64,000 nt of DNA from contig NZ_CP066779.1 of NCBI RefSeq assembly GCF_016598535.1, positions 3,472,001-3,536,000 on the forward strand. Direction: 5' to 3'. The DNA comes from Rhodococcus sp. P-2 (GTDB lineage Bacteria; Actinomycetota; Actinomycetes; Mycobacteriales; Mycobacteriaceae). Each line of letters begins with the position of its first letter. Within the stretch, counting starts at the first letter, position 1. Positions 1-64,000 of this stretch are shown piece after piece. A program made the translations under genes and the position numbers. The notes beneath the pieces were generated by a model. The model did not search any database and was not told the DNA's origin. It saw only the letters and a list, made by a program, of their open reading frames with translations.

Positions 1-361
1 GGGCCTTGTCCACATCCGCCAGGGTCATGTTCTTCGGTGGATGCTGACAAAATGACACCACCTGACGGGCCTTCAACGCATCCACATCACCCCGATGAAA
101 CGCATCCGCCACAACAGGTTCGAGCATCAACAACCGCGCCAACCCGACCAGCAGACTGCACTCACCGATCTCCAGATTCGTCGAACCGTGCAACCACTGC
201 GCGATCGCCCGAAAACCCTTCCCGCCGAGAACCTCACGGGAAAACATTTCCACGATCAGCAACACCATCCGCGACTGCAACTCGTGCCGGGCGCGCACCA
301 GATCCAGAACCTCACACTTGAGGCCCTCGCCATCCAGTTGCCACGCTTCCCGACTGTCCAT
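1..361 (-). CDS. DUF222 / 13E12-repeat family protein, N-terminal part, cut by the left edge
   Basis: The minus strand reads open from an ATG at 361 to the window edge, about 120 residues. It begins MDSREAWQLDGEGLKCEVLD and continues with the pattern typical of DUF222 N-termini: helices rich in Leu, Glu and Arg, then GFRAIAQWLHGSTNLEIGEC, LVGLARLLMLEPV and FHRGDVDALKARQVV. Full-length members usually add a C-terminal HNH nuclease domain, which would lie outside the window. These proteins are abundant in Rhodococcus and Mycobacterium (13E12 repeat family), their role is not settled, and some mycobacterial members are SOS-induced. Plus-strand frames over the same bases look like antisense shadows. 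The family call is by sequence feel, without a search. Confidence 0.72.
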   Translation of the reverse strand, partial: MDSREAWQLDGEGLKCEVLDLVRARHELQSRMVLLIVEMFSREVLGGKGFRAIAQWLHGSTNLEIGECSLLVGLARLLMLEPVVADAFHRGDVDALKARQVVSFCQHPPKNMTLADVDKA

Positions 362-371
362 GCAGCAATCA

Positions 372-393
372 TATTCGAACACAATTTCGAATA
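372..393. promoter_or_regulatory. LexA (SOS) box-like dyad upstream of the DUF222 gene
   Basis: A 22-bp perfect dyad has arms TATTCGAA and TTCGAATA around CACAAT. Its core TCGAAC-N4-TTTCGA differs by one base from the mycobacterial/actinobacterial SOS box TCGAAC-N4-GTTCGA. It lies 11 bp upstream of the DUF222 start codon, where a repressor would block transcription. Binding by LexA is inferred. Confidence 0.55.
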
Positions 394-421
394 CAAGAGG
401 GGGATTGATTGAAACTATTTG

Positions 422-1237
422 CTAATCAACGACTTTCGCATTCCAGACAGATCGGGCATGCTCTTGGGTGGCTGTGGAAACCTCCGCCTGGCCGCCCATG
501 AAGGGCCGGACGAGGTCCAGAGGCAAGGGGAAGACAACGGTGGAGTTGTTCTCACTACCGATCTCGTGAAGCGTCTGCAGATAACGCAATTGTAGAGTGG
601 TCGGATTGCGACTGATCACCTCGGCCGCCTCGGCGAGCTTGGCCGAAGCCTGAAATTCGGCGTCGGCGTTGATGATCTTGGCTCGCCGTTCACGTTCGGC
701 CTCAGCCTGCCGGGCGATGGCGCGCTGCATGTTGGCTGGGATCTCGACGTCCTTGATCTCCACGGTGGTGACTTTGACTCCCCACGGCTCGGTCTGCTGG
801 TCGATGACCTTCTGCAAGTCCTCGTTGAGGCGTTCACGTTCGGATAGCAGCGAGTCCAACTCGGCCTTACCGAGAATGGAGCGCAGTGTGGTCTGGGCGA
901 TCTGCGAGGTGGCGGCCAGAAAGTCCTCGACCTCGACTATCGAACGGTCGGCGTCGACGACCCGAAAGTACGTGACGGCGGTAACCTTCACCGGAACGTT
1001 GTCGCGGGTGATCACTTCTTGGACCGGTATTTTCAGCGTGACGGTTCGCAGACTGACCCGCTCCATGCGATCGATCGCCGGCACCAGAATGACCAGGCCA
1101 GGACCCTTCAAGGTGATCAGTCGACCGAGGCGGAACACCACCGCGCGCTCGTACTCACGCAGGACTCTCACCGACATACCCACCAGGACTGCAATCAGCA
1201 CGACAAACACGGACAACACAACAAGCACGGTGGTCAT
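422..1237 (-). CDS. SPFH/Band 7 (slipin/stomatin-like) membrane protein
   Basis: This 271-residue protein has one N-terminal membrane segment (about residues 3-28, [19 protein letters not shown]) followed by an SPFH domain ([50 protein letters not shown]). A charged helical region comes next ([20 protein letters not shown], then [20 protein letters not shown]). Members form oligomeric membrane microdomain scaffolds. I chose the ATG at 1237 because it overlaps the stop of the upstream nfeD-like gene in an ATGA; a GTG 15 bases further up is also open. The pairing with NfeD is a conserved operon, which supports both calls. The specific cellular role here is unknown. Confidence 0.9.
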
Positions 1238-1707
1238 AGCGCCAGCTCCCACGGTTCACGACGGCGCACTTTCAGAGTCAGGCCTCGAACCTGCTCTACG
1301 ACGACGGATTCACCCACGGCGGGAACAGAATCGTCGTACCCGAATTCCATTCGAGCACGCCATAATCCGCCGTCAAGCTCGACCTGACCCTGCGCACCAG
1401 CCCAACTGCGAACGGTCGCGTCGGAGCCGACAAGAGATTCCGTCCCGGTACGCACGGGCGCGCGGCGCGCGGTGAGCGCTTTTCGGCTCGCGACCGCCAC
1501 CACGCCCAGGCCGACCACCGCGACCCCCGCCGTCACCGGGATCGCGATCGATTGGCCGATACCGTCGGACGTGAAGAGCATCCAGACGCCCGCACCGATC
1601 ATGAGTGCTCCGAGCGCACCGAGCACCCCCGCGGTTGGGGCATGCGCCTCGACCACGATCAACAGGACGCCCAGCAGCAGGGCAACGACACCGATCGTCG
1701 TCATCAC
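1234..1707 (-). CDS. NfeD-like membrane protein with C-terminal OB-fold
   Basis: The 157-residue protein starts with two or three hydrophobic segments ([58 protein letters not shown]). It ends in a soluble OB-fold-like domain ([39 protein letters not shown]). This is the short NfeD form without the N-terminal ClpP-like protease. NfeD proteins partner with slipins in membrane quality control or microdomain organisation, and the slipin gene follows with a four-base overlap. The start has a second Met at codon 2, so either could be used. Confidence 0.85.
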
Positions 1708-1821
1708 TCGTCTCCACGCTCACGAGGACGCGTTCACGTCGCGTAGCCATTGTGCGATCGCGCCCTCGACTTCAACGGTAATCACGTTCGGCCGGTTCTG
1801 CCACAAACGCTTCACGCCAGT

Positions 1822-2571
1822 TCAGAGAAGCACTTCACCGATCTGTCGCGCAGTCACCTTGGCAAGATCGGCGAGGAACGGAATCCGTTCGTCGATCATC
1901 AGCTCGACCGGACCACGAAGTCCGAGAGCGTAACGCACAGTGCCTGATCCATCGATGATCGGAATTCCGATCGTTCGGAAATCCGGGGTCAACTCTTCGT
2001 CGTTGAATCCGTATCCTCGCTCGCGGGTCAACTCCAGTTCCCGGCGGATACCGGCAACATCGGTGATCGCGCGCTGGGTAGTCGCTTCACGTGGCAGCGC
2101 GGCGAGCTCGGAATCGTCGACATCGGACCAAGCCAGAAAGGCTTTCCCCAGGGCGCTCGCGTGCAAGGGAAGTCGAACACCCTGCAGCACATGTCCGTCG
2201 GCCTCGCGCCACCGACTGAACCCGAGCAACACCACCTCACTTCCGCTTCGCACTGCCAGGGAGGCGGATGCTCCTGTCGTCGCGGCCAATTGCTCCAAAT
2301 AGGGCTCGGACAGATAGATCCGATGCTGCCGGTAGGAGACCTGTCCGTAAGCCGCCAGCGCCGCGCCGATGCGATACCGACTGGTTGCGTCGTCCTTCTC
2401 GAGGAACCCCGCGTCGACGAGCGACTGCAGCAATCGATGCGTGGTGCTGACCGCAAGCTCTTGTCGCCGCGCAACTTCCGAGACTCCCAGTTCTTCGCCA
2501 CTGCGAAAACATGTGAGCATGGTCAGGGCACGGGTTACCGTCTGAACTCCCGCGCCGCGTGCGTCCGTCAC
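1822..2571 (-). CDS. IclR-family transcriptional regulator, divergent from the sulfonate-type operon
   Basis: This is a winged-helix HTH regulator of the IclR family. The N-terminal HTH is at about residues 10-70 (GVQTVTRALTMLTCFRSGEE, LGVSEVARRQELAVSTTHRL, LQSLVDAGFLEK). A C-terminal effector domain ends in the usual GIPIIDGSGTVRYALGLRGP and AKVTARQIGEVLL. I chose the GTG at 2571 (249 aa) because AAAGGA sits six bases upstream; a GTG at 2622 would add 17 residues. The gene is divergent from the transport/desulfonation operon, and the intergenic region has two 17-bp TTTCC...GGAAA-type dyads of the kind IclR proteins bind. Control of that operon is inferred from position; the effector is unknown. 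Confidence 0.88.
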   Translation of the reverse strand: MTDARGAGVQTVTRALTMLTCFRSGEELGVSEVARRQELAVSTTHRLLQSLVDAGFLEKDDATSRYRIGAALAAYGQVSYRQHRIYLSEPYLEQLAATTGASASLAVRSGSEVVLLGFSRWREADGHVLQGVRLPLHASALGKAFLAWSDVDDSELAALPREATTQRAITDVAGIRRELELTRERGYGFNDEELTPDFRTIGIPIIDGSGTVRYALGLRGPVELMIDERIPFLADLAKVTARQIGEVLL

Positions 2572-2644
2572 GAACGATCCTTTCGCTGTGGCCTGATCGA
2601 CCTGAGAATCGGACGCTAACACGGACCCAGCAGTCCGGCCATCC

Positions 2645-2735
2645 TTTCCATCAGGTGGAAAGGAACTAGGCGAGGACCTACAAAAGCCCAGATGAACAGA
2701 CTTCCGATGTTGTCAAGATTTCCAATCTCCAGAAA
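2645..2735. promoter_or_regulatory. Two IclR-type operator dyads in the divergent promoter region
   Basis: Two 17-bp dyads of the same form lie between the regulator and the operon. The first is TTTCCATCAGGTGGAAA (2645-2661), whose symmetry extends by two more bases (CCTTTCCA...TGGAAAGG). The second is TTTCCAATCTCCAGAAA (2719-2735). They are 74 bp apart, start to start, about seven helical turns. The likely reader is the divergent IclR protein. Confidence 0.5.
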
Positions 2736-2818
2736 ACAAACGGGGGTAAAACGGACACGCACCCAATAGCGTCATCGTCGTCAGTTCTGACGAATCAACG
2801 CCTGAAGGAGCCACATAC

Positions 2819-3871
2819 ATGTCCCGCTTCCGCCGACTGCCACGAGCTGCCGCTGCGCTCGCCATGATCCCGCTGGCCGGGTTGGCGGTGGCGTGTGGGT
2901 CTTCCGATTCCGACAGCGCCGCAGGCAATTCCAGCGCCGACTTCACGCTCAAGGTCTTCGATCCCGGAAACTCCGGTGCCATCGCCGTCGGCAAGCGCGA
3001 CGGAACCTACGACGAGGCGCTGGCACCGCTGGGCGCAAAGATCGAATGGGTCAAGACCACGCCGGGATTCAGCTCCAACCTCAAACTGTTCAACAGCGGT
3101 GAGCTCGACATCCAAACCGGCGCATACAGTCCCGTCGTCGGCGCACTGTCCAAGGACGTGGGTGTCCGCATCTTCGCCACATCGGACCCGTACAACAAGG
3201 ACCAGGCCGGCATCATCGCCACTCCGGAATCCGGCATCAAGACCGTCGCCGATCTGGCCGGCAAGCGCATCGCCGTCAACCCTGCAGGTAAGGGCGAGTA
3301 CATCACGCTGAAGGCCCTGACACAGGCCGGAGTGCCGATCGATTCCGTCGAACGCGTTCCGCTGCAACAGGCAGACGCCGCGTCGGCGTTCTCCACCGGA
3401 CAGGTCGACGCGTGGGCATCGTTCCTGATTCCGTACCAGGAGGCCAAGGCCAAGGGTGCGGTCGAGATCGCGACCGAGGCGAGCATCGACTCCGTGGACA
3501 GCACCATCATCGCCGGCCGCACCGCGATTCTCGAAGAGCATCCCGAGGTGGTCCAGAAGTTCCTCGAGGTCACCCAGGAACTCACCGCGAAGCAGCAGGC
3601 CGACCCGGCAGCATTCGAGAACGTCTTCGAACAGACCGGTCCGCGCGCTCTCTCCGGACAGCGACTCGACGACGCGATCACCCTGGGCGGCCAGATCACC
3701 AACTTCCGCTACCCGACTGCAGCCGACGCTACCGACCTCGAATCCATCTCCACGCTGTTTGCCGAGAACAAGGTGATCCAGCAGCCGCTCAAGGGTAGTG
3801 ACGTGATCTTCGACCTCCAGGGCGCTGTGGCAGGTTCAGCAGCGGCCGCGCCCACCACCGAGGGGAAGTGA
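2819..3871 (+). CDS. SsuA/NMT1-type ABC transporter substrate-binding lipoprotein
   Basis: The 350-residue exported protein has a basic N-terminus (MSRFRRLPR), a hydrophobic core and a lipobox-like end at Cys26 (GLAVACGSS), so it should be anchored outside the membrane. The mature part has the aliphatic-sulfonate/taurine/nitrate binding-protein pattern: FNSGELDIQTGAYSPVVGAL, GIKTVADLAGKRIAVNPAGK, FSTGQVDAWASFLIPY and a C-terminal helix with HPEVVQKFLEVTQEL. An AAGGAG ribosome site is nine bases upstream. It is the first gene of an operon continuing with permease, ATPase, desulfinase and two flavin monooxygenases, which points to an organosulfur ligand. The exact substrate cannot be read from the sequence. 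Confidence 0.9.
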   Translation: MSRFRRLPRAAAALAMIPLAGLAVACGSSDSDSAAGNSSADFTLKVFDPGNSGAIAVGKRDGTYDEALAPLGAKIEWVKTTPGFSSNLKLFNSGELDIQTGAYSPVVGALSKDVGVRIFATSDPYNKDQAGIIATPESGIKTVADLAGKRIAVNPAGKGEYITLKALTQAGVPIDSVERVPLQQADAASAFSTGQVDAWASFLIPYQEAKAKGAVEIATEASIDSVDSTIIAGRTAILEEHPEVVQKFLEVTQELTAKQQADPAAFENVFEQTGPRALSGQRLDDAITLGGQITNFRYPTAADATDLESISTLFAENKVIQQPLKGSDVIFDLQGAVAGSAAAAPTTEGK

Positions 3872-3875
3872 CCCG

Positions 3876-4733
3876 ATGGTGACGCTGACCCGCCCCGCTC
3901 GAACGGCGCCGCAGTCAGTGGAGCATCCACAACTCGAAACGCCGCGCTACCGGCGCAATCGCACCCGACCGAAGTGGATTTCGATCCCCCTCCGCTTCCT
4001 GGTTCCGGCTCTGTTGGTCGCGGGATGGTGGATCGGGTCGGCTACCGGACTGATTCGAGAGGAGATCCTGGCCGGACCTCCCGCCGTGTGGACGGCCTTC
4101 GCCGAGCTGTACCAGTCGGGCCAGTTGGTCGACTTCGGTCTCGCGTCGCTTCAACGTGCTGCACTCGGTGTTTCGGTCGGCGTGATCGTCGGATTGGTGC
4201 TCGGGGTACTCTCCGGCCTCTCCTCGCTCGGCGAAGAACTGATCGACGGGGCCATGCAGATCAACCGCGCGGTTCCGTTCCTCGCGCTCGTTCCGCTGTT
4301 CATCGCCTGGTTCGGTATCGACGAAACCTTCAAGGTGGTGCTGATCGCGGTCGCTACCGTCGCCCCGATGTACGCGTACACCTACCTGGGAGTGCGCGGG
4401 GTCGATCGCAAGATGGTCGAAGCGGCACAAGGTTTCGGCCTGACGGGTTGGCGACTGGTGTTCGGAGCAATTCTTCCGACCGCCCTCCCCGGCGCTCTGA
4501 TGGGGCTTCGGATCTGCCTCTCGCTGAGCATCACGGGATTGATCGCAGCCGAGCAGGTCGGCACCCGCGAGGGCATCGGATATCTGGTGACCCTGGCGCA
4601 GGAATACAACCGCACCGACTACATGGTTCTGTGCATCGTCATGTATGCGGCGCTGGGCCTGATTTTCGACGCCGTGGTCAGGTTGATCGAGCGGTACTCC
4701 ATGCCGTGGCGGAGATTGTCGGTGGCGCGATGA
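3876..4733 (+). CDS. SsuC-type ABC transporter permease
   Basis: The 285-residue integral membrane protein has a short cytoplasmic N-terminus and about six hydrophobic segments, beginning PLRFLVPALLVAGWWIGSAT. The BPD_transp_1 coupling region includes EAAQGFGLTGWRLVFGAILP, with TALPGALMGLRICLSLSITG following. It follows the lipoprotein gene by four bases and overlaps the ATPase gene in an ATGA, so the three form one importer. Family: SsuC/TauC/NrtB. Confidence 0.92.
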   Translation: MVTLTRPARTAPQSVEHPQLETPRYRRNRTRPKWISIPLRFLVPALLVAGWWIGSATGLIREEILAGPPAVWTAFAELYQSGQLVDFGLASLQRAALGVSVGVIVGLVLGVLSGLSSLGEELIDGAMQINRAVPFLALVPLFIAWFGIDETFKVVLIAVATVAPMYAYTYLGVRGVDRKMVEAAQGFGLTGWRLVFGAILPTALPGALMGLRICLSLSITGLIAAEQVGTREGIGYLVTLAQEYNRTDYMVLCIVMYAALGLIFDAVVRLIERYSMPWRRLSVAR

Positions 4734-5572
4734 CGAACACAGCCATCGGCTCGCTGCCATCCACCGAAGCACCTCTGCCGCCGTTGGCGACCCGCGAGCG
4801 GACCGGCACCACTGCGGCCGAGCGACGGGCCGGTTCACCAGTAGCGGTCTCACTGACCGGGGTGCGTAAGTCGTTCGGCGACAAGACCGTTCTGGGTGGC
4901 ATCGACCTCGAGATCACTCGCGGCGAGTTCGTCGTCCTCCTCGGCCCCAGCGGAACGGGCAAGACGACACTGCTGCGCGTGCTCTCCGGACTGGAAGCAC
5001 CGGACAGCGGTGAGGTGCTGGCCCCGCGCGACCGCACAGTCGTCTATCAAGAACCACGATTGATACCGTCGAAGCGAGTTCTCGCCAATGTCACAGTCGG
5101 ACAGAAGCGCTCACGGCAGGTGACCGACAACGCACGCAACGCACTCTCCGAGGTCAACCTCGCGGACAAGCACCGTGCCTGGCCGGCCACGCTCTCCGGT
5201 GGTGAGGCCCAACGCGTCGCATTGGCTCGCGCCCTCGTTCGCGAACCTGAACTGCTGCTACTCGACGAACCCTTCGCCGCACTCGACGCCCTCACGCGAC
5301 TCCAAATGCAGGACTTGGTAGGCGATCTGGTCGCCCGCCACCGTCCCGCGGTATTGCTGGTCACGCACGACGTCGACGAAGCCGTACGACTTGCCGACCG
5401 GGTACTCATTCTCGACAAGGGTGGGTTTGCCGTGGACGTCGACATCGATCTGCCACGCCCCCGCGACCGGAACGATCCCGAATCTTTGCGCTACCGAGCG
5501 AGCTTCCTGAAGGAACTCGGCGTCGGACGCACCTTCCCCGACGGACAGGACAGTCATGACATTGATCGCTGA
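4730..5572 (+). CDS. SsuB-type ABC transporter ATPase
   Basis: The 280-residue ATPase has Walker A LLGPSGTGKTT (about residues 70-80), a Q-loop (TVVYQEPRLIPSKRV), signature LSGGEAQRVALARAL, Walker B ELLLLDEPFAALDAL and switch His in LLVTHDVDEA. The start ATG at 4730 overlaps the permease stop; longer in-frame readings upstream run over permease coding sequence and are not credible. The N-terminal 40 residues before the core are low-complexity and variable in the family. It powers the importer formed with the two preceding genes. Confidence 0.93.
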   Translation: MTNTAIGSLPSTEAPLPPLATRERTGTTAAERRAGSPVAVSLTGVRKSFGDKTVLGGIDLEITRGEFVVLLGPSGTGKTTLLRVLSGLEAPDSGEVLAPRDRTVVYQEPRLIPSKRVLANVTVGQKRSRQVTDNARNALSEVNLADKHRAWPATLSGGEAQRVALARALVREPELLLLDEPFAALDALTRLQMQDLVGDLVARHRPAVLLVTHDVDEAVRLADRVLILDKGGFAVDVDIDLPRPRDRNDPESLRYRASFLKELGVGRTFPDGQDSHDIDR

Positions 5573-6599
5573 TTCCGCAATCGACACACTCTGGTACACC
5601 CGCTGCCCCGTTCCCACCGCCAGCGGCCTCGCGAACAGCCTCGGATGGCTCGACCGGACGGCAACCGAATCCGGAGTGCGTTTCGGCGTACTACAAGATG
5701 CCGGACCGGAATTGGCAGTACGCCATTTCGACCACCATCTCTCCGGACTCATTCGCGAAGGTGGCAATGTCCCGGCACTGGCCGCGCGTGCCAGTGGTTC
5801 TCCGACGAGGCTCATCGGGCTCACCTGGATCGACGAGGCCCAGGCGATCCTGGTGCGTGGAGACTCCGACATCCGAGAAGCAGGCCTGCTGGCCGGCGCC
5901 CGGATCGGAATCCCGGCGTGGGCGGCCGATCAAGCCAGGAGCTTCCCCCGCGCCATGGCCTTGCACGGGTTCGCCTCCGCGCTTCGACTGGGCGAGTTGA
6001 GTTTTGCCGACGTCACCCTCGTCGAGGTTGCAACGACGGCAGCACCTGAGGTCCGCACCGCCTCCTCGACCCGCAACACGACGTGGGGTGTCGAATCCTT
6101 GCTGCGCGGTGACGTCGACGCCATCTACGTCAAGGGCGCCCGCGCCCAGGAAGTTGCCCGCGAACACGGCCTCGCCGTAGCTGTCGACCTCGATTCCACT
6201 GCATCCCTTCGTGATCGCGTCAACAACGGCACTCCACGTCCGATCACGGTTCATGCCGATCTCCTCGAACAACGTCCGGACGTCGTCGTGGGGTTCCTCG
6301 CCGAGAGTCTAAGGGCGGCAGACTGGGCGGCGGCCAACATAGACGAGGTTCGAGCCGTTCTGCAGACCGAAACGCAGTCGGGGCCCGAGGGCGTCGTGGC
6401 AGCGTACGGCGAGAATTTCCACACTGGACTGCATTTGAGCCTGTCGGACGAGCGTGTCGATCTGCTCGGCGTGCAGAAGCAGTTCCTCTATGCGCACGGC
6501 TTCCTCGCCGCCGACTTCGACCTGCAGTCCTGGGTGGCGCACGAACCCCTCGAACAGGCCCGCGCACTGGTCGCTGCTCAGAAAGACACACTCAAATGA
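5556..6599 (+). CDS. DszB-like sulfinate desulfinase (cytoplasmic SBP-fold enzyme)
   Basis: The 347-residue protein lacks a signal peptide and aligns by eye with 2'-hydroxybiphenyl-2-sulfinate desulfinase, DszB. DTLWYTRCPVP matches DszB DTLTYSNCPVP. Cys17, His57, Arg67 and Gly70 fall where DszB has catalytic Cys27, His60, Arg70 and Gly73 (VRHF ten residues before LIREGGNVPAL). DszB hydrolyses a C-S bond to release sulfite. Overall similarity is clearly lower than to the plasmid dszB, so the substrate probably differs. The gene overlaps the ATPase stop by 17 bases and the next monooxygenase by four. A plain cytosolic binding protein is the alternative, but the catalytic set argues against it. 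Confidence 0.78.
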   Translation: MTLIADSAIDTLWYTRCPVPTASGLANSLGWLDRTATESGVRFGVLQDAGPELAVRHFDHHLSGLIREGGNVPALAARASGSPTRLIGLTWIDEAQAILVRGDSDIREAGLLAGARIGIPAWAADQARSFPRAMALHGFASALRLGELSFADVTLVEVATTAAPEVRTASSTRNTTWGVESLLRGDVDAIYVKGARAQEVAREHGLAVAVDLDSTASLRDRVNNGTPRPITVHADLLEQRPDVVVGFLAESLRAADWAAANIDEVRAVLQTETQSGPEGVVAAYGENFHTGLHLSLSDERVDLLGVQKQFLYAHGFLAADFDLQSWVAHEPLEQARALVAAQKDTLK

Positions 6600-7705
6600 C
6601 CGAGGTCTACTGGGAGCTACCCTCGCGCGGCGACGGACGCCGGGCAGTGGCCGCACTGAACAGTCGAGGCGGATTCGGCGCACAACGCCCCACCACAATC
6701 GCGACCGATGTTCGCCCCGGAAACTTCGGGCCCTTCGACGAACTGGCGCAGATCGTTCTCGCCGCCGAACTGTCTGGCGTCGACGGCGTTGTCGCACCGT
6801 ACGATCCGAACGGGGAAGAATCCTGGATCGTTGCCGCCGCCGCACTGCGTCAGACGCGTCATTCGCGAGTGGTCGTGGAATTTCATCCCACTTTCGGCAC
6901 TCCTGTCTACGCCGCCAAAATGTCTGCGACACTTCAGCGTCTGTCGGCAGGTCGTCTCGAGTGGCGAGTGAAGGTCGATACTGACGCCGAAGATGCCACC
7001 GCTCGCGGAGACGTAGTTCGAGGAACCGACCGCTACGCGCGCGCCGCGGAGTTCCTGACCGTCGCCCGTGGCGTATGGAACGAGGAACAAATTCTGCCAG
7101 GCGGATTCGGTGGCACGGGTTACGACTTCGACGGCGAATACTACGACGTGCTCGGCGGCGGATTCCGAGGCATCTTGTCGGGACTCCCTTTTCCCCGAGT
7201 GCATCTGACCGGCGATTCTCCGGAAGCTCTGGAACTGTCCGCCCACCACGGCGACGTCCATCAGTTCACGCTCGCCGGTGACGAGCTCTCGACGCGGATC
7301 ACGGCCCTCGACGACCGAGCGTCCGAACTCGGCAGGACTGTCGAGAAGGTCCTGCGCATCCCGATCATCGCGAGAGAGACAGCCGACGAAGCCTGGGCCC
7401 GCGTCGAACGGCAACTGAGAGAATCCGATTCCACTGCGTTCGAGATCGATCGGGGCGGCATCCTCTGGTCCGGATTCGACCGCATCGGTTACGAGCACAG
7501 CATCGGTCTTGTCGGAAGCTACGAGGAAGTGGCACAGCGACTCTCGTCGTATCGAGATCTCGGCGTGGACGGTTTCGTCCTGTCGGGTCGGCCACACATC
7601 GAAGAGCTGCACCGGGCGGGCGAACATCTCCTGCACCTGGTCGATCCCGAGGGTCGGATCCGCAAGGAAGAGAAGGCCACCACAGAAGAGAAGGCCACCG
7701 CATGA
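6596..7705 (+). CDS. LLM-class FMN-dependent monooxygenase, SsuD-like (first copy)
   Basis: The 369-residue luciferase-like flavin monooxygenase shows the SsuD/MsuD layout: PGNFGPFDELAQIVLAAELS, VVEFHPTFGTPVYAAKMSAT, LQRLSAGRLEWRVKVDTDAE, DRYARAAEFLTVARGVW and near the end GSYEEVAQRLSSYRDLGVDG. The usual Asn-rich stretch after GGR in SsuD (as in the next gene, YNIISGG) is replaced here by EWRVKVD, so this copy may have a different substrate or flavin contact. Its tail is a short charged repeat (KEEKATTEEKATA). It is coupled to its neighbours by four-base overlaps at both ends and would need an FMN reductase from elsewhere. Confidence 0.87.
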   Translation: MTEVYWELPSRGDGRRAVAALNSRGGFGAQRPTTIATDVRPGNFGPFDELAQIVLAAELSGVDGVVAPYDPNGEESWIVAAAALRQTRHSRVVVEFHPTFGTPVYAAKMSATLQRLSAGRLEWRVKVDTDAEDATARGDVVRGTDRYARAAEFLTVARGVWNEEQILPGGFGGTGYDFDGEYYDVLGGGFRGILSGLPFPRVHLTGDSPEALELSAHHGDVHQFTLAGDELSTRITALDDRASELGRTVEKVLRIPIIARETADEAWARVERQLRESDSTAFEIDRGGILWSGFDRIGYEHSIGLVGSYEEVAQRLSSYRDLGVDGFVLSGRPHIEELHRAGEHLLHLVDPEGRIRKEEKATTEEKATA

Positions 7706-8856
7706 GCATAGATTTCTACTGGCGGATCGGAATGGAGGGCGACCACGCGTCGCTTCGTACACCGCGTCGCTACAACCGCGGTGACGCCGGTGGATACGGG
7801 CCGGGCAACATCGCTCCCGCGATCCGGGGCGGCGAATTGGACGGATACAGCTACATCGACCACATGGCCGCGGTGGCAAAGGCTTCCGAATCCGCCGGCT
7901 TCCTCGGTGGGCTGCTGCCGTCCTTCCCGATGACCGAGGATCCGTGGGCGACCGCCGCAGCGTTGGCCGCCGAGACCACCACGTACCGTTTCATGGTTGC
8001 GTTCCAACCGGGGTTCCTTCACCCGGTCCAGGCCGCGCGGATGTCGGCCAGTCTGCAGCGCGCAACCGGTGGACGTCTGGTCTACAACATCATCAGCGGC
8101 GGAGGTGGAGCGCCTCAGCTGTGGTGGGGCGACAAGGTCGACCACGACGATCGCTACACCAGGACATCCGAGTTCCTCGATGTCCTCAAAGGTGTGTGGG
8201 ACGGTGAACCTTTCGACTTCGACGGTCGCTTCTTCCAGACCCACGGCGCCGCACTGCCACCCGGACTGGCCGGCCAACCGTTTCCCGAGGTGTACTTCTC
8301 CGGATCTTCGGCCGCAGCCGTCGCCGCCGCCGGACTGCACTCCGATTACTACCTTTCCTGGCTGGAGCCGTACGCCGATCTCAGAGCCAAGATCGACGGC
8401 GTGCGGGAGAACTCGGCCAAACTGGGACGCACGCCGAAATTCGCCGTACGCATCGACGTCGTAGCCCGGCACACCGAAGAAGCTGCGTGGGCCGAGATCG
8501 AGAAGGGGTGGGCTTTCGTCGACAAGGGCGCCGCCGACCGAGCAGCGCAGGGCGATTCGGTAGGAGCCGCCCGCATCAAAGGCTGGGTACCCGAACACAT
8601 CACCGGCTACCGGGATCTGGAGGTGCAGCCCAACGTGTGGTGCGGTTTCAGCCTGATCCGCGGAGGCCCGGCGTTCGGACTGGTCGGCAGCTACGAGCAG
8701 GTCGCCGAAAGACTCGACGAGCTGCGCGAGCTGGGCGTCGACGCCTTCATCCTGGCCGGCAACCCGCATCTCGAAGAGGCATACCGCGTCGGCGAAGAAG
8801 TTCTTCCCCTCCTGCAGCGCACCCCGATCACACCTTCTGGACTGGAGACTCGATGA
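7702..8856 (+). CDS. SsuD-like alkanesulfonate monooxygenase (second copy)
   Basis: This 384-residue member of the FMNH2-dependent SsuD family is the more canonical of the two: YNRGDAGGYGPGNIAPAIRG, FMVAFQPGFLHPVQAARMSA, SLQRATGGRLVYNIISGGGG, DHDDRYTRTSEFLDVLKGVW, and GLVGSYEQVAERLDELRELG at the C-terminus. Such enzymes cleave the C-S bond of sulfonates to sulfite plus an aldehyde. Together with the desulfinase two genes upstream it could form an oxidise-then-desulfinate route. ATGA overlaps link it to both neighbours. Confidence 0.9.
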   Translation: MSIDFYWRIGMEGDHASLRTPRRYNRGDAGGYGPGNIAPAIRGGELDGYSYIDHMAAVAKASESAGFLGGLLPSFPMTEDPWATAAALAAETTTYRFMVAFQPGFLHPVQAARMSASLQRATGGRLVYNIISGGGGAPQLWWGDKVDHDDRYTRTSEFLDVLKGVWDGEPFDFDGRFFQTHGAALPPGLAGQPFPEVYFSGSSAAAVAAAGLHSDYYLSWLEPYADLRAKIDGVRENSAKLGRTPKFAVRIDVVARHTEEAAWAEIEKGWAFVDKGAADRAAQGDSVGAARIKGWVPEHITGYRDLEVQPNVWCGFSLIRGGPAFGLVGSYEQVAERLDELRELGVDAFILAGNPHLEEAYRVGEEVLPLLQRTPITPSGLETR

Positions 8857-9560
8857 CCACCACCGAAACTAGACTCGACGCCGATACTGCAGCATTCGTC
8901 GAGGAAGCGCGCAAAGCAGCAGACAAGGCATTCGACGTCTTCCGTAAGACCGGAACGGTTGCAGCCAACGGGACCGTCAACTTCGTCGAACGCGTGCCCG
9001 GCACCGAAATCGCAGTCGCCCTGAACGATCCGGGACCGTGGGCGGACGATCCGTCGGTGTCACCGGTGGTCGCCACCTTCGACGGCGAAGTGCTGTCCGG
9101 CAACGGATCGGCCGGTTTCGTCACCGGCTACGCGTCCGTCTTCCGTCAGCATCCGGAAATCACCAGCGTTGTCCACATCCACACTCCGTGGCTCGGCGGC
9201 TGGGCACAGACTCATCGGACGCTCCCCATCCGCTATGCGGCTTCGCAGAGGCTGACGCTCTCCCGGGAGATTCCGCCGCACATCGATCGGTCCCGTTCTG
9301 CCGGCGATTTCATTCTCGAGCGTCTCGAACACGATCCCGATCTGGTGGCGATCTTCGAAGCCAACGGCGGGGTCAACGTCATCGGCCGCAGCGGGTTGCT
9401 CGACCTCGCGAAGTTCGTCGTCCTCCTCGAGGAAGGCGCACAGTTCCAGGCGATCGCCGAATCCCTCGGCGGTTCGGTCGAATTCGATTCGTCCAACCTC
9501 GCCGTCCAGTGGGGCCGTAGCGGGCTCGCCGACGAGGCGCGCCGACGCGGCCTCATCTAG
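8853..9560 (+). CDS. Class II aldolase/adducin-family protein
   Basis: The 235-residue protein has the zinc-binding signature of class II aldolases, VVHIHTPWLGGWAQTHRTLP, with His-X-His and a third His. A distal DLVAIFEANGGVNVIGRSGL replaces the usual ALLLRNHG region, and LLDLAKFVVLLEEGAQFQAI follows. It could process the carbonyl product left after C-S cleavage. The ATG at 8853 overlaps the monooxygenase stop; the open frame extends further upstream only as shadow. The distal loop lacks the usual HG end, so an altered reaction is possible. Confidence 0.83.
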   Translation: MTTTETRLDADTAAFVEEARKAADKAFDVFRKTGTVAANGTVNFVERVPGTEIAVALNDPGPWADDPSVSPVVATFDGEVLSGNGSAGFVTGYASVFRQHPEITSVVHIHTPWLGGWAQTHRTLPIRYAASQRLTLSREIPPHIDRSRSAGDFILERLEHDPDLVAIFEANGGVNVIGRSGLLDLAKFVVLLEEGAQFQAIAESLGGSVEFDSSNLAVQWGRSGLADEARRRGLI

Positions 9561-9601
9561 CCACCTCCATCACTGATTCAGAACAGGAAACCGTAGATCT
9601 C

Positions 9602-10543
9602 ATGACCGTTCGCGTCGGATACTTCCCACACAACAATTCACTGTTCGTTCTGCGCCACACCGGAATCCTCGAACGTCGTCTCCCGGATGTCGAGTGGGTG
9701 GACCTGCGCGAGCTTCCCGCCAAGCCCGCAGTCAACCCGGAGAACGCCTTGCCGACCCTGCACTCGGACTGGCTGTTCGAGGAGGGCGGATACGACGTGA
9801 TCGGAACCGGATTCACGCCGCCCGTCACCGGATTGGCTCAGGGCCGCGATCTCGTCTACATCGGAATTTCCGGCCCCCGCGTGGAGAACGGGCGCCTGGT
9901 AGTCAAAGCAGAGTCCGAGATCAACACGGTAGAGGACCTGCGCGGCAAGCGAGTCGGCATCGCGCACGGATCGTGGCAGACCACACTTCTGTTGTTCGCC
10001 TTGGATCAGGCGGGGCTGACCTGGTCCGACATCGTCCCCGTCGATACCGACGTGCGCGGTGGTGGAGCGGATCTCGTCGACGGCACCATCGATGCCTGGG
10101 TAGGTGCGTACCCGGGGCTGACGGACATCGAAGCGAACCACGAGCTGCGCACGCTGATCGCCACCGACGGGCTCTTCAGCCACCCCTCACTGTGGTTCAC
10201 CCGGCGCGATTTCGCGGAGACCAATCCGGAGGCCCTTCAGGCGATCATCGAGGCTCTGCAGGAATCCGATGCGTGGATCGAAGCCAATCCCCGCGAAGCC
10301 GCGCAGATCTTCGTCGACGACGTCGAGAAGCGTGGTGGGTCCGCAAGCCTCGATGCCTGGGAAGCTGCACTGCGCGGACGTCCTTTCGGCGTCAACCCGG
10401 TCACCGACGAGTTCCTCGACGAGCAGCAGCGGGCGGCCGATCTCCTGCTGAGCAACGGACTACTGCCGAAGGCGGTCACCGTCCGCGAAGCAGTCGTGCC
10501 GTGGATCAGCGAGTTCGTCGGTTCGGATCGTTCGTCGATCTGA
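9602..10543 (+). CDS. Signal-less SsuA/NMT1-like periplasmic-binding-fold protein
   Basis: The 313-residue protein has the SsuA/NMT1 fold pattern (YFPHNNSLFVLRHTGILE, EINTVEDLRGKRVGIAHGSW, LVDGTIDAWVGAYPGLTDIE, NPEALQAIIEALQESDAWIE) but no signal peptide or lipobox. It closes the operon, 41 bases after the aldolase gene. It resembles the upstream desulfinase in overall plan but has no cysteine, so it cannot be a DszB-type enzyme. It may be a cytosolic binding or sensing protein, or an enzyme using other residues. An exported protein with a misplaced start is unlikely, because the upstream sequence encodes no signal. Confidence 0.75.
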   Translation: MTVRVGYFPHNNSLFVLRHTGILERRLPDVEWVDLRELPAKPAVNPENALPTLHSDWLFEEGGYDVIGTGFTPPVTGLAQGRDLVYIGISGPRVENGRLVVKAESEINTVEDLRGKRVGIAHGSWQTTLLLFALDQAGLTWSDIVPVDTDVRGGGADLVDGTIDAWVGAYPGLTDIEANHELRTLIATDGLFSHPSLWFTRRDFAETNPEALQAIIEALQESDAWIEANPREAAQIFVDDVEKRGGSASLDAWEAALRGRPFGVNPVTDEFLDEQQRAADLLLSNGLLPKAVTVREAVVPWISEFVGSDRSSI

Positions 10544-10605
10544 TGACCCACAGCTGACAGATCAGCTTCACACGTGACAGATACCGGACGGTCTGCCATT
10601 GTGAA

Positions 10606-10772
10606 GAGATGCGGCGGCGCGTGGGTGAGAGTTGGTCCACGCGACCAGTCTCAGGGGTAACCCCTGGGTCGGCCAGAAGAATTGGATACTGCGTCCACCG
10701 GCGCTCGGCACGCTCCGCGTGCTTGCCGCCGCTCCGGACAAAGGATTTGGTCACCCCACGCCGCCGCATCTC
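10606..10772 (+). ncRNA. Retron msr-msd non-coding RNA locus
   Basis: About 167 nt immediately before the reverse transcriptase gene has the layout of a retron ncRNA. A perfect 14-bp inverted repeat, GAGATGCGGCGGCG (10606-10619) and CGCCGCCGCATCTC (10759-10772), continues inward as TGGGTGA/TCACCCCA with a bulge: the a1/a2 arms. Inside come a TGGTC-N5-GACCA hairpin (10633-10647) and a CAGGGG-TAA-CCCCTG hairpin (10652-10666), as in msr. A long interrupted hairpin follows from 10693 to 10739, with GCACGC-TCC-GCGTGC at its tip (10708-10722), as in msd. The branching G was not assigned; the ends and promoter are inferred. Confidence 0.78.
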
Positions 10773-10783
10773 GGGCTCGATCC

Positions 10784-12034
10784 ATGCGTGACTTCGAGCT
10801 CGATCCCGAGTTGGCGCGGCGTCTGGCAGTTGCGGCCGCTGACGCTCCATGGACACTCGGTGGACTCGAGGAGGCGTTCGGAACAGTCCACGGTGTGTCG
10901 GCGACATCGCTGGCCGTCCGGGTGCTCGATCTCATGCCCGCCCCACCGTTCGAACCTCAGACTCTGTACCGATTGCTACGCGAACTGCCGCGGCTTCGAC
11001 CCGTCCCGGTCTCGATGGACACCAACGAATCCTCGGTGTGGCGGTTCGACGTCCCGCGCTACAACACCAGTGCGGACCTAGCGCGTTCACTGGATCTGAC
11101 GATCTCCGAACTCGAGTGGTTCTCCGACCGTGGGGAGTGGCTGCGCACGAAACCATTGCAACTGCGCCACTACCGGCCGATGCAGATCAGCAAGAAGGCC
11201 GGGGCTCGCCTCCTCGAGATACCCAAACCCCGGTTGCGGGAAATCCAGCGCAAAATTCTGCGCCGCATCCTCGACCAGGTGCCCGCGCACGACGCAGCTC
11301 ATGGGTTTGTTCGCGGACGAAGTCCACTGACTTTTGCAGCGCCGCATGCACAGTCGGAAATCGTGATCGGCGTGGATCTCATGCAATTCTTCCCGTCGAT
11401 CACCGGAAACCGTGTTCACGCGGTCTTCGCCGCTCTCGGTTACCCACCCGCCGTGGCAGGAGTGCTCACCGGATTGTGCACTGTTGCAACACCTGCCGAT
11501 ACTCTGCGCGGCCTACCGTACGCACAGGCCTCACAGCTACGCACCGCGCATCTGCCACAAGGCGCGCCCACTTCGCCGGCACTGGCGAATCTCGTCGCGC
11601 GCACATTCGACATCCGCTCGAGCGCACTCGCACAGGCGAACTGGCTCACCTACACCCGATACGCCGACGACCTCGCCTTCTCCGGAATCGAAATAGCCGA
11701 CGTCAGCACCCTCCTCTGGACGATCAAGCAGATCGCCCAGGACGAAGGGTTTGCCGTACATCCGCGAAAGACCAAGGTGATGCGCCCTCATCGACGCCAA
11801 CACCTCACCGGGCTGGTGATCAACGATCAACCGTCGTATCCGCGTGACGACTACGATCGCCTGCGCGCTCTGCTGCACAATGCAGCCAGTACTTCTGCAC
11901 AGGAACAGAATCGAGCGGGAATCGAGCACTTCCGCGCCCATATCTACGGCCGGATCGCGCACATCGGCGAAACCAGCCCTACGCGCCGACGCACATTGCT
12001 GCGCCTGGCTGAACGTGTGGACTGGGACGACTAG
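10784..12034 (+). CDS. Retron-type reverse transcriptase with N-terminal extension
   Basis: The 416-residue protein has an N-terminal region of about 140 residues with no domain I recognise, then a retron/group II-like reverse transcriptase: HGFVRGRSPLTFAAPH, motif A VIGVDLMQFFPSI (Asp198), LPQGAPTSPALANLVAR, the catalytic box YADDLAFSG (293-301), HPRKTKVM and LTGLVIN, the place of the retron VTG motif. The ATG at 10784 lies 11 bases after the a2 arm; a longer frame open from 10682 would run through the ncRNA and is rejected. The enzyme should make msDNA from the adjacent RNA. The next gene converges 13 bases away, so no separate effector is present; the N-terminal region could hold one. Confidence 0.88.
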   Translation: MRDFELDPELARRLAVAAADAPWTLGGLEEAFGTVHGVSATSLAVRVLDLMPAPPFEPQTLYRLLRELPRLRPVPVSMDTNESSVWRFDVPRYNTSADLARSLDLTISELEWFSDRGEWLRTKPLQLRHYRPMQISKKAGARLLEIPKPRLREIQRKILRRILDQVPAHDAAHGFVRGRSPLTFAAPHAQSEIVIGVDLMQFFPSITGNRVHAVFAALGYPPAVAGVLTGLCTVATPADTLRGLPYAQASQLRTAHLPQGAPTSPALANLVARTFDIRSSALAQANWLTYTRYADDLAFSGIEIADVSTLLWTIKQIAQDEGFAVHPRKTKVMRPHRRQHLTGLVINDQPSYPRDDYDRLRALLHNAASTSAQEQNRAGIEHFRAHIYGRIAHIGETSPTRRRTLLRLAERVDWDD

Positions 12035-12047
12035 TGCCCGCGAGCAG

Positions 12048-12434
12048 TCAGACCCTCGGGGTGTACGCCATGCATTCGACTTCCATGTGCGCACCCAGCG
12101 CCAGTCCGTCTGTTCCGAACGCACTGCGGGCCGGCAGTCTCGACGCCGGGAAGTACTCGAGATAGACCTTGTTGAACTCCTGCCAGCGAGACATGTCGTC
12201 AAGCATGACAGTGCATTTGAAGATCGCTTCGACACCGGAACCGTAGGCGATCAGCGAAGCCACGATGTTCTCCATGGTCTGGCGGGCTTGCGCTTCGAAG
12301 CCGTCGGCCAAGGTTCCGTCGGGAAGCATGCCGATCTGACCCGACAGATACAGGACGTCTCCGACGCGAACTCCGGTGGAGAACGGTGTATCGAAAGCGG
12401 GTGGGATGAACTCGACGGTCTGAGATGAATCCAT
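12048..12434 (-). CDS. RidA/YjgF-family protein (RutC-like position)
   Basis: The 128-residue protein has the RidA pattern: FSTGVRVGDVLYLSGQIGM, ARQTMENIVASLIAYGSGVE, FKCTVMLDDMSRWQEFNKVY and a final PARSAFGTDGLALGAHMEVE. Members hydrolyse enamine/imine or aminoacrylate-type intermediates; the Arg near the end (PARSAF) matches the conserved active-site arginine. An AGGAG site precedes the ATG. It is last in an operon with an alpha/beta hydrolase and an IclR regulator. The hydrolase plus RidA pair resembles RutD plus RutC of reductive-independent pyrimidine breakdown, but no RutA/RutB lies nearby. Confidence 0.9.
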   Translation of the reverse strand: MDSSQTVEFIPPAFDTPFSTGVRVGDVLYLSGQIGMLPDGTLADGFEAQARQTMENIVASLIAYGSGVEAIFKCTVMLDDMSRWQEFNKVYLEYFPASRLPARSAFGTDGLALGAHMEVECMAYTPRV

Positions 12435-12476
12435 TAGATCTCCTCGGAAGTGGAATATGCGTGACGAGTAGGCGCT

Positions 12477-13289
12477 TCAGAGCACTGGACGGGCGCGCAC
12501 ATCGGCCAGGAAGTGCGCCACCAACTCGTTCCACGCGTGTGGGTCCTCGAAGTAGGGGGAGTGGCCGCGGTCGGCAAGTTCGACGACTTCTGCGTGAGGC
12601 AGGAATTCGGCGGCGCTGCGAATCCGATCGGGTGTCATCAGATCGTCCAGCTCGCCCGCGATCAACAGAACCGGTGCCGCCACCGCGGCAAGCTCTTCCG
12701 GCGAGTAGTTGTGGGCCTTGAGAATTCGGAAGAACTCGGTGTCCGGTGGCCGACGACCGAAGGTGCCGAGGGCTTGGTACAGGTATGCCCTCGCCATGTC
12801 CAAGCTCGGCAACCGTCCACCCACAGCGGGATGTTCCCCCAGGGGCCGCGCGGTGACGGGCGCCGCGGTGAGGGGCGGTGCACTGTCCGGACCGAAGCCG
12901 ACGGGAATGCCGCCGGTCGTGCAGGCCAGGACTACCGACTCCACTCTGTCCGGAACAGCGATCGCGGTTCCCAACGCGGCCCAACCGCCCATCGACTGGC
13001 CGACCACATGCGCTCGATCGACGTCCAGCAGGTCCATGATTTCGATCAGATCCGAGACAGCGGCTACCGGGCCGTGGTTGCCGTTCTCGTTGGTAGACCG
13101 GCCGAATCCTCGCTGATCCCAGCTGATTACCCGATAATGCTGAGCGAAGTACGGTACCTGTTGGTACCAGACCGCGGCATTGCCGCCGAGACCGTGCGTG
13201 AGAATCAGATCCGGGCCCTCGCCGGCAGTCTCGTACCAGACCCGTTCGCCGTCTGCGACGGTGATGAAGCCCTCGGTCCGTGGAATCAT
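12477..13289 (-). CDS. Alpha/beta hydrolase
   Basis: The 270-residue hydrolase has an oxyanion motif THGLGGNAAVW, the nucleophile elbow VVGQSMGGW (Ser99), an acid in PVLLIAGELDDLMTPDRI and a catalytic His in DRGHSPYFEDP (about residue 243). WDQRGFGRST is the usual region after strand 4. Its ATG overlaps the IclR stop in an ATGA, and RidA follows 42 bases on. The substrate is unknown; an ester, lactone or ring-opening role beside RidA is a guess. Confidence 0.9.
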   Translation of the reverse strand: MIPRTEGFITVADGERVWYETAGEGPDLILTHGLGGNAAVWYQQVPYFAQHYRVISWDQRGFGRSTNENGNHGPVAAVSDLIEIMDLLDVDRAHVVGQSMGGWAALGTAIAVPDRVESVVLACTTGGIPVGFGPDSAPPLTAAPVTARPLGEHPAVGGRLPSLDMARAYLYQALGTFGRRPPDTEFFRILKAHNYSPEELAAVAAPVLLIAGELDDLMTPDRIRSAAEFLPHAEVVELADRGHSPYFEDPHAWNELVAHFLADVRARPVL

Positions 13290-14068
13290 CCTTCTTCTCC
13301 TGCGTCGGACGGGCGCTTGCCCGAAGTGTGGTCAGTAAGGAGTTGCTGCACTTCATCGGTCGCCCGCAGCAGGTGTTCTTCGACCATCCCTGTCGTTTTC
13401 GCGTCGAAGTCGGTGTCGAAACCGATCACCGTCAACGCGCAGAGGGGAGAGCCCTTGCGAGAGGACACTGCCCGCGAGACCGAACCGATGATGTCCTGAG
13501 ATCGTTTGTGGACGACCGCGAATCCGGTTTTCTGCGTCTCGGCGATGTCGGCGAGGAACCCGGTGGGGCCTTCGAGTGGATAGCCACTCTTTTCCACCAT
13601 TGCCAGGTAAGGCGCCCGGGTATTGTCCTCGAGTGCCGCCACCAACGCGAGCGGTCCCGCGAACCGGTGCGGCGGAAGTAGATCCCCGAGCATCCGAGTG
13701 ATCATCTTGAGTCGCTCGGGACGCAGCGCCGCGATGATCCGAGTCCCGCCACTCTCGAGAACCTGCAGATTCACCATCATGTCCGTGCTCTCGGACAGTA
13801 CTCGCATGGTCGGATCGCACAAGGCCGCCAACGAATGCGCTGCCGCTTCGTGAGAAACCTGCAGTGCAGCCGGGCCGGGGAGATAGCGACCGTCGTAGCG
13901 GAAGACCCAACCACGGTTCGCGAGTTCTCCGAGTACTCGGTGCGCAGTCGGCCGGAGCATCCCGACTTCTTCTGCCAGCTCACTGAGCTTCATCGGCGTG
14001 GTCGAGCGCGCGATGGCCTCGAGTAGATCCAGCGCTTTGTCGACGGCGGACGCAGAACCCTTCGTCAT
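13286..14068 (-). CDS. IclR-family transcriptional regulator (second)
   Basis: The 260-residue regulator has an HTH at about residues 7-65 (VDKALDLLEAIARSTTPMKL, SELAEEVGMLRPTAHRVLGE) and an IclR effector domain ending in SRAVSSRKGSPLCALTVIGF. It is first in an operon with the hydrolase and RidA genes, and divergent from an NMT1-type ABC importer. The intergenic region has a TTCCG-N5-CGGAA dyad just downstream of a good promoter, a likely operator. The effector is unknown. Confidence 0.9.
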   Translation of the reverse strand: MTKGSASAVDKALDLLEAIARSTTPMKLSELAEEVGMLRPTAHRVLGELANRGWVFRYDGRYLPGPAALQVSHEAAAHSLAALCDPTMRVLSESTDMMVNLQVLESGGTRIIAALRPERLKMITRMLGDLLPPHRFAGPLALVAALEDNTRAPYLAMVEKSGYPLEGPTGFLADIAETQKTGFAVVHKRSQDIIGSVSRAVSSRKGSPLCALTVIGFDTDFDAKTTGMVEEHLLRATDEVQQLLTDHTSGKRPSDAGEEG

Positions 14069-14132
14069 CCGATCCCCTCCCGGTGCCGTGTGAGTACCCG
14101 GCGATCCGAAATCTCGTGTTCTTGGAAAACCC

Positions 14133-14187
14133 TTGGCATTCGCCTAGGAAATTACTATAGTCACAACAATCGTTCCGGCGTACGGAA
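14133..14187 (+). promoter_or_regulatory. Promoter and IclR-type operator for the second ABC importer
   Basis: A TTGGCA box (14133-14138), a 17-base spacer and TATAGT (14156-14161) form a good sigma-70-like promoter facing the importer genes. Just downstream, at about +5 to +20, lies TTCCGGCGTACGGAA (14173-14187), a perfect 5-bp dyad with a 5-base spacer. A repressor there would block initiation; the divergent IclR protein is the obvious candidate. Confidence 0.5.
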
Positions 14188-14263
14188 TTCTTTGAGCGTC
14201 TTCACCTTCCCACCGGATTACCGGCAAGGAAGTCCTATCTTTCCCAGCGAGAGGCTTTCGGAC

Positions 14264-15268
14264 ATGACGGTTGGACATACCCTTCGGTCGACACCACGGT
14301 TCAGAGTTGTTGCCCTGGCAGCGGTCGCGACGGCTGCCTTGGCACTGACCGGCTGTTCGAGCGACGCCACGGCCTCCGACGACGGGGGCACCCAGACCAC
14401 CACGATTCGTATCGCACCTCAACCGATCGCGGACTTCGCACCGATCTGGCTGGGTATGGAGCAGGGATTCTTCACCGCTGAGGGACTCGACATTCAGCTC
14501 GTCGAGGGCGGAGCCAGTTCCTCGGCTCAGATTCCGTTGCTGCTCAGCGGAAATGCAGATATGGCAGCCACGACTGCCGCTGCCGCAATTCAGGCACGCA
14601 GCCAGAACATGCCCGTCACCATCGTCGGAGGGCTCACGAATTTTGCCGCGAATGACGATGTCGACCAATCCGGTCTCGTTGTCGCCAAGGACAGTTCCGT
14701 CAGTGGATTCCGTGACCTCGAAGGCAAAACCGTTGCGATCAGCGGTTTGAAGTCTGTCAGCGAGGCGGTCATCTCTGCCGCGGTGGAGAAATCCGGCGGA
14801 GCAGCCGACAAGGTCTCGTTCATCCAAGCGCCCATGCCCAACCTCGGTGACCTTGTTTCCACTGGCGGAGCCGATGCAGCATTCCTCATCGATCCGTTCC
14901 TGAGCAAGGCAACCGACTCCGGGCTGAAGATCCTCGGCCACCCCTTCCCCCTGGCCGCACCCGGCGTGCCAGGAACCTCGCTGGTCGCTTCGGAATCGTT
15001 TGTCGACGCGAACCCCGACTCTCTCGCTAAATTCCGTACGGCGCTTGCCAAATCGGTCGACTACGCCAATCAGAATCCGGGCGCGGTCAAGGCTGCACTC
15101 TCGACACAAGCCAAGATTCCGCTCGAAATGCTGGCCAACAGCAAGAATCCTCAGTTCGTCGCAGTAGTGGAACCTGGCACTCTCGGCACGGAGATCGAAC
15201 TGTTGGTCAAGTACGGGGTTCTGACGGAGTCGGTCGATACCGAATCCTTGCTGACCCCGGCCAACTGA
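14264..15268 (+). CDS. NMT1/SsuA-type ABC substrate-binding lipoprotein
   Basis: This 334-residue lipoprotein has a signal sequence RFRVVALAAVATAALALTGC with a canonical lipobox (Cys31). The mature domain is NMT1/SsuA-like: APIWLGMEQGFFTAEGLDIQ, LLLSGNADMAATTAAAAIQA, SGFRDLEGKTVAISGLKSVS and VDANPDSLAKFRTALAKSVD. I chose the ATG at 14264 because it gives a normal lipoprotein signal; the frame is open to 14090, but that would cover the promoter. It belongs with two permeases and an ATPase. Ligands of this family include sulfonates, nitrate, thiamine-precursor pyrimidines and riboflavin. Confidence 0.9.
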   Translation: MTVGHTLRSTPRFRVVALAAVATAALALTGCSSDATASDDGGTQTTTIRIAPQPIADFAPIWLGMEQGFFTAEGLDIQLVEGGASSSAQIPLLLSGNADMAATTAAAAIQARSQNMPVTIVGGLTNFAANDDVDQSGLVVAKDSSVSGFRDLEGKTVAISGLKSVSEAVISAAVEKSGGAADKVSFIQAPMPNLGDLVSTGGADAAFLIDPFLSKATDSGLKILGHPFPLAAPGVPGTSLVASESFVDANPDSLAKFRTALAKSVDYANQNPGAVKAALSTQAKIPLEMLANSKNPQFVAVVEPGTLGTEIELLVKYGVLTESVDTESLLTPAN

Positions 15269-15269
15269 G

Positions 15270-16061
15270 TTGTCCGCCTTGACAACCCCGAAAACACGCC
15301 GCAGGCAGGTACTGCTCGGACGGCTGCTGACGCTCTTCGCGCTGGCAGCCGCCTGGCAGGTCTTCGGAATGCTGGGCGACGAGAATGTCAAGGGTGTTCC
15401 GAAGTTCAGTGACGTGGCAGTGGCGTTCGTCGACGAACTCGGTACCTCTTCGCTGTGGACGTCATTGGGACAGACGTTGACCACAACCGCCATCGGCTTG
15501 GCGCTGTGTCTGGTGATCGGAATCCCGGCAGGACTGCTGCTCGCCGCGCACCCGTTCCTGACAGTCTCTTCGCGCTTCGTCATCGACTTCTGCAGGACCG
15601 TTCCGCCGCTCGCGATCATTCCCCTCTTTCTGTTGATCATGGGCCCGACGCAACGTATGGCGGTTGCGCTGATCGTGGCGGTGAGCGTGTGGCCGATTCT
15701 GCTCCAGACCATCCACGGAGTACGCAACGTCGATCCGGAACTACTGGCCACCGCACGATCCTTCCGACTTCCACTGTGGCGCAGACTCGCTCTCGTCGTC
15801 GCGCCCGCGTCGATGCCCTACATCTTCACGGGAATTCGTATCTCGGCAACACTGAGTTTGCTGCTGACCATCGGCGCCGAACTGATCGCCGGCGTTCCCG
15901 GACTCGGCAAGGAAATCCTGCTGAGCCAATCCGTCCCGGACCGAATGTTTGCACTCATCGTCGTCGCCGGAGTGCTCGGCATGCTGCTCGCGTTCGCTGT
16001 GATGGCAATCGAGAATCGTTTACTTGCTTGGCATTACATCCCGAGGAGGATGACGACGTGA
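15270..16061 (+). CDS. ABC transporter permease, SsuC family (first of two)
   Basis: The 263-residue membrane protein starts from a TTG directly after the lipoprotein stop. It has about six membrane segments and the EAA-type loop LLATARSFRLPLWRRLALVV. Its sequence is clearly different from the next permease, so the importer probably uses a heterodimeric pair, as in two-permease systems such as RibXY-type or ThiX-type importers. It overlaps the next gene in a GTGA. Confidence 0.88.
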   Translation: MSALTTPKTRRRQVLLGRLLTLFALAAAWQVFGMLGDENVKGVPKFSDVAVAFVDELGTSSLWTSLGQTLTTTAIGLALCLVIGIPAGLLLAAHPFLTVSSRFVIDFCRTVPPLAIIPLFLLIMGPTQRMAVALIVAVSVWPILLQTIHGVRNVDPELLATARSFRLPLWRRLALVVAPASMPYIFTGIRISATLSLLLTIGAELIAGVPGLGKEILLSQSVPDRMFALIVVAGVLGMLLAFAVMAIENRLLAWHYIPRRMTT

Positions 16062-16846
16062 AGATGATGTCCGGGATTCGACTCCTCGCGTGGGAGTTGT
16101 GGCTGCCGATCTTGATCGTCGTCGTGTGGTACTTCGGATCCGCGTCGAGTAAGTCGCCGTACTTTCCGCCGTTGTCACGAATCTGGAAAGCATTTGTGGA
16201 CAACTGGTTCGGTGCAGGCTTTACTCGAGATGTCGTACCCAGCCTGACCAATCTTGCCTTCGGCCTCACCGTGGCGCTGGTGCTCGGCATCGGGGTCGGT
16301 CTGCTTCTTGCTCTGTTCCCACTGGCTGCCGACATCGCTGATCCGTTCCTCCAGTTCTTCCGCGCCATACCCGCACTCGCTGTACTGCCGGCCCTGTTCA
16401 TCGTCTTCGGTACTGGTTCCTCGGGCAACGTCGCCGCCATCGCTTTCGGCGCGGTCTGGCCGATACTCCTCAACACCCTCGACGGCATTCGCTCCATCGA
16501 CCCGAGTATCCGCTTGGTGGCGCGCAGCTATCGCATCCGAACGCCCCTGCTGGTCACGCAGGTACTCCTCCCCGGAGCGATGCCTCAGATAACGGTCGGC
16601 ATCCGTACCAGTCTCGCGATCGGCGTCGTCATCATGGTCGGCAGCGAAATGTACGTCTCCACTGCAGGAATCGGCCACTTCGTGATCGTCGCGCAACAGA
16701 CGTTTGCCATCGCAGACATGTGGTCCGGAATCCTCCTGCTCGGAATCATCGGGTACGTGCTCAACGTCGGCTATGGCGTGATCGAACGTTGGTTGCTCAG
16801 ATGGCAGCCTCGGACCCACGGCGCACTCGCAGTGAAAGGAAACTGA
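16058..16846 (+). CDS. ABC transporter permease, SsuC family (second of two)
   Basis: The 262-residue permease starts from a GTG at 16058 with GAGGAGG seven bases upstream; the frame open further upstream is an internal shadow of the first permease. Membrane segments include LWLPILIVVVWYFGSA and LTVALVLGIGVGLLLALFPL. The coupling loop is SIRLVARSYRIRTPLLVTQV. It overlaps the ATPase start by one base. Confidence 0.9.
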   Translation: MKMMSGIRLLAWELWLPILIVVVWYFGSASSKSPYFPPLSRIWKAFVDNWFGAGFTRDVVPSLTNLAFGLTVALVLGIGVGLLLALFPLAADIADPFLQFFRAIPALAVLPALFIVFGTGSSGNVAAIAFGAVWPILLNTLDGIRSIDPSIRLVARSYRIRTPLLVTQVLLPGAMPQITVGIRTSLAIGVVIMVGSEMYVSTAGIGHFVIVAQQTFAIADMWSGILLLGIIGYVLNVGYGVIERWLLRWQPRTHGALAVKGN

Positions 16847-17652
16847 TGTCATCCACAGAATCTGCGGCATCCACCCCCGCAGTCGAACTGAACGGCCTCG
16901 GGGTGACGTACGGCGGACCTACCGGCCGCGAAGTGCTTCGCGGGATCGATCTCTCGGTTGCACCCGGAGAAATCGTCTGCATCGTCGGACATTCCGGTAT
17001 CGGCAAAAGCACCCTGATTCGGTGCATCGCCGGTTTGCAGAAGCCGACCACGGGTGAGGTCCGCATCGCCGATATCGCGATCGACGCTCCGCCCGCCACT
17101 CTTGCGCTCGTGTCACAGGATTACGGACGCACACTGATGCCCTGGCTTCGAGTGGGCGAGAACGTTCGCCTGCCGCTGCGGGGCAACGGCCTGGCACGCA
17201 AGGTTCAGAACGAGAGGGTAACCGAGGCGCTCGCCGTCGTCGGTCTGGAAGGAGCTGCGCGTTCCTACCCCTGGCAATTGTCCGGCGGAATGCAGCAGCG
17301 GGTAGCGATCGCTCGCGCCCTCGCCTATCGGCCGCAGGTACTACTCATGGACGAACCCTTTGCATCGGTCGACGCCCAGACCCGCGCGGAACTCGAGAAC
17401 CTGCTGCTGACGCTTCAACGTGATCTTGGCATCACCGTCCTCCTCGTCACCCACGACGTCGACGAATCGGTGTACCTGTCCGATCGAGTGGTCGTCCTCG
17501 GCGGAACGCCGGCGTTGATGCAGGACATCGTCGACGTTCCGTTGATCGGTGCTCGGGACCAACTGACCACCAAGGCGGACCCACTGTTCATCGAGTGTCG
17601 TACCAGGGTTCTGTCCGCGATCCAGCAGTCGAAGGTGGTGGCGCCCGTGTAG
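16846..17652 (+). CDS. ABC transporter ATPase (NrtD/SsuB family)
   Basis: The 268-residue ATPase has Walker A CIVGHSGIGKSTLIRCI, Q-loop LVSQDYGRTLMPWLRVGENV, signature LSGGMQQRVAIARAL, Walker B VLLMDEPFASVDAQTRAE and switch His VLLVTHDVDESV. The ATG at 16846 shares its A with the permease TGA and has GAAAGGA seven bases upstream. It completes a four-gene importer; no enzyme gene follows, so the ligand must be inferred from the divergent hydrolase/RidA operon. Confidence 0.93.
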   Translation: MSSTESAASTPAVELNGLGVTYGGPTGREVLRGIDLSVAPGEIVCIVGHSGIGKSTLIRCIAGLQKPTTGEVRIADIAIDAPPATLALVSQDYGRTLMPWLRVGENVRLPLRGNGLARKVQNERVTEALAVVGLEGAARSYPWQLSGGMQQRVAIARALAYRPQVLLMDEPFASVDAQTRAELENLLLTLQRDLGITVLLVTHDVDESVYLSDRVVVLGGTPALMQDIVDVPLIGARDQLTTKADPLFIECRTRVLSAIQQSKVVAPV

Positions 17653-17677
17653 TGGGCGCCTCGCTTAGGCTGGCTCC

Positions 17678-18688
17678 GTGATCCTTCTCCTCATCGGCCT
17701 CGCGCTGCTCGGATTCTGCGGCTACCGGTTCAGGCAGGATCGGCGGAGGCTGAGCAACGGCGTCTATCTACTTCTCGGACTGATCTTCACCGGTCTGTGG
17801 ATGCTGCAGTCGGGTGCGCCGGGAACCGAGGTTCCGTCGTTTGTCATCGCGACGATCGCTCTGCTCTCACCGTTGCTGGTGCTCCTGCTCGCGGGATTCC
17901 TGATCGTCAACGGGGTCACGATGCTGCGACGCGAGGGATTCAGCGTCGCGAATCTGCTCTCGCTCGTCGCGGGTCTCGGACTGCTCGTTCCCTATGTGCT
18001 GCTCGCATCTGCGTTGCTGACGCAGAGGTACTGGCTCGCAGTCGTTCTCGGATCGTTCAGTCTGGTCGCGTCGTACCTGGGGTTTCTGTTCACGAGCTTT
18101 CTGCTCTACTCCTACGTCTACGGACGCCAGAAGTACCAGCCCGGGATGGACGCGATAGTGGTGCACGGCGCCGGACTTTCGGGTGCCGACGTGACGCCCC
18201 TGCTGGCCAGCCGTCTGGACAAGGCAGCGGACGTCTTTCGCGCCGAGGTGGCCGAGGGACGTTCGCCGTTGTTGGTCGTCAGCGGCGGGAAGGGATCGGA
18301 CGAGGTGGTCAGCGAGGCCGAGGCAATGTGCGTCTACCTCGTCGATCACGGGATACCGCGTGAGAACGTGATGCTCGAGGACCGCTCGACCACCACGCTC
18401 GAGAACCTCGAGTACACCAGGGACCTTCTCCGTGCCAACACCACGAAGCCTCGAATGGTTCTGGTCACCAGCAACTTCCACATACTGCGAACCGCGACGT
18501 TTGCCCGGAGCCTCGATCTGGATGCGGAAGTCATCGGTTCCCACACCGCTCGGTACTACCTGCCGAGCGCGACCTTGCGCGAGTTCGCCGCCGTCACGGT
18601 GGAGCACAAGTGGCTCAACGGAACGGTCTGCCTGATCCTCGCCGCCCTGCCACCGCTGGTGGTCTGGGCGGCAGGAGGCATCGCGTAG
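17678..18688 (+). CDS. YdcF/SanA-family (DUF218) membrane protein
   Basis: The 336-residue protein has five or six membrane segments in the first 150 residues, then a DUF218 domain: MDAIVVHGAGLSGADVTPLL, LLVVSGGKGSDEVVSEAEAM, ENVMLEDRSTTTLENLEYTR and VLVTSNFHILRTATFARSLD, and a last membrane segment. DUF218 proteins of this size (ElyC-like) are tied to envelope or peptidoglycan precursor metabolism. The start is GTG; TAGGCT lies six bases before it, which suggests a leaderless transcript. It does not belong functionally to the preceding importer. Confidence 0.88.
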   Translation: MILLLIGLALLGFCGYRFRQDRRRLSNGVYLLLGLIFTGLWMLQSGAPGTEVPSFVIATIALLSPLLVLLLAGFLIVNGVTMLRREGFSVANLLSLVAGLGLLVPYVLLASALLTQRYWLAVVLGSFSLVASYLGFLFTSFLLYSYVYGRQKYQPGMDAIVVHGAGLSGADVTPLLASRLDKAADVFRAEVAEGRSPLLVVSGGKGSDEVVSEAEAMCVYLVDHGIPRENVMLEDRSTTTLENLEYTRDLLRANTTKPRMVLVTSNFHILRTATFARSLDLDAEVIGSHTARYYLPSATLREFAAVTVEHKWLNGTVCLILAALPPLVVWAAGGIA

Positions 18689-18694
18689 CAAGCG

Positions 18695-19528
18695 TCACCG
18701 AATCAGGCTCTCGACGCCCATCGGTCGGCGACCCAAAAGCAGTTCGACGGCAGCACTGCCCGCAAGGAAGTCGTGGTGGTTGTAGAACTCGAACATCGCA
18801 GCCAATCGTGAACTGGCGTTGACATCCAGACCACTGCCGATCTGCTCGCGCCACCGATCCACGCTGATCTGATCTATCGCGACGGTACGTGACGTCTGCT
18901 TTTCCACCATCTGTGCCACCTCCATGACACTGAGCGATTCCGGGCCGCCCACTTCGTACGTCGCTCCGTGATGCTCGCCCGGGCCCTCGCTCAGAACAAC
19001 CGCGGCCACGGCCGCCACATCTGACAAACTCACGAACGAGAACTTCGTGTCCGCGCTGTACGGCAGGACGATGGTGTCGGATCGACCCGTGAGTACCGCT
19101 TCGAAATTCTGCGCGTACGCACACGGCTGCAGCACAGTCCATTTCAAGGGCGAACGATGCAGTTCGTCCTCACACCTGGCTTTGTCCAGGTGATGCGGCA
19201 TGGACGGGCTGAACGGCCACGCCACCGAATGATAGACAAAATGTTCCACTCCCGCCGACGCCGCTGCCGTCAGCGCATTGCGAAGCAGTGCGGGCTCGTC
19301 GGGATGGACGTTCGGGGCGATGAAGTACACCCCTCTGCACCCCGCAAGTGCCTTGCGCAACCCACTACCCGTTTCGAGTTCTACCTCGTAGTCGCCCTCG
19401 ACTCGTGCCTTTCGCACCAGTCGCCGCACTGTCACGCTCGGCGGCAGTGCAGCGACGACGGCCTCACCGGTCTTACCCGCGGCGCCGATCACCGCGATGT
19501 CGGCGCCGCGAGCAATTCCGTTCTCCAT
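18695..19528 (-). CDS. NmrA-like NAD(P)-binding atypical SDR
   Basis: The 277-residue Rossmann protein starts DIAVIGAAGKTGEAVVAALP (a GxxGxxG nucleotide motif near residue 15) and has VYFIAPNVHPDEPALLRNAL, GVEHFVYHSVAWPF, KWTVLQPCAYAQNF and FVSLSDVAAVAAVVLSEGPG, a typical NmrA/NAD(P)H-azoreductase-like set. The catalytic Tyr-X3-Lys of classical SDRs is absent, so it may be a redox sensor or an unusual reductase. It lies 14 bases after hyuB and is probably the last gene of that operon. Confidence 0.85.
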   Translation of the reverse strand: MENGIARGADIAVIGAAGKTGEAVVAALPPSVTVRRLVRKARVEGDYEVELETGSGLRKALAGCRGVYFIAPNVHPDEPALLRNALTAAASAGVEHFVYHSVAWPFSPSMPHHLDKARCEDELHRSPLKWTVLQPCAYAQNFEAVLTGRSDTIVLPYSADTKFSFVSLSDVAAVAAVVLSEGPGEHHGATYEVGGPESLSVMEVAQMVEKQTSRTVAIDQISVDRWREQIGSGLDVNASSRLAAMFEFYNHHDFLAGSAAVELLLGRRPMGVESLIR

Positions 19529-19542
19529 GAGAGTTTTCCGTC

Positions 19543-21483
19543 CTAGACGTAGTCGTAGACCGCTGAGGTGGCGCCACCGGAAAGCTGCGCGTAGCCCGGA
19601 CCCCGATCGAAGAAGGGTTCGTTCTCGCCGCGCTCCGAGCGCAACTGATCCCGCAGCTCCGTGGTAGCAGCCTCGTCGACGGACGGCTCGTCACCGTCGA
19701 TCACGACTACACCGTAGTCGTCGCGTGCACCTTCGACGGAAACCTTGCGCCACTGAATGTCTCGCAACACCTCTTCGATCGGGCGCTCCAGTGGATCTCC
19801 CCAACCGCCGCCACCGGTGGTACGAATCCGTACGACCTCGCCGGCCTTGATCGGCTCGGCATCGGTCAGTGCGTCGAACTCACGCTCGTTCGGTCCACCC
19901 GGATCCAGGACGACGGAGAACGGCCGACCGGCCTTGCCGCCCTTGACTCCCCAGCAGGCGAGGATCGAACGGTCCGCGATGGACATGAAGTGCGCATCCT
20001 TGAGCATGCGGATGTGCTTCTCGTATCCCAGGCCGCCGCGGTAGCGTCCGGCTCCGCCGGAATCCATGGCCAGACCCAGCTTCTCGACGATGAAAGGGAA
20101 ACGGCTCTCGGTGAATTCGGTCGGCAGGTTCCGTGAGTCGGGAACGACGTGAATCGTGTCCTCACCGTCGGCGTAGTAGCGTCCGCCGGAACCGCCGCCG
20201 AGCACCTCACGCATGAGGTACGAGTGACCCTCGAAGTCCTCGCCGTACACACCGGTGTACCTGATGGTCTCCTGATCGGCGGGCATGTTGCCGTCCACAG
20301 CCTTGGCGACGACGCCGGCCAGCACACCGAGCAGGCGGAGGATGACAAACGTGCGAGCGTTGGTGGGGGCAGGGAAGATCGGGGTGATCAATGTTCCCTT
20401 CTCGGGGAACTTCATCTCGATCAGCGGTACGACGCCCTCGTTGACATCCAGTTCGGCCATACGCTCCGGGGTGTCCGCGAGGTTACGCAGAATCGGAGCC
20501 AACCACTTGATGAGGAAGTTTCCGTCCGCGTAGTCACCGCAGTGGTTGATCGGACCCTTCGCCTGCGGTCCGGTTCCGTTGAAGTCCAGGATGAGTCGCT
20601 CGCCGCCCTCGTCCTCCGGCCGCGTCTTCGTGAGCGTGATGCGCTGGATGTGGAGCATCGGCTCGTCGACGCCGTCGTGCTCGGCGTAGTCCTCCCACGT
20701 GTACTCACCGACCGGGATCTTGCTGAGGATTTCGCGGCGGTACGTCTCGGTGGTCGCGTCCATCATCGCGTCGAAGCACGACTCGACGGTGTCGACTCCG
20801 TATCGCTCGAAGAGTTCGGTGAGTCGACGCGCACCCATCAGGCACGCCGAGCACTCGGCGTCGAGGTCAGCGGCGAGTGCATCCGGCATGCGGGAGTTAC
20901 GCGTCATGATGCGCAGCGCGGCCTCGTTGGGAACTCCCTGGTCCCACAGTTTGATCGGCGGAACCATCAGTCCCTCTTCGTACACCGTGGTGGCACCGGA
21001 CGGCATGGAGCCGGGGCAGCAACCGCCGATGTCGTCGTGGTGACCGAATACCTGAACGAACGCAACAACTTTCGGCTCGGCATCGGGAGTGACGCGGGCG
21101 AAGACAGGCACCGTGACGCACAGGTCGGGGAGATGGCCGATGCCACCTTCGGACAGGTAGACGTCGTTGTGGAAGTACACGTCTCCCGGCTTCATCGTCT
21201 CGAGCGGGAAGTCCCGGGCGATCGGATGGACCAGCGCGGAATACGAACGGCCCGTGAGCTTGCGGAGGTTCCGGTCGTGAATACCCGCGCGGAAGTCGTG
21301 AGCGTCACGGATCATCGGTGAGCGCGAGGTGCGCGAAATGGAGGTCTCGACCTCCATTTCCACGCTGGCGAGGTAACCGGCGACGATCTCGACCAGAATC
21401 GGATCAGGTGACGCGCCGTCGGTAGCGGTGAGTCGGTACGGCTTGGCCGCGGTGGCAGCAGCAGCATCGAGAATGGCGGTCAT
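19543..21483 (-). CDS. hyuB: Hydantoinase B / oxoprolinase C-terminal-type subunit
   Basis: The 646-residue HyuB-family subunit shows RDAHDFRAGIHDRNLRKLTG, HNDVYLSEGGIGHLPDLCVT, FGHHDDIGGCCPGSMPSGAT, DFNGTGPQAKGPINH and a C-terminal VRIRTTGGGGWGDPLERP. Such subunits pair with HyuA for ATP-dependent opening of hydantoin-like or oxoproline rings, or in acetone/acetophenone carboxylases. The ATG overlaps the hyuA stop in TGATG; a GTG one codon upstream is also possible. Next to a pyrimidine-oxidising gene set, a cyclic ureide is the reasonable guess for the substrate. Confidence 0.9.
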   Translation of the reverse strand: MTAILDAAAATAAKPYRLTATDGASPDPILVEIVAGYLASVEMEVETSISRTSRSPMIRDAHDFRAGIHDRNLRKLTGRSYSALVHPIARDFPLETMKPGDVYFHNDVYLSEGGIGHLPDLCVTVPVFARVTPDAEPKVVAFVQVFGHHDDIGGCCPGSMPSGATTVYEEGLMVPPIKLWDQGVPNEAALRIMTRNSRMPDALAADLDAECSACLMGARRLTELFERYGVDTVESCFDAMMDATTETYRREILSKIPVGEYTWEDYAEHDGVDEPMLHIQRITLTKTRPEDEGGERLILDFNGTGPQAKGPINHCGDYADGNFLIKWLAPILRNLADTPERMAELDVNEGVVPLIEMKFPEKGTLITPIFPAPTNARTFVILRLLGVLAGVVAKAVDGNMPADQETIRYTGVYGEDFEGHSYLMREVLGGGSGGRYYADGEDTIHVVPDSRNLPTEFTESRFPFIVEKLGLAMDSGGAGRYRGGLGYEKHIRMLKDAHFMSIADRSILACWGVKGGKAGRPFSVVLDPGGPNEREFDALTDAEPIKAGEVVRIRTTGGGGWGDPLERPIEEVLRDIQWRKVSVEGARDDYGVVVIDGDEPSVDEAATTELRDQLRSERGENEPFFDRGPGYAQLSGGATSAVYDYV

Positions 21484-23582
21484 CACTTCACTCCGTTCGA
21501 GTCGGAAGACTTCGAGATACGAATGTTCCCGAAGGTGTCGATACGTGCCGAGAATCCGGGATGGATCGGGACAGTCGAGCTGAACTCCTCGATCACGGCC
21601 GGTCCTTCGATGACGTCACCCGCACCGAGCAGCGTGCGGTCGTAGGTAGCCGTTTCGACCCAGCTGTCGAAATACGATTGACGCGAACCGGTTCGAGCCG
21701 AGTCGGCGCCGGTGCCGGCGGGGATCTCCTTGAGCGTCGGACGCTTGATCGGGCCGATGCCACTCACGCGCAGGTTGACCCACTCGACGTGCTGCGACGG
21801 GTCTCCCCGGAAGTCGTAGCCGTACAGTTCGCGGTGCGCCTGGTGGAACGCCTCGGCCGCGTCGTCCATGATCTGCGCCGTGACGGTACCTTCCGCCACC
21901 GGGACGCGAACCTCGAAGGCCTGACCGAGGTAACGTAGATCCGCAGTACGGGAGTACTTGCGCTGCGTCTCGTCGAATCCTTCTTCGGCGAGCGCGATCT
22001 CGGCTTCGCCGGCCAGCGCGTCGAACTGGCTCTGCAGGTCTTCTGACTTCAACCGGTCGTGACGACTCACATGCGTCTGGACGTAGTCGTTGCGGACATC
22101 GACCGTCAGCAGACCGAACGCGGAGACGTTACCCGGATTGAGAGGGACAAGAACGTCTTTCAGTCCCAGGATGTCGACGAGACGGCAGGCGAGCAGGGAG
22201 CCGGAGCCGCCGAACGTCACGAGGGTGAAGTCACGAACGTCGAGGCCACGCTTGACCGTGATCTGACGCAGGGCGTTGGCCTGGTTCCATGCCGAGACCT
22301 CGAGGACGCCGACCGCACACTCCTCGAAGCCCAGACTGAGCTGTGTTGCAAGCTCTTCGAGACCCTTGCGTGCCAGTTCTGTGTCGAGAGGGATCTCGCC
22401 ACCGAGCAGGTGGGGTGGGATGCGTCCGAGCAGGACGTGCGCGTCGGTGATGGTCGGTTCGCTGCCGCCCTTGCCGTAGCACAACGGGCCGGGATCGGCG
22501 CCTGCCGACTGAGGGCCGACTCGGAGGGTGTGTTCCGGCGTCATCCACGCGATCGAGCCACCGCCGGCGCCGACGGTCACGACGTCGATCATCGGGATCT
22601 TCGACGGGTAGTTGCCCACTCGTCCTTCGGTGGTCAGCGCGGGCTCGCCCCGAACCACGACGGTGACGTCCGTCGATGTTCCACCGCCGTCACAGGTCAA
22701 TACCTGCTCGACGCCGGCCGCATCGGCGATCAGCGCGGCACCGAGAGCACCGGCAGCCGGTCCCGAAAGTACTGTCGTAATAGGCTGGTGAACAACCTCT
22801 TTGGCCGAGAGAACACCGCCGTTGGACTTCATGACATAGAACGGAATGTCGCGGGGTTCGCCGTCGGTGGTCGAGAACTCACGCAGGCGATTCGCGATGT
22901 TGTTCACGTAGTTGCGGATGTTCGGCTTGACCGCAGCGTCCACGAGAGTGGTGATGGACCGCTCGTACTCGCGGTACTCACGCAGCACCTGGCTCGAGAT
23001 GCTCACCGTCGCATCGGGGAAGACTTCGAAGAGGATGTCGCGTACGCGCTCCTCGTGCGTCGGATCGGCGTACGAGTGCATCAGGCAGACGCCGATGGTC
23101 CGGATGCCACGGTCCTTGAAGAACTGCGCTGCGCTGCGGACGCTCTCTTCGTCGAGCGGACGAATCTCGCTGCCGTCGAAGGAAAGGCGTCCACCGACGG
23201 TGCGTACGCGATCGGCGGGGACGATGCGTTCGGGCTTGACCCAGAAGTACGAGTTGCCGTAACCGTCCGGCACCGACTGACGAGCGATTTCGAGAACGTG
23301 CTCGTAGCCCTCGGTGGTGATGAAGCCGAGATTCTCGACCTTGCCTTCGAGCAGCTTGTTGGTCGCAACCGTCGTGCCATGGCTGACCGCGCCGATCGAG
23401 TCGCCACTCTCACCGAGCTTGGCGAGTACCTTCTCGATACCGGCGAGAAAGCCCTCGGCGGGGTCCGCCGGGGTGGACGGGGTCTTGGTGGTGACGATGG
23501 CGCCGGTTTCGTCGTCCACTGCCACGATGTCGGTGAACGTTCCGCCGGTATCGATACCGACCCGAATCTTCCTGGGTTCCAC
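21483..23582 (-). CDS. hyuA: Hydantoinase A / oxoprolinase-type ATP-binding subunit
   Basis: The 699-residue HyuA subunit begins with the nucleotide-binding region VGIDTGGTFTDIVAVDDETG and SHGTTVATNKLLEG, followed by YVMKSNGGVLSAKEVVHQPI, GPAAGALGAALIADAAGV, TCDGGGTSTDVTVVV and VTFGGSGSLLACRLVDILGL. The GTG start has AGGAGG five bases upstream. Family members couple ATP hydrolysis to amide or ketone activation together with HyuB. It is the first gene of an operon (hyuA-hyuB-nmrA-like) and sits directly downstream of the terminator of the molybdenum-hydroxylase operon. Confidence 0.92.
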   Translation of the reverse strand: MEPRKIRVGIDTGGTFTDIVAVDDETGAIVTTKTPSTPADPAEGFLAGIEKVLAKLGESGDSIGAVSHGTTVATNKLLEGKVENLGFITTEGYEHVLEIARQSVPDGYGNSYFWVKPERIVPADRVRTVGGRLSFDGSEIRPLDEESVRSAAQFFKDRGIRTIGVCLMHSYADPTHEERVRDILFEVFPDATVSISSQVLREYREYERSITTLVDAAVKPNIRNYVNNIANRLREFSTTDGEPRDIPFYVMKSNGGVLSAKEVVHQPITTVLSGPAAGALGAALIADAAGVEQVLTCDGGGTSTDVTVVVRGEPALTTEGRVGNYPSKIPMIDVVTVGAGGGSIAWMTPEHTLRVGPQSAGADPGPLCYGKGGSEPTITDAHVLLGRIPPHLLGGEIPLDTELARKGLEELATQLSLGFEECAVGVLEVSAWNQANALRQITVKRGLDVRDFTLVTFGGSGSLLACRLVDILGLKDVLVPLNPGNVSAFGLLTVDVRNDYVQTHVSRHDRLKSEDLQSQFDALAGEAEIALAEEGFDETQRKYSRTADLRYLGQAFEVRVPVAEGTVTAQIMDDAAEAFHQAHRELYGYDFRGDPSQHVEWVNLRVSGIGPIKRPTLKEIPAGTGADSARTGSRQSYFDSWVETATYDRTLLGAGDVIEGPAVIEEFSSTVPIHPGFSARIDTFGNIRISKSSDSNGVK

Positions 23583-23794
23583 GCTTCCTCCTGGGATCTT
23601 TGGCTCGTCTCGTCTGGTACCGATCGACGGTTGTGGCCTAGCCGGTAAGTGGCTCGTACCTGACGTGTAGTGCTATTCCACAGGTTCGGAAGAGCGGATT
23701 CTTTGTCACAATTCGCCGAATCGGGGGACCAAGGTTCGGCGCACGATCACGAGCGGATCTTCGCCGGCGCCCATGTGGGTTACGCGGACGTGAA

Positions 23795-23827
23795 AAACGC
23801 CCCGAACCTGGTCGGTTCGGGGCGTTT
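23795..23827 (-). terminator. Rho-independent terminator of the coxMSLG-type operon
   Basis: A 14-bp perfect stem, AAACGCCCCGAACC and its complement, has a five-base loop. It lies 36 bases beyond the coxG-like stop and is followed on the minus strand by a T run. It also separates this operon from the hyuA promoter region (23583-23794), in which I see no gene. Confidence 0.85.
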
Positions 23828-23863
23828 CCCTCATCGTGAAACAGCTGCTGACACTCCGGTGAA

Positions 23864-24535
23864 CTACTCGCGACACCCAGAACGGGCCAGGAATCCGCCT
23901 ATAGCAACACCTGACAAAGCAATCGCCGCACCGACGACGGCGCTGACCATCACCGTGCGAGCATCGGTGCCGCCCGCTGCCGGCACACCGGCCGGAAGAA
24001 CCGCTGGCGCCGTGACGGCGCCGGAAACTACCGGCGCCCCCTCGACCGCAACTGCCGGTACGGCCGCCGCCACGGCGGCAGTGACCTTTTCGGGGATTCC
24101 GTTGGCAATGACGCCGTCGATGCTCTTGAAGAACACCCCCGCCATTTTCTTGGCAACACCGGTGATCATGCGCTGCCCGACGCCGCCGACCATCCCGCCG
24201 ACCACGGCGTCGGCGTCGTACGAAAGCAGCGTGCCACCCTCGTTCTCCGTCAACGTGACCGTGACGTCCGCCTTCACCGTGCCGGGAGCACCAGCCCCCG
24301 AAGCCGTCATGACAAACGAATTCGGCCGATTCTGTTGCGACAGAACAACCTCGCCGTCGTACACGCCCTTGATCGACGCGACTCCCGCCATGATGGAGAG
24401 CTTGTAGTGATTGTCCGTGAGCTGCTCGAGCGACTGCACACCGGGAATGGTCGCGGCCAGTACACGACCGTCCTGGAGCTTGTCGTAGACCTCTTCGCGA
24501 GGTGCCGTCAGCTGCGCGGTGCCGGCGATTCTCAT
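23864..24535 (-). CDS. coxG: CoxG-like SRPBCC protein with C-terminal membrane anchor
   Basis: The 223-residue protein begins with a CoxG/SRPBCC domain (MRIAGTAQLTAPREEVYDKL, NHYKLSIMAGVASIKGVYDG, GGVGQRMITGVAKKMAGVFF). It then has an Ala/Pro/Val-rich linker (about residues 150-190) and a single C-terminal membrane segment, VMVSAVVGAAIALSGVAIGG, with a short basic tail. In Oligotropha, CoxG helps recruit the CO dehydrogenase to the membrane; here it would tether a different molybdenum hydroxylase. It overlaps the large-subunit gene by four bases. Confidence 0.85.
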   Translation of the reverse strand: MRIAGTAQLTAPREEVYDKLQDGRVLAATIPGVQSLEQLTDNHYKLSIMAGVASIKGVYDGEVVLSQQNRPNSFVMTASGAGAPGTVKADVTVTLTENEGGTLLSYDADAVVGGMVGGVGQRMITGVAKKMAGVFFKSIDGVIANGIPEKVTAAVAAAVPAVAVEGAPVVSGAVTAPAVLPAGVPAAGGTDARTVMVSAVVGAAIALSGVAIGGFLARSGCRE

Positions 24536-27054
24536 GCATTCTCCTCTGATGACGAACCCGCATGTGCGAGTCGAAGTTCGAACAGTTCGGACGGTGAAAT
24601 GGGCATGGACGTGATCGAGATTCCTTCGGCGTCCTCGATGGCGGCCGCGATGACGGCGCTGGTCGGGATCACACCGGCTTCACCGGCGCCCTTCATTCCG
24701 AGTGGGTTGAGTCCCGACGGCGTGACGGTGTGATCCATCTCGAGCGAATCCGGCATCTCGGTGACGAACGGCATCAGGAAGTCCATGTACGACGCGTTGA
24801 GCATCTGGCCGTGCTCGTCGTAGACGATCCGCTCGTAGAGTGCGCCGCCGATACCCTGCGCGACGGCGCCCATGACCTGGCCTTCGACGATGCGGGGGTT
24901 GATCACGTTTCCGCAGTCGTGGATGACGACGTAACGACGGACAGTGATCTCGGCCGTCACGGGATCGGTTTCGACGATCGCCGCGTGCACTCCCGAAGCG
25001 AAGGTGGAACTGGGCGGCGAGTAGTAGCCGGTGGCTTCCAGGCCGGGCTGCTCACCCTCGGGAATCGGCGGCTTCGACATGTCCGTGTCGGTCTTGGCGA
25101 AACCGGTAGCCAGCTTCGACTCACGGTCGAATGCATATCGTAGCGGGTTCGACAGCACGGCAACAACACTCAGCGGCACGGATGTACCCTCCACGCCGGC
25201 CTCGGTGCCGATCTTGCACACGTGGCCTTCCCGGAGTTCCAGGTCGGTTTCCGGCAGATCCAGGATTCCGGACGCGATCTTCTTCGCCTTCTCCGCGACC
25301 ATCTGCGCCGCGACGTGGAAGGCCGAACCAGACATGACTGCACCACGCGAGGCGAAAGTGCCGACGGCATAACCGAACCGGCGGGTGTCACCGGTGACGA
25401 TCTCGACGTCGGAGACCTTGACTCCGAGGTCGTCCGCAACGATCTGGGCGAACGCGGTCTGGTGGCCTTGGCCCTGCGTCGTCAAGCCTGTTGCGGCCTT
25501 GACCTTTCCGGATGTCTCGACCACTACGTGCGCGCCTTCGTAGGGTCCGGGTCCGGTTCCCTCGACGTACGCACCGATACCGATGCCGACCGACCGCCCT
25601 TCGGCGCGAGCTTTCCTCTGGTACTCGGGAAATCCGTCCCAGTCGATGAGCTTCTTGAGCTTGTCGATGCCTGCCTGGTAGTCGCCCGTGTCGTAGATCA
25701 ACGGGCGTCCGTCCTGGAACATCAGGCCGAAGTCGTACGGCATGTCCTCGGGGCGAATGAAGTTCGCCTCCCGCACCGCGATCTTGTCCTTGTTCAAGTA
25801 CTTGGCGATGGCGTCCATGGATCGCTCCATCGCGAACACGGCCTGCGGACGTCCGGCACCGCGGTACGGGGTCACGATGACCGTGTTGGTGTACAGCGAA
25901 TAGGCGTTGACCCTGAACGACTTCGGCTTGTACGGCCCGAGAACCTGCGTCGCGGTGTTGATCATGACGATGATCCCGTACGGCAGGTAGGCACCATTGT
26001 CGTGCCAGAACGTGAAGTCGAACGCCAACAGGCGACCCTCGTCGTCGAATCCGATGTCGACCTTCTGGATCTGCCCACGCTCGTGCGCACTGGAGATGAA
26101 GTGCTCTCGGCGATCCTCGACCCACTTCACCTCACAGGAGATGCCGGCCTGGCCGAGGCGTCGAGCGGCCCACGTGATCATCACTTCTTCGGGCCACGGG
26201 TGAACGATCTTGACACCGAATCCACCGCCGACGTCGGGAGCGATGCAGTGAACCTTGTTCAGTGCCATACCCAGTCGCGCGGCAATGGCGGCGCGGGCGG
26301 AGGTGGATGTCTGGGTGGAGGTCCAGAACGTGAGGGTGTTCTCGTCGCCGTCCCAGCGTGCGTAGACACCCTTACCCTCCATCGGCATGGAAGCCGACCG
26401 CTCGATTTCGAGATCCAACGTCAGTCGGTGCGGCGCGGCGGCCAGTTCGGCATCGAGATCTCCGAACCCGTGCTGCAGGTGAGCGGCGACGTTGTCCGGA
26501 ACGTCGGCGTGGACGGCGTTGGCGGCGGTGCGAGCGACGTCGATCCCCACTACCGGCTTCAACGCCTCGTAGGTGACGTCGATCTTCGCGCACGCATCCT
26601 CGGCGATGTACCGGTTGTCGGCAACCACCATGGCGATAGCTTCTCCGACGTGCTTCACCTCGTCCTTGGCGAGGGGATACCCGTTGCGCGGAGCGATGAT
26701 TCCCGGATGCGGAATGAGCAGTGGCAGATTTTCTGCCATTTCCGGAGTGTCGGCCAGGAGATCTTCGTAGGTGTAGATGGCATGTACGCCAGGCACTTCC
26801 AGCGCCTGATCGATGTCGATGTCGATGATTCGCGCATGTGCATGCGGCGACCTGACGAATGCCGCGATCAGTGCGTTGTGGCCCAGATCGTCGAGATACC
26901 GCCCCTGACCGCTGAGCAGACGCGTATCTTCTTCACGCGGAATCGGTTTGCCGAAGAACTTGCCGTCGTCGGCAACCGAATGATCGGCCGTCGAATGATC
27001 GGTAGCGGGGTGCTTCGCCCCGTTGCGCTTTGCTGGTTTGACCGGAGTACTCAT
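24532..27054 (-). CDS. Molybdopterin-binding large subunit, xanthine dehydrogenase family (candidate uracil/thymine dehydrogenase)
   Basis: The 840-residue large subunit has an odd His/Asp/Ala-rich N-terminal tail, then the XDH family core: IAPDVGGGFGVKI, VIVTPYRGAGRPQAVFAMER (396-402 is the form II PYRGAGR motif) and MKGAGEAGVIPTS with the active-site Glu at about 792. The CO-dehydrogenase loop AYXCSFR is absent, so CO is an unlikely substrate even though many annotations say CoxL. Position beside two uracil permeases, barbiturase and XdhC suggests oxidation of uracil/thymine to barbiturate. Four-base overlaps couple it to the iron-sulfur and CoxG-like genes. Confidence 0.85.
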   Translation of the reverse strand: MSTPVKPAKRNGAKHPATDHSTADHSVADDGKFFGKPIPREEDTRLLSGQGRYLDDLGHNALIAAFVRSPHAHARIIDIDIDQALEVPGVHAIYTYEDLLADTPEMAENLPLLIPHPGIIAPRNGYPLAKDEVKHVGEAIAMVVADNRYIAEDACAKIDVTYEALKPVVGIDVARTAANAVHADVPDNVAAHLQHGFGDLDAELAAAPHRLTLDLEIERSASMPMEGKGVYARWDGDENTLTFWTSTQTSTSARAAIAARLGMALNKVHCIAPDVGGGFGVKIVHPWPEEVMITWAARRLGQAGISCEVKWVEDRREHFISSAHERGQIQKVDIGFDDEGRLLAFDFTFWHDNGAYLPYGIIVMINTATQVLGPYKPKSFRVNAYSLYTNTVIVTPYRGAGRPQAVFAMERSMDAIAKYLNKDKIAVREANFIRPEDMPYDFGLMFQDGRPLIYDTGDYQAGIDKLKKLIDWDGFPEYQRKARAEGRSVGIGIGAYVEGTGPGPYEGAHVVVETSGKVKAATGLTTQGQGHQTAFAQIVADDLGVKVSDVEIVTGDTRRFGYAVGTFASRGAVMSGSAFHVAAQMVAEKAKKIASGILDLPETDLELREGHVCKIGTEAGVEGTSVPLSVVAVLSNPLRYAFDRESKLATGFAKTDTDMSKPPIPEGEQPGLEATGYYSPPSSTFASGVHAAIVETDPVTAEITVRRYVVIHDCGNVINPRIVEGQVMGAVAQGIGGALYERIVYDEHGQMLNASYMDFLMPFVTEMPDSLEMDHTVTPSGLNPLGMKGAGEAGVIPTSAVIAAAIEDAEGISITSMPISPSELFELRLAHAGSSSEENA

Positions 27055-27695
27055 GCTTTACCCGCCCGTCCTCCGACGGGATTCGTCGTTCCCCGCACCT
27101 TGCGATCCAACGCCTCCCGAGTGGACGCGTCGTCGATTCCGAGTGGGAACTGTCCGGCTCGTTCACGCTTGATCTCGGCTGCGCGCAGAACCGACGCCCT
27201 GATGTTCTGGTATCCCGTACAACGGCAGAGGTTTCCGGCTATCGCGTCCGTTGCTTCCTCACGCGTGGGATTGGGGTTCTCCTCGAGAAACGCCGCGATG
27301 GTCGTCACGAATCCCGGTGTGCAGAATCCGCACTGCAAGCCGTGACAATCCTTGAACGCCTGCTGAACCGGATGCAAAGTACCGTCCGGCTCGACGAGGC
27401 CTTCGACGGTCGTGATCGATCGACCTTCGAGGCTGGCGGCGAGGACGAGGCACGATCGCACCGGCTTTCCGTCGAGCAGCACGGTGCACGCACCACACAC
27501 GCCGTGTTCACAACCGACGTGCGTTCCCGTCTTACGGAGGTGGTGACGAATGGCATCCGAAGCCAGAGTGCGGGAGGGAAGAACGACGGTGCTCGTCACC
27601 TCGTTGAGCGTGAACGTCACGGCCACATGGTGTTCACCGGTATCTGCTGCCAACTCGGCAAGTTGATCATCGATGGAGCGATCGTTTTTGGACAT
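27051..27695 (-). CDS. Two-[2Fe-2S] small subunit of the molybdenum hydroxylase
   Basis: The 214-residue subunit has the plant-type ferredoxin cluster in CEHGVCGACTVLLDG and a partner Cys in RSCLVLAA, then the second cluster with CGFCTPGFVTTIAAF and CRCTGYQNIRAS. It passes electrons from the molybdenum site to FAD. I chose the ATG at 27695 with AGGAAAG eight bases upstream; GTG codons at 27704 and 27701 are also open. The N- and C-terminal extensions (about 25 and 35 residues) are longer than in most family members. Confidence 0.92.
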   Translation of the reverse strand: MSKNDRSIDDQLAELAADTGEHHVAVTFTLNEVTSTVVLPSRTLASDAIRHHLRKTGTHVGCEHGVCGACTVLLDGKPVRSCLVLAASLEGRSITTVEGLVEPDGTLHPVQQAFKDCHGLQCGFCTPGFVTTIAAFLEENPNPTREEATDAIAGNLCRCTGYQNIRASVLRAAEIKRERAGQFPLGIDDASTREALDRKVRGTTNPVGGRAGKA

Positions 27696-27697
27696 AG

Positions 27698-28600
27698 TCA
27701 CCACTTTCCTGCCAGTACTGCGTTCTCACTGAGAGCGTCCGTTGCTGCCGCGAAGCCGACCCGCGCCGTGAGCGCGGACACCAACTGCGAGCGGTACGCC
27801 GCCGTCCCGTGAATGTCTGCCTCGGTATCTATCTGCGCGCGGGCGCATTCTCCGAGAGTGCGCCATCGCGGGTCTCGCTGATCCGTCGCCGACGCCCCCG
27901 CCAGCACGTCCGTGTAGTCCACGACCTGACCCAACTCTCCGGCGGACACGTACGTCATGTGTGCTTCGGCCACCAGTCCGTCGACCACGCGAATCCGGGC
28001 GACGACGCCGACCAGTGCGTAGTCACCGTGACGACGCGCGATCTCGTCGATGGCGGTTCCCACGCCGGGCTCGGCGGCCGGCACCGACACCGACACCGCG
28101 ATCTCGTCCGATTCCAGGCTCGACTCGAGAGGACCGGCGAAGAGATCCGTCGACGCGATCTCGCGGGTGCCACGCACCGACTGGACGGTCACGCTGCCCC
28201 CGAGCAGTGTCAGGACTGCCGGCATCTCCGCCGACGGGTCGGCGTGGACGATGGAGCCGACGCTCGTCCCGCGGTTACGGATCGCGGGGTGCGCTACCAA
28301 CTGCAGAGCACGGTTCAGTAGCGGCTGAACTCGACGAGCACCTTCGTCAGCCGCCAGCACCGAGTGCGTGGCCAAGGCCTGGAACCGCACTCCTGTGTCT
28401 TCGGACGAGGTCACCGAAGCGAGGTTCGGGATCGATCCGATGTCGACGATGTGGGCGGGGGCGGCGAGGCGCATGGACAGCAGCGGCACAAGCGACTGCC
28501 CGCCGGCGAGCACCTTCCCCTCGTGAGAGACCTCGGAGAGGATTCGGCACGCGTCCTCGACCGAGGACGGTCGGTGATAAGTCAGCGGCGACGGTTTCAT
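27698..28600 (-). CDS. FAD-binding middle subunit of the molybdenum hydroxylase
   Basis: The 300-residue subunit has the two FAD-contact regions of the CoxM/XdhB family: GKVLAGGQSLVPLLSMRLAA near residue 30 and AIRNRGTSVGSIVHADPSAE near residue 105, plus the C-terminal AYRSQLVSALTARV typical of these subunits. It is the first gene of the four-gene operon, in the order medium, small, large, CoxG-like. AGGATTG precedes the ATG. Confidence 0.92.
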   Translation of the reverse strand: MKPSPLTYHRPSSVEDACRILSEVSHEGKVLAGGQSLVPLLSMRLAAPAHIVDIGSIPNLASVTSSEDTGVRFQALATHSVLAADEGARRVQPLLNRALQLVAHPAIRNRGTSVGSIVHADPSAEMPAVLTLLGGSVTVQSVRGTREIASTDLFAGPLESSLESDEIAVSVSVPAAEPGVGTAIDEIARRHGDYALVGVVARIRVVDGLVAEAHMTYVSAGELGQVVDYTDVLAGASATDQRDPRWRTLGECARAQIDTEADIHGTAAYRSQLVSALTARVGFAAATDALSENAVLAGKW

Positions 28601-28644
28601 TACTCAATCCTGCCTCTATGAGTCACTTCACGTTTTGTGCAGAT

Positions 28645-28658
28645 GTGACAACGGTCAC
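28645..28658. promoter_or_regulatory. Dyad in the promoter region of the molybdenum hydroxylase operon
   Basis: GTGAC-AACG-GTCAC lies in the 89 bases between the FAD-subunit start and the first uracil permease stop, the only place for that operon's promoter. It may bind a regulator. No clear -35/-10 pair was found. Confidence 0.3.
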
Positions 28659-28689
28659 GGGCCATACCTGGCATACATTCAACTTGGCA

Positions 28690-30129
28690 TCACGTGAGCT
28701 GCGCCACGGGCTCTTCCTGTTCGTCATCTGACGCATTCGCCCCCGGGGTCGTGCTCGGCCGTCGGCCGGACGTGGGCCGGTTCAGTTCGGGGTTCCAGGA
28801 CCCTACGAGCTGGCAGAAGTGGTACATCACGATCACGACGATGGTGCCGAGCGCGATGCCTCCGAGCGAGAAGGTGTCACTGAACTTCAGAGCCGTATCG
28901 CCGATACCGATGATCAGGCCGGCGGCGATCGGCATCAGATTCAGCGGATTCCCGAAGTCGACACCGTTCTCTTTCCAGATCTTGGCGCCGAGCAGACCGA
29001 TCATGCCGAACAGAACCACAAGAATTCCGCCGAGAACGCCGCCGGGCGTCGCTGCCATGACTGCTCCGAACTTGGGCGAGAAGCCGAGCAGGATCGCGAT
29101 GAAACCGGCAATCACGTACGCGGCGGTCGAGTACACCCGGGTCGCTGCCATGACACCGATGTTCTCGGCGTGTGTCGTCGTGGGGGAGCCGCCTACTGCG
29201 CTGGCGATGGCGGTGGCAAAACCGTCACCGGCAATTGCGCGTCCGATGTACGGGTCGAGATCGTCGCCCGTGATCTCTGCGACTGCCTTGACGTGGCCGG
29301 CGTTTTCCGCGACCAGTGCGATGACACCGGGAAGGACCAGGACGATGAACGTGAGGCTGAACGAGGGAGCGTGGATGCCGACGATTCCGTTGGCTTCGTC
29401 CGAGAACGGCGGCAGGCCGAACCAGGACGCCGAGTGCACCGAATCCCAGTTGACACGAAAGTGCTCGGTGGGTGCGCCACTACCACTGGCGGACGTGATC
29501 GGACCGGAGACCCGGTCCAGGACCCATGAGAAGATGTAACCGAAAACCAGCGCGACCAGAATGGCGATACGTCCCAGGAAACCGCGTAGCGCAACGCTCA
29601 TCACGATCAGTGCCACCATCACGATCAGTGCCACCCACTGGTCCTGCGGCCAGTACAGCCCCGCGACAACCGGCGCCAGGTTGAAACCGATCAACATCAC
29701 CACTGCGCCGGTGACCACCGGCGGTAGCGCTTTACCGATGACGCCACCGCCGAGAAAGTGGATGGCGATACCGACGAATCCCAGAACCAACCCCGACACC
29801 AGAATCGCACCGGTCACTTCCGCCGTCGTTCCGCCCTGGGCACGAATAGCGGCGACACCGCCGACAAAGGCCGCGGACGTACCGAGGTAACTGGGGACGT
29901 GCCCCTTGACCACCAGGAGGAAGAAGAGCGTACAAAATCCCGACATCATCACGGCAAGTTGAGGATTGAGGCCCATGATGATCGGGAACACGAACGTCGC
30001 GCCGAACATCGACACGACATGTTGACCACCCAACCCGATGGTTCTCGCCCAACTGAGTCGCTCGCCGGGAGCAACCACTTCACCGGGCCCGATGTTCTTC
30101 CCATCTCCGTGCAACGTCCAGATCGGCAT
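28690..30129 (-). CDS. NCS2-family uracil permease, first copy
   Basis: The 479-residue permease has about 12-14 membrane segments. It shows QHVVSMFGATFVFPIIMGLN and the NCS2 signature region SPTTTHAENIGVMAATRVYS, with His where the second copy and most family members have Tyr (TTYAENIG). I chose the ATG at 30129, which has GAAAGG upstream; the frame is open further but outside the family. It is nearly the same protein as the copy ending at 40133, differing mainly at the C-terminus. It would import uracil, thymine or barbiturate for the neighbouring enzymes. Confidence 0.92.
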   Translation of the reverse strand: MPIWTLHGDGKNIGPGEVVAPGERLSWARTIGLGGQHVVSMFGATFVFPIIMGLNPQLAVMMSGFCTLFFLLVVKGHVPSYLGTSAAFVGGVAAIRAQGGTTAEVTGAILVSGLVLGFVGIAIHFLGGGVIGKALPPVVTGAVVMLIGFNLAPVVAGLYWPQDQWVALIVMVALIVMSVALRGFLGRIAILVALVFGYIFSWVLDRVSGPITSASGSGAPTEHFRVNWDSVHSASWFGLPPFSDEANGIVGIHAPSFSLTFIVLVLPGVIALVAENAGHVKAVAEITGDDLDPYIGRAIAGDGFATAIASAVGGSPTTTHAENIGVMAATRVYSTAAYVIAGFIAILLGFSPKFGAVMAATPGGVLGGILVVLFGMIGLLGAKIWKENGVDFGNPLNLMPIAAGLIIGIGDTALKFSDTFSLGGIALGTIVVIVMYHFCQLVGSWNPELNRPTSGRRPSTTPGANASDDEQEEPVAQLT

Positions 30130-30275
30130 GACGAGACCTTTCGCGAAGGAGGAAGGTGTTCGAAATGCTTTGTGCCCCAGCTCACAAACACCGTGTCTGG
30201 AGTGAAACGCTAATACAGCACCAAGATTTGGACGTGATGACAATCTGCCAGAACCCGCTCACCGAGATTGGCAAC
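30130..30275 (-). repeat. Duplicated permease upstream region, copy 1
   Basis: This 5' region shares long blocks with 41567-41713 upstream of the second permease, including GGAGTGAAACGCTA, TACAGC, GACGTGATGACAATCTGCCA, GAACCCGC and GATTGGCAA. TGCCA and TGGCA half-sites about 20 bases apart recur in both. Such conservation in non-coding sequence suggests a shared promoter and a PucR-type operator. Confidence 0.7.
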
Positions 30276-30280
30276 AATGG

Positions 30281-30400
30281 TGACAGATGATGCGGGCAGG
30301 GGTCATCGTCAGTGCTGGAGACAGTTTCGACGAAAATTGGGACCACGATAGGACGGGCCCCAACATTTTCGTCGGCTTAATGATTCCGTAACACGATGTC
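30281..30400 (-). pseudogene. Decayed C-terminal tail of a PucR-family gene
   Basis: On the minus strand this 120-base stretch aligns in frame with the last 40 codons of the intact PucR gene at 41715-43358. YGIIKPTKMLGP stands against YRVVKLEKMLGP, and SPALTMTPARIICH against SLALKITAMRGINH. The stop codon is lost (TAA to CCA on the coding strand), and no upstream coding part remains; the aminotransferase gene ends 22 bases away. It is best read as a remnant of an ancestral pucR-permease duplication. Confidence 0.75.
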
Positions 30401-30421
30401 TGTCAACGGAAAACGAGGTAC

Positions 30422-31645
30422 CTAACCGAGGGCTGCGAGGATCCCTGCTGCCATCTCCGCGACCTGATCATCGGTCATCACGAACGTCGGCGAAATCTGC
30501 ATCGCACCCTGACCCGCAGCACGCCCCGAAATACCGTGCTCACGCAACGTCTTCACGAACGGCAACGCCTCAGCCGGATCAGCCAACTGCACCGCAGCGA
30601 CCGCACCGAGCCCACTACGAACCTCCGCCACCCGCGGATGCTCGGCCAACGGCTGCAGATGCGTATGCAACGACGCCTCCAAACGCTTCGACTCCCCGAG
30701 CAAATTCTCACGCTCGACAATGTCGAGGTTCGCCATCGCCGCCGCAGCAGCACCGGCATGCCCGCCGTACGTGTAACCATGACGCCACCACGAACCCGCA
30801 TAAAACGGCTCCGCCACCCGCGGCGCGATGAACACCGCACCCATCGGAACATAACCCGACGTCAAACCCTTTGCCGTGGTCATCATGTCAGGCTGCAAAT
30901 CGAAACGAGTGGACGCGAACCACTCACCGCCGATACGACCGAAACCGGTCACCACCTCGTCGACGACAAACAGAATGTCGTGCTCACGGCAGATGTCACG
31001 CACCTCCGCCAGATACCCCTCCGGCGGAAGATACACCCCACCCGCACCGATGATCGGCTCCGCGAAGAACGCCGCGATCTTGTTCGCACCGACCCGCTCG
31101 ATCAACTCGAGCAGACTTTTCGCATCATCCCAACCGACCGTCGCCGCATCCGCCATCAGCTCGCCGTAACCCTCACGGTTCACCGGAATACCCGCCAGAG
31201 CCGTTCCCGCAACATGCATTCCGTGATACGCCTTCTGACGACCGACAATGATCGCCTTCTCCGGCTGCCCCACCTCATGCCAATACCGACGAGCGAGCTT
31301 CGCCGCAGTGTCCACCGAATCCGAACCACCCGAAGTGAAGAAGATCTTGCTCCCGGCAACCGGCGCGATCGTCGCCAACCGCTCCGCCAACACCTGCGTG
31401 GTCTCGGGAACAAAATCACCGAAGTTGGAGAAATGAGCGATCTTCGACAACTGAGCCGCCACCGCGTCCGCGATCTCCGTGCGCCCGTGCCCGACATTGG
31501 TGAACCACAGGCCCGCCGTCGCATCCAGATACCGAGTGCCCTCGCGGTCCCAGATGTACGCGCCCTCACCGCGAGAGACGACAAAAGCGCCGTTCTTCTC
31601 CACAGCGCCCATGTCCGCGAACCCGTGCCACAATGCCGAAGCCAT
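30422..31645 (-). CDS. Class III PLP-dependent aminotransferase
   Basis: The 407-residue enzyme has PLP-site landmarks: FFTSGGSDSVDTAAKLARR, FVVDEVVTGFGRIGGEW (Asp229) and MMTTAKGLTSGYVPMG with the Schiff-base Lys259. It resembles omega-amino acid or beta-alanine:pyruvate transaminases. GGAGAG precedes the ATG. It is last in the operon barbiturase-amidase-aminotransferase, with a 40-base gap after the amidase. The classic oxidative pathway to malonate and urea has no need of a transaminase, so a role for malonate semialdehyde/beta-alanine is only a guess. Confidence 0.9.
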   Translation of the reverse strand: MASALWHGFADMGAVEKNGAFVVSRGEGAYIWDREGTRYLDATAGLWFTNVGHGRTEIADAVAAQLSKIAHFSNFGDFVPETTQVLAERLATIAPVAGSKIFFTSGGSDSVDTAAKLARRYWHEVGQPEKAIIVGRQKAYHGMHVAGTALAGIPVNREGYGELMADAATVGWDDAKSLLELIERVGANKIAAFFAEPIIGAGGVYLPPEGYLAEVRDICREHDILFVVDEVVTGFGRIGGEWFASTRFDLQPDMMTTAKGLTSGYVPMGAVFIAPRVAEPFYAGSWWRHGYTYGGHAGAAAAAMANLDIVERENLLGESKRLEASLHTHLQPLAEHPRVAEVRSGLGAVAAVQLADPAEALPFVKTLREHGISGRAAGQGAMQISPTFVMTDDQVAEMAAGILAALG

Positions 31646-31685
31646 CGTCGTTCTCTCCCAACTGGATACGTTCGAAATAGATGAG

Positions 31686-33164
31686 TCAGTTCACGCGGAG
31701 TGCGGGCGGAAGAACCCGCTCGACCCACTGGGTTGCCTGCTCGAATGCGTAGGCGAGTTGGAGTACGTCCACGTCGGCGCCGTGCCGACCGATGATCTGG
31801 ATACCCATGGGGAGCGAACGATCGTCGAAGCCGACCGGCATCCCCGCAACCGGAACTCCGGCCATCGTCCAGGGAACAACCGTCTCCATCCACCGGTGAT
31901 ACGTGTCCATCGACCGCCCGTCGACGGTCTCGGGCCAGTGAGTGTTCTTGTCGAAAGGAAACACCTGAGCACTCGGCGCGAGAATGTAGTCGTACGTTTC
32001 GAACATCTTGGTAACGGCCGACAGCCAGCCGTTGCGGGCCTCGGCAGCCTTGGTCACGTCGAGCGCCGAGAGTGTGACGGCATGCTCGAGTTCCCACAAC
32101 AGTTCGGGCTTCATCAACTCACGCAAGCTCGGGTCGTTGTACTGATCGATCAAGCCGAGCTGCGCCCACCAACGCCATCGCAAGAACAGTTGCCAGATGT
32201 CCTCGGGTTTGAAGTCGGGAAGCGCCGCCTCGACGCGGCATCCCAACTGTTCGAAGACCTCGAACGAGGATTCACACAACTCGAGAACTCCAGGTTCGGT
32301 TGCCAGGTAACCGTTCCAGTCACCGACCCATGCGATCCGAGAGCCTTTCAGATCACGTGCGAGGCTTTCGGTGAACACAGCGGGATCCTCACGAATCCCC
32401 AGCGGTGCATAAGCATCCGGCCCTGCCATCGTGGAGAGCAGGTGAGCCACATCGGTGACGGTTCGGCCCATCGGGCCTACAACCGCGCCCTGCGCGATCC
32501 ATCCCGTCTCCGGTATCCGACCCCACGATGGTCGAAACCCCACGACGTTGTTGAACGCCGACGGGTTTCGGAGCGAACCCATGTAATCGCTTCCGTCAGC
32601 GACCGGCAGCATGCGAAGCGCCAGCGACGCTGCGGCGCCTCCGCTGCTACCGCCGGCAGTGCGCGAATTGTCGTACGGAGACACCGTAGTACCCCACACC
32701 GGGTTGTACGTCTGGGATCCGAGCCCGAACTCCGGGGTGTTCGTCTTGCCGATCACAATGGCACCGGCAGACTTGATCCGCTTGACGAACAGGTCGTCCT
32801 CTTCGGCGATTCGGTCCGCGAACATCGGCGACCCGGAGGTGAACGGCAGACCCTTGGCTGCCGAAAGATCCTTCACTGCATGCGGAAACCCGTGCATCCA
32901 ACCGAGATACTGCCCACTCGCCAACTGCGAATCACGCTCGCGCGCCTCCGCCGTCAACGCTTCCCGATCCCGCAAGGCAACTATCGCGTTCACCGCCGGG
33001 TTATGTGCTTCGATCTGGTCGAGGAAGCTGTCCATCACCTCGACACATGACACTTCACGCCTGCGTATCAGACCACTGAGCGTGACCGCATCGGCCATGA
33101 CGAGCTCGCGATTTTCGGGCGCACCGGAAACGCTCTCGTCGACAGGGTCAGCAGCATGAACCAT
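31686..33164 (-). CDS. Amidase-signature enzyme, candidate ureidomalonase
   Basis: The 492-residue amidase has the full Ser-cisSer-Lys triad: Lys98 in HAVKDLSA, Ser173 in AGGSSGGAAAS and nucleophile Ser197 in DYMGSLRNPS. I chose the ATG at 33164, preceded by AAAGGA. It lies between barbiturase and the aminotransferase in one operon. In the known pathway barbiturase yields ureidomalonate, which ureidomalonase splits into malonate and urea; this gene's position makes it the natural candidate. The family is broad, so the substrate is inferred from context only. Confidence 0.85.
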   Translation of the reverse strand: MVHAADPVDESVSGAPENRELVMADAVTLSGLIRRREVSCVEVMDSFLDQIEAHNPAVNAIVALRDREALTAEARERDSQLASGQYLGWMHGFPHAVKDLSAAKGLPFTSGSPMFADRIAEEDDLFVKRIKSAGAIVIGKTNTPEFGLGSQTYNPVWGTTVSPYDNSRTAGGSSGGAAASLALRMLPVADGSDYMGSLRNPSAFNNVVGFRPSWGRIPETGWIAQGAVVGPMGRTVTDVAHLLSTMAGPDAYAPLGIREDPAVFTESLARDLKGSRIAWVGDWNGYLATEPGVLELCESSFEVFEQLGCRVEAALPDFKPEDIWQLFLRWRWWAQLGLIDQYNDPSLRELMKPELLWELEHAVTLSALDVTKAAEARNGWLSAVTKMFETYDYILAPSAQVFPFDKNTHWPETVDGRSMDTYHRWMETVVPWTMAGVPVAGMPVGFDDRSLPMGIQIIGRHGADVDVLQLAYAFEQATQWVERVLPPALRVN

Positions 33165-33289
33165 CGTGAATCCTTTCAAGCAGTGAAGTGGGGTGCGCCG
33201 GAGCGGACTCGCCGCCACCGGCAACTGATTCGAGGACGAATTACCGGTGGCGGCGCGACTGTCGAGGTTTCCAGCGAGGTTCTTGCCTG

Positions 33290-34399
33290 TTACTGACCGA
33301 GGTCGACGATCGCGGCGACAGGGCCGCCACCCTCGGGGCCCTGATGCGCTGCCGAGACCGACACGAACACAGCCGGATCACCGGTGACAGCGGCAGTGAC
33401 TCCACCGACACACGACTTGATCTGGCGGTGCCAGTGCACGTCGGAATCGTCGAGCATCGCATTACGACGGCCACGGACCGTTCCGTCCTGACTGGCCTCG
33501 CACTTCAAGAACACGTTGACGAGTTGACCGTCCAGGTCGCTCGAGTGCGGCCGCTCCGGAAGTTCGAGCCCGGCGTCACGGATCGCCGCCCAGATTCCGT
33601 CCTGGTCGAGCGGATCCTTCATCACGCTGTGGCCGATCCGGTAGCGTCCGCCGACGCCACGTGCATTACCGACGACGACGATCTGAGCCCGGTCCAACTC
33701 GACGCCGGACGAGCAGGATGCGACAGAAGAGAAGAGTTCGCGGCTGTGCATGACATCCTCGTCGGACGGCATGTCGATTTCGCCGAGCGCAACCGCGATC
33801 CCGAGGGCCGTACCGCCGTTGGACAGGTCCATCGACTCGTGAGTTTGTTCGGTCCACACCGTCTTGCCGCGACTCTTGGCGTCACGGATGGTGTGGATTG
33901 TCAGCAACGGAGTCTTGGTCTGCACGTAGTGCACGTCGGCGGGATCGGTGATGCCGGCATTGGCCATCGCATCTTTCACTGCCGCAGCCACTTTGGTGAT
34001 CATCGCCGTACGACCGATGTCCTCGGGCAGCAACTGCTCACTCATCGCGACACCCACGGTCAGGCGCGGCTCGTCGGTCTTGGTGACCTTGTCTGCCGGT
34101 ACCGTCGCGAAGATCGTCGCGTGCGGGCTGATCACACCGTCCGTGCCGCCTGACCAGACGATCGGCACCTCTGCCACCTCTTCGGGGCTGCGATTACCCT
34201 TGGCGGAGAGAACCTCTCGAAACGCGCGGTCCGCGATGATGCGCGTGTAGTCGTTGACGCCGCCGTTACCCTCGGTTTTGCCGATGACTGCAATGACGCG
34301 GTCGGCCTCGAGGACACCGTCGTCGATCAGCTTGGCGAGCTCACTGGCGTCGGAGACGCTGTGTAGCGGAACCTTACGGACCTCGATTGCTTCGGGCAT
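33290..34399 (-). CDS. bar: Barbiturase (ring-opening amidohydrolase, AtzD family)
   Basis: The 369-residue enzyme belongs to the small barbiturase/cyanuric-acid hydrolase family. Each of its three repeated domains shows a Ser region: [35 protein letters not shown] and [20 protein letters not shown]; Lys residues of the Ser-Lys dyads are typical of the family. It opens barbiturate to ureidomalonate, step two of oxidative pyrimidine degradation. I start at the second ATG (34399), six bases after AAGGAG; an ATG two codons earlier would abut that site. upp lies divergently 223 bases away, as described for R. erythropolis JCM 3132. Confidence 0.95.
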
Positions 34400-34622
34400 T
34401 GGCATCTCCTTGTATAGGGAATCGTGGAGGCAAAATTGGGCCTTGACAGCTCCCGGCGCCCAGTCCAGCCGAGCGGTTCGGAACTGCCATGCCGACCACG
34501 CTATGACGACTCGAACCCTTCGGCATCGTCAATACTTGCCCAAACGAAAACCGCGATTGGTTATTTCGACTCCGATTCACCGGTTGCGCGCCGCCCCATC
34601 GGTTCTCACTTACGATTCGTCC

Positions 34623-35246
34623 ATGGACACCACTGTTGTCGACCATCCGCTGGCGGCATCGCTGCTCACGACCATGCGCGACGCTCGCAGCGACAACGCA
34701 ACGTTCCGGTCCGCCCTGCGCAGACTGACCCATATGTTGGTCTACGAGGCCATGCGCGGCGCAGAAGTGGAACAGTTCGACATCGAGACGCCAGTTGCTC
34801 CGACGCTGGGAGTGCGGCTGGCAAATCCACCGCTCCTGGTACCGGTCTTGCGAGCGGGCCTCGGCATGGTCGAACAGGCGAGTGCCCTCATTCCGCAGGC
34901 AGGCGTGGGTTTCGTGGGAATGGCACGAGACGAGAAGACACACCAACCGGTTCCGTATCTCGAGTCCCTGCCTGCCGATCTGTCGGACACCCCCGTCTAC
35001 GTCCTCGATCCGATGTTGGCGACCGGTGGATCCATCATCCGCACAATCGATCTGCTCATCGCACGCGGAGCCACCGATGTAACTGCAATATGTGTCGTCG
35101 TGGCTCCGGAAGGGATCGAAGCGCTGAGGAAGTCCGGCCATCCAGTCAGGCTCCTCACTGCGAGCATCGACGACGGCCTGAACGAAAATGCTTTCCTGGT
35201 ACCTGGACTCGGAGACGCGGGCGATCGCCAATTCGGACCTCGATAG
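34623..35246 (+). CDS. upp: Uracil phosphoribosyltransferase
   Basis: The 207-residue salvage enzyme converts uracil and PRPP to UMP. It shows [33 protein letters not shown], the PRPP-binding loop [20 protein letters not shown] (129-137) and a C-terminal [19 protein letters not shown]. The open frame upstream of 34623 is not part of it. TACGAT sits six bases before the ATG, with no ribosome site, which points to a leaderless mRNA. It diverges from the barbiturase operon, so uracil salvage and breakdown are set side by side. Confidence 0.96.
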
Positions 35247-35326
35247 TTGGCAGACATCCGGAGATCTACTCATTTCGAGAGGACATTTTCGTCAACTGTT
35301 GACAATGTTCGCAGCGTGATCGCGCG

Positions 35327-35332
35327 TAGTCT
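35327..35332 (+). promoter_or_regulatory. Likely -10 element of a leaderless PucR transcript
   Basis: TAGTCT lies six bases before the ATG of the first PucR-family gene with no Shine-Dalgarno sequence between, so transcription should start at or next to the start codon. A TTGACA (35299-35304) further up is spaced too widely (22 bases) to be its ideal partner. Confidence 0.45.
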
Positions 35333-35338
35333 CGCGAC

Positions 35339-37036
35339 ATGGATAGATCTGCCAAATATTCGAGCGAAGAGCTTCAACATTTGCCAGAAGGTGGCGACTA
35401 CAGGTTGACGGTTCGGGATGTCCTCGAGCTGCCCAGTCTGCGTGGAGCCGAAGTCCTTGCCGGGCACGGGGGGTTGCGCCACCTCGTCCAATCGGTGAAC
35501 GTGATGGAAGTACCGGACATCCTCGCTTGGGTGAAGCCGAACGAACTGTTGGTGACTACCGGGTTCCCGCTGCGCTACGGGCGAACCGGAGAGCTTCTCG
35601 ACGATACCGATCTCAGCGACCTCGTCGACGGTCTTGCACGCCGAGGGGTCGCGGCACTTGCCGTGAAAACCGGCCGCTATCTCGACGAACTGCCGGAAGC
35701 CATGCTGCACATGGCAGAGCAGCGAGGGCTGCCGTTGTTGGTTCTTCCCGTCACCGCAGGGTTCGACGAGGTGATCTCGGAGGTCTTCACCAAGTTGGTG
35801 GCGAAGCAGTCTGCGGCACTCGACATTGCCGACCGTCTTCACCGCTCGTTGACTTCGATCGTCTTGGAAGGTGGCGATCTACCCCAGATTGCAGCAGAAT
35901 TCGCCGCGCTTTTCGACGTCAGCGTTCTGATCTGCTCGCCGGACGGAAGGGTGTTGACCGAGGCCGGGGATTCAGCTGCACTGAACGCGCTTCCGTTGTT
36001 CGAGAGCACCGGTCGGTTCCTGACCGAACGGGTCGCTGTCGGTTTACAGAACGCGCCCAAGGGATTTCCTGGTCAGTTGGCGCTCACCCGCGTGGTGGCC
36101 GGCGGCACCGACCACGGCCGAATGGTCGCGTACGCCGGTACCCACGAACTCGGAGCAGTCGTCGTTCAGGCGTTGGAGCGAGCAGCCACCGTTGCTGCTC
36201 TGGCCGTCACCAAGCAGCTGGCAGTTGCGGCAGTGGAATCCAAGTTCCGCGGCGACTTTCTCCGCGACGCACTGATAGGCGAAGCCGGCTCGCCGGCGGA
36301 AGTGAGCGCGCACTTCACTCAGTTGGGGTGGGATGTCACTCGTCCACTTGCCGTTGTGGTTGCAGAACTCGACGTCGATCACCCGGAATCCCAGCACGCG
36401 AACTCCACTCGCACAGACCAGGATCGACTCAGTGACGGCTGGCAACAAGTGGTACGCGCACACGAGCGGACGGCGCCGTCCGTCGGGTTTCGACACGAGG
36501 TGGTCACGCTTTTGCCGACCAGCACCGACCGTGCGGTTCGGGACATCGAAGGGTTGGTGCGCAAGGTTGCCGGAGATCGCACCAGCGGCCGCCGCTCCTT
36601 CAGCACGGGAGTGAGCCGGGTGATCTACTCCCTGGCCGATCTACCTGCTGCGTACGACCAGGCCTGTACGGCCGTGGTCGTCGGCCGACGCATCAACGGG
36701 CCCGGACGGATTGCACACTTCGACGAACTCGGCGTACACCGACTCCTCTCGCTCCAGACGGACAAGAGCGAACTACGTTCGTTCACCGATGACGTTCTGA
36801 AGTCACTGTCGGCGGACAACGCCGAAGCCGCAGACTTACGTCTGACACTCCAGACGCTGCTCGACTGCAATTGCAACGTCGCCGAGGCGTCGCGGGCTCT
36901 TCATATGCACTACAACACGTTGCGATACAGAATCGGAAAGCTGGAGAGTGTCGTCGGATCGTTCACCGACGACCCCGTCCTTCGATTGAACGTCTCACTC
37001 GCCCTGCAGGTCATGAAGATGCACGAGATGAGCTGA
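35339..37036 (+). CDS. PucR-family transcriptional regulator (first)
   Basis: The 565-residue regulator has an N-terminal PucR sensory domain (LTVRDVLELPSLRGAEVLAG, MEVPDILAWVKPNELLVTTG), a GGDEF-like CdaR middle part (SFSTGVSRVIYSLADLPAAY, TAVVVGRRI) and a C-terminal HTH (CNCNVAEASRALHMHYNTLR, YRIGKLESVVG). Such proteins control purine/pyrimidine catabolism. It lies between upp and a CoA-transferase gene, in the same direction as both. Likely targets are the permease, barbiturase and CoA-transferase promoters. Confidence 0.92.
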   Translation: MDRSAKYSSEELQHLPEGGDYRLTVRDVLELPSLRGAEVLAGHGGLRHLVQSVNVMEVPDILAWVKPNELLVTTGFPLRYGRTGELLDDTDLSDLVDGLARRGVAALAVKTGRYLDELPEAMLHMAEQRGLPLLVLPVTAGFDEVISEVFTKLVAKQSAALDIADRLHRSLTSIVLEGGDLPQIAAEFAALFDVSVLICSPDGRVLTEAGDSAALNALPLFESTGRFLTERVAVGLQNAPKGFPGQLALTRVVAGGTDHGRMVAYAGTHELGAVVVQALERAATVAALAVTKQLAVAAVESKFRGDFLRDALIGEAGSPAEVSAHFTQLGWDVTRPLAVVVAELDVDHPESQHANSTRTDQDRLSDGWQQVVRAHERTAPSVGFRHEVVTLLPTSTDRAVRDIEGLVRKVAGDRTSGRRSFSTGVSRVIYSLADLPAAYDQACTAVVVGRRINGPGRIAHFDELGVHRLLSLQTDKSELRSFTDDVLKSLSADNAEAADLRLTLQTLLDCNCNVAEASRALHMHYNTLRYRIGKLESVVGSFTDDPVLRLNVSLALQVMKMHEMS

Positions 37037-37305
37037 CAGAACGCCCCAATTACGGTTCGATACAACCGCAATCCAGCCGTGCGGTGAGCGTTCGTCACTT
37101 CTTACCCACCACTGATACCCGTCATCGGCAAGGTTACCCATGTGCCGCTGACCGGTGCGCGCTTACGGTTCGAAAGACGGGCCGCACATACCTCCTTCAG
37201 TGGCCCTGGCCGATTTCTCGGTCCAGCGGACCGGAGTCGACCGAACTACGGAGGCCTCAACCACCAACTGGCTCAGCCAATTACACCAGAACACGGCGGT
37301 GCGAC

Positions 37306-38532
37306 ATGAACTCGACTTCGAAGCCTCACAACACAAGTGCTCGTAGTGGTCCGTTACACGACGTGATTGTCGTCGACCTCACGCGCGCACTCGCGGGTCC
37401 TCACGCGGCAATGATGCTCGGCGATCTGGGTGCCGACGTGATCAAGGTCGAATCACCTCACGGCGGCGACGACACCCGTGGGTGGGGGCCGCCATTTGTG
37501 AAGCCACCGCTGGAACCACCGAACGCGCAACGGGAATCGACGTACTTTCTGTCCACGAACCGGAACAAGAAGTCGATCACGCTCGACCTCAAATCCGACA
37601 GCGGGCGCGCAACCCTCGAAGATCTCGTCTGCCGCGCCGACGTTCTCATGGAGAACTTCCGCACCGGAGTTCTCGATCGACTCGGATTCTCCACCGAGCG
37701 GCTGGCCGAACTCAATCCTCGACTGATCGTCCTGTCCATCAGCGGTTTCGGCCACGACGGCCCCGAAGGTGGCCGCGCCGGCTACGACCAGATCGCCCAG
37801 GGGGAGGCCGGACTCATGTCGCTGACCGGCTCGAGTCCGGACGACGTTCAACGAGTCGGAGTTCCGATCGCCGATCTTCTCGCCGGGATGTACGGGGCGT
37901 TCGGCGTCGTCGCGGCTTTGAAGGAACGTGAACAGACGGGGAGAGGCCGTGTCGTTCGAACGTCGCTCTTGGCCAGCGTGGTCGGTGTTCATGCGTTTCA
38001 GGGAACGAAGTGGACCGTCGCCGGCGAGGTAGGCACAGCGCAGGGCAATCACCATCCCTCCATCGCACCGTACGGGCTCTTTCGTACCGGCGATGGCGCA
38101 GTACAGATCTCGGTCGGCAGCGAAAGCCTGTGGAGAAGATTCTGCGAAGGGTTCGAACTCGATCCAGACGCACCGGGTATGGCAACAAACGCCGAACGCG
38201 TCGAGAATCATTTCCAGGTAGTCGAATTGATCGAACGTACCTTCAAACCGTACTCGCGTGACGAGCTTCTGACCGAACTGGACCGCATCGGAATACCGGC
38301 AGGACGGGTCCGGACGATCTCCGAAGTGTACGAATGGGAACAGACCCGATCACAGGGGTTGCTCGTCGACGTCGACCACAGCACGCTCGGAAACATCACC
38401 CTGCCCGGCCCGCCGCTACGATTTTTCGATCCGGACGGAACCGAGGTGACGGAGACCCGCCACACTGCACCTCCGGTACTCGGTGAAGACACTGACGAAG
38501 TCATGTCGTGGCTACAAGGATTCACCCGATGA
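37306..38532 (+). CDS. CaiB/BaiF class III CoA-transferase (first)
   Basis: The 408-residue enzyme shows the family landmarks IVVDLTRALAGPHAAMMLGD, LGADVIKVESPHGGDDTRGW, ADVLMENFRTGVLDRLG, and SISGFGHDGPEGGRAGYDQI with the likely catalytic Asp161. It moves CoA between carboxylic acids. It is coupled by an ATGA overlap to a carboxyltransferase-like gene, and together they follow the barbiturase/amidase operon; activation of released malonate to malonyl-CoA is the attractive reading. The 269 bases before it hold no gene; a TGGCT-C-AGCCA dyad is present near 37269. Confidence 0.9.
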   Translation: MNSTSKPHNTSARSGPLHDVIVVDLTRALAGPHAAMMLGDLGADVIKVESPHGGDDTRGWGPPFVKPPLEPPNAQRESTYFLSTNRNKKSITLDLKSDSGRATLEDLVCRADVLMENFRTGVLDRLGFSTERLAELNPRLIVLSISGFGHDGPEGGRAGYDQIAQGEAGLMSLTGSSPDDVQRVGVPIADLLAGMYGAFGVVAALKEREQTGRGRVVRTSLLASVVGVHAFQGTKWTVAGEVGTAQGNHHPSIAPYGLFRTGDGAVQISVGSESLWRRFCEGFELDPDAPGMATNAERVENHFQVVELIERTFKPYSRDELLTELDRIGIPAGRVRTISEVYEWEQTRSQGLLVDVDHSTLGNITLPGPPLRFFDPDGTEVTETRHTAPPVLGEDTDEVMSWLQGFTR

Positions 38533-40040
38533 ACCGCCTGTCGGCTCGCGACATGCTCGACCTGGTGATCGATGCCGGCACCTGGGAGTCGTGGGATACC
38601 CCTCCGATACCGGTGGCGACCGACTCCGACTACACCGAAGCGCTTCTTTGTGCCCAGGAGAAGACCGGACTCGACGAGTCCGTGCTGACCGGAAGCGCCT
38701 CCGTCAGAGGCCGCCGCGTGGCAATCATCGTCTGCGAGTTCGGTTTTCTCGGTGGATCGATCGGCGTGGCAGCGGGCGAACGCCTCGTCGTCGCCATCCG
38801 TCGAGCGACGCACGAGCAGCTGCCCCTTCTTGCGCTTCCCACCTCCGGAGGAACGCGGATGCAGGAGGGGACAACGGCGTTTCTGCAGATGGTCAAGATC
38901 ACCGCGGCGCTCATCAAGCACAAAGAAGCGCACCTGCCCTACATCGTCTACCTCCGAAACCCCACCACCGGAGGCGTATTCGCGTCCTGGGGGTCGCTCG
39001 GTCACGTGACGATCGCGGAGCCGGGAGCCCTCGTCGGATTCCTCGGTCCCCGAGTGTTCGAGGCTTTGTACAACTCACCTTTCCCCGTCGGTGTCCAGAC
39101 AGCGGAGAACCTTCACGCGCACGGACTCATCGATGCGGTGAGGCCGCCAGACCAGCTCGCCGAAATCGTCGACCGCGCGTTGCGCATCATCACCTCGAGA
39201 CGTCGTGGGTACTCGTTGCCGAGTGACCCGTGCTCGTACGACTGTCCACCCGATACGTCAGCCTGGGAATCCGTCGTCGCATCCCGGCGCGAAGACCGAC
39301 CGGGGATTCGCGAGGTGCTGCTCAATTCCGCCTCGGACATGCTCCCGCTCAACGGAACCGGCCAAGGCGAGAACGATCCCGGCATCATGCTCGCGCTCGT
39401 TCGCTTCGGCGACATGCCCTGCGTCCTTCTCGGACAGGACCGACGCGGACAGACTCCTCACTCCCCACTCGGCCCCGGCGCTCTGCGGGAAGCTCGGCGA
39501 GGAATGCGGCTTGCCGCAGAACTCGATCTGCCATTGGTGACGATCATCGACACGGCAGGCGCGGCACTGTCGAAGGAAGCCGAAGAAGGTGGATTGGCCG
39601 GCGAGATCGCTCGGTGCATAGCCGACATGATTTCACTCGAGGTCCCCACCATTTCCCTCCTGCTCGGGCAGGGCACCGGCGGCGGAGCCCTGGCACTGAT
39701 TCCGGCCGATCGAGTGCTGGCGGCCCGCCACGGTTGGCTGTCGCCCTTACCTCCCGAGGGGGCGAGCGCGATCATGTTCCACGACATCACGCACGCTCCG
39801 GAGATGGCGGCCAGTCAAGGGATACGGTCCTTCGATCTGCTTACAGGCGGCATCGTCGATCGGGTCATCCCCGAATGTCCCGATGCCGCGGACGAATCCG
39901 CTGCATTCTGCACTCGTGTCGGAGCGGTACTGCACTACGAGCTGAGCGTGCTCACTGCTACCGATGCGACCGAACGGCTCATCACCCGCACCGAACGCAT
40001 CGACCGTATCGGCCTGGTCGAAGCCAGCACCGCCGTCTGA
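38529..40040 (+). CDS. Fused AccD/AccA-like carboxyltransferase, candidate malonyl-CoA decarboxylase
   Basis: The 503-residue protein joins an AccD-like half (FGFLGGSIGVAAGERLVVAI, SGGTRMQEGTTAF at 106-118, NPTTGGVFASWGSLGHVTIA) to an AccA-like half (LPLVTIIDTAGAALSKEAEE, ISLLLGQGTGGGALALIPAD, LPPEGASAIMF). The Cys4 zinc finger of AccD is absent, and no biotin carboxylase or biotin carrier gene is near. That is the situation of malonate decarboxylase MdcD/MdcE, which decarboxylate malonyl thioesters without biotin. With the overlapping CoA-transferase, a malonyl-CoA decarboxylase role is inferred; an ordinary acyl-CoA carboxylase subunit is the alternative. Confidence 0.85.
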   Translation: MNRLSARDMLDLVIDAGTWESWDTPPIPVATDSDYTEALLCAQEKTGLDESVLTGSASVRGRRVAIIVCEFGFLGGSIGVAAGERLVVAIRRATHEQLPLLALPTSGGTRMQEGTTAFLQMVKITAALIKHKEAHLPYIVYLRNPTTGGVFASWGSLGHVTIAEPGALVGFLGPRVFEALYNSPFPVGVQTAENLHAHGLIDAVRPPDQLAEIVDRALRIITSRRRGYSLPSDPCSYDCPPDTSAWESVVASRREDRPGIREVLLNSASDMLPLNGTGQGENDPGIMLALVRFGDMPCVLLGQDRRGQTPHSPLGPGALREARRGMRLAAELDLPLVTIIDTAGAALSKEAEEGGLAGEIARCIADMISLEVPTISLLLGQGTGGGALALIPADRVLAARHGWLSPLPPEGASAIMFHDITHAPEMAASQGIRSFDLLTGGIVDRVIPECPDAADESAAFCTRVGAVLHYELSVLTATDATERLITRTERIDRIGLVEASTAV

Positions 40041-40071
40041 TCGATAAGCACACAGAACACACACCGCGAAA

Positions 40072-40103
40072 GGCCGGACATCCTCCAAGGAGGATGTCCG
40101 GCC
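40072..40103. terminator. Bidirectional terminator between carboxyltransferase and permease genes
   Basis: GGCCGGACATCCTCC, two bases AA, and its exact complement GGAGGATGTCCGGCC form a 15-bp stem between two convergent genes. It can end both transcripts; there is no strong T run on either side. Confidence 0.85.
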
Positions 40104-40132
40104 TTCGACAATCGAGCACACTCAGCCAAGCG

Positions 40133-41566
40133 TCACGTGAGCTGCGGGGCGGGTTCTTCCCGTTCTCCGCCGGGAGCCTTCGAATCCGGCTTGTTCGGTT
40201 CCGGGTTCTTCGCATTCAGCTCCGGGTTCTTCGAACCTATGTACTGGCACAGGTGGTACATCCCGATCACGACAATGGTGCCGAGCGCGATACCGCTGAG
40301 CGAGAACGTGTCACTGAACTTCAGGGCAGTGTCGCCGATACCGATGATCAGGCCGGCCGCGATCGGCATCAGGTTGAGCGGATTGCCGAAGTCGACGCCG
40401 TTCTCCTTCCAGATCTTGGCGCCGAGAAGCCCGATCATGCCGTAGAGCACCACGGTGATTCCGCCGAGAACGCCGCCGGGCGTCGCCGAGATGACGGCAC
40501 CGAACTTGGGGGAGAAGCCGAGCATCATCGCGACGATGCCCGCGACCGCGTAAGCGGCGGTGGAGTACACACGGGTCGCTGCCATGACACCGATGTTCTC
40601 GGCGTACGTCGTGGTGGGCGAACCGCCGACGCTGCTGGCGATAGCGGTGGCGAAACCGTCACCGGCAAGCGCGCGTCCCATGTACGGGTCGAGATCGTCG
40701 CCGGTCATCTCGGCCACGGCCTTGACGTGGCCGGCGTTCTCCGCGATCAACGCGATGACACCGGGAAGAACCAGGATGATGAACGTCAGGCTGAACGACG
40801 GGGCGTGGATGCCGACGATTCCGTTGGCCTCGTCCGAGAACGGGGGCAGGCCGAACCACGACGCCGACTGCACCGAATCCCAGTTGACGCGGAAGTGCTC
40901 GGTGATCTGACCGGTGCCTGCGTCGTACGAGGTGATCGTGCCCGAGACCCGGTCGAGGATCCAGGAGAGGACGTAGCCGAAGATCAGCGCGAGGAAGATT
41001 GCGATGCGCGCCATGAAGCCGCGTAACGCGATACTCATGACGATCAGGGCCACCATGACGATCAGAGCCACCCACTGGTCCTGCGGCCAGTACAGCCCCG
41101 CGACGACGGGTGCCAGGTTGAATCCGATCAGCATCACCACTGCCCCGGTCACCACCGGGGGAAGAACCTTGAATACGACCCGGCCACCGAGGAAGTGGAT
41201 CGCGATACCGATGGCTGCCAGGACCAGTCCGGACACCAGGATCGCACCGGTCACCTCCGCAGAGGTTCCGCCTTGGGCACGAATAGCGGCGATACCACCG
41301 ACGAAAGCCGCCGACGTACCGAGGTAGCTGGGAATGCGTCCCTTGACCACCAACAGGAAGAAGAGCGTACAAAAGCCCGACATCATCACGGCAAGTTGAG
41401 GATTGAGCCCCATGATGATCGGGAAAACGAACGTCGCGCCGAACATCGACACCACGTGCTGGCTGCCCAGCCCGATGGTTCTTCCCCAGCTGAGCCGCTC
41501 GCCGGGAGCAACCACTTCACCCGGTTTGATGTTCTTTCCATCTCCGTGCAACGTCCAAATCGGCAT
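40133..41566 (-). CDS. NCS2-family uracil permease, second copy
   Basis: The 477-residue permease has the same N-terminus as the first copy (MPIWTLHGDGKN) and long identical stretches, including QHVVSMFGATFVFPIIMGLN and the canonical TTTYAENIGVMAATRVYS. Its C-terminal tail (NPELNAKNPEPNKPDSKAPG) differs from that of copy 1. I chose the ATG at 41566, with GAAAGG upstream. It follows the intact PucR gene in the same direction. Why two near-identical permeases are kept is unclear; different ligands or expression are possible. Confidence 0.93.
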   Translation of the reverse strand: MPIWTLHGDGKNIKPGEVVAPGERLSWGRTIGLGSQHVVSMFGATFVFPIIMGLNPQLAVMMSGFCTLFFLLVVKGRIPSYLGTSAAFVGGIAAIRAQGGTSAEVTGAILVSGLVLAAIGIAIHFLGGRVVFKVLPPVVTGAVVMLIGFNLAPVVAGLYWPQDQWVALIVMVALIVMSIALRGFMARIAIFLALIFGYVLSWILDRVSGTITSYDAGTGQITEHFRVNWDSVQSASWFGLPPFSDEANGIVGIHAPSFSLTFIILVLPGVIALIAENAGHVKAVAEMTGDDLDPYMGRALAGDGFATAIASSVGGSPTTTYAENIGVMAATRVYSTAAYAVAGIVAMMLGFSPKFGAVISATPGGVLGGITVVLYGMIGLLGAKIWKENGVDFGNPLNLMPIAAGLIIGIGDTALKFSDTFSLSGIALGTIVVIGMYHLCQYIGSKNPELNAKNPEPNKPDSKAPGGEREEPAPQLT

Positions 41567-41713
41567 GATGGGACCTTTCGTGCAGAGGAAGGTGTCCGAA
41601 CGCTGAGTGTGCTCCAGCTCACAAAACACCGTGACTGGAGTGAAACGCTATTACAGCGCGGAGGTATCGACGTGATGACAATCTGCCAGAACCCGCCGAC
41701 CCGGATTGGCAAT
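41567..41713 (-). repeat. Duplicated permease upstream region, copy 2
   Basis: This region matches 30130-30275 in long blocks, including the GACAATCTGCCAGAACCCGC stretch and the TGGCA half-site that ends next to the PucR stop codon. It is the regulatory part of the duplicated pucR-permease unit. Confidence 0.7.
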
Positions 41714-41714
41714 A

Positions 41715-43358
41715 TTAGTGATTGATGCCGCGCATCGCGGTTATCTTCAGTGCTAGAGACAGATCCAACCGGAGTTCGGGTTGCGCCGTGAAGGGTCCCA
41801 GCATTTTCTCCAGCTTAACGACCCTGTAACGCAGTGTGTTGTAATGGAAGTGGAGCTTGCGCGCTGTCTCGGCGATGTTGATGTTGGTCGCGAGCAGGAC
41901 TTCCAATGTCTTGCGCATGTCCTGCGCTTCGGCAGTTTCCTCCGTCAGTTCCCGCAATGTCTCACGGGCGAACGTCTCCAACTCGTTTTCGTCCTCGACC
42001 AGACTGAGCAGTCTGTACACGCCGAGATCGTCGAACTGAGTCACCGTCCACGGACCTGAGATCCGGCGGCCGACAGTCAATGCGGTGCGCGCCTGGCTGT
42101 AGAGCGCGGGGACGGCGTCGATCGCCGCTGCCGGCCGGGACACCCCGACACTGAACGGCCTTCTCCCGCCGCCACCTTCACCGCGAACGACTGTGACGAG
42201 ATCCCGCACCAAGGCCATCGTGTCGGTGCCGACGCCCATCACGATCACCGTCTCACCCGTCAGCGCGGTCACCGCCGCACCGGGATCACGGTGGGCGATC
42301 GCGCCGGAGAACGCCATCGCCTGACGGTCGACGACGGGCAGCCGAGCGGGCGCCGCCGAGGCCGGTTCGTCGACCGGGTCCGGTTCGATCGAGACGATCA
42401 CCAGCGGGCGATCGAAGTCCCACCCGAACGTCTTGGCGTGGGAGACAACGTGATCGTGATCCCCGGCACGGCCGAGGAGCAGGTCGTGAACGAAGTTCGC
42501 ACGATGGCGCTCTTCCACCGATGCCACGGCTTGTTCACGGGTGATCACCAACGCGCACACCGACGCGGCCCGCTCGACCAGGTACTGGTCGTAACTCGTC
42601 ATCACGCGCTCACCGGTGAACAACGCGAGACGCCCGTGGTCGATGTGATTGGCGGAAATCGCGGACACCGCGATGAATTGACCGTCGAACTCGTGCAGAC
42701 CCAACCCGCCCTCGACGGTGTCGGTCCGCAGACGACCGGTGGAATCGACAGCCGGACAGGCCGACAGATTCTTGCGCTCCGCGGCATCCCCAGCCCGGCA
42801 GATCTCGCGTCCGTCCGAAGTGGTGATCAGGGCGGCGCCCTTCATCTCCCGTGCAATGACTTCGGTCAATTGCGGGAGACCGCCGCCGCCCATCACGACG
42901 TCGACCAGCAACCGTCGCAACCGCTCGGCCCCGAACATGGCGTCGATCTGGGCCGACTCCGTCTGCTCCCGGCCTCCGGCCGCAGGGTGATCGCATGCAC
43001 CGTGAAAAACCAGGAGCGGGAAGCCGGCGCTTTCGGCCGCGTCGACCAGTTCCGGCGCGAGAGTGTCACCGTCTGCGCCGAATTGGACGGCAAGTGCCGC
43101 AACTCCACGCGTCGACAACCGTCCGACAAATGCTTTGAAGGTTTCGGTCACCCTGGCGAGGGTTTCCGGCGTGGTGATCAGCAACTGTCCGTGTCGCAGC
43201 CACGGTCCGATGTCCGGAACCGCCATGAATCCCACCCGGGCCACCGTCGGGTCGTCGGAGCCGCCGGCAACCTTTCGAACACCAGGAAGGAGCGAGGTTC
43301 GAAGAAGTTCGGAGAGAACAGCATTCACCTCGGATGCCGGTACGGCCGGGTTCGCCAC
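41715..43358 (-). CDS. PucR-family transcriptional regulator (second)
   Basis: The 547-residue regulator has the same three-part plan as the first: a PucR sensory domain (VPDIGPWLRHGQLLITTPET), a CdaR GGDEF-like region (RPFSVGVSRPAAAIDAVPAL) and a C-terminal HTH (INIAETARKLHFHYNTLRYR, VVKLEKMLG). It starts with GTG. It lies upstream of the second permease in the same direction; a remnant of its last 40 codons is found beside the first permease. The two regulators are only moderately alike, so they are not a recent duplicate. Confidence 0.9.
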   Translation of the reverse strand: MANPAVPASEVNAVLSELLRTSLLPGVRKVAGGSDDPTVARVGFMAVPDIGPWLRHGQLLITTPETLARVTETFKAFVGRLSTRGVAALAVQFGADGDTLAPELVDAAESAGFPLLVFHGACDHPAAGGREQTESAQIDAMFGAERLRRLLVDVVMGGGGLPQLTEVIAREMKGAALITTSDGREICRAGDAAERKNLSACPAVDSTGRLRTDTVEGGLGLHEFDGQFIAVSAISANHIDHGRLALFTGERVMTSYDQYLVERAASVCALVITREQAVASVEERHRANFVHDLLLGRAGDHDHVVSHAKTFGWDFDRPLVIVSIEPDPVDEPASAAPARLPVVDRQAMAFSGAIAHRDPGAAVTALTGETVIVMGVGTDTMALVRDLVTVVRGEGGGGRRPFSVGVSRPAAAIDAVPALYSQARTALTVGRRISGPWTVTQFDDLGVYRLLSLVEDENELETFARETLRELTEETAEAQDMRKTLEVLLATNINIAETARKLHFHYNTLRYRVVKLEKMLGPFTAQPELRLDLSLALKITAMRGINH

Positions 43359-43460
43359 TTGGCAGGCACCTCGATTTCATTCGGATCACGGAAGATGGTT
43401 CACGAAAGAAACGATCCTATCCCCACCGAACACAAGATGTCCGAATTCAGCGCAGTCGAC

Positions 43461-44576
43461 TCAGGCCGTTCGATGCAGGGCGGTCGGATTCTCCTGAGGT
43501 GGCGGGTGGATCGGCCCCTGCAGATCCCGCAGTTCCAAACCGGAGGCATTGCGCAGGGTCTTGGTCATCTCGGCGAGGATCGAGACTGCAGTTTCTTCTG
43601 GTGTCCTGGCGCCGAGATCCAACCCGATCGGTGAGTGCAGGCGCCCCAACTCCGCGTCGGTGACGCCTCGCTCCTTCAACAGCGCCACCCGACGCTCATG
43701 CGTCGCACGACTTCCCATCGCACCCACGTACGCAGCCGGCGAACGCAGCGCGATCTCGAGCAACGGGATGTCGAACTTCTCGTCGTGGGTGAGCACGGCC
43801 AGGACGGTTTTGTTGTCGATCGGTGCGGTTTCGAGGAACTTGTGTGGCCACATGACGACCAGATCATGGGCGTCGGGGAAACGCGCTCGAGTTGCGAAGA
43901 CCGGCCGTGCGTCCACGACGGTCACGCGGTAACCCGCAAAGGCGCCCAACGTACACATCGAGGCGGCGAAGTCGATGGCTCCGAAGACGTACATCCGCGG
44001 TAGCGGAGCGAATATCTCGACCAGCAGGTCGTGCTGCGAATCGATGAGAGTTCCCGCGGGCGCGACAAAAGCTACGGACTCACCGGTCTCCATCGTGCGC
44101 AGCAGGATGGCGACCTCGTCCTCCGTGGCATCCAGATCCCCGCTGCGTCGGCCGTGCTCGACGACGAGGTGCCGTGCCGGTGCTCCCGGACGCACTTCGG
44201 TGACCACGACGACGGGCGTATCGGCCTCGATCCGTTCACAAACCTGACCGAACTCGGTGAAATCGGCTCCGACGGCCTGGACAAACACTTCGATGGTTCC
44301 GCCGCAGGTCAGACCTACTCCGATGGCGTCGTCGTCGGAGACACTGAAGACCTCGACGCGGCTGGTGCCGTCGGCGAGAACCTCCTGGGCGATCTCGTAC
44401 AGCGCACTCTCGATGCACCCGCCCGAGACGCTGCCGACTACCTCGCCGGAGCGTGAGACGGCCATGGAAGCACCGGGCATGCGTGGTGAGGACCGCCAGG
44501 TACGGACAACCGTCGCCAGTGCAAAATCCTCGCCACGGGCGTGCCACTGCGCCAGCTGAGTGGAAATGTCGCGCAT
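43461..44576 (-). CDS. xdhC: XdhC-family molybdenum hydroxylase maturation factor
   Basis: The 371-residue protein has the XdhC/CoxI N-terminal domain (DFALATVVRTWRSSPRMPGA, GEVVGSVSGGCIESALYEIA, with the conserved Ser-Gly-Gly-Cys) and a C-terminal Rossmann domain (MYVFGAIDFAASMCTLGAFA, YVGAMGSRATHERRVALLKE, SPIGLDLGARTPEETAVSIL). XdhC binds sulfurated molybdenum cofactor and inserts it into xanthine-dehydrogenase-family enzymes. The coxMSLG-like operon is its obvious client, though 15 kb away. I chose the ATG at 44576 with GGGAGG upstream. The 282 bases to the next gene hold the divergent promoters, nothing else seen. Confidence 0.92.
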   Translation of the reverse strand: MRDISTQLAQWHARGEDFALATVVRTWRSSPRMPGASMAVSRSGEVVGSVSGGCIESALYEIAQEVLADGTSRVEVFSVSDDDAIGVGLTCGGTIEVFVQAVGADFTEFGQVCERIEADTPVVVVTEVRPGAPARHLVVEHGRRSGDLDATEDEVAILLRTMETGESVAFVAPAGTLIDSQHDLLVEIFAPLPRMYVFGAIDFAASMCTLGAFAGYRVTVVDARPVFATRARFPDAHDLVVMWPHKFLETAPIDNKTVLAVLTHDEKFDIPLLEIALRSPAAYVGAMGSRATHERRVALLKERGVTDAELGRLHSPIGLDLGARTPEETAVSILAEMTKTLRNASGLELRDLQGPIHPPPQENPTALHRTA

Positions 44577-44858
44577 CGCCTCGCCTCCCGTTTGCATCGC
44601 CGTACGTAGAGAGTTCACGGTATCGGCCCACCGCAATCCTGCCTGTCACACAATGCGCCTAAATCCGGGCCCTGCAGTTGTGCAATGTCGCCGTCGCATC
44701 ACCTTGCGCTCTCGACCAGTGTTGTCACCGAGCCCAGCCGAAAGCAGGCCTGACCTTCATTCTTCCCCTCTCCGACGATCACTGCAGCGGTAATTCACGC
44801 AGATGGTGCGACGGATCGAGTGGGCGACGTTGCACACCACAGAACCGAGGTTTCTACG

Positions 44859-46046
44859 ATGGACCAATTGCTCAGCGGTATCAAAGTTCTCGACCTCACC
44901 CGCGCTCTCGCGGGGCCTTTGTGCACGTCGCTGCTGTCGGACTTCGGCGCCGACGTGGTCAAGGTCGAAACCCGTGGCTCCGGCGACAGTTCGCGTCAGT
45001 GGCCGCCGTTCGACGGCGATCGAAGCCTCTACTTCGCGTCCGTGAACCGCGGCAAGAGGTCGATCGCCATCGACATGCGCAGTGACCGCGGACGGAAACT
45101 GCTTCGCAGCCTGGCCCTCGACGCGGATGTGCTGGTCGAGAATTTCCGTCCGGGAGTACTGGCCGACATGGGGCTCGATCCCGATTCGCTCGAGCAGGAG
45201 AATCCAGGGCTCGTCGTGATGAGCATCAGTGGTTTCGGCCCGGTCGGCCCCGACCAGTTCGCGCCCGGACTCGATCAGGTGGCCCAGGGCATGTCCGGGT
45301 TGATGTCGGTCACCGGTGCCGGTGAACAGACCCCGATGCGGGTCGGAATCCCCATCATCGACACGGTCTCGGGCATCTACGCGGCGCTGGGAATCACGGC
45401 GGCACTTGCCTCTCGCGGTCGCGACGGTCGTGGGCACCGCGTGCAGACCTCGTTGCTGGAATCCGCGATCTCGATCATGACCTTCCAGGCGCAGGACTAC
45501 CTGAGCACCGGGCGGGTGTCGACGCCGAACGGCAATACGCACCCGACCATCACGCCGTACGGCGCTTTCGACACCGCGGACTTCCCGATCAACATCGCCA
45601 CCGGGTCGGACAAGCACTGGATCGCGCTGTGCTCGGTTATCGGCGATCCCGACCTCGCCTTCCGTGCCGAATATGCCACGGGTAAAGAGCGTTTGGCACA
45701 CCGAGACCAACTGACCAAAGAACTCGAGGAGCTACTGACCGCAAAAGGGGCGGCGCAGTGGATCGCCGAGATCCGCGGTGCCGGAATTCCCTGCGGCCCG
45801 ATCCATTCGATCGATCAGGTGTTCTCCGACCCGCAGGTCGAGGCTCTGCAGATGGTCGAGCAGACGCACAGCGCGGACGGGACGTCGATTCCCGTTGTCC
45901 GCGGACCGTTCTGGGTGGACGGCAAGACCCTTCCCGTCAGGAATGCGCCACCCATGACTCTCGGCGGTGACGCCGACGGCGTACTCACCGACTTCGGCCT
46001 GCGCCCGGAGGAGATCGAGGATCTTCGCGCAAATTCGGTGATCTGA
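44859..46046 (+). CDS. CaiB/BaiF class III CoA-transferase (second)
   Basis: The 395-residue enzyme resembles the first CoA-transferase in layout: VLDLTRALAGPLCTSLLSDF, GADVVKVETRGSGDSSRQWP, ADVLVENFRPGVLADMG, and SISGFGPVGPDQFAPGLDQV with the likely catalytic Asp139. It starts at ATG 44859; a GTG 39 bases upstream is less likely. It may provide a second acid specificity (for example methylmalonate from thymine against malonate from uracil), which is inference only. Confidence 0.9.
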   Translation: MDQLLSGIKVLDLTRALAGPLCTSLLSDFGADVVKVETRGSGDSSRQWPPFDGDRSLYFASVNRGKRSIAIDMRSDRGRKLLRSLALDADVLVENFRPGVLADMGLDPDSLEQENPGLVVMSISGFGPVGPDQFAPGLDQVAQGMSGLMSVTGAGEQTPMRVGIPIIDTVSGIYAALGITAALASRGRDGRGHRVQTSLLESAISIMTFQAQDYLSTGRVSTPNGNTHPTITPYGAFDTADFPINIATGSDKHWIALCSVIGDPDLAFRAEYATGKERLAHRDQLTKELEELLTAKGAAQWIAEIRGAGIPCGPIHSIDQVFSDPQVEALQMVEQTHSADGTSIPVVRGPFWVDGKTLPVRNAPPMTLGGDADGVLTDFGLRPEEIEDLRANSVI

Positions 46047-46055
46047 CCGCACACT

Positions 46056-46081
46056 AGTAACAGAGCAGACGCTCTGTTACT
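46056..46081. promoter_or_regulatory. TetR operator palindrome
   Basis: AGTAACAGAGC and GCTCTGTTACT form a perfect 11-bp inverted repeat around AGAC, ending eight bases before the TetR start codon. It is probably the autoregulatory site of that repressor and also controls the coupled enoyl-CoA hydratase gene. Confidence 0.75.
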
Positions 46082-46089
46082 GTGCGTTC

Positions 46090-46749
46090 ATGCCTCGGCC
46101 CCGCGTCCACGATCTCGACACGCTGCTCGACGCTGCCGAAAAACTTGCCGCCACTGCCGGGCCGAGCGCTGTCACGGTCAGGGCGGTCTCCGACGCCACC
46201 GGTGTGTCCAACGGGGCGATCTATCACGCATTCGGCTCTCGCAGTGGATTGGTCGGCAGCGCGTGGCTGCGTGCCGCGCAACGATTTCTCGCGCTTCAGC
46301 AATCGAGAGTGGACGACGCTCTCGCGGACCCCTCGCAGACCTCCGCGGTTTCCGCCGTCGTCGCAGCTGCCGAAGTTCCGGCCGTCTTCGCGCTCGACTA
46401 CCCACAATCCGCGTTGCTGCTGCTGACGATCCAGCGCGACGAACTGCTCGGCACCGACGTCCCCGCCGACATCGCCGAGAAACTCACACAACTCGACCGG
46501 TCTCTGGTCGAGTTGTTCATCCGATTGTCGACCGCGCTCTGGGGTCGCACAGACGGCAGAGCCGTCGAGGCAATCGAGGCCTGTGTTGTCGGCCTACCTA
46601 CCGGGCTGCTCATTCATCCCGCCACACGCGCCGACGGTTGGCGAGTCCCCGACGCCGCAGCACGCGCGCGGTTGGATGCGGCGGTTCGCGCCGTTCTGAG
46701 TTTGGATCCACCACTCCCACAGTCCCGCAACAGGAAAGGCCCGTCATGA
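46090..46749 (+). CDS. TetR-family transcriptional regulator
   Basis: The 219-residue regulator has a TetR HTH in the first 55 residues (AVTVRAVSDATGVSNGAIYH, AFGSRSGLVGSAW) and an all-helical ligand-binding part. A perfect 26-bp palindrome lies directly before it. It overlaps an enoyl-CoA hydratase gene in an ATGA, so it probably senses an acyl-CoA or acid and controls its own operon. Confidence 0.9.
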   Translation: MPRPRVHDLDTLLDAAEKLAATAGPSAVTVRAVSDATGVSNGAIYHAFGSRSGLVGSAWLRAAQRFLALQQSRVDDALADPSQTSAVSAVVAAAEVPAVFALDYPQSALLLLTIQRDELLGTDVPADIAEKLTQLDRSLVELFIRLSTALWGRTDGRAVEAIEACVVGLPTGLLIHPATRADGWRVPDAAARARLDAAVRAVLSLDPPLPQSRNRKGPS

Positions 46750-47405
46750 CCGCAACTCTGCGCTTCGAAGACAAGATCGCCGTTCTCGATCTCGGCGAGG
46801 ACGAGAATCGTTTCTCGCCGGATTGGCTCGATTCCGTCGACAAGCTGCTCGATCAGGCTCTGAACGAAGGCGCACACGCCCTGGTCACCACGGCGACGGG
46901 CAAGTTCTACTCCAACGGACTCGACCTCGACTGGCTTGGCGCGAACGGCGACAAGGCGAAGTGGTATGTGCAGCAAGTCCAGTCGCTGTTCTCTCGAATG
47001 CTGACGTTCCCGATGCCTACCGTCGCTGCGATCAACGGCCACGCCTTCGGGGCCGGCGCAATGCTCGGCATCGCGCACGATTACCGCGTCATGCGCGATG
47101 ATCGCGGCTACTACTGCTTCCCGGAGGTGGACATCAACATCCCGTTCACCGAAGGAATGGCAGCTCTCATCCAAGCCAAACTCAGCCCGGCGTCGGCAAT
47201 CGTCGCCATGACCACGGGGCGGCGATACGGCGGAAGTGACGCATTCGCAGCCGGTTTGGTGGACTTCACCGCATCCGTCGATGCTTTGACCGCCAAGGCC
47301 ATCGAAATGGTTGCACCGATCGGGCCGAAGAATCCGGGCACGCTGGGCGCGATCAAGTCGACTATGTTCGCGTCAGTGGTCACCGCTCTGAATACCGACG
47401 GCTAG
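46746..47405 (+). CDS. Enoyl-CoA hydratase/isomerase family protein, short
   Basis: The 219-residue crotonase-fold protein has oxyanion-hole regions (KFYSNGLDLDWLGANGDKAK, INGHAFGAGAMLGIAHDYRV) and a FPEVDINIPFTEGMAALIQA segment with one acidic residue in the second catalytic position. That pattern and the short length (hydratases are usually about 260) fit delta3-delta2-enoyl-CoA isomerases better than hydratases. It is coupled to the TetR gene and converges with the next gene, overlapping it by 33 bases. Confidence 0.88.
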   Translation: MTATLRFEDKIAVLDLGEDENRFSPDWLDSVDKLLDQALNEGAHALVTTATGKFYSNGLDLDWLGANGDKAKWYVQQVQSLFSRMLTFPMPTVAAINGHAFGAGAMLGIAHDYRVMRDDRGYYCFPEVDINIPFTEGMAALIQAKLSPASAIVAMTTGRRYGGSDAFAAGLVDFTASVDALTAKAIEMVAPIGPKNPGTLGAIKSTMFASVVTALNTDG

Positions 47406-47918
47406 AAGCGATGGACTACGTTCTCGCAGAGCCGCTTCCAGTTCATCGGCAACACTTTCGGCATCGCGACCTTCGGTGCTCAGAACTACGTCGACTCCAC
47501 TGAGCGTCGGCATCGAACCGGCCAGCAGTTGTGACGCTTCCACCAGATCGCCCAGCCCGGCCCAGCCGGGCGGTTCACGTTCGATGATTCTGGTGCGCAA
47601 CGTATCCGGATCGGCCTCGAGGCGCGCCAACAGGTGCCCCTCGGCGCCGGTCGCGGCCAGCAGGGCACGCCCGTAGTCGTCGTCTTCGACAGTCGCCGTG
47701 AGGAAGAGGAGTTCATACCCCGCTTCCCGGTACGACGCGCACAGCATCCCGACGTGTGCGATTGCCCGTTCGGTCCCCAGCGGCGGGTAGCACCGCTCGA
47801 GTTCGTCCACCTCGATCATCGCGTTGCTCACCCCGACCTCGCCGAGTCGATCGTGAAGCGCGGTCAGCACGGAACTCTTCCCCGCGCCCGGCGGGCCTGT
47901 CAGCAGCAGTACGAACAC
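47373..47918 (-). CDS. P-loop nucleotide kinase-like protein
   Basis: The 181-residue protein begins FVLLLTGPPGAGKSSVLTAL, a clear Walker A, followed by MIEVDELERCYPP (an Asp in the place of the kinase DxD/DE region) and YELLFLTATVEDDDY, ending LRTRIIEREPPGWAGLGDL. It looks like a small AAA_33/gluconate-kinase-like phosphotransferase; the substrate is unknown. I chose the GTG at 47918 because it gives a normal P-loop N-terminus; the frame open to 48242 is not believable. It overlaps the convergent hydratase gene by 33 bases. Confidence 0.8.
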   Translation of the reverse strand: MFVLLLTGPPGAGKSSVLTALHDRLGEVGVSNAMIEVDELERCYPPLGTERAIAHVGMLCASYREAGYELLFLTATVEDDDYGRALLAATGAEGHLLARLEADPDTLRTRIIEREPPGWAGLGDLVEASQLLAGSMPTLSGVDVVLSTEGRDAESVADELEAALRERSPSLLAVGIQSGDH

Positions 47919-48032
47919 GCCTCCACTATTCCAGAGCCGTGAGCATGTCCAGAGCCTTGTGCAGGCGCGGGGCGGCGAGAAGGCTGGAGAAGACAGCTTG
48001 ACGTGTACAGCAGCCCTGATCGGAGCACAGCG

Positions 48033-48764
48033 ATGACCACCACGATCACCGAAATCGCGCCGGACATCTACCGACTGTCGACCTTCGTGGACGAAGCCAA
48101 CCTCACGATGAACCAGTTTCTCGTCGACGGCGAGGAACCCCTGCTCTTCCACACCGGGCAGCGCGCGTTGTTCACCTCGGCTTCCGACGCACTCTCCACG
48201 TTGATCGACATCGGCCGACTGAAATGGATCACGTTCGGTCACGTCGAGGCCGACGAGTGCGGATCAATGAACTCCTGGCTTGCGGCAGCCCCCGAAGCGC
48301 AAGTGGCACACGGCGCGATGGGGTGCTTCGTTCAGGTCAACGATCTGGCCGATCGTGCACCACTTCCCTTGCAGGACGGCGACGTACTCGAAACCGGCAG
48401 CCGCCGAGTTCGCCACATCGACACCCCGCACGTCCCACACGGGTGGGACGCGGGCCTGATGTTCGAGGAGACGACGGCCACTTTGTTCTGCGGAGATCTC
48501 TTTACCGCGTTCGGGCACCACCCCGCGACCACCGAGCACGAAATCGTCGGTCCCGCTTTGGAAGCCGAGGACTTGGGCCACGCCACCTGCCTCACCCCGG
48601 ATCTCGAACCCACGATCCGTGCCCTGGCCGATCTCGAGCCGCGGATTCTGGCGACCATGCATGCACCGACGTACTACGGCGATTGCGTCACCACGCTTCA
48701 CGACCTGGCCGACTCGTACGCAACACGTTTCGCAGCCGAAACCGAAAGATGGAAGTCAGACTAG
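48033..48764 (+). CDS. Flavodiiron-like metallo-beta-lactamase-fold protein
   Basis: The 243-residue protein has the ODP/flavodiiron diiron site: HVEADECGSMN (His70, Glu72, Asp74), VPHGWDAGLMF, FCGDLFTAFGHHP and MHAPTYYGD. It lacks the flavodoxin domain of complete flavodiiron proteins. Members bind O2, NO or peroxide, or act as sensors. The ATG at 48033 was chosen over an earlier one at 48003. It overlaps the convergent amidase gene by nine bases. Confidence 0.87.
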   Translation: MTTTITEIAPDIYRLSTFVDEANLTMNQFLVDGEEPLLFHTGQRALFTSASDALSTLIDIGRLKWITFGHVEADECGSMNSWLAAAPEAQVAHGAMGCFVQVNDLADRAPLPLQDGDVLETGSRRVRHIDTPHVPHGWDAGLMFEETTATLFCGDLFTAFGHHPATTEHEIVGPALEAEDLGHATCLTPDLEPTIRALADLEPRILATMHAPTYYGDCVTTLHDLADSYATRFAAETERWKSD

Positions 48765-50147
48765 AGTTTGCGCGTTCGACGTGATTCGCGCCGCCACGGA
48801 CAGCGCAACATGCTCGTGGAACGGCCGCGCCACCACCTGCATTCCGATCGGTAAACCGTTGCGGGAGAGTCCTACCGGAACCACGACCGACGGAAGGCCG
48901 AGCACACTGATCGCCCGGCAACTCGCGAGCGCGTCCATCCACGTGAGTTCGCGACCGCCCACCTCGAAGCTCTCCACACCGAGCGGCGGAGCGAGCACCG
49001 ACGCAACCGGCAGAATCAGGACGTCGCCCATCTCGTCGAGGAAGCCGGCGATCAACACCGCGCGATCCGCCCACAGCGCTTCCACCTCGGTTGAACTTCG
49101 ATCACGGCCTGCCGCAAGCATGGCGGTGATGTCCGCGTCGAAAGAGTGCGCTGAACCTGCAGCGAGAGAGTGGATGTCCGCGTGGGTCTCGACCGATCGC
49201 AACGCACCGAAAAGTCCGTTCGCACGTGGCAGGGCCAGACCGTCGTACTCGCTCGCGTCCAGACTGTTCGCCACCGAGCGAACCGCCGACAGGATTTCGG
49301 CGTCGACGGGCATGGTTCCCTCGCCGGGTGCCCAGCGGATGTCGAGGTGTTCGACGTCGACCGAGTCCGGCTCGGTCCACGCGAGATGCGGCTTCGACAG
49401 GACGCGCAGCGCAAGCGTCGCATCACCGAGGTTGCGGGCCAGTGGGCCGATGGTCTGGATCGTGCCGTGCATCGTCGCGGGATTGGCGAGTACCCGTCCA
49501 TCCGAAAGCACGCCGGGGTATTGCCCTTCTGGGTCGATACGGCCGAGCGTCGGGCGAACCGAAGTGAGGCTGGTGCAGTGTGCGGGCCAACGCACCGAGC
49601 CGCCAAAATCCGTACCGAGTCCGAGCACACTCATTCCGACAGCAACCGACGCGGACTCGCCGCCACTCGATCCGCCGGGGGACCGGACGACGCCGTCCGG
49701 TCGCACCGGGCTGGCCGTGGTGCCGAACAGTTCGTTTCGAGTCAGCCCGCAGGCGCCGAATTCCGGGGTGTTGGTCTTGCCGATCAGAATTGCGCCGGCA
49801 GCCTTGAACGCCGCAACGGCCGGTGCATCGACGGCCGGGACGTTGTCCGCCAGAGTGCGAGAACCGGCAGTGGTACGCACGCCGGCAGTAGCGATCAGGT
49901 CCTTGACCGTGAACGGAACCCCGGCAAGGGGACCGAGTGTCTCGCCGAGAAGGCGACGTTCGTCCAGGCTGTCGGCGGTCGCCAGAGCCTCTTCGGCGCA
50001 CACGGTGACCAGCGCGTTGAGTTCGCCATTGCATTCGTCGACCCGTGCGAGATGGCCTTCGACGACCGTCCGCGCCGACGCCTGACCCGACCGCACGGCT
50101 TCGGCGATGGATCGGGCATCACGGCCCACCCAGCTCTCACGACTCAT
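48756..50147 (-). CDS. Amidase-signature enzyme (second)
   Basis: The 463-residue amidase has Lys82 (VPFTVKDLIATAG), Ser160 (SPGGSSGGESASV) and nucleophile Ser184 (LGTDFGGSVRWPAH), the full Ser-cisSer-Lys triad. It is only distantly like the amidase of the barbiturase operon. GAGGAGAGG lies before the ATG at 50147. It stands alone between unrelated genes, so no substrate can be proposed. Confidence 0.9.
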   Translation of the reverse strand: MSRESWVGRDARSIAEAVRSGQASARTVVEGHLARVDECNGELNALVTVCAEEALATADSLDERRLLGETLGPLAGVPFTVKDLIATAGVRTTAGSRTLADNVPAVDAPAVAAFKAAGAILIGKTNTPEFGACGLTRNELFGTTASPVRPDGVVRSPGGSSGGESASVAVGMSVLGLGTDFGGSVRWPAHCTSLTSVRPTLGRIDPEGQYPGVLSDGRVLANPATMHGTIQTIGPLARNLGDATLALRVLSKPHLAWTEPDSVDVEHLDIRWAPGEGTMPVDAEILSAVRSVANSLDASEYDGLALPRANGLFGALRSVETHADIHSLAAGSAHSFDADITAMLAAGRDRSSTEVEALWADRAVLIAGFLDEMGDVLILPVASVLAPPLGVESFEVGGRELTWMDALASCRAISVLGLPSVVVPVGLSRNGLPIGMQVVARPFHEHVALSVAARITSNAQTLV

Positions 50148-50296
50148 CGCACGCCTCTCCTCGCCGGACTCCTCTGCCGAGCGTAAAGACAGCAAGCAAC
50201 CCGAGAAACGACCACAATGCACATACCGACGGCTCCGGCGATGTGAGGTTTTGCCCAACGTCTGCAGCCCCGGAGGGATCGGTCAGGCGCTGGTAC

Positions 50297-50608
50297 CTAC
50301 AAACCCTGCCTGATGAATGCAGCAAGCTTCTCGATCTGTTGCTCGTTTCGTTTGTAATGCCGCCACTGGCCGATTCGTGTGGTGGTGACCAGATCCGCGG
50401 CCTGGAGTGCGGCCATGTACTGAGACGCAGTCGATTGCGATACGTTCGCCCTCGCTTGGATGTGCTTGAGGCACACTCCGACCTCCTCGGCAGGCTCGAG
50501 CTGAGGGGGAAAGCTTCCGGGGTCTTTCAACCACTGCAGGATTTGTACACGCATCGGGTTGGCCAGCGCCTTGAACGCCGTTTCCCACTCGGTTGCCGTG
50601 TCTTTCAT
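50297..50608 (-). CDS. ArsR-family HTH regulator
   Basis: The 103-residue winged-helix protein shows AFKALANPMRVQILQWLKDP, CLKHIQARANVSQSTASQYM and AALQAADLVTTTRIGQWRHY. A single Cys (VGVC) means no clear metal site, so it may sense something other than metal. I chose the ATG at 50608: TATGCT seven bases before it suggests a leaderless start. It is divergent from an SDR gene with a palindrome between them. The 149 bases to the second amidase hold no gene. Confidence 0.87.
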   Translation of the reverse strand: MKDTATEWETAFKALANPMRVQILQWLKDPGSFPPQLEPAEEVGVCLKHIQARANVSQSTASQYMAALQAADLVTTTRIGQWRHYKRNEQQIEKLAAFIRQGL

Positions 50609-50661
50609 GTTCGTCAGCATACCGCTAGATCGCGAAATGCCGATATGTGTGATTCACTCCC

Positions 50662-50683
50662 TATATCGCAACATCGCGATATA
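50662..50683. promoter_or_regulatory. ArsR operator palindrome
   Basis: TATATCGC-AACATC-GCGATATA is a perfect 8-bp dyad in the 91 bases between the divergent ArsR and SDR genes. It resembles ArsR/SmtB-type ATAT-dyad operators and is probably the binding site of this ArsR protein. Confidence 0.65.
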
Positions 50684-50699
50684 CCAATGGGAGGTTGGA

Positions 50700-51758
50700 A
50701 TGGTGCAGCACGACAAAGTCGCACTCGTGGTCGGAGCCCGTGGTGTGATCGGTGGGAACTTGATCGATCACCTCGAATCAACCGGCGAATGGAAGATCAT
50801 CGGACTCTCGCGCCGAGGCGGCACGGACACCGACCGGGTCGAACACATCGCAGTCGATCTGCTCGATCCTTCCCAGACTGCGGAGGCACTGAGCGGACTG
50901 CACGGCGTCACCCACGTCTTCTACGCGGCCTATCAAGACCGCCCGACATGGGCCGAGCTGGTTCCGCCCAACTTGGCGATGTTGGTCAACACTCTCGACG
51001 CCATCGAGCCCGTTGCCGGCGAACTCGAGCACGTCAGCCTGATGCAGGGCTACAAGGTTTACGGGGCACATCTCGGACCGTTCAAAACTCCCGCCCGCGA
51101 GAGCGATCCACCGCACATGCCACCCGAGTTCAACGTCGACCAACAGCAGTTCCTCGAACGCAGGCAGCTCGGCAAGTCGTGGACATGGTCGGCGATCAGA
51201 CCCTCGGTCGTTTCCGGATTCGGATTGGGCAACCCGATGAACCTCGCGATGGTCATCGCCGTCTACGCAACCATCTCGAAGAAACTGGGTGTCCCACTCC
51301 GATTCCCCGGCAAACCCGGCGCGTACACCAGCTTGATCGAAATGACCGACGCCGGACTCCTGGCCGAAGCAACGGTCTGGGCCGCGACCAATCCCGAGTG
51401 CGCGAATCAGGCGTTCAACATCAACAACGGCGACCTGTTTCGCTGGCAGGAAATGTGGCCGAAGATCGCCGCCTTCTTCGACATGGACGTCGCACCTCCG
51501 CTCCCGCTGTCCCTCGATGTCGCAATGGCGGACAAGGAGTCGGTGTGGGATGAACTCGTCGAGGAACACCAACTTGCTCGAACCCCGTATGCCGATGTCT
51601 CGTCCTGGGGGTTCGGTGACTTCGTATTCGGATGGGACTACGACTTTTTCGCTGACGGATCGAAAGCTCGGCGGTCCGGATTTCACCGCCACGTCGACAC
51701 CGAAGCGATGTTCCTCGACATCTTCGCCAATCTGCGGGCTCGGAAGATCATCCCCTGA
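50700..51758 (+). CDS. PRISE-type (progesterone 5-beta-reductase-like) atypical SDR
   Basis: The 352-residue NAD(P)-dependent reductase begins with a nucleotide motif VALVVGARGVIGGNLIDHLE and has LMQGYKVYGAHLGPFKTPAR with the Lys/Tyr core of the progesterone 5-beta-reductase/iridoid synthase group. WSAIRPSVVSGFGLGNPMNL and FNINNGDLFRWQEMWPKIAA follow. These enzymes reduce activated C=C bonds of enones. GGGAGG lies before the ATG. The divergent ArsR protein and the palindrome suggest induced expression. The 171 bases after it hold no gene. Confidence 0.87.
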   Translation: MVQHDKVALVVGARGVIGGNLIDHLESTGEWKIIGLSRRGGTDTDRVEHIAVDLLDPSQTAEALSGLHGVTHVFYAAYQDRPTWAELVPPNLAMLVNTLDAIEPVAGELEHVSLMQGYKVYGAHLGPFKTPARESDPPHMPPEFNVDQQQFLERRQLGKSWTWSAIRPSVVSGFGLGNPMNLAMVIAVYATISKKLGVPLRFPGKPGAYTSLIEMTDAGLLAEATVWAATNPECANQAFNINNGDLFRWQEMWPKIAAFFDMDVAPPLPLSLDVAMADKESVWDELVEEHQLARTPYADVSSWGFGDFVFGWDYDFFADGSKARRSGFHRHVDTEAMFLDIFANLRARKIIP

Positions 51759-51929
51759 CTGAAAACACGGTCACTACGAATACTCTTGTCGGGATCAGAA
51801 ACTGGCGTCGAGCATCGTTGTGCGACTGAGGTGCCGTCGGCCCTCATGGAGATTCCTTCCGTCTCTGGCGCCGAAAAGATATCGAACCAATCGCTTCGGG
51901 CGCCGGCTATTGCATTCGACAACGTATTC

Positions 51930-52784
51930 TCAGAGGCTCGTTGCCCGCTCACTGCGGGCGAACTCACGGCGACGCTCGCGTCGGACCTTCTGCTCGACGG
52001 GATCTGCCACCGGTGCTGACATCTGCAGCTTCTGCGTGTACGGGTGCGCCGGCCGGTCTGAGACCTGCTCCGCGTCACCTACTTCGACTATCTCACCGTT
52101 GAGCATCACCGCGATTCGGTGACTGACTGCGCGAACGACAGCGAGATCGTGAGTGATGAACAGGTAGGCAATCCCCTTTTCTGCCTGAATCTCGACGAGC
52201 AAATCCAAGACCTTTGCCTGGGTCGACAAGTCCAGCGCACTGGTGGGTTCGTCGCAGATCAGCACGCTCGGAGACAGGGCGAGTGCACGTGCGATCGCGA
52301 TTCGCTGCCGCTGTCCACCGGAGAACTCGCGGGCGGTACGGGCGCCCGCGTCTGCCGGAAGATGCACCTGCTCCAGCAGCGACCGCACCATTTCCCGGCC
52401 TGCCTTCTGCCCGCTCGCAAGCAAAGGTTCAGCGAGGATGTCCTCGATTGTCATCGACGGATTGAGCGACGAATAGGGATTCTGGAACACCACCTGGATG
52501 GAGCTGGCGATGGATCGTCGTTCCTTGCGACCCAAACGGCTGATGTCTCGGCTGCCCATGTGGATGGTTCCACCACTGACCGGAGCCAGTCCCAGGATCG
52601 CGCGGCCCAGAGTTGTCTTCCCTGAACCGGATTCACCGACCAATCCGACCGTCTCGCCCGCATGTAGGTCGAGCGAGACGTTCTTGATCACGTGAGCTTC
52701 CGGCGATCGGAAAGTTCGACCCGGGTAGCGGACATCGAGATCCCTGATCGACAACAGCGGGGTAGTTACGGTCGAGTCGCTCAC
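51930..52784 (-). CDS. Peptide/oligosaccharide-type ABC ATPase (DppF/OppF family)
   Basis: The 284-residue ATPase has Walker A GLVGESGSGKTTLGRAILG, Q-loop IQVVFQNPYSSLNPSMTIED, signature FSGGQRQRIAIARALALSPS, Walker B LICDEPTSALDLSTQAKVLD, switch His LFITHDLAVVRAVSHR and the C-terminal HPYTQKL typical of OppF. A GTG start overlaps the stop of the fused permease-ATPase gene. It is the last gene of a four-gene importer operon under the LacI-type promoter at 57245-57296. Confidence 0.92.
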   Translation of the reverse strand: MSDSTVTTPLLSIRDLDVRYPGRTFRSPEAHVIKNVSLDLHAGETVGLVGESGSGKTTLGRAILGLAPVSGGTIHMGSRDISRLGRKERRSIASSIQVVFQNPYSSLNPSMTIEDILAEPLLASGQKAGREMVRSLLEQVHLPADAGARTAREFSGGQRQRIAIARALALSPSVLICDEPTSALDLSTQAKVLDLLVEIQAEKGIAYLFITHDLAVVRAVSHRIAVMLNGEIVEVGDAEQVSDRPAHPYTQKLQMSAPVADPVEQKVRRERRREFARSERATSL

Positions 52785-54592
52785 GGCGCCACCTCGACTG
52801 ACGTGGCCTCGAACGGGATCCGACTGACAAACCGGTCAGGCATGGAGTCCAACAGCATTCGGGTGTATTCGTGCTCCGGTTCAGCAAACAATGTACGTAC
52901 GTCACTGCTTTCCACTATGCGACCCTCCTTCATCACGCTCACACGATCACAAATATCTGCCACGACCCCGAAATTGTGCGTCACCAGAAGAACTCCGAAA
53001 TCGCGCTCGTTCTGCAGATCACGAAGGAGGTCGAGGACGTCGGCTTGAACGGTGACATCCAGTGCCGTTGTCGGCTCGTCCGCCACGATGAGCTCGGGTT
53101 CACCGGCGAGGGCGCCGGCGATCAGCACACGTTGAGCCATACCACCGGAGATCTGGTGCGGATACAGATCGAACATCCGACGTGGATCGTTGATTCCCAC
53201 GCGTGCAAGGAGATCGAGCAACCGTGCGTGCGCATCATGTTTGCTGATGTCGGCGACAGCACGCAGGCCGTAGGTGAGTTGTTGCCCAACCGTGAAGGTG
53301 GGGTCCAGGTTGGTCATGGGCTCTTGCGGGATGTACGCGATACGCCGGCCACGCGCCTTCTTCATCGCATTCGAATCATTGAGAATGTCCTGACCACGGA
53401 AGTACACGGATCCACCGACCACTGCGGCTTCCGGAGGAAGGATACCCAGAATCGAGTAGGCGATCTGAGACTTACCCGAGCCCGATTCACCGACCAGACC
53501 GTGTATTTCGCCGCTCCTAACCTCGAGATCGACGCCGTGAACCACAACACCGACCGTCTCATTCGACGAGGGGTACCCCAGTTCGAGTCCCTGGATCCGC
53601 AGCAGGACATCGGATTTCGGCTTCGTGTCGGTAGGGAGCGCGGTTGACCGCTCACGGGTGCCCTCGCGCTCGGCCCGGATCTCTTTCACCTTCGACGCCG
53701 ACAGAGCTGGATGGCGGGTGCCCGACGTTTCGAGTGTGTCGCGCAGTGTATTTCCGAGGATCACCAATGAGAGTGTGGTTGCACCGATGAGCAGGGCCGG
53801 CCAGACGACAGCGGTGCCGTTGTTGTAGATGTTCGCGAACGCTTCGTTGAGCATTCCACCCCAAGACGGTGTGTTGCTATCTCCCAATCCGAGGAACTCC
53901 AGCCCCGCCTGAACCGAGATACCTGTCGCCAGAACGAATGAGCTCTGCACGATCAGTGGCCCACGGATCGAACGCAGGACATGCCGCGAAATTATCCTCC
54001 CGTCGGACAAGCCCGCGACTCTGGCGGCGTCGACGTACAACTCACTTCGGATACTCAGGACAAGGGAGCGGACCAGTCGGAAGAAGTTGGGGGCAATCAG
54101 CACACCCAGAATCGCCATGGAGACAGTGATGTTCGGCCCCACGACGGTGTAGAGCGAGATGAGAAGAATGAGTCCCGGAAATGCCAGCACGATGTTCGAC
54201 ACCCAGTCGAGAACATCGTCGATCCGACCACCCCAGTAGCCTGCCACCAGGCCCGTCACGATGCCGATGCCGGCCGATACGGCGAGAACCACGAGGCATG
54301 CCATCAAAGTGCCGGTCGTTGCGTACATCAAGCGGGAGAGAATGTCTCGACCCGAGCGGTCACCACCGAGCAGGAATTCCGTGTCGAACGGTGCCGCATT
54401 CGTCAGTTCGAGTTTGGCGAGATTGGGGTCGAACGGGGCAAGCAAGGGTGCGGCAACCCCGAAGATCACGATGGCGATGAATACGACAAGCGAGCCCGCC
54501 GCCATCGGGTTCTCCAGAAGCCGTCGCCAAACCGACTTGTTTGTCGGCGCCGTCGATGCCGGACCGGCCGACATGATCGAGTCAGTGCTCAC
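52781..54592 (-). CDS. Fused peptide-type ABC permease-ATPase (DppC-DppD)
   Basis: The 603-residue protein joins a DppC-like permease (about residues 1-290; LLENPMAAGSLVVFIAIVIF, FLLGGDRSGRDILSRLMYAT, DAARVAGLSDGRIISRHVLR) to a DppD-like ATPase (about 330-600; GLVGESGSGKSQIAYSILGI, YPHQISGGMAQRVLIAGALA, LIVADEPTTALDVTVQADVL). GTG at 54592 overlaps the DppB-like stop. The frame extends further upstream only as a shadow. Such fusions occur in actinobacteria. Confidence 0.92.
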   Translation of the reverse strand: MSTDSIMSAGPASTAPTNKSVWRRLLENPMAAGSLVVFIAIVIFGVAAPLLAPFDPNLAKLELTNAAPFDTEFLLGGDRSGRDILSRLMYATTGTLMACLVVLAVSAGIGIVTGLVAGYWGGRIDDVLDWVSNIVLAFPGLILLISLYTVVGPNITVSMAILGVLIAPNFFRLVRSLVLSIRSELYVDAARVAGLSDGRIISRHVLRSIRGPLIVQSSFVLATGISVQAGLEFLGLGDSNTPSWGGMLNEAFANIYNNGTAVVWPALLIGATTLSLVILGNTLRDTLETSGTRHPALSASKVKEIRAEREGTRERSTALPTDTKPKSDVLLRIQGLELGYPSSNETVGVVVHGVDLEVRSGEIHGLVGESGSGKSQIAYSILGILPPEAAVVGGSVYFRGQDILNDSNAMKKARGRRIAYIPQEPMTNLDPTFTVGQQLTYGLRAVADISKHDAHARLLDLLARVGINDPRRMFDLYPHQISGGMAQRVLIAGALAGEPELIVADEPTTALDVTVQADVLDLLRDLQNERDFGVLLVTHNFGVVADICDRVSVMKEGRIVESSDVRTLFAEPEHEYTRMLLDSMPDRFVSRIPFEATSVEVAP

Positions 54593-55530
54593 GAAATCCT
54601 CACCTTCGGGTTGATCCAGCCGTTGAGCAGATCGGCGCAGACATTGACGACGATGACCACCAGCACGCTGAAAACGACACAACCCATGACGGCAGGAAGA
54701 TCGCCGGTGATCGCAGCAGTCTGCGTCAATTGCCCGACGCCGGGCAAAACAAAGATTCTTTCGATCAGGACCGCTCCACCAACAAGTCCGATGGTCTGGA
54801 GAGAGAGAACTGTCAGTCCCGGACTGGCCGCATTTCGCAGTGCATGGCGAAGAACGATCGCCCGCTCGGATACGCCGCGCGAGCGAAGCGTGCGGATGTA
54901 GTCCTGCGAGAGAGTGTCGATGAGGGCGCCGCGAAACTGTTGCGCCGAACCTGCCACCAGGCCGACGAGTATCGCGGTCACGGGGAGCACCAGTGATGCA
55001 GCCCATTCGCCTGCATTCTCCTCGATCGGCACGTAACCGGTCGCAGGGAAGAGCGGGATCGCAATGGCGAAAGCAAAGACGAGAGCGATCGCAACGAGGA
55101 AGTTCGGGAGCGCGAGACCGCCGATCGAAAGGAACTGCAGGCCTTTGTCGACCCACCCGCCGAACACCGCCGCACAAACGCCGACGACCACGCTCAGGAC
55201 CGCAGTCAGCAAGATAGCGAGCACGACAAGCGAGATCGTCACCGGTATACGCGTCGTCAACATGCTGCTGACGCTCTCGCCGGTGGCGAAGCTGGCACCG
55301 AGGTCCCCGGACAGCAAACCTTTGAGCCATTCCAGGTATTGAAGTACCACCGGACGATCGAGACCGAGTTGAGCCACGCGTGCGGCAACTTGTTCATCGG
55401 TTGCGGTCTCGCCCAGAGACTGACGCACACTGGCAGCTCCGTTGGAGAACACCATCATGAAGGTCAAAGCTGTTACTGCCAAGAAGAGTACGAGAGCGAA
55501 AAACAGTTTCCGCCCAAGGAAGTTCAACAT
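54589..55530 (-). CDS. Peptide-type ABC permease (DppB family)
   Basis: The 313-residue permease has an N-terminal membrane segment (LFFALVLFLAVTALTFMMVF), a large loop with DEQVAARVAQLGLDRPVVLQ, and the coupling region LRSRGVSERAIVLRHALRNA. It pairs with the fused permease-ATPase gene. A hairpin lies between it and the binding-protein gene upstream. Confidence 0.92.
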   Translation of the reverse strand: MLNFLGRKLFFALVLFLAVTALTFMMVFSNGAASVRQSLGETATDEQVAARVAQLGLDRPVVLQYLEWLKGLLSGDLGASFATGESVSSMLTTRIPVTISLVVLAILLTAVLSVVVGVCAAVFGGWVDKGLQFLSIGGLALPNFLVAIALVFAFAIAIPLFPATGYVPIEENAGEWAASLVLPVTAILVGLVAGSAQQFRGALIDTLSQDYIRTLRSRGVSERAIVLRHALRNAASPGLTVLSLQTIGLVGGAVLIERIFVLPGVGQLTQTAAITGDLPAVMGCVVFSVLVVIVVNVCADLLNGWINPKVRIS

Positions 55531-55595
55531 ATGGTGCCTCGGAATTCGTGATTTCGGAGTGCGGTCTGCCCAGCGTGATGCTTGTACGGGTGTAT

Positions 55596-55634
55596 CCCGT
55601 GCGTGGTCGCCACTGTGTGGCGACCACGCACGGG
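55596..55634 (-). other. 18-bp perfect intercistronic hairpin
   Basis: CCCGTGCGTGGTCGCCAC, loop TGT, and the exact complement lie between the binding-protein stop and the permease start of one operon. There is no T run, so rather than a terminator it looks like an mRNA structure that stabilises the binding-protein message or lowers downstream expression. Confidence 0.75.
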
Positions 55635-55639
55635 CCGAC

Positions 55640-57208
55640 TCACTTGAAGGTGTACAGATAGGGTGCAGAGTTTCCGGTCATCTTCTCTGCGGAGACGCCA
55701 CCCTTGAACGCCCAGAAGCTTTCCGGGAAGGCCAGGACGCTGAACCAGGCCTGATTCGTTACGAACTCGTTGATCGACTGCACGATCTCTTTCTGCTTGT
55801 CCTCGGGGGCAACCTGCAGGTCGGCGATGAGTTGCGTGAGCTTCGGATCCTGAGTCTTGAAGACGTTCCAGATCGCGTTCGGAGCCAGTGAAGCATCGAC
55901 GTCGGCTACTGGAGTGCCCGAGGGCAGTCCGAAGGGGATCACCGGGTAAACCCCCTTGAGGAACTTGTCGAGATACTGTGTCGCCGGGACGCTTTCGATA
56001 TTCACATTGATACCGATCAGACCCAGCTGCTGCTTGATGATCGGGGAGAGCATGTCGGTACGTCCGGGGATCTCCGGGATCGTCAGATCGAAGCCGCCTG
56101 AGTATCCCGCCTCGTTCATGAGCTTCTTGGCGGCCTCAACGTCATAGGCCGATGCTGCAAGCAGGTCCGCTTTGTACGCGTCGCTGTTCGTGTTGAAGAT
56201 CTGGTTGTTGACGACGCCGTGTCCTTGGTAGATAGCCTTGACGATCGCGTCACGGTCGAAGACCTTGTTCATGGCCTGGCGCACCCGGACATCCCCGAGC
56301 GCCGGAACTTGCTTGCCGTCGCGGTCCATGATGAACATGCCGTTCCAGTTGACGGCATTTCCCAGCAGCGTCAACCCTGCCGATTCAGCTTGGTCGGCAT
56401 TCGCCGCCGAAACCGGGCCGGCATCGATCTGCCCGGATCGCAGAGCATTGAGACGCGCGGTCTCGTCTTCCATCACGCGGATGACGACGCGGTCGTACGG
56501 GTAAGCATCTGCATTCCAATAGTTCGGGTTGCGTTGGTAGACAAGCGAGGTTCCGCTGGTGCTCTCCTGGCTCACGAACGTGTACGGGCCACTTCCGACG
56601 GGATTGGTGGCGAGATCAGGCGATGCCAGTGACGCCGGGCTCGCCAGGATGCCGGGCGCCCACGTCAGGAACTGTGCAAGCAACGCGTTAGGGCGTTCTG
56701 TCGACAGTTCGACAGTTCGATCGTCGAGGACTTCCACCTGGACCCCGGCCAGGCGCACCGAATCCGGTCCGGCGCTGTCCCGCATGTGTTCGAGTGAAGC
56801 CTTGGCAGCTGCGGCGTCGACTGCAGCGCCGTCCGTGAACGTCATCCCGTCCCGCAACTTCAAGGTGAGAGCGGTGCGATCCTCGTTGTATGAGAACGAT
56901 TCAGCCGCGTTCGGCTCGATGGAGCCGTCGGGTGCGTATTTGAGAAGAGTGTCGTAAACCGGCTGCCACAGGACCACGCCCGTTCCGGCGCTGACTTGCT
57001 GAGCCGGATCCCAGGATCGAGGTGCCACGTCCACACCCAGTGTCAGTGTTCCTCCAGTCGAGTCCTTTTCGCTGCTCCCGCCACCGCAGGCTGCGACCAA
57101 CATCGACGTTGCGGCAAGCACCGCAACCCCTTGAACGAGCCGCTTCAGCCTGCGCCTCGGCGCAGGCCGCCGTGGTCCGGAATCATCCGCACGGGTTCTC
57201 GACAACAA
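55640..57208 (-). CDS. Peptide-type ABC substrate-binding lipoprotein (SBP_bac_5)
   Basis: The 522-residue lipoprotein has a signal with lipobox at Cys41 (LVAACGGGSS) and the SBP_bac_5 pattern: LTLGVDVAPRSWDPAQQVSA, AAESFSYNEDRTALTLKLRD, GMTFTDGAAVDAAAAKASLE and NPVGSGPYTFVS. It would capture an oligosaccharide, glycoside or peptide. Its LacI-type promoter/operator is shared in form with the acyl-CoA synthetase and rhamnose isomerase genes, which favours a rhamnose-containing ligand. Confidence 0.9.
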   Translation of the reverse strand: MLSRTRADDSGPRRPAPRRRLKRLVQGVAVLAATSMLVAACGGGSSEKDSTGGTLTLGVDVAPRSWDPAQQVSAGTGVVLWQPVYDTLLKYAPDGSIEPNAAESFSYNEDRTALTLKLRDGMTFTDGAAVDAAAAKASLEHMRDSAGPDSVRLAGVQVEVLDDRTVELSTERPNALLAQFLTWAPGILASPASLASPDLATNPVGSGPYTFVSQESTSGTSLVYQRNPNYWNADAYPYDRVVIRVMEDETARLNALRSGQIDAGPVSAANADQAESAGLTLLGNAVNWNGMFIMDRDGKQVPALGDVRVRQAMNKVFDRDAIVKAIYQGHGVVNNQIFNTNSDAYKADLLAASAYDVEAAKKLMNEAGYSGGFDLTIPEIPGRTDMLSPIIKQQLGLIGINVNIESVPATQYLDKFLKGVYPVIPFGLPSGTPVADVDASLAPNAIWNVFKTQDPKLTQLIADLQVAPEDKQKEIVQSINEFVTNQAWFSVLAFPESFWAFKGGVSAEKMTGNSAPYLYTFK

Positions 57209-57244
57209 TGTCCACCTCCGATTGCCCGGCGCGAACCGGAATTT

Positions 57245-57296
57245 TTGAAACGATCAATGTTGCCGAACAATACGTGTTCTGAGACACATTTGGCAA
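57245..57296 (-). promoter_or_regulatory. LacI-controlled promoter of the ABC importer operon
   Basis: On the minus strand TTGCCA (57291-57296), 18 bases, and TATTGT (57267-57272) form a promoter. TTGAAACGATCAA (57245-57257) lies just downstream, at about +4 to +16. It is the same design seen at the acyl-CoA synthetase and rhaI promoters. Confidence 0.6.
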
Positions 57297-57299
57297 GAT

Positions 57300-57330
57300 C
57301 TTGAACGAAATTCCATATTTGCCGTTCAAG
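57300..57330. promoter_or_regulatory. Second dyad before the rhamnosidase gene
   Basis: CTTGAACG and CGTTCAAG form an 8-bp perfect inverted repeat separated by 15 bases. It lies 50 bases before the rhamnosidase start, in the divergent intergenic region. It may be another regulator site; its arms share TTGAAC with the LacI-type operators but the spacing differs. Confidence 0.35.
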
Positions 57331-57379
57331 CTGCATATATGGACTCCAAGAGGGCGGAAATTTCTTGACAGAAGGCGCT

Positions 57380-59929
57380 ATGGAGCGTTTCAATTATTTG
57401 GAAAAGTCACTCGCTCACACATCTCTTCGGCACGATCTGCCGCCGGCACTGCGCAGGACAGGACTTCCGTTGAACCCCATAACCGTTCCACCACGCTTTC
57501 CACTGCAGTGGCGTGGCCACTGGATCTCGCACCCGAACGGCGCACAGACAGACATCGTCGTCGGTCCAATCCAGCCGCCTCTACCACCGCATCCGTTTCA
57601 TCGCGTGGAATTCGCCACCACAGTCGAACTGCCGACTCCAGTCCCACACGCCCCGTGCCGGGTCAGTGCAGATTCACGATACGTACTGACAGTGGGCGGT
57701 GAAGTTGTCGGACGTGGCCCTGTCAGATCACAGGCAGACCGCCTGCACTACGACGAATACGACCTCGCTGAATTCCTGGTGCCCGGACCGAACCGCATCG
57801 AACTCCTGGTCACCTACTACGGACAGCCCAATCCCTTCTGGGCACCCGCGCGTAGCGGGGCCGGCTTCGGCAATCAAGCAGTAGCGGTCTTCGAAGCCCG
57901 GATCGGTGACATTTGGCTGGCGACCGACGAGTCCTGGACGGCACGCGAACTCGGCGAATGGAGTGCGCCGACCGATCTCGGCGCAGACGCACGACTGCCC
58001 CTAGAAGCATTCGACGCCACCGAGGCGCCACGTGAGGCCGTACCCGCACTCGTTCGGACGGTCAAGCACATGGGCGGGCTCGCCCGCTCGCAGCCACCGA
58101 CGATGCCGTACGGACGCATGCTCCCCAGACCGATCGGCGCCCTCACCGAGAAGAACGTCCACGCGAAGTCCATGTCGTCGGTCGATCAGCTCGAAACCGA
58201 TGTGCTCACGGCCGGGGCCCCGATTCGGCGGATCGGTGAGATATTCGAGCGCCACCAGCAATACCGAACACAGAACTACGCCCCTGGCGATGTATTGACA
58301 GTGAAACCGCACAGTCCGGTGATCATCGAAGTCGACATGGGCGAAATAGTCGCCGGTCGGGTCAACTACCTGGTCGACTCGGAACACTCGGTGACCGTGC
58401 GGGTAGCACTTCTCGAGAAGGCATTCGGCTACGAAAGCGACTCGGGCGAAGCACACGTGGCCGGCAGTATGATGCGGTCCGAACCGGGCAAATCGAAGTT
58501 CGAGGCGATCGAGGTGAACGGATTTCGATACGCGCTGCTGCTCGTGGAATCAACAGAGCCGACACGATTCTCACTCGAGCAGTTCGACGTCGACGAATTT
58601 CTGTACGCACTCGCCGGTGACCACTTCTTCACCAGCGCGGACGCACAGATCAACGAGTTGTATCGGGCCGGACGTCGCACCGTCGAGTTGAACTCACATG
58701 ACGCCTTCATCGATTGTCCGACTCGCGAGCAGCGGGCATGGGCGGGCGACGCATACGTACATGCGATCACGCATTTGACGTGTTCGGACGACTGGCGGCT
58801 GGTACGGCGAAGCCTCGAACTCGGCGACTCACCCCGATCCGACGGTCTACTACCGATGGCCGCATCCGGCGATGTCGAATTCATCGACAACATCACGATT
58901 CCGGACTGGTCACTCTATTGGATCCACGGCTTGTCCCTGTACTACCGCTACTCCGGCGACACCGCCTTCGTTCATGCTCGAATACCGAGCGTCCAACGGA
59001 TTCTTCGCTGGTTCCTCGCCTACAAAGTCGAGGACCGAAACCTGATCGGTCACCTGCCCGAGTGGGTACTCACCGACTGGTCGGCAGTCTTCCTCGACGG
59101 ATGCAGTTCCATCGTGAACGGCTTACTCGGCCGCGCGCTGCTCGAATTCTCCGAATTGAGCGAGGCAATCGGCAACAACGGCGATGCACGTTGGGCCCGT
59201 GACGAATACGACTCGCTGTGTATCGGTTTCGAAACGTTCTGGGATGAGGAGCGCGGCGTCTACATCGACCATGTCGACGGAAAGAACGCACCGGATGCGT
59301 GTTCACAAATGGGTCAGGCTGCCGCTGTCGTCTCGGGATTTGCTCCGGCCGAACGCTATTCCGCACTGACGAAGGCACTTTCAGACGAGGATGCGACGGT
59401 ATACCGCAACTGGATCGGTGGGGCCAGCGGTTACTCCAAGGAGCGACGGCTCATGCATCTGCAGGGCAGGCAGGAAATCGACTGGGACACAAGGACACAA
59501 ATCACGCGAGCAGAACCGTTCGGCCAGGCGATGGTGCACGAGGCGTTAGGAAGGATGAACGCCATGGAGCCACTTCTCACAAGCGTGCGCCATTGGAGTG
59601 AACTGCTGTGGGAGGGAAATTCGACCTTCGCAGAGTGCTGGGGATTCGGAACACCCTGCCACGGTTGGAGTTCCTCGCCGACTTCTGCCCTGATAACCAA
59701 TATCCTGGGGATTCGCCCAGCCGAACCCGGATACCGATCGGCAGTCGTCGCCCCTCGCTACGATCTACTGCCCGCACTCTCGGGAAGCTGCCCCACCCCG
59801 TTCGGTGCAATCCGTTTGAAGTGCACCGAGTCGACGATTACCGTGCACAGCCCGATCCCCGTCTCCTTCCGACGGCCTGGCGGTGACGTCGAAAGACTCG
59901 CGGCCGGATCCCACGAGCTGGCGCCGTAG
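57380..59929 (+). CDS. GH78 alpha-L-rhamnosidase
   Basis: The 849-residue enzyme has an N-terminal beta-sandwich region (RFPLQWRGHWISHPNG, GPNRIELLVTYYG) and the (alpha/alpha)6 catalytic domain with the GH78 motif HDAFIDCPTREQRAWAGDAY (around 440-460; Asp445 and Glu450). NITIPDWSLYWIHGLSLYYR and PEWVLTDWS follow. No signal peptide is visible, so it acts on imported rhamnosides. It diverges from the ABC importer operon and is followed by a strong terminator. ATG at 57380 has AGAAGG upstream. Confidence 0.9.
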   Translation: MERFNYLEKSLAHTSLRHDLPPALRRTGLPLNPITVPPRFPLQWRGHWISHPNGAQTDIVVGPIQPPLPPHPFHRVEFATTVELPTPVPHAPCRVSADSRYVLTVGGEVVGRGPVRSQADRLHYDEYDLAEFLVPGPNRIELLVTYYGQPNPFWAPARSGAGFGNQAVAVFEARIGDIWLATDESWTARELGEWSAPTDLGADARLPLEAFDATEAPREAVPALVRTVKHMGGLARSQPPTMPYGRMLPRPIGALTEKNVHAKSMSSVDQLETDVLTAGAPIRRIGEIFERHQQYRTQNYAPGDVLTVKPHSPVIIEVDMGEIVAGRVNYLVDSEHSVTVRVALLEKAFGYESDSGEAHVAGSMMRSEPGKSKFEAIEVNGFRYALLLVESTEPTRFSLEQFDVDEFLYALAGDHFFTSADAQINELYRAGRRTVELNSHDAFIDCPTREQRAWAGDAYVHAITHLTCSDDWRLVRRSLELGDSPRSDGLLPMAASGDVEFIDNITIPDWSLYWIHGLSLYYRYSGDTAFVHARIPSVQRILRWFLAYKVEDRNLIGHLPEWVLTDWSAVFLDGCSSIVNGLLGRALLEFSELSEAIGNNGDARWARDEYDSLCIGFETFWDEERGVYIDHVDGKNAPDACSQMGQAAAVVSGFAPAERYSALTKALSDEDATVYRNWIGGASGYSKERRLMHLQGRQEIDWDTRTQITRAEPFGQAMVHEALGRMNAMEPLLTSVRHWSELLWEGNSTFAECWGFGTPCHGWSSSPTSALITNILGIRPAEPGYRSAVVAPRYDLLPALSGSCPTPFGAIRLKCTESTITVHSPIPVSFRRPGGDVERLAAGSHELAP

Positions 59930-59943
59930 GTTCGGTGACTACT

Positions 59944-59983
59944 GCGGGGTGCTGCTGGCCGATGAGGGCAAGCAGCACCCCGC
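59944..59983. terminator. Rho-independent terminator after the rhamnosidase gene
   Basis: GCGGGGTGCTGCT and its exact complement form a 13-bp stem, extended by GGCC/GGGC in the loop. TTCTTT follows on the plus strand. It separates the convergent rhamnosidase and acyl-CoA synthetase genes. Confidence 0.85.
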
Positions 59984-59996
59984 TTCTTTCCGCCGA

Positions 59997-61469
59997 CTAC
60001 CCGTCGAGCGAATTCCTTTTCTGCACACGAGCATCGCGTAGAGCGCCGCGTCGCACCTTGCCTGCGTCGTCTCGCAACGGAGTCTCACTGAACTCCAGCG
60101 AGCGAGGCAACTTGTAAGGCGCCAGGCGGTCTTTCAGATGTGCGAGAAGCTCGTCCGCGCCAGTTTCGTCTGCAACCTGAACGATCGCGTGGACGACGTT
60201 GCCGAGGTCCTCGTCGGGCAGTCCGATCGCAGCGCACGTCAGCACCGCCGGGTGTTCGGCGAGCGCAGCTTCGATCTCGGCCGGGTAGACGTTGGCTCCA
60301 CCCACCAAGATCATGTCGCTCGTGCGATCGGTGAGATAGAGGAACTTGTCGTCGTCGAAATATCCCAGGTCGCCCAGGGATTCCCAATCGCCGTGAGTAC
60401 GCGATTTCGCACCGACGTATCGATAGGTTTCAGGCGTGCCGGGTGCCCGACGCATCCAGACCTCGCCGACCGTTCCACTCGGCAACTCGCGAAACTCTTC
60501 GTCCCGAATGGTCATTTCGCCAGACAGCACCGGCCCGACCGAACCCGGGTGAGTCAACCAGTTGACGCCGTCGATCATGCAGTTCGCCTGGGCTTCTGTA
60601 CCCGAATACAACTCGACGACCTTCTCCGGGCCTATCCAGTCGAGCCACCCACGTTTAACCACAGGCGGGCAGGGTGCCCCGACATGCAATACAGTTTCGA
60701 GCGTCGAAACATCGGCCGCGCTGCGGATCTCGTCGGGAAGCCGCAGCATACGGCCCATCATCGTCGGGACCACGTAGAGCCAGGTGACGCCGAATCGGTC
60801 GATCGCGTGAAGGGTACGTTCAGCGTCGAATCGATCCATCAGCACCACGTGCTGCCCTTGCAACAAAGCCATCAGCGAGAACATGTTGGGCGCATTGTGG
60901 AACATCGGCGCCGTGTTGAGCATGACCCCGCCTGCCCTGAGTCGCAGAGCATCGGCACGACCGAGCACCGCTTCAGCGCTCGCTTCCTGCCCCGACACGA
61001 TCAATTTCGGGCTTCCCGTACTTCCGCCTGAGGTCGGAGCTTTCCACGCCGGAGAGATCATGTCCGGCAACGGCTCAGCTGATTCGCCCGACACGTCTGC
61101 GCTTGCGCTCATCCAAGCCCGTCCATCACCTGGCTCGAGTCCTACCACCAGCGACGGATTCGCGACTTCCAGTAGCCGGCTCAGCTCGTCGGCCGGCAGC
61201 CGGGCCGAGAGTGGTTGCGGAACAGCTCCGAGTTTCCATGCTGCGATGGATGATTCGATGTGACGCACACCGTTGGGCAGCGCAATGGATACCATCGAAC
61301 CGGCAGTGACCCCCAGCGCTGCGAAGCAGCGTGCCAATTGATTCGTGCGGCGCTCCAGTTCACTGCGAGTGACGCTCTCGTGATCATCCGTCACAGCCAG
61401 TCGGTCCGGTGCCTCGAGTGCCAATGTCTGCAGTCGAGCAGGAAGTGATGTCGGTTCGTCGGTGCTCAT
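59997..61469 (-). CDS. AMP-forming acyl-CoA synthetase/ligase
   Basis: The 490-residue enzyme has the adenylation motifs APTSGGSTGSPKLIVSG (phosphate loop), ELYSGTEAQ, DLGYFDDDKFLYLTDRTSDM, ILVGGANVYPAEIEAALAEH and the C-terminal Lys in RDDAGKVRRG. The substrate may be a fatty or aromatic acid. A LacI-type operator lies after its promoter, which puts it in the rhamnoside regulon: it could activate the acid released when a rhamnoside is split. The ATG at 61469 was preferred over one at 61493. Confidence 0.9.
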   Translation of the reverse strand: MSTDEPTSLPARLQTLALEAPDRLAVTDDHESVTRSELERRTNQLARCFAALGVTAGSMVSIALPNGVRHIESSIAAWKLGAVPQPLSARLPADELSRLLEVANPSLVVGLEPGDGRAWMSASADVSGESAEPLPDMISPAWKAPTSGGSTGSPKLIVSGQEASAEAVLGRADALRLRAGGVMLNTAPMFHNAPNMFSLMALLQGQHVVLMDRFDAERTLHAIDRFGVTWLYVVPTMMGRMLRLPDEIRSAADVSTLETVLHVGAPCPPVVKRGWLDWIGPEKVVELYSGTEAQANCMIDGVNWLTHPGSVGPVLSGEMTIRDEEFRELPSGTVGEVWMRRAPGTPETYRYVGAKSRTHGDWESLGDLGYFDDDKFLYLTDRTSDMILVGGANVYPAEIEAALAEHPAVLTCAAIGLPDEDLGNVVHAIVQVADETGADELLAHLKDRLAPYKLPRSLEFSETPLRDDAGKVRRGALRDARVQKRNSLDG

Positions 61470-61537
61470 GCCTCGCGCTTTCGAAGGTTGCATTATTTCG
61501 CAAGTGTGGTCAGTTCCGAGCTAGGTGAATCGCGATG

Positions 61538-61594
61538 TTTAATCGTTTCATTCGTTTCTTCGTGACAGTAGGCAGCGGCACCGGTCGAAGTCAA
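61538..61594 (-). promoter_or_regulatory. LacI-controlled promoter of the acyl-CoA synthetase gene
   Basis: On the minus strand TTGACT (61589-61594), 18 bases and TACTGT (61565-61570) form a promoter. TGAAACGATTAAA (61538-61550) follows at about +8 to +20. The rest of the 362 bases between this gene and lacI holds no gene that I can see. Confidence 0.6.
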
Positions 61595-61806
61595 GGCTTG
61601 GCAGCACCGATCGCCGGCGAGTCCTGACTCGCGCGAACGTGCGCAGGCCGTGTCGCAGAGTCGATGCAGGCCCCAGCCCCACAATTACTTCCGATGCGCA
61701 GCAGGTGCACGTAGGATTTCCCGATACACGACCACACAGCGGTTCGGCGTTGCTGAATCATGCAGCCGCAAGGGCCTTGTAGGCTGGCTCAGTCCAGCGG
61801 ACCGAA

Positions 61807-61820
61807 CGCAATCGTTTCAA
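61807..61820 (+). promoter_or_regulatory. LacI operator in the leader of the lacI gene
   Basis: CGCAATCGTTTCAA, read on the other strand as TTGAAACGATTGCG, lies 11 bases before the lacI start. It matches the operators at the importer and synthetase promoters and suggests autoregulation. Confidence 0.55.
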
Positions 61821-61831
61821 TAGGAGTCTTG

Positions 61832-62878
61832 GTGACAGTGCACGACGGTCGGTCGTCTTCGAACCAGGTCATCGGCATGCGCGATGTCGCTGCGGCGGCA
61901 GGCGTCTCCATGGGCACGGTCTCCAATGTCCTCAACCGTCCGGAAATGGTCAGCGCCAAAACTAGGTCCCGGGTGCAGGCAGCCATGTCCGAGCTCGGCT
62001 TCGTCCGTAACGAATCTGCACGTCAGCTACGCGCGGGACACAGCAATACGCTTGCGTACGTCATGCTCGACGGCGCCAACCCCTTCTTCACCGACGTCGC
62101 CAAAGGCATCGAGGAAGCTGCCGAGGCCCATGACTTGTCGGTATTCCTCTGCAACAGCAACAACCGAGCCGAACGAGAACTGACTTACCTGAACAGGTTG
62201 GAACAACAACGAGTTCAAGGGGTACTCATCACGCCGATGGACCCGGAGGCCGCGATTCTCGACGAGTTACCCAAGCGCGGAACGCGTGTTGTCATCGTCG
62301 ATCGACGTCGGGCACGCCCGACTCACTGCTCGGTGACGGTCGACGACGTCGAGGGCGGCGGCCTGGCCGTCGAGCATTTGCTCGAAATGGGCCATACCAG
62401 CATCGCATTCGTCGGCGGACCGCCTTCGATCGGACAGATCCGCGATCGGCGGGAGGGCGCACTCAATGCCGTTGCGGAAGCCGGGCTCTCACCCGATCAC
62501 CTGATCGAAATCGACACCGCCGGGCTGACAGTCTCAGAGGGAATCGGGGCAGGCGAGCGCATTCTCGGCCTCAGCGCGAAGAACCGCCCGACTGCGGTGT
62601 TCTGCGCCAACGACCTGTTGGCGCTCGGATTGCTTCAGCAATGTGTCGCCCTCGGAGTTCGAGTGCCGGACGATCTGGCCATCGTCGGCTACGACGACAT
62701 CGAGTTCGCGGCAGCCGCAGCGGTGCCACTCACCTCGGTACGCCAGCCACGCAAACTCTTGGGCGAGACCGCGGCCAATCTCCTCTTTCGTGAGGTCGAG
62801 GACCCCGAACATACCCATGAGCAGGTACTTTTCTCTCCCGAACTAGTCGTCCGTCGCTCGTCACGATCCACGAACTGA
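61832..62878 (+). CDS. LacI-family transcriptional regulator of the rhamnoside genes
   Basis: The 348-residue repressor has a LacI HTH at about residues 12-35 (GMRDVAAAAGVSMGTVSNVL, NRPEMVSAKTRSRVQAAMSE) and a periplasmic-binding-like sugar domain (LAYVMLDGANPFFTDVAKGI, VQGVLITPMDPEAAILDELP, RPTAVFCANDLLALGLLQQC, DDLAIVGYDDIEF). GTG start at 61832 with AGGAG upstream. Similar operators occur at its own leader and at three neighbouring promoters. L-rhamnose or a rhamnoside is the probable inducer. Confidence 0.92.
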   Translation: MTVHDGRSSSNQVIGMRDVAAAAGVSMGTVSNVLNRPEMVSAKTRSRVQAAMSELGFVRNESARQLRAGHSNTLAYVMLDGANPFFTDVAKGIEEAAEAHDLSVFLCNSNNRAERELTYLNRLEQQRVQGVLITPMDPEAAILDELPKRGTRVVIVDRRRARPTHCSVTVDDVEGGGLAVEHLLEMGHTSIAFVGGPPSIGQIRDRREGALNAVAEAGLSPDHLIEIDTAGLTVSEGIGAGERILGLSAKNRPTAVFCANDLLALGLLQQCVALGVRVPDDLAIVGYDDIEFAAAAAVPLTSVRQPRKLLGETAANLLFREVEDPEHTHEQVLFSPELVVRRSSRSTN

Positions 62879-62936
62879 CACGGGCTTACTACAGCCGCAC
62901 TTTTGAGCGACTACTCCCTACTCAGACGCACCGGGG

Positions 62937-62979
62937 TTGACAGTTGTGGAGCCCATCACATAATTTGAATCGATTCAAA
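62937..62979 (+). promoter_or_regulatory. LacI-controlled promoter of the rhamnose isomerase gene
   Basis: TTGACA (62937-62942), 18 bases and TAATTT (62961-62966) form a near-consensus promoter. The perfect 16-bp palindrome TTTGAATCGATTCAAA (62964-62979) overlaps the end of the -10 and the start site. A half-site, TCTCGATTCA, follows at about 62983. A bound repressor would block transcription. Confidence 0.7.
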
Positions 62980-63002
62980 CATTCTCGATTCAGTGGAGCG
63001 GC

Positions 63003-64000
63003 ATGCCTACATTCAGTGAAATCTCGGAAGCGCTCGCGGACCAGTCCATCGAATTGCCTTCGTGGGCGTTCGGTAACTCCGGAACTCGATTCAAAGTGTT
63101 CGGTTCCACCGGCGCGCCTCGGGATCCCTACGAAAAACTCGCCGACGCGGCCAAGGTTCACGAACTGACCGGACTGGCACCGTCGGTCGCTCTGCACATT
63201 CCGTGGGATCTCGTCGACGACTTCGACAAGTTGGGTACCCACGCTGCCAACCTCGGAGTGCGACTGGGAACCGTCAATACCAACACATTTCAGGATGACG
63301 ACTACAAGTTCGGCAGCCTCACACATGTCGACGAACGAGTACGTGCGAAGGCAATCGCACACATGCATCAGTGCATCGACATCATGGATGTCATCGGCAG
63401 TCGCGACCTGAAGATCTGGCTACCGGACGGCACCAACTATCCCGGCCAAGGCGACCTGCGTGATCGACAGGACCGACTTGCCGATTCGCTACGCCAGGTC
63501 TACGACCGTTTGTCCGAGCATCAGCGACTTGTGCTCGAATACAAGTTCTTCGAACCCGCCTTCTACGCCACCGACGTCCCGGACTGGGGCACCTCGTACG
63601 CTCACAGCGTCGCCCTCGGCGAGCGCGCTTTCGTCTGCCTCGACACCGGACACCATGCACCTGGTACCAACATCGAATTCATCGTTGCTCAGTTACTGCG
63701 CCTCGGCCGTCTCGGCTCCTTCGATTTCAATTCGCGATTCTATGCGGACGACGACCTGATCGTCGGCGCTGCAGATCCATTTCAGTTGTTCCGCATCATG
63801 TTCGAGGTCATTCGTGGTGGTGGATACGGGCCCGACAGCGAAGTCGCATTCATGCTCGATCAGTGCCACAACGTCGAGGAAAAGATCCCCGGACAGATAC
63901 GCTCGGTCCTCAACGTCCAGGAGATGACCACCCGGGCCTTACTCGTCGACCGTGCCGCCCTCACCGAGGCGGAGAAACTCGGTGACGTGCTCGGCGCACA
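63003..64000 (+). CDS. rhaI: L-rhamnose isomerase, cut by the right edge
   Basis: The frame is open from the ATG at 63003 to the edge (332 codons). It shows the RhaI-type (Pseudomonas stutzeri-like) landmarks: ALHIPWDLVDDF, KIWLPDGTNYPGQGD, LEYKFFEPAFYATDVPDWGT, CLDTGHHAPGTNIEFIVAQL, LGRLGSFDFNSRFYADDDL and GGGYGPDSEVAFMLDQCHN. The His/Asp/Glu metal ligands sit in these segments. It converts L-rhamnose to L-rhamnulose, the first step after the rhamnosidase. About 50-60 C-terminal residues are missing by comparison with the family. Confidence 0.9.
   Translation, partial: MPTFSEISEALADQSIELPSWAFGNSGTRFKVFGSTGAPRDPYEKLADAAKVHELTGLAPSVALHIPWDLVDDFDKLGTHAANLGVRLGTVNTNTFQDDDYKFGSLTHVDERVRAKAIAHMHQCIDIMDVIGSRDLKIWLPDGTNYPGQGDLRDRQDRLADSLRQVYDRLSEHQRLVLEYKFFEPAFYATDVPDWGTSYAHSVALGERAFVCLDTGHHAPGTNIEFIVAQLLRLGRLGSFDFNSRFYADDDLIVGAADPFQLFRIMFEVIRGGGYGPDSEVAFMLDQCHNVEEKIPGQIRSVLNVQEMTTRALLVDRAALTEAEKLGDVLGA

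Follow-up and report, generated by a model that had tools for sequence, protein, structure and literature searches.

Retron-Ec86, also designated Eco1, is a type II-A retron. More generally, retrons are described as units of a reverse transcriptase (RT), a non-coding RNA (ncRNA) and an effector in the available text of PMC12548924 and PMC12262390. For Retron-Bth1 of Bacillus thuringiensis no apparent effector gene is reported in the accessible part of PMC12548924, and RT-DNA is still made. That retron is a single case, located on an extrachromosomal element and with its RT interrupted by a group II intron, whereas the Rhodococcus retron analysed here belongs to a conserved family. According to the accessible sections of PMC6868368, the myxobacterial retrons Mx162, Mx65, Sa163 and Ne144 have an extended N-terminus with no assigned function, as has the Rhodococcus RT, and many myxobacterial retrons are largely vertical, a likeness to the Rhodococcus family that is one of description only. 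Unlike them, the Rhodococcus family also relocates and decays. The accessible text of two Rhodococcus genome papers mentions a retron-type RT only in passing (PMC7276702, PMC6498646), in agreement with a previous sequence-only reading of this DNA, according to which retrons are little studied in the genus. The literature search returned no description of this ncRNA or of an effector-free actinobacterial retron family; an earlier RT classification may contain one.

The retron was analysed within a window of 64,000 nt, the whole stretch of DNA under study. The following features were assigned.

10571..10605, forward strand: conserved 5' flank cacgtgacagataccggacggtctgccattgtgaa; the block homologous to a relative in another context (L038) starts here
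10606..10619, forward strand: a1 arm GAGATGCGGCGGCG, outer helix, assigned from the inverted repeat, the fold and compensatory changes
10623..10628, forward strand: inner part of the a1 helix, GGGTGA, pairing with 10751-10756
10629, forward strand: candidate priming (branch) guanosine, immediately 3' of the last a1/a2 pair
10633..10647, forward strand: msr hairpin 1, from the fold; the family model places it at 10631-10649, shifted by two bases
10650..10668, forward strand: msr hairpin 2 CTCAGGGGTAACCCCTGGG, from the fold; the most conserved element, with 99.8% of cells paired
10699..10731, forward strand: msd hairpin core, the putative reverse-transcribed part, formed by helices 6-7, with its tip GCACGCTCCGCGTGC at 10708-10722
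10749..10752, forward strand: near-invariant GGTC running into a2, the expected start of reverse transcription
10751..10756, forward strand: inner part of the a2 helix, TCACCC, pairing with 10623-10628
10759..10772, forward strand: a2 arm, exact complement of a1
10784..12034, forward strand: intact retron-type RT of 416 aa, with ATG at 10784 and stop at 12032-12034
10784..11023, forward strand: N-terminal helical domain of the RT (about residues 1-70) and flexible linker (residues 72-83)

The sequence-only reading had claimed perfect 14-bp arms, two short hairpins and one long hairpin directly before the RT gene. The arms were confirmed as exact complements over all 14 bp, and the hairpins were borne out by both fold and covariation. 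This is the sole perfect 14-bp inverted repeat with a spacing of 100-200 nt in the window; when the window was simulated 20 times with a first-order Markov model, such a repeat arose in one run. The helix is prolonged inward by the pairing of GGGTGA with TCACCC. The fold of 10602-10775 had an energy of -93 kcal/mol (z -5.2), and none of 200 shuffles was equally stable. An outer msd pairing (10692-10696 with 10735-10739) was observed only in the folds of some relatives (L035, L037, L038). The ATG of the RT lies eleven bases 3' of a2. The 5' flank likely holds the promoter, which is placed there by inference because no sigma-70 consensus match was found in the flank region. A search of the window against Rfam found nothing at gathering score, and 10560-10830 had no match even at E ≤ 5.

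The same RNA recurs upstream of relatives of the RT. RNAalifold, run on 19 sequences in a plain MAFFT alignment, predicted 44 pairs, of which 19 had compensatory changes; this is the more cautious count because the alignment was not fitted to a model. A covariance model trained on those 19 sequences matched upstream of the RT at 62 of 63 loci at E ≤ 0.01, including 43 of the 44 loci outside the training set. The remaining locus (L131) scored 33.7 bits with filters off, which places the RNA upstream of the RT at 63 of 63. The search took in seven class-level loci (L126-L132), the weaker L133-L148 being left out. In the 62-row alignment, which is fitted to the model and whose pair counts therefore favour the structure, 94.3% of cells were paired (76.2% in shuffles), 38 of 44 pairs showed a compensatory double change (25.4 in shuffles), double-change cells numbered 427 (102.6) and the covariation score was 0.498 (0.153); for each of the four values, 0 of 500 shuffles was as high. 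In slid controls of the same alignment, only 35-48% of cells were paired. Building such a model from homologous loci had been proposed along with the sequence-only reading. The arms and hairpins proved to be kept, and an RT retained without them was found at none of the 63 family loci; a distant Methylobacterium locus (L152, RT 40% identical) gave no match to the RNA model.

Helices 1-2 (a1/a2) showed compensatory change in 16 of 16 pairs, with 95-98% of cells paired over the 62 loci. For helix 3 (msr hairpin 1) the values were 5 of 5 pairs and 89.6% of cells, and in helices 6-7 (msd) 10 of 11 pairs had changed in a compensatory manner; helices 3 and 4 of the msr and 6 and 7 of the msd are backed by covariation. 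Helix 5 (10683-10686 with 10694-10697), between msr and msd, was poorly supported, with 72% of cells paired. Outside the family sample, the RNA scored 114 bits in a Dietzia record and 83 bits in a Tsukamurella record. The scores were modest (28-32 bits) in three Burkholderia records, where the matches were correctly placed and the next best score elsewhere was 19.9.

Positions conserved to at least 95% include G10627, A10628, G10629 and GGTC (10749-10752), as well as most of the CAGGGG..ACCCCTGG hairpin and the msd tip GCT.CGCG. G10629 was invariant in 19 of 19 sequences and was G in 61 of the 62 rows of the model alignment. In known retrons the priming guanosine lies at the inner end of a1, as stated in the available part of PMC6868368, and by this rule G10629 is the candidate for that role. 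Its sequence context in the family is mostly (U/C)GA-G, whereas the same source gives TAGC as the most common context in known retrons, GAGC for Mx65 and CAGA for Ec67.

In a second group of Rhodococcus loci (L039-L044), the likely RT start codon lies 2 nt after a2. The folded ncRNA would therefore cover the ribosome-binding region, and RNA folding and RT translation are possibly coupled there. Some public gene calls for the RT (P0021, P0045, P0120) begin upstream, within the apparent ncRNA; the annotated N-termini of these proteins are therefore probably wrong.

The RT itself had been credited with YADD, LTG and NAxxH-like motifs. YADD was found at residues 293-296 (11660-11671) and LTG at residues 341-343 of the translation, whereas the third motif is FAAPH (184-188), which has the histidine but lacks the asparagine. 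His188 was invariant in a 54-row alignment, in which FAxPH-like forms were present in 49 of 54 rows, domain 7 carried LTG or LAG forms, and neither strict NAxxH nor VTG occurred in any of the 54. According to the accessible text of PMC4244168, retron-like RTs have NAXXH in 59% of cases, VTG in 47% and I/L variants in 26%, so these motifs are not strict, and the region X/Y signatures of the present family (His of NAXXH; x-[TA]-G in domain 7) fall in the published range. The LAG form, with alanine in second position, has no mention in the available part of that motif account.

The best PADLOC profiles were RT_other (PDLC02949, 577 bits), matched by residues 6-415 on profile positions 67-471 of 481 with the N-terminal region included, and RT_outgroup (PDLC03740, 543 bits), matched by residues 8-414 on positions 5-407 of 407. 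The same two profiles were best for five relatives, one Burkholderia RT and one Dietzia RT. These matches indicate that the RT family is already in PADLOC; what is recorded there is an RT profile only, to which the present analysis adds the ncRNA, the minimal unit and the observation that no effector is linked. The next best typed profile, RT_XIII, reached 324 bits over residues 79-411 only, more than 200 bits below RT_other, so the RT was not assigned to type XIII, and no recurrent partner gene was found here. No NCBIfam model reached its curated cut-off (retron St85, 175 of 235 bits). Retron RTs came first among PDB sequences and occupied fold ranks 1-18 and VIA ranks 1-14. Profile and fold thus support placing the protein with the retron RTs. 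It shares 33% identity with Retron-Ec86 over the aligned core, and the alignment begins at residue 81, the first 80 residues having no Ec86 counterpart. For Ec86 the title of 7v9x names an effector; none was found linked to the Rhodococcus retron. The dN/dS of the whole RT against five close relatives was 0.06-0.10.

The N-terminal 140 residues had been regarded as unrecognised and as a possible site of the missing effector. An unrecognised part does exist, but it comprises about 80 residues only, since the RT fold starts near residue 81 and includes residues of about 81-140. The proposed effector role was weakened, as what remains is a small helical domain of about 70 residues with no Pfam match. 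The linker (residues 72-83) was modelled with pLDDT below 50, and AlphaFold, given only residues 1-81 and no alignment, reached a poor pLDDT of 52. Of the 120 best-listed relatives, 110 have RTs of 390 aa or longer, and all 110 contain the domain. A profile of the domain was detected in 24 of the 41 RT-bearing family genomes, and 24 of its 25 matches in 121 genomes fell in RT loci. Among 14 aligned domain sequences, four positions were invariant (W, L, P and P), which look structural. The domain is less conserved than the rest of the protein, its mean top-residue frequency being 0.41-0.50 as compared with 0.63-0.71 for the RT domain. Its dN/dS was 0.00-0.10 against the five close relatives; two pairs from the second Rhodococcus group gave 0.16 and 0.38, pointing to weaker constraint there. 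The N-terminal domain of Burkholderia RTs was not detectably related (0 of 114).

Downstream of the RT, a RidA-family gene on the minus strand (12048-12434) ends at 12048, converging on the RT across a gap of 13 bases as had been stated before. The retron lies within a catabolic and transport gene cluster (3974-10543 and 12048-17652), which includes an NMT1-like protein, RidA and an alpha/beta hydrolase by Pfam, and ABC transporter parts and flavin-monooxygenase-like genes by reading of the open reading frames. In order to search for a partner, neighbouring genes were predicted with a simple gene caller of our own at 56 loci (the window, L034-L053 and L090-L124). These loci displayed 33 upstream and 33 downstream neighbour families in 39 combinations, and no partner gene recurred across the 56 loci and 39 contexts. 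The commonest neighbour was a DnaE-type DNA polymerase (13 of 56 loci), and in 27 of 56 fewer than 60 nt separated the end of the RT gene from the beginning of the next gene. A PADLOC scan of the 106 immediate neighbours gave no recurrent retron effector among the 11 families listed, the most frequent being PD-T4-2_B, in five neighbours. No mobilising enzyme recurred among the best 25 of 91 Pfam families, the 25th occurring in 2 of 106 neighbours. No annotated retron effector adjoins the retron in the Burkholderia (L149) and Dietzia (L151) records, for which the gene table is incomplete. The earlier claim that a separate effector is missing therefore holds, in cis, for all loci examined. As no linked or fused effector was found, the locus was assigned to none of the typed tripartite retron defence systems.

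Several neighbours were considered as partners and rejected. Genes for RidA (endoribonuclease L-PSP), 8 of 106 neighbours, follow the retron in the R. erythropolis group and precede it in some loci of the second Rhodococcus group, such as L040 and L044. The adjacency is probably a coincidence, because RidA is found on opposite sides in the two groups and is missing from other contexts. DNA polymerase III alpha domains (12 of 106) and PolA (2 of 106) occupy positions that look inherited in some genera rather than tied to the retron in general. The retron lies 3' of a DnaE-type gene in L090-L092, L099, L100, L103, L108, L110, L113, L114, L117, L120 and L122, often near a SpoU-methylase-like gene, and follows polA in L101 and L118; the DnaE-type gene found upstream in several genera is presumably dnaE2. 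The one match of a neighbour to a retron effector profile, ATPase-Toprim_I-B (E 3e-8), was traced to a single ABC-type ATPase of 243 aa adjoining a broken RT (L049). The upstream neighbour was co-directional with the retron in 49 of the 56 loci, which are not independent; the unit is thus mostly found 3' of a gene of the same direction.

Where contexts differ on both sides, the common block consisted of the flank, the ncRNA and the RT only, about 1.45 kb. Homology between the window and L038 was limited to -213..+1241 relative to the ATG; the limits were -224..+1233 for L040 and L041, and -194..+1238 for L039 and L040. Other pairs share flanking DNA too: L037 and L038 to +1566, L041 and L042 to +3027, and the window and L036 throughout. 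In Burkholderia, the plasmid record L149 shares 1533 bp with L153 and 1560 bp with L154, in blocks that begin 13-43 bases before the ncRNA and end at most 11 bases from the RT stop. Retron-free counterparts exist as well: NMT1 homologues (one in G004) and RidA homologues occur without the retron, and in two B. multivorans records the SDR and H-NS genes have no retron between them. No target-site signature was seen in a non-systematic look at the retron-free sites compared. On the B. pyrrocinia BX1 plasmid (L155, 2623-4103), only a 3' remnant of the RT is left beside a transposase, at a place that the complete unit occupies in relatives.

Relatives of the RT were detected in 27 of 61 genomes (own genome and relatives). 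Within the genus Rhodococcus they were found in 17 of 28 genomes, own included, leaving 11 with no match; three of the 17 copies were split by a frameshift or stop and one by contig ends. Broken copies are present in G014, G018 and G023 of the genus, and in G062 and G099 of the family. Among 121 genomes of the own family, the RNA model matched 41, with one match per genome, and the RT search matched 44. The three surplus RT matches were weak (E 8.7e-5 to 9.5e-4), and the other 41 genomes were identical to the RNA-positive set, seven of them having supplied sequences to the covariance model. At class level, 20 of 246 genomes gave a match, with a best E below 1e-20 in 11. One short stretch (G161:C30:14868-14948) resembles RT residues 90-116 (63%), the rest being absent and no RNA match being found; it is possibly the relic of a lost retron. 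The retron is carried by plasmid records too, of which that of Tsukamurella contains polA and rpsA and may be chromosomal.

An RT tree was built with 48 rows from the 56 loci, five broken RTs and three excluded by the ORF filter being left out. The tree mostly tracks genera, showing 14 label changes where at least 13 are needed, with Rhodococcus in two groups, which suggests largely vertical inheritance. The whole-RT dN/dS in the second Rhodococcus group was 0.13-0.17 on a codon alignment (0.13-0.14 for pairs with L040). Taken with the broken copies, the tree suggests a unit that is largely vertically inherited yet dispensable, and that appears to relocate at times.

The most radical alternative is that the protein is an Abi, DGR, group II or DRT-type RT beside an unrelated RNA. 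The lack of strict NAxxH and VTG in all 54 rows and of an NCBIfam retron model at cut-off could be cited in its favour, but these motifs are present in only part of the published retron-like RTs (NAXXH 59%, VTG 47%; PMC4244168, accessible text), profiles and folds rank retron RTs first, and the ncRNA shows the complete anatomy of a retron RNA, backed by covariation. This explanation is hardly credible and, as far as sequence can decide, refuted. A tripartite retron with a toxic effector encoded elsewhere, its cis linkage lost or never needed, would agree with the usual description of retrons as RT, ncRNA and effector (PMC12548924, PMC12262390, available text), and a local search is blind to unlinked genes. 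On the other hand, local neighbourhoods yielded no partner and the unit stands in 39 contexts at 56 loci, plus the Burkholderia, Dietzia and Tsukamurella records, so that an obligate unlinked partner would be needed in every recipient. Such a tripartite retron is judged rather unlikely.

It is quite improbable that the effector is the N-terminal helical domain, in what would be a single-gene retron. Its presence in 110 of 110 long RTs, its low dN/dS among the five close relatives, its flexible linker and the near confinement of its profile to RT loci (24 of 25 matches) would fit such a role. Yet about 70 residues without a Pfam match, with invariant W, L, P and P that look structural, and more variable than the RT domain (dN/dS 0.16 and 0.38 in pairs of the second Rhodococcus group), would suit an RNA- or protein-binding role at least equally well. 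Just as improbable is a minimal retroelement, selfish or neutral, that brings the host no benefit and owes its persistence to moving now and then to a new location. The many contexts, sharp block ends, plasmid records and broken copies, and the absence from 11 of 28 Rhodococcus genomes, are what such an element might produce, but the whole-RT dN/dS is low (0.06-0.17), the RT tree tracks genera for the most part, and no mobilising enzyme recurs in the best 25 of 91 Pfam families. The single RNA match in each of the 41 family genomes also argues against multiplication.

The preferred reading, with a probability of roughly 0.7, is that of a genuine retron in which the locus reveals two parts only: a structured ncRNA and an RT with its own N-terminal helical domain. 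The retron identity claimed before is supported by the RT profile and fold, the pairing of ncRNA and RT in the family and the strong covariation. The observations comprise the structure of the ncRNA, its occurrence one to one with the RT across the family, purifying selection, and the conservation of the effector-free unit in many contexts and two phyla. In such a retron, the transcript would fold with a1 paired to a2, and the RT would recognise the msr hairpins and prime from the 2'-OH of G10629. Copying would start near 10749 and stop near 10685-10692 to give an msDNA of about 60 nt, with start and end points that we assume by analogy with Ec86; the production of msDNA is itself inferred from known retrons. 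The RT-msDNA complex could then act as a sensor or guard in phage defence, a function in phage sensing being the most likely one by analogy with other retrons. The executor would be a host or unlinked protein reached via the N-terminal domain, or the RT-msDNA complex itself.

We put forward only tentatively, at odds clearly short of even, that RT and ncRNA form a complete system, representing a large cross-phylum class of effector-free retrons with the RT-msDNA complex as the working agent, which in Actinomycetota would include the N-terminal helical domain. The complex may in that case work as a decoy, as a regulator of host proteins or as a self-contained defence unit. If this proves true, retrons need not be tripartite systems of the toxin-antitoxin kind. 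The well-bounded unit of about 1.5 kb makes it testable, in a soil bacterium, whether a retron can work without a dedicated effector. If msDNA is made, the ncRNA could further serve as an actinobacterial retron backbone with which to produce DNA in hosts of high G+C content.
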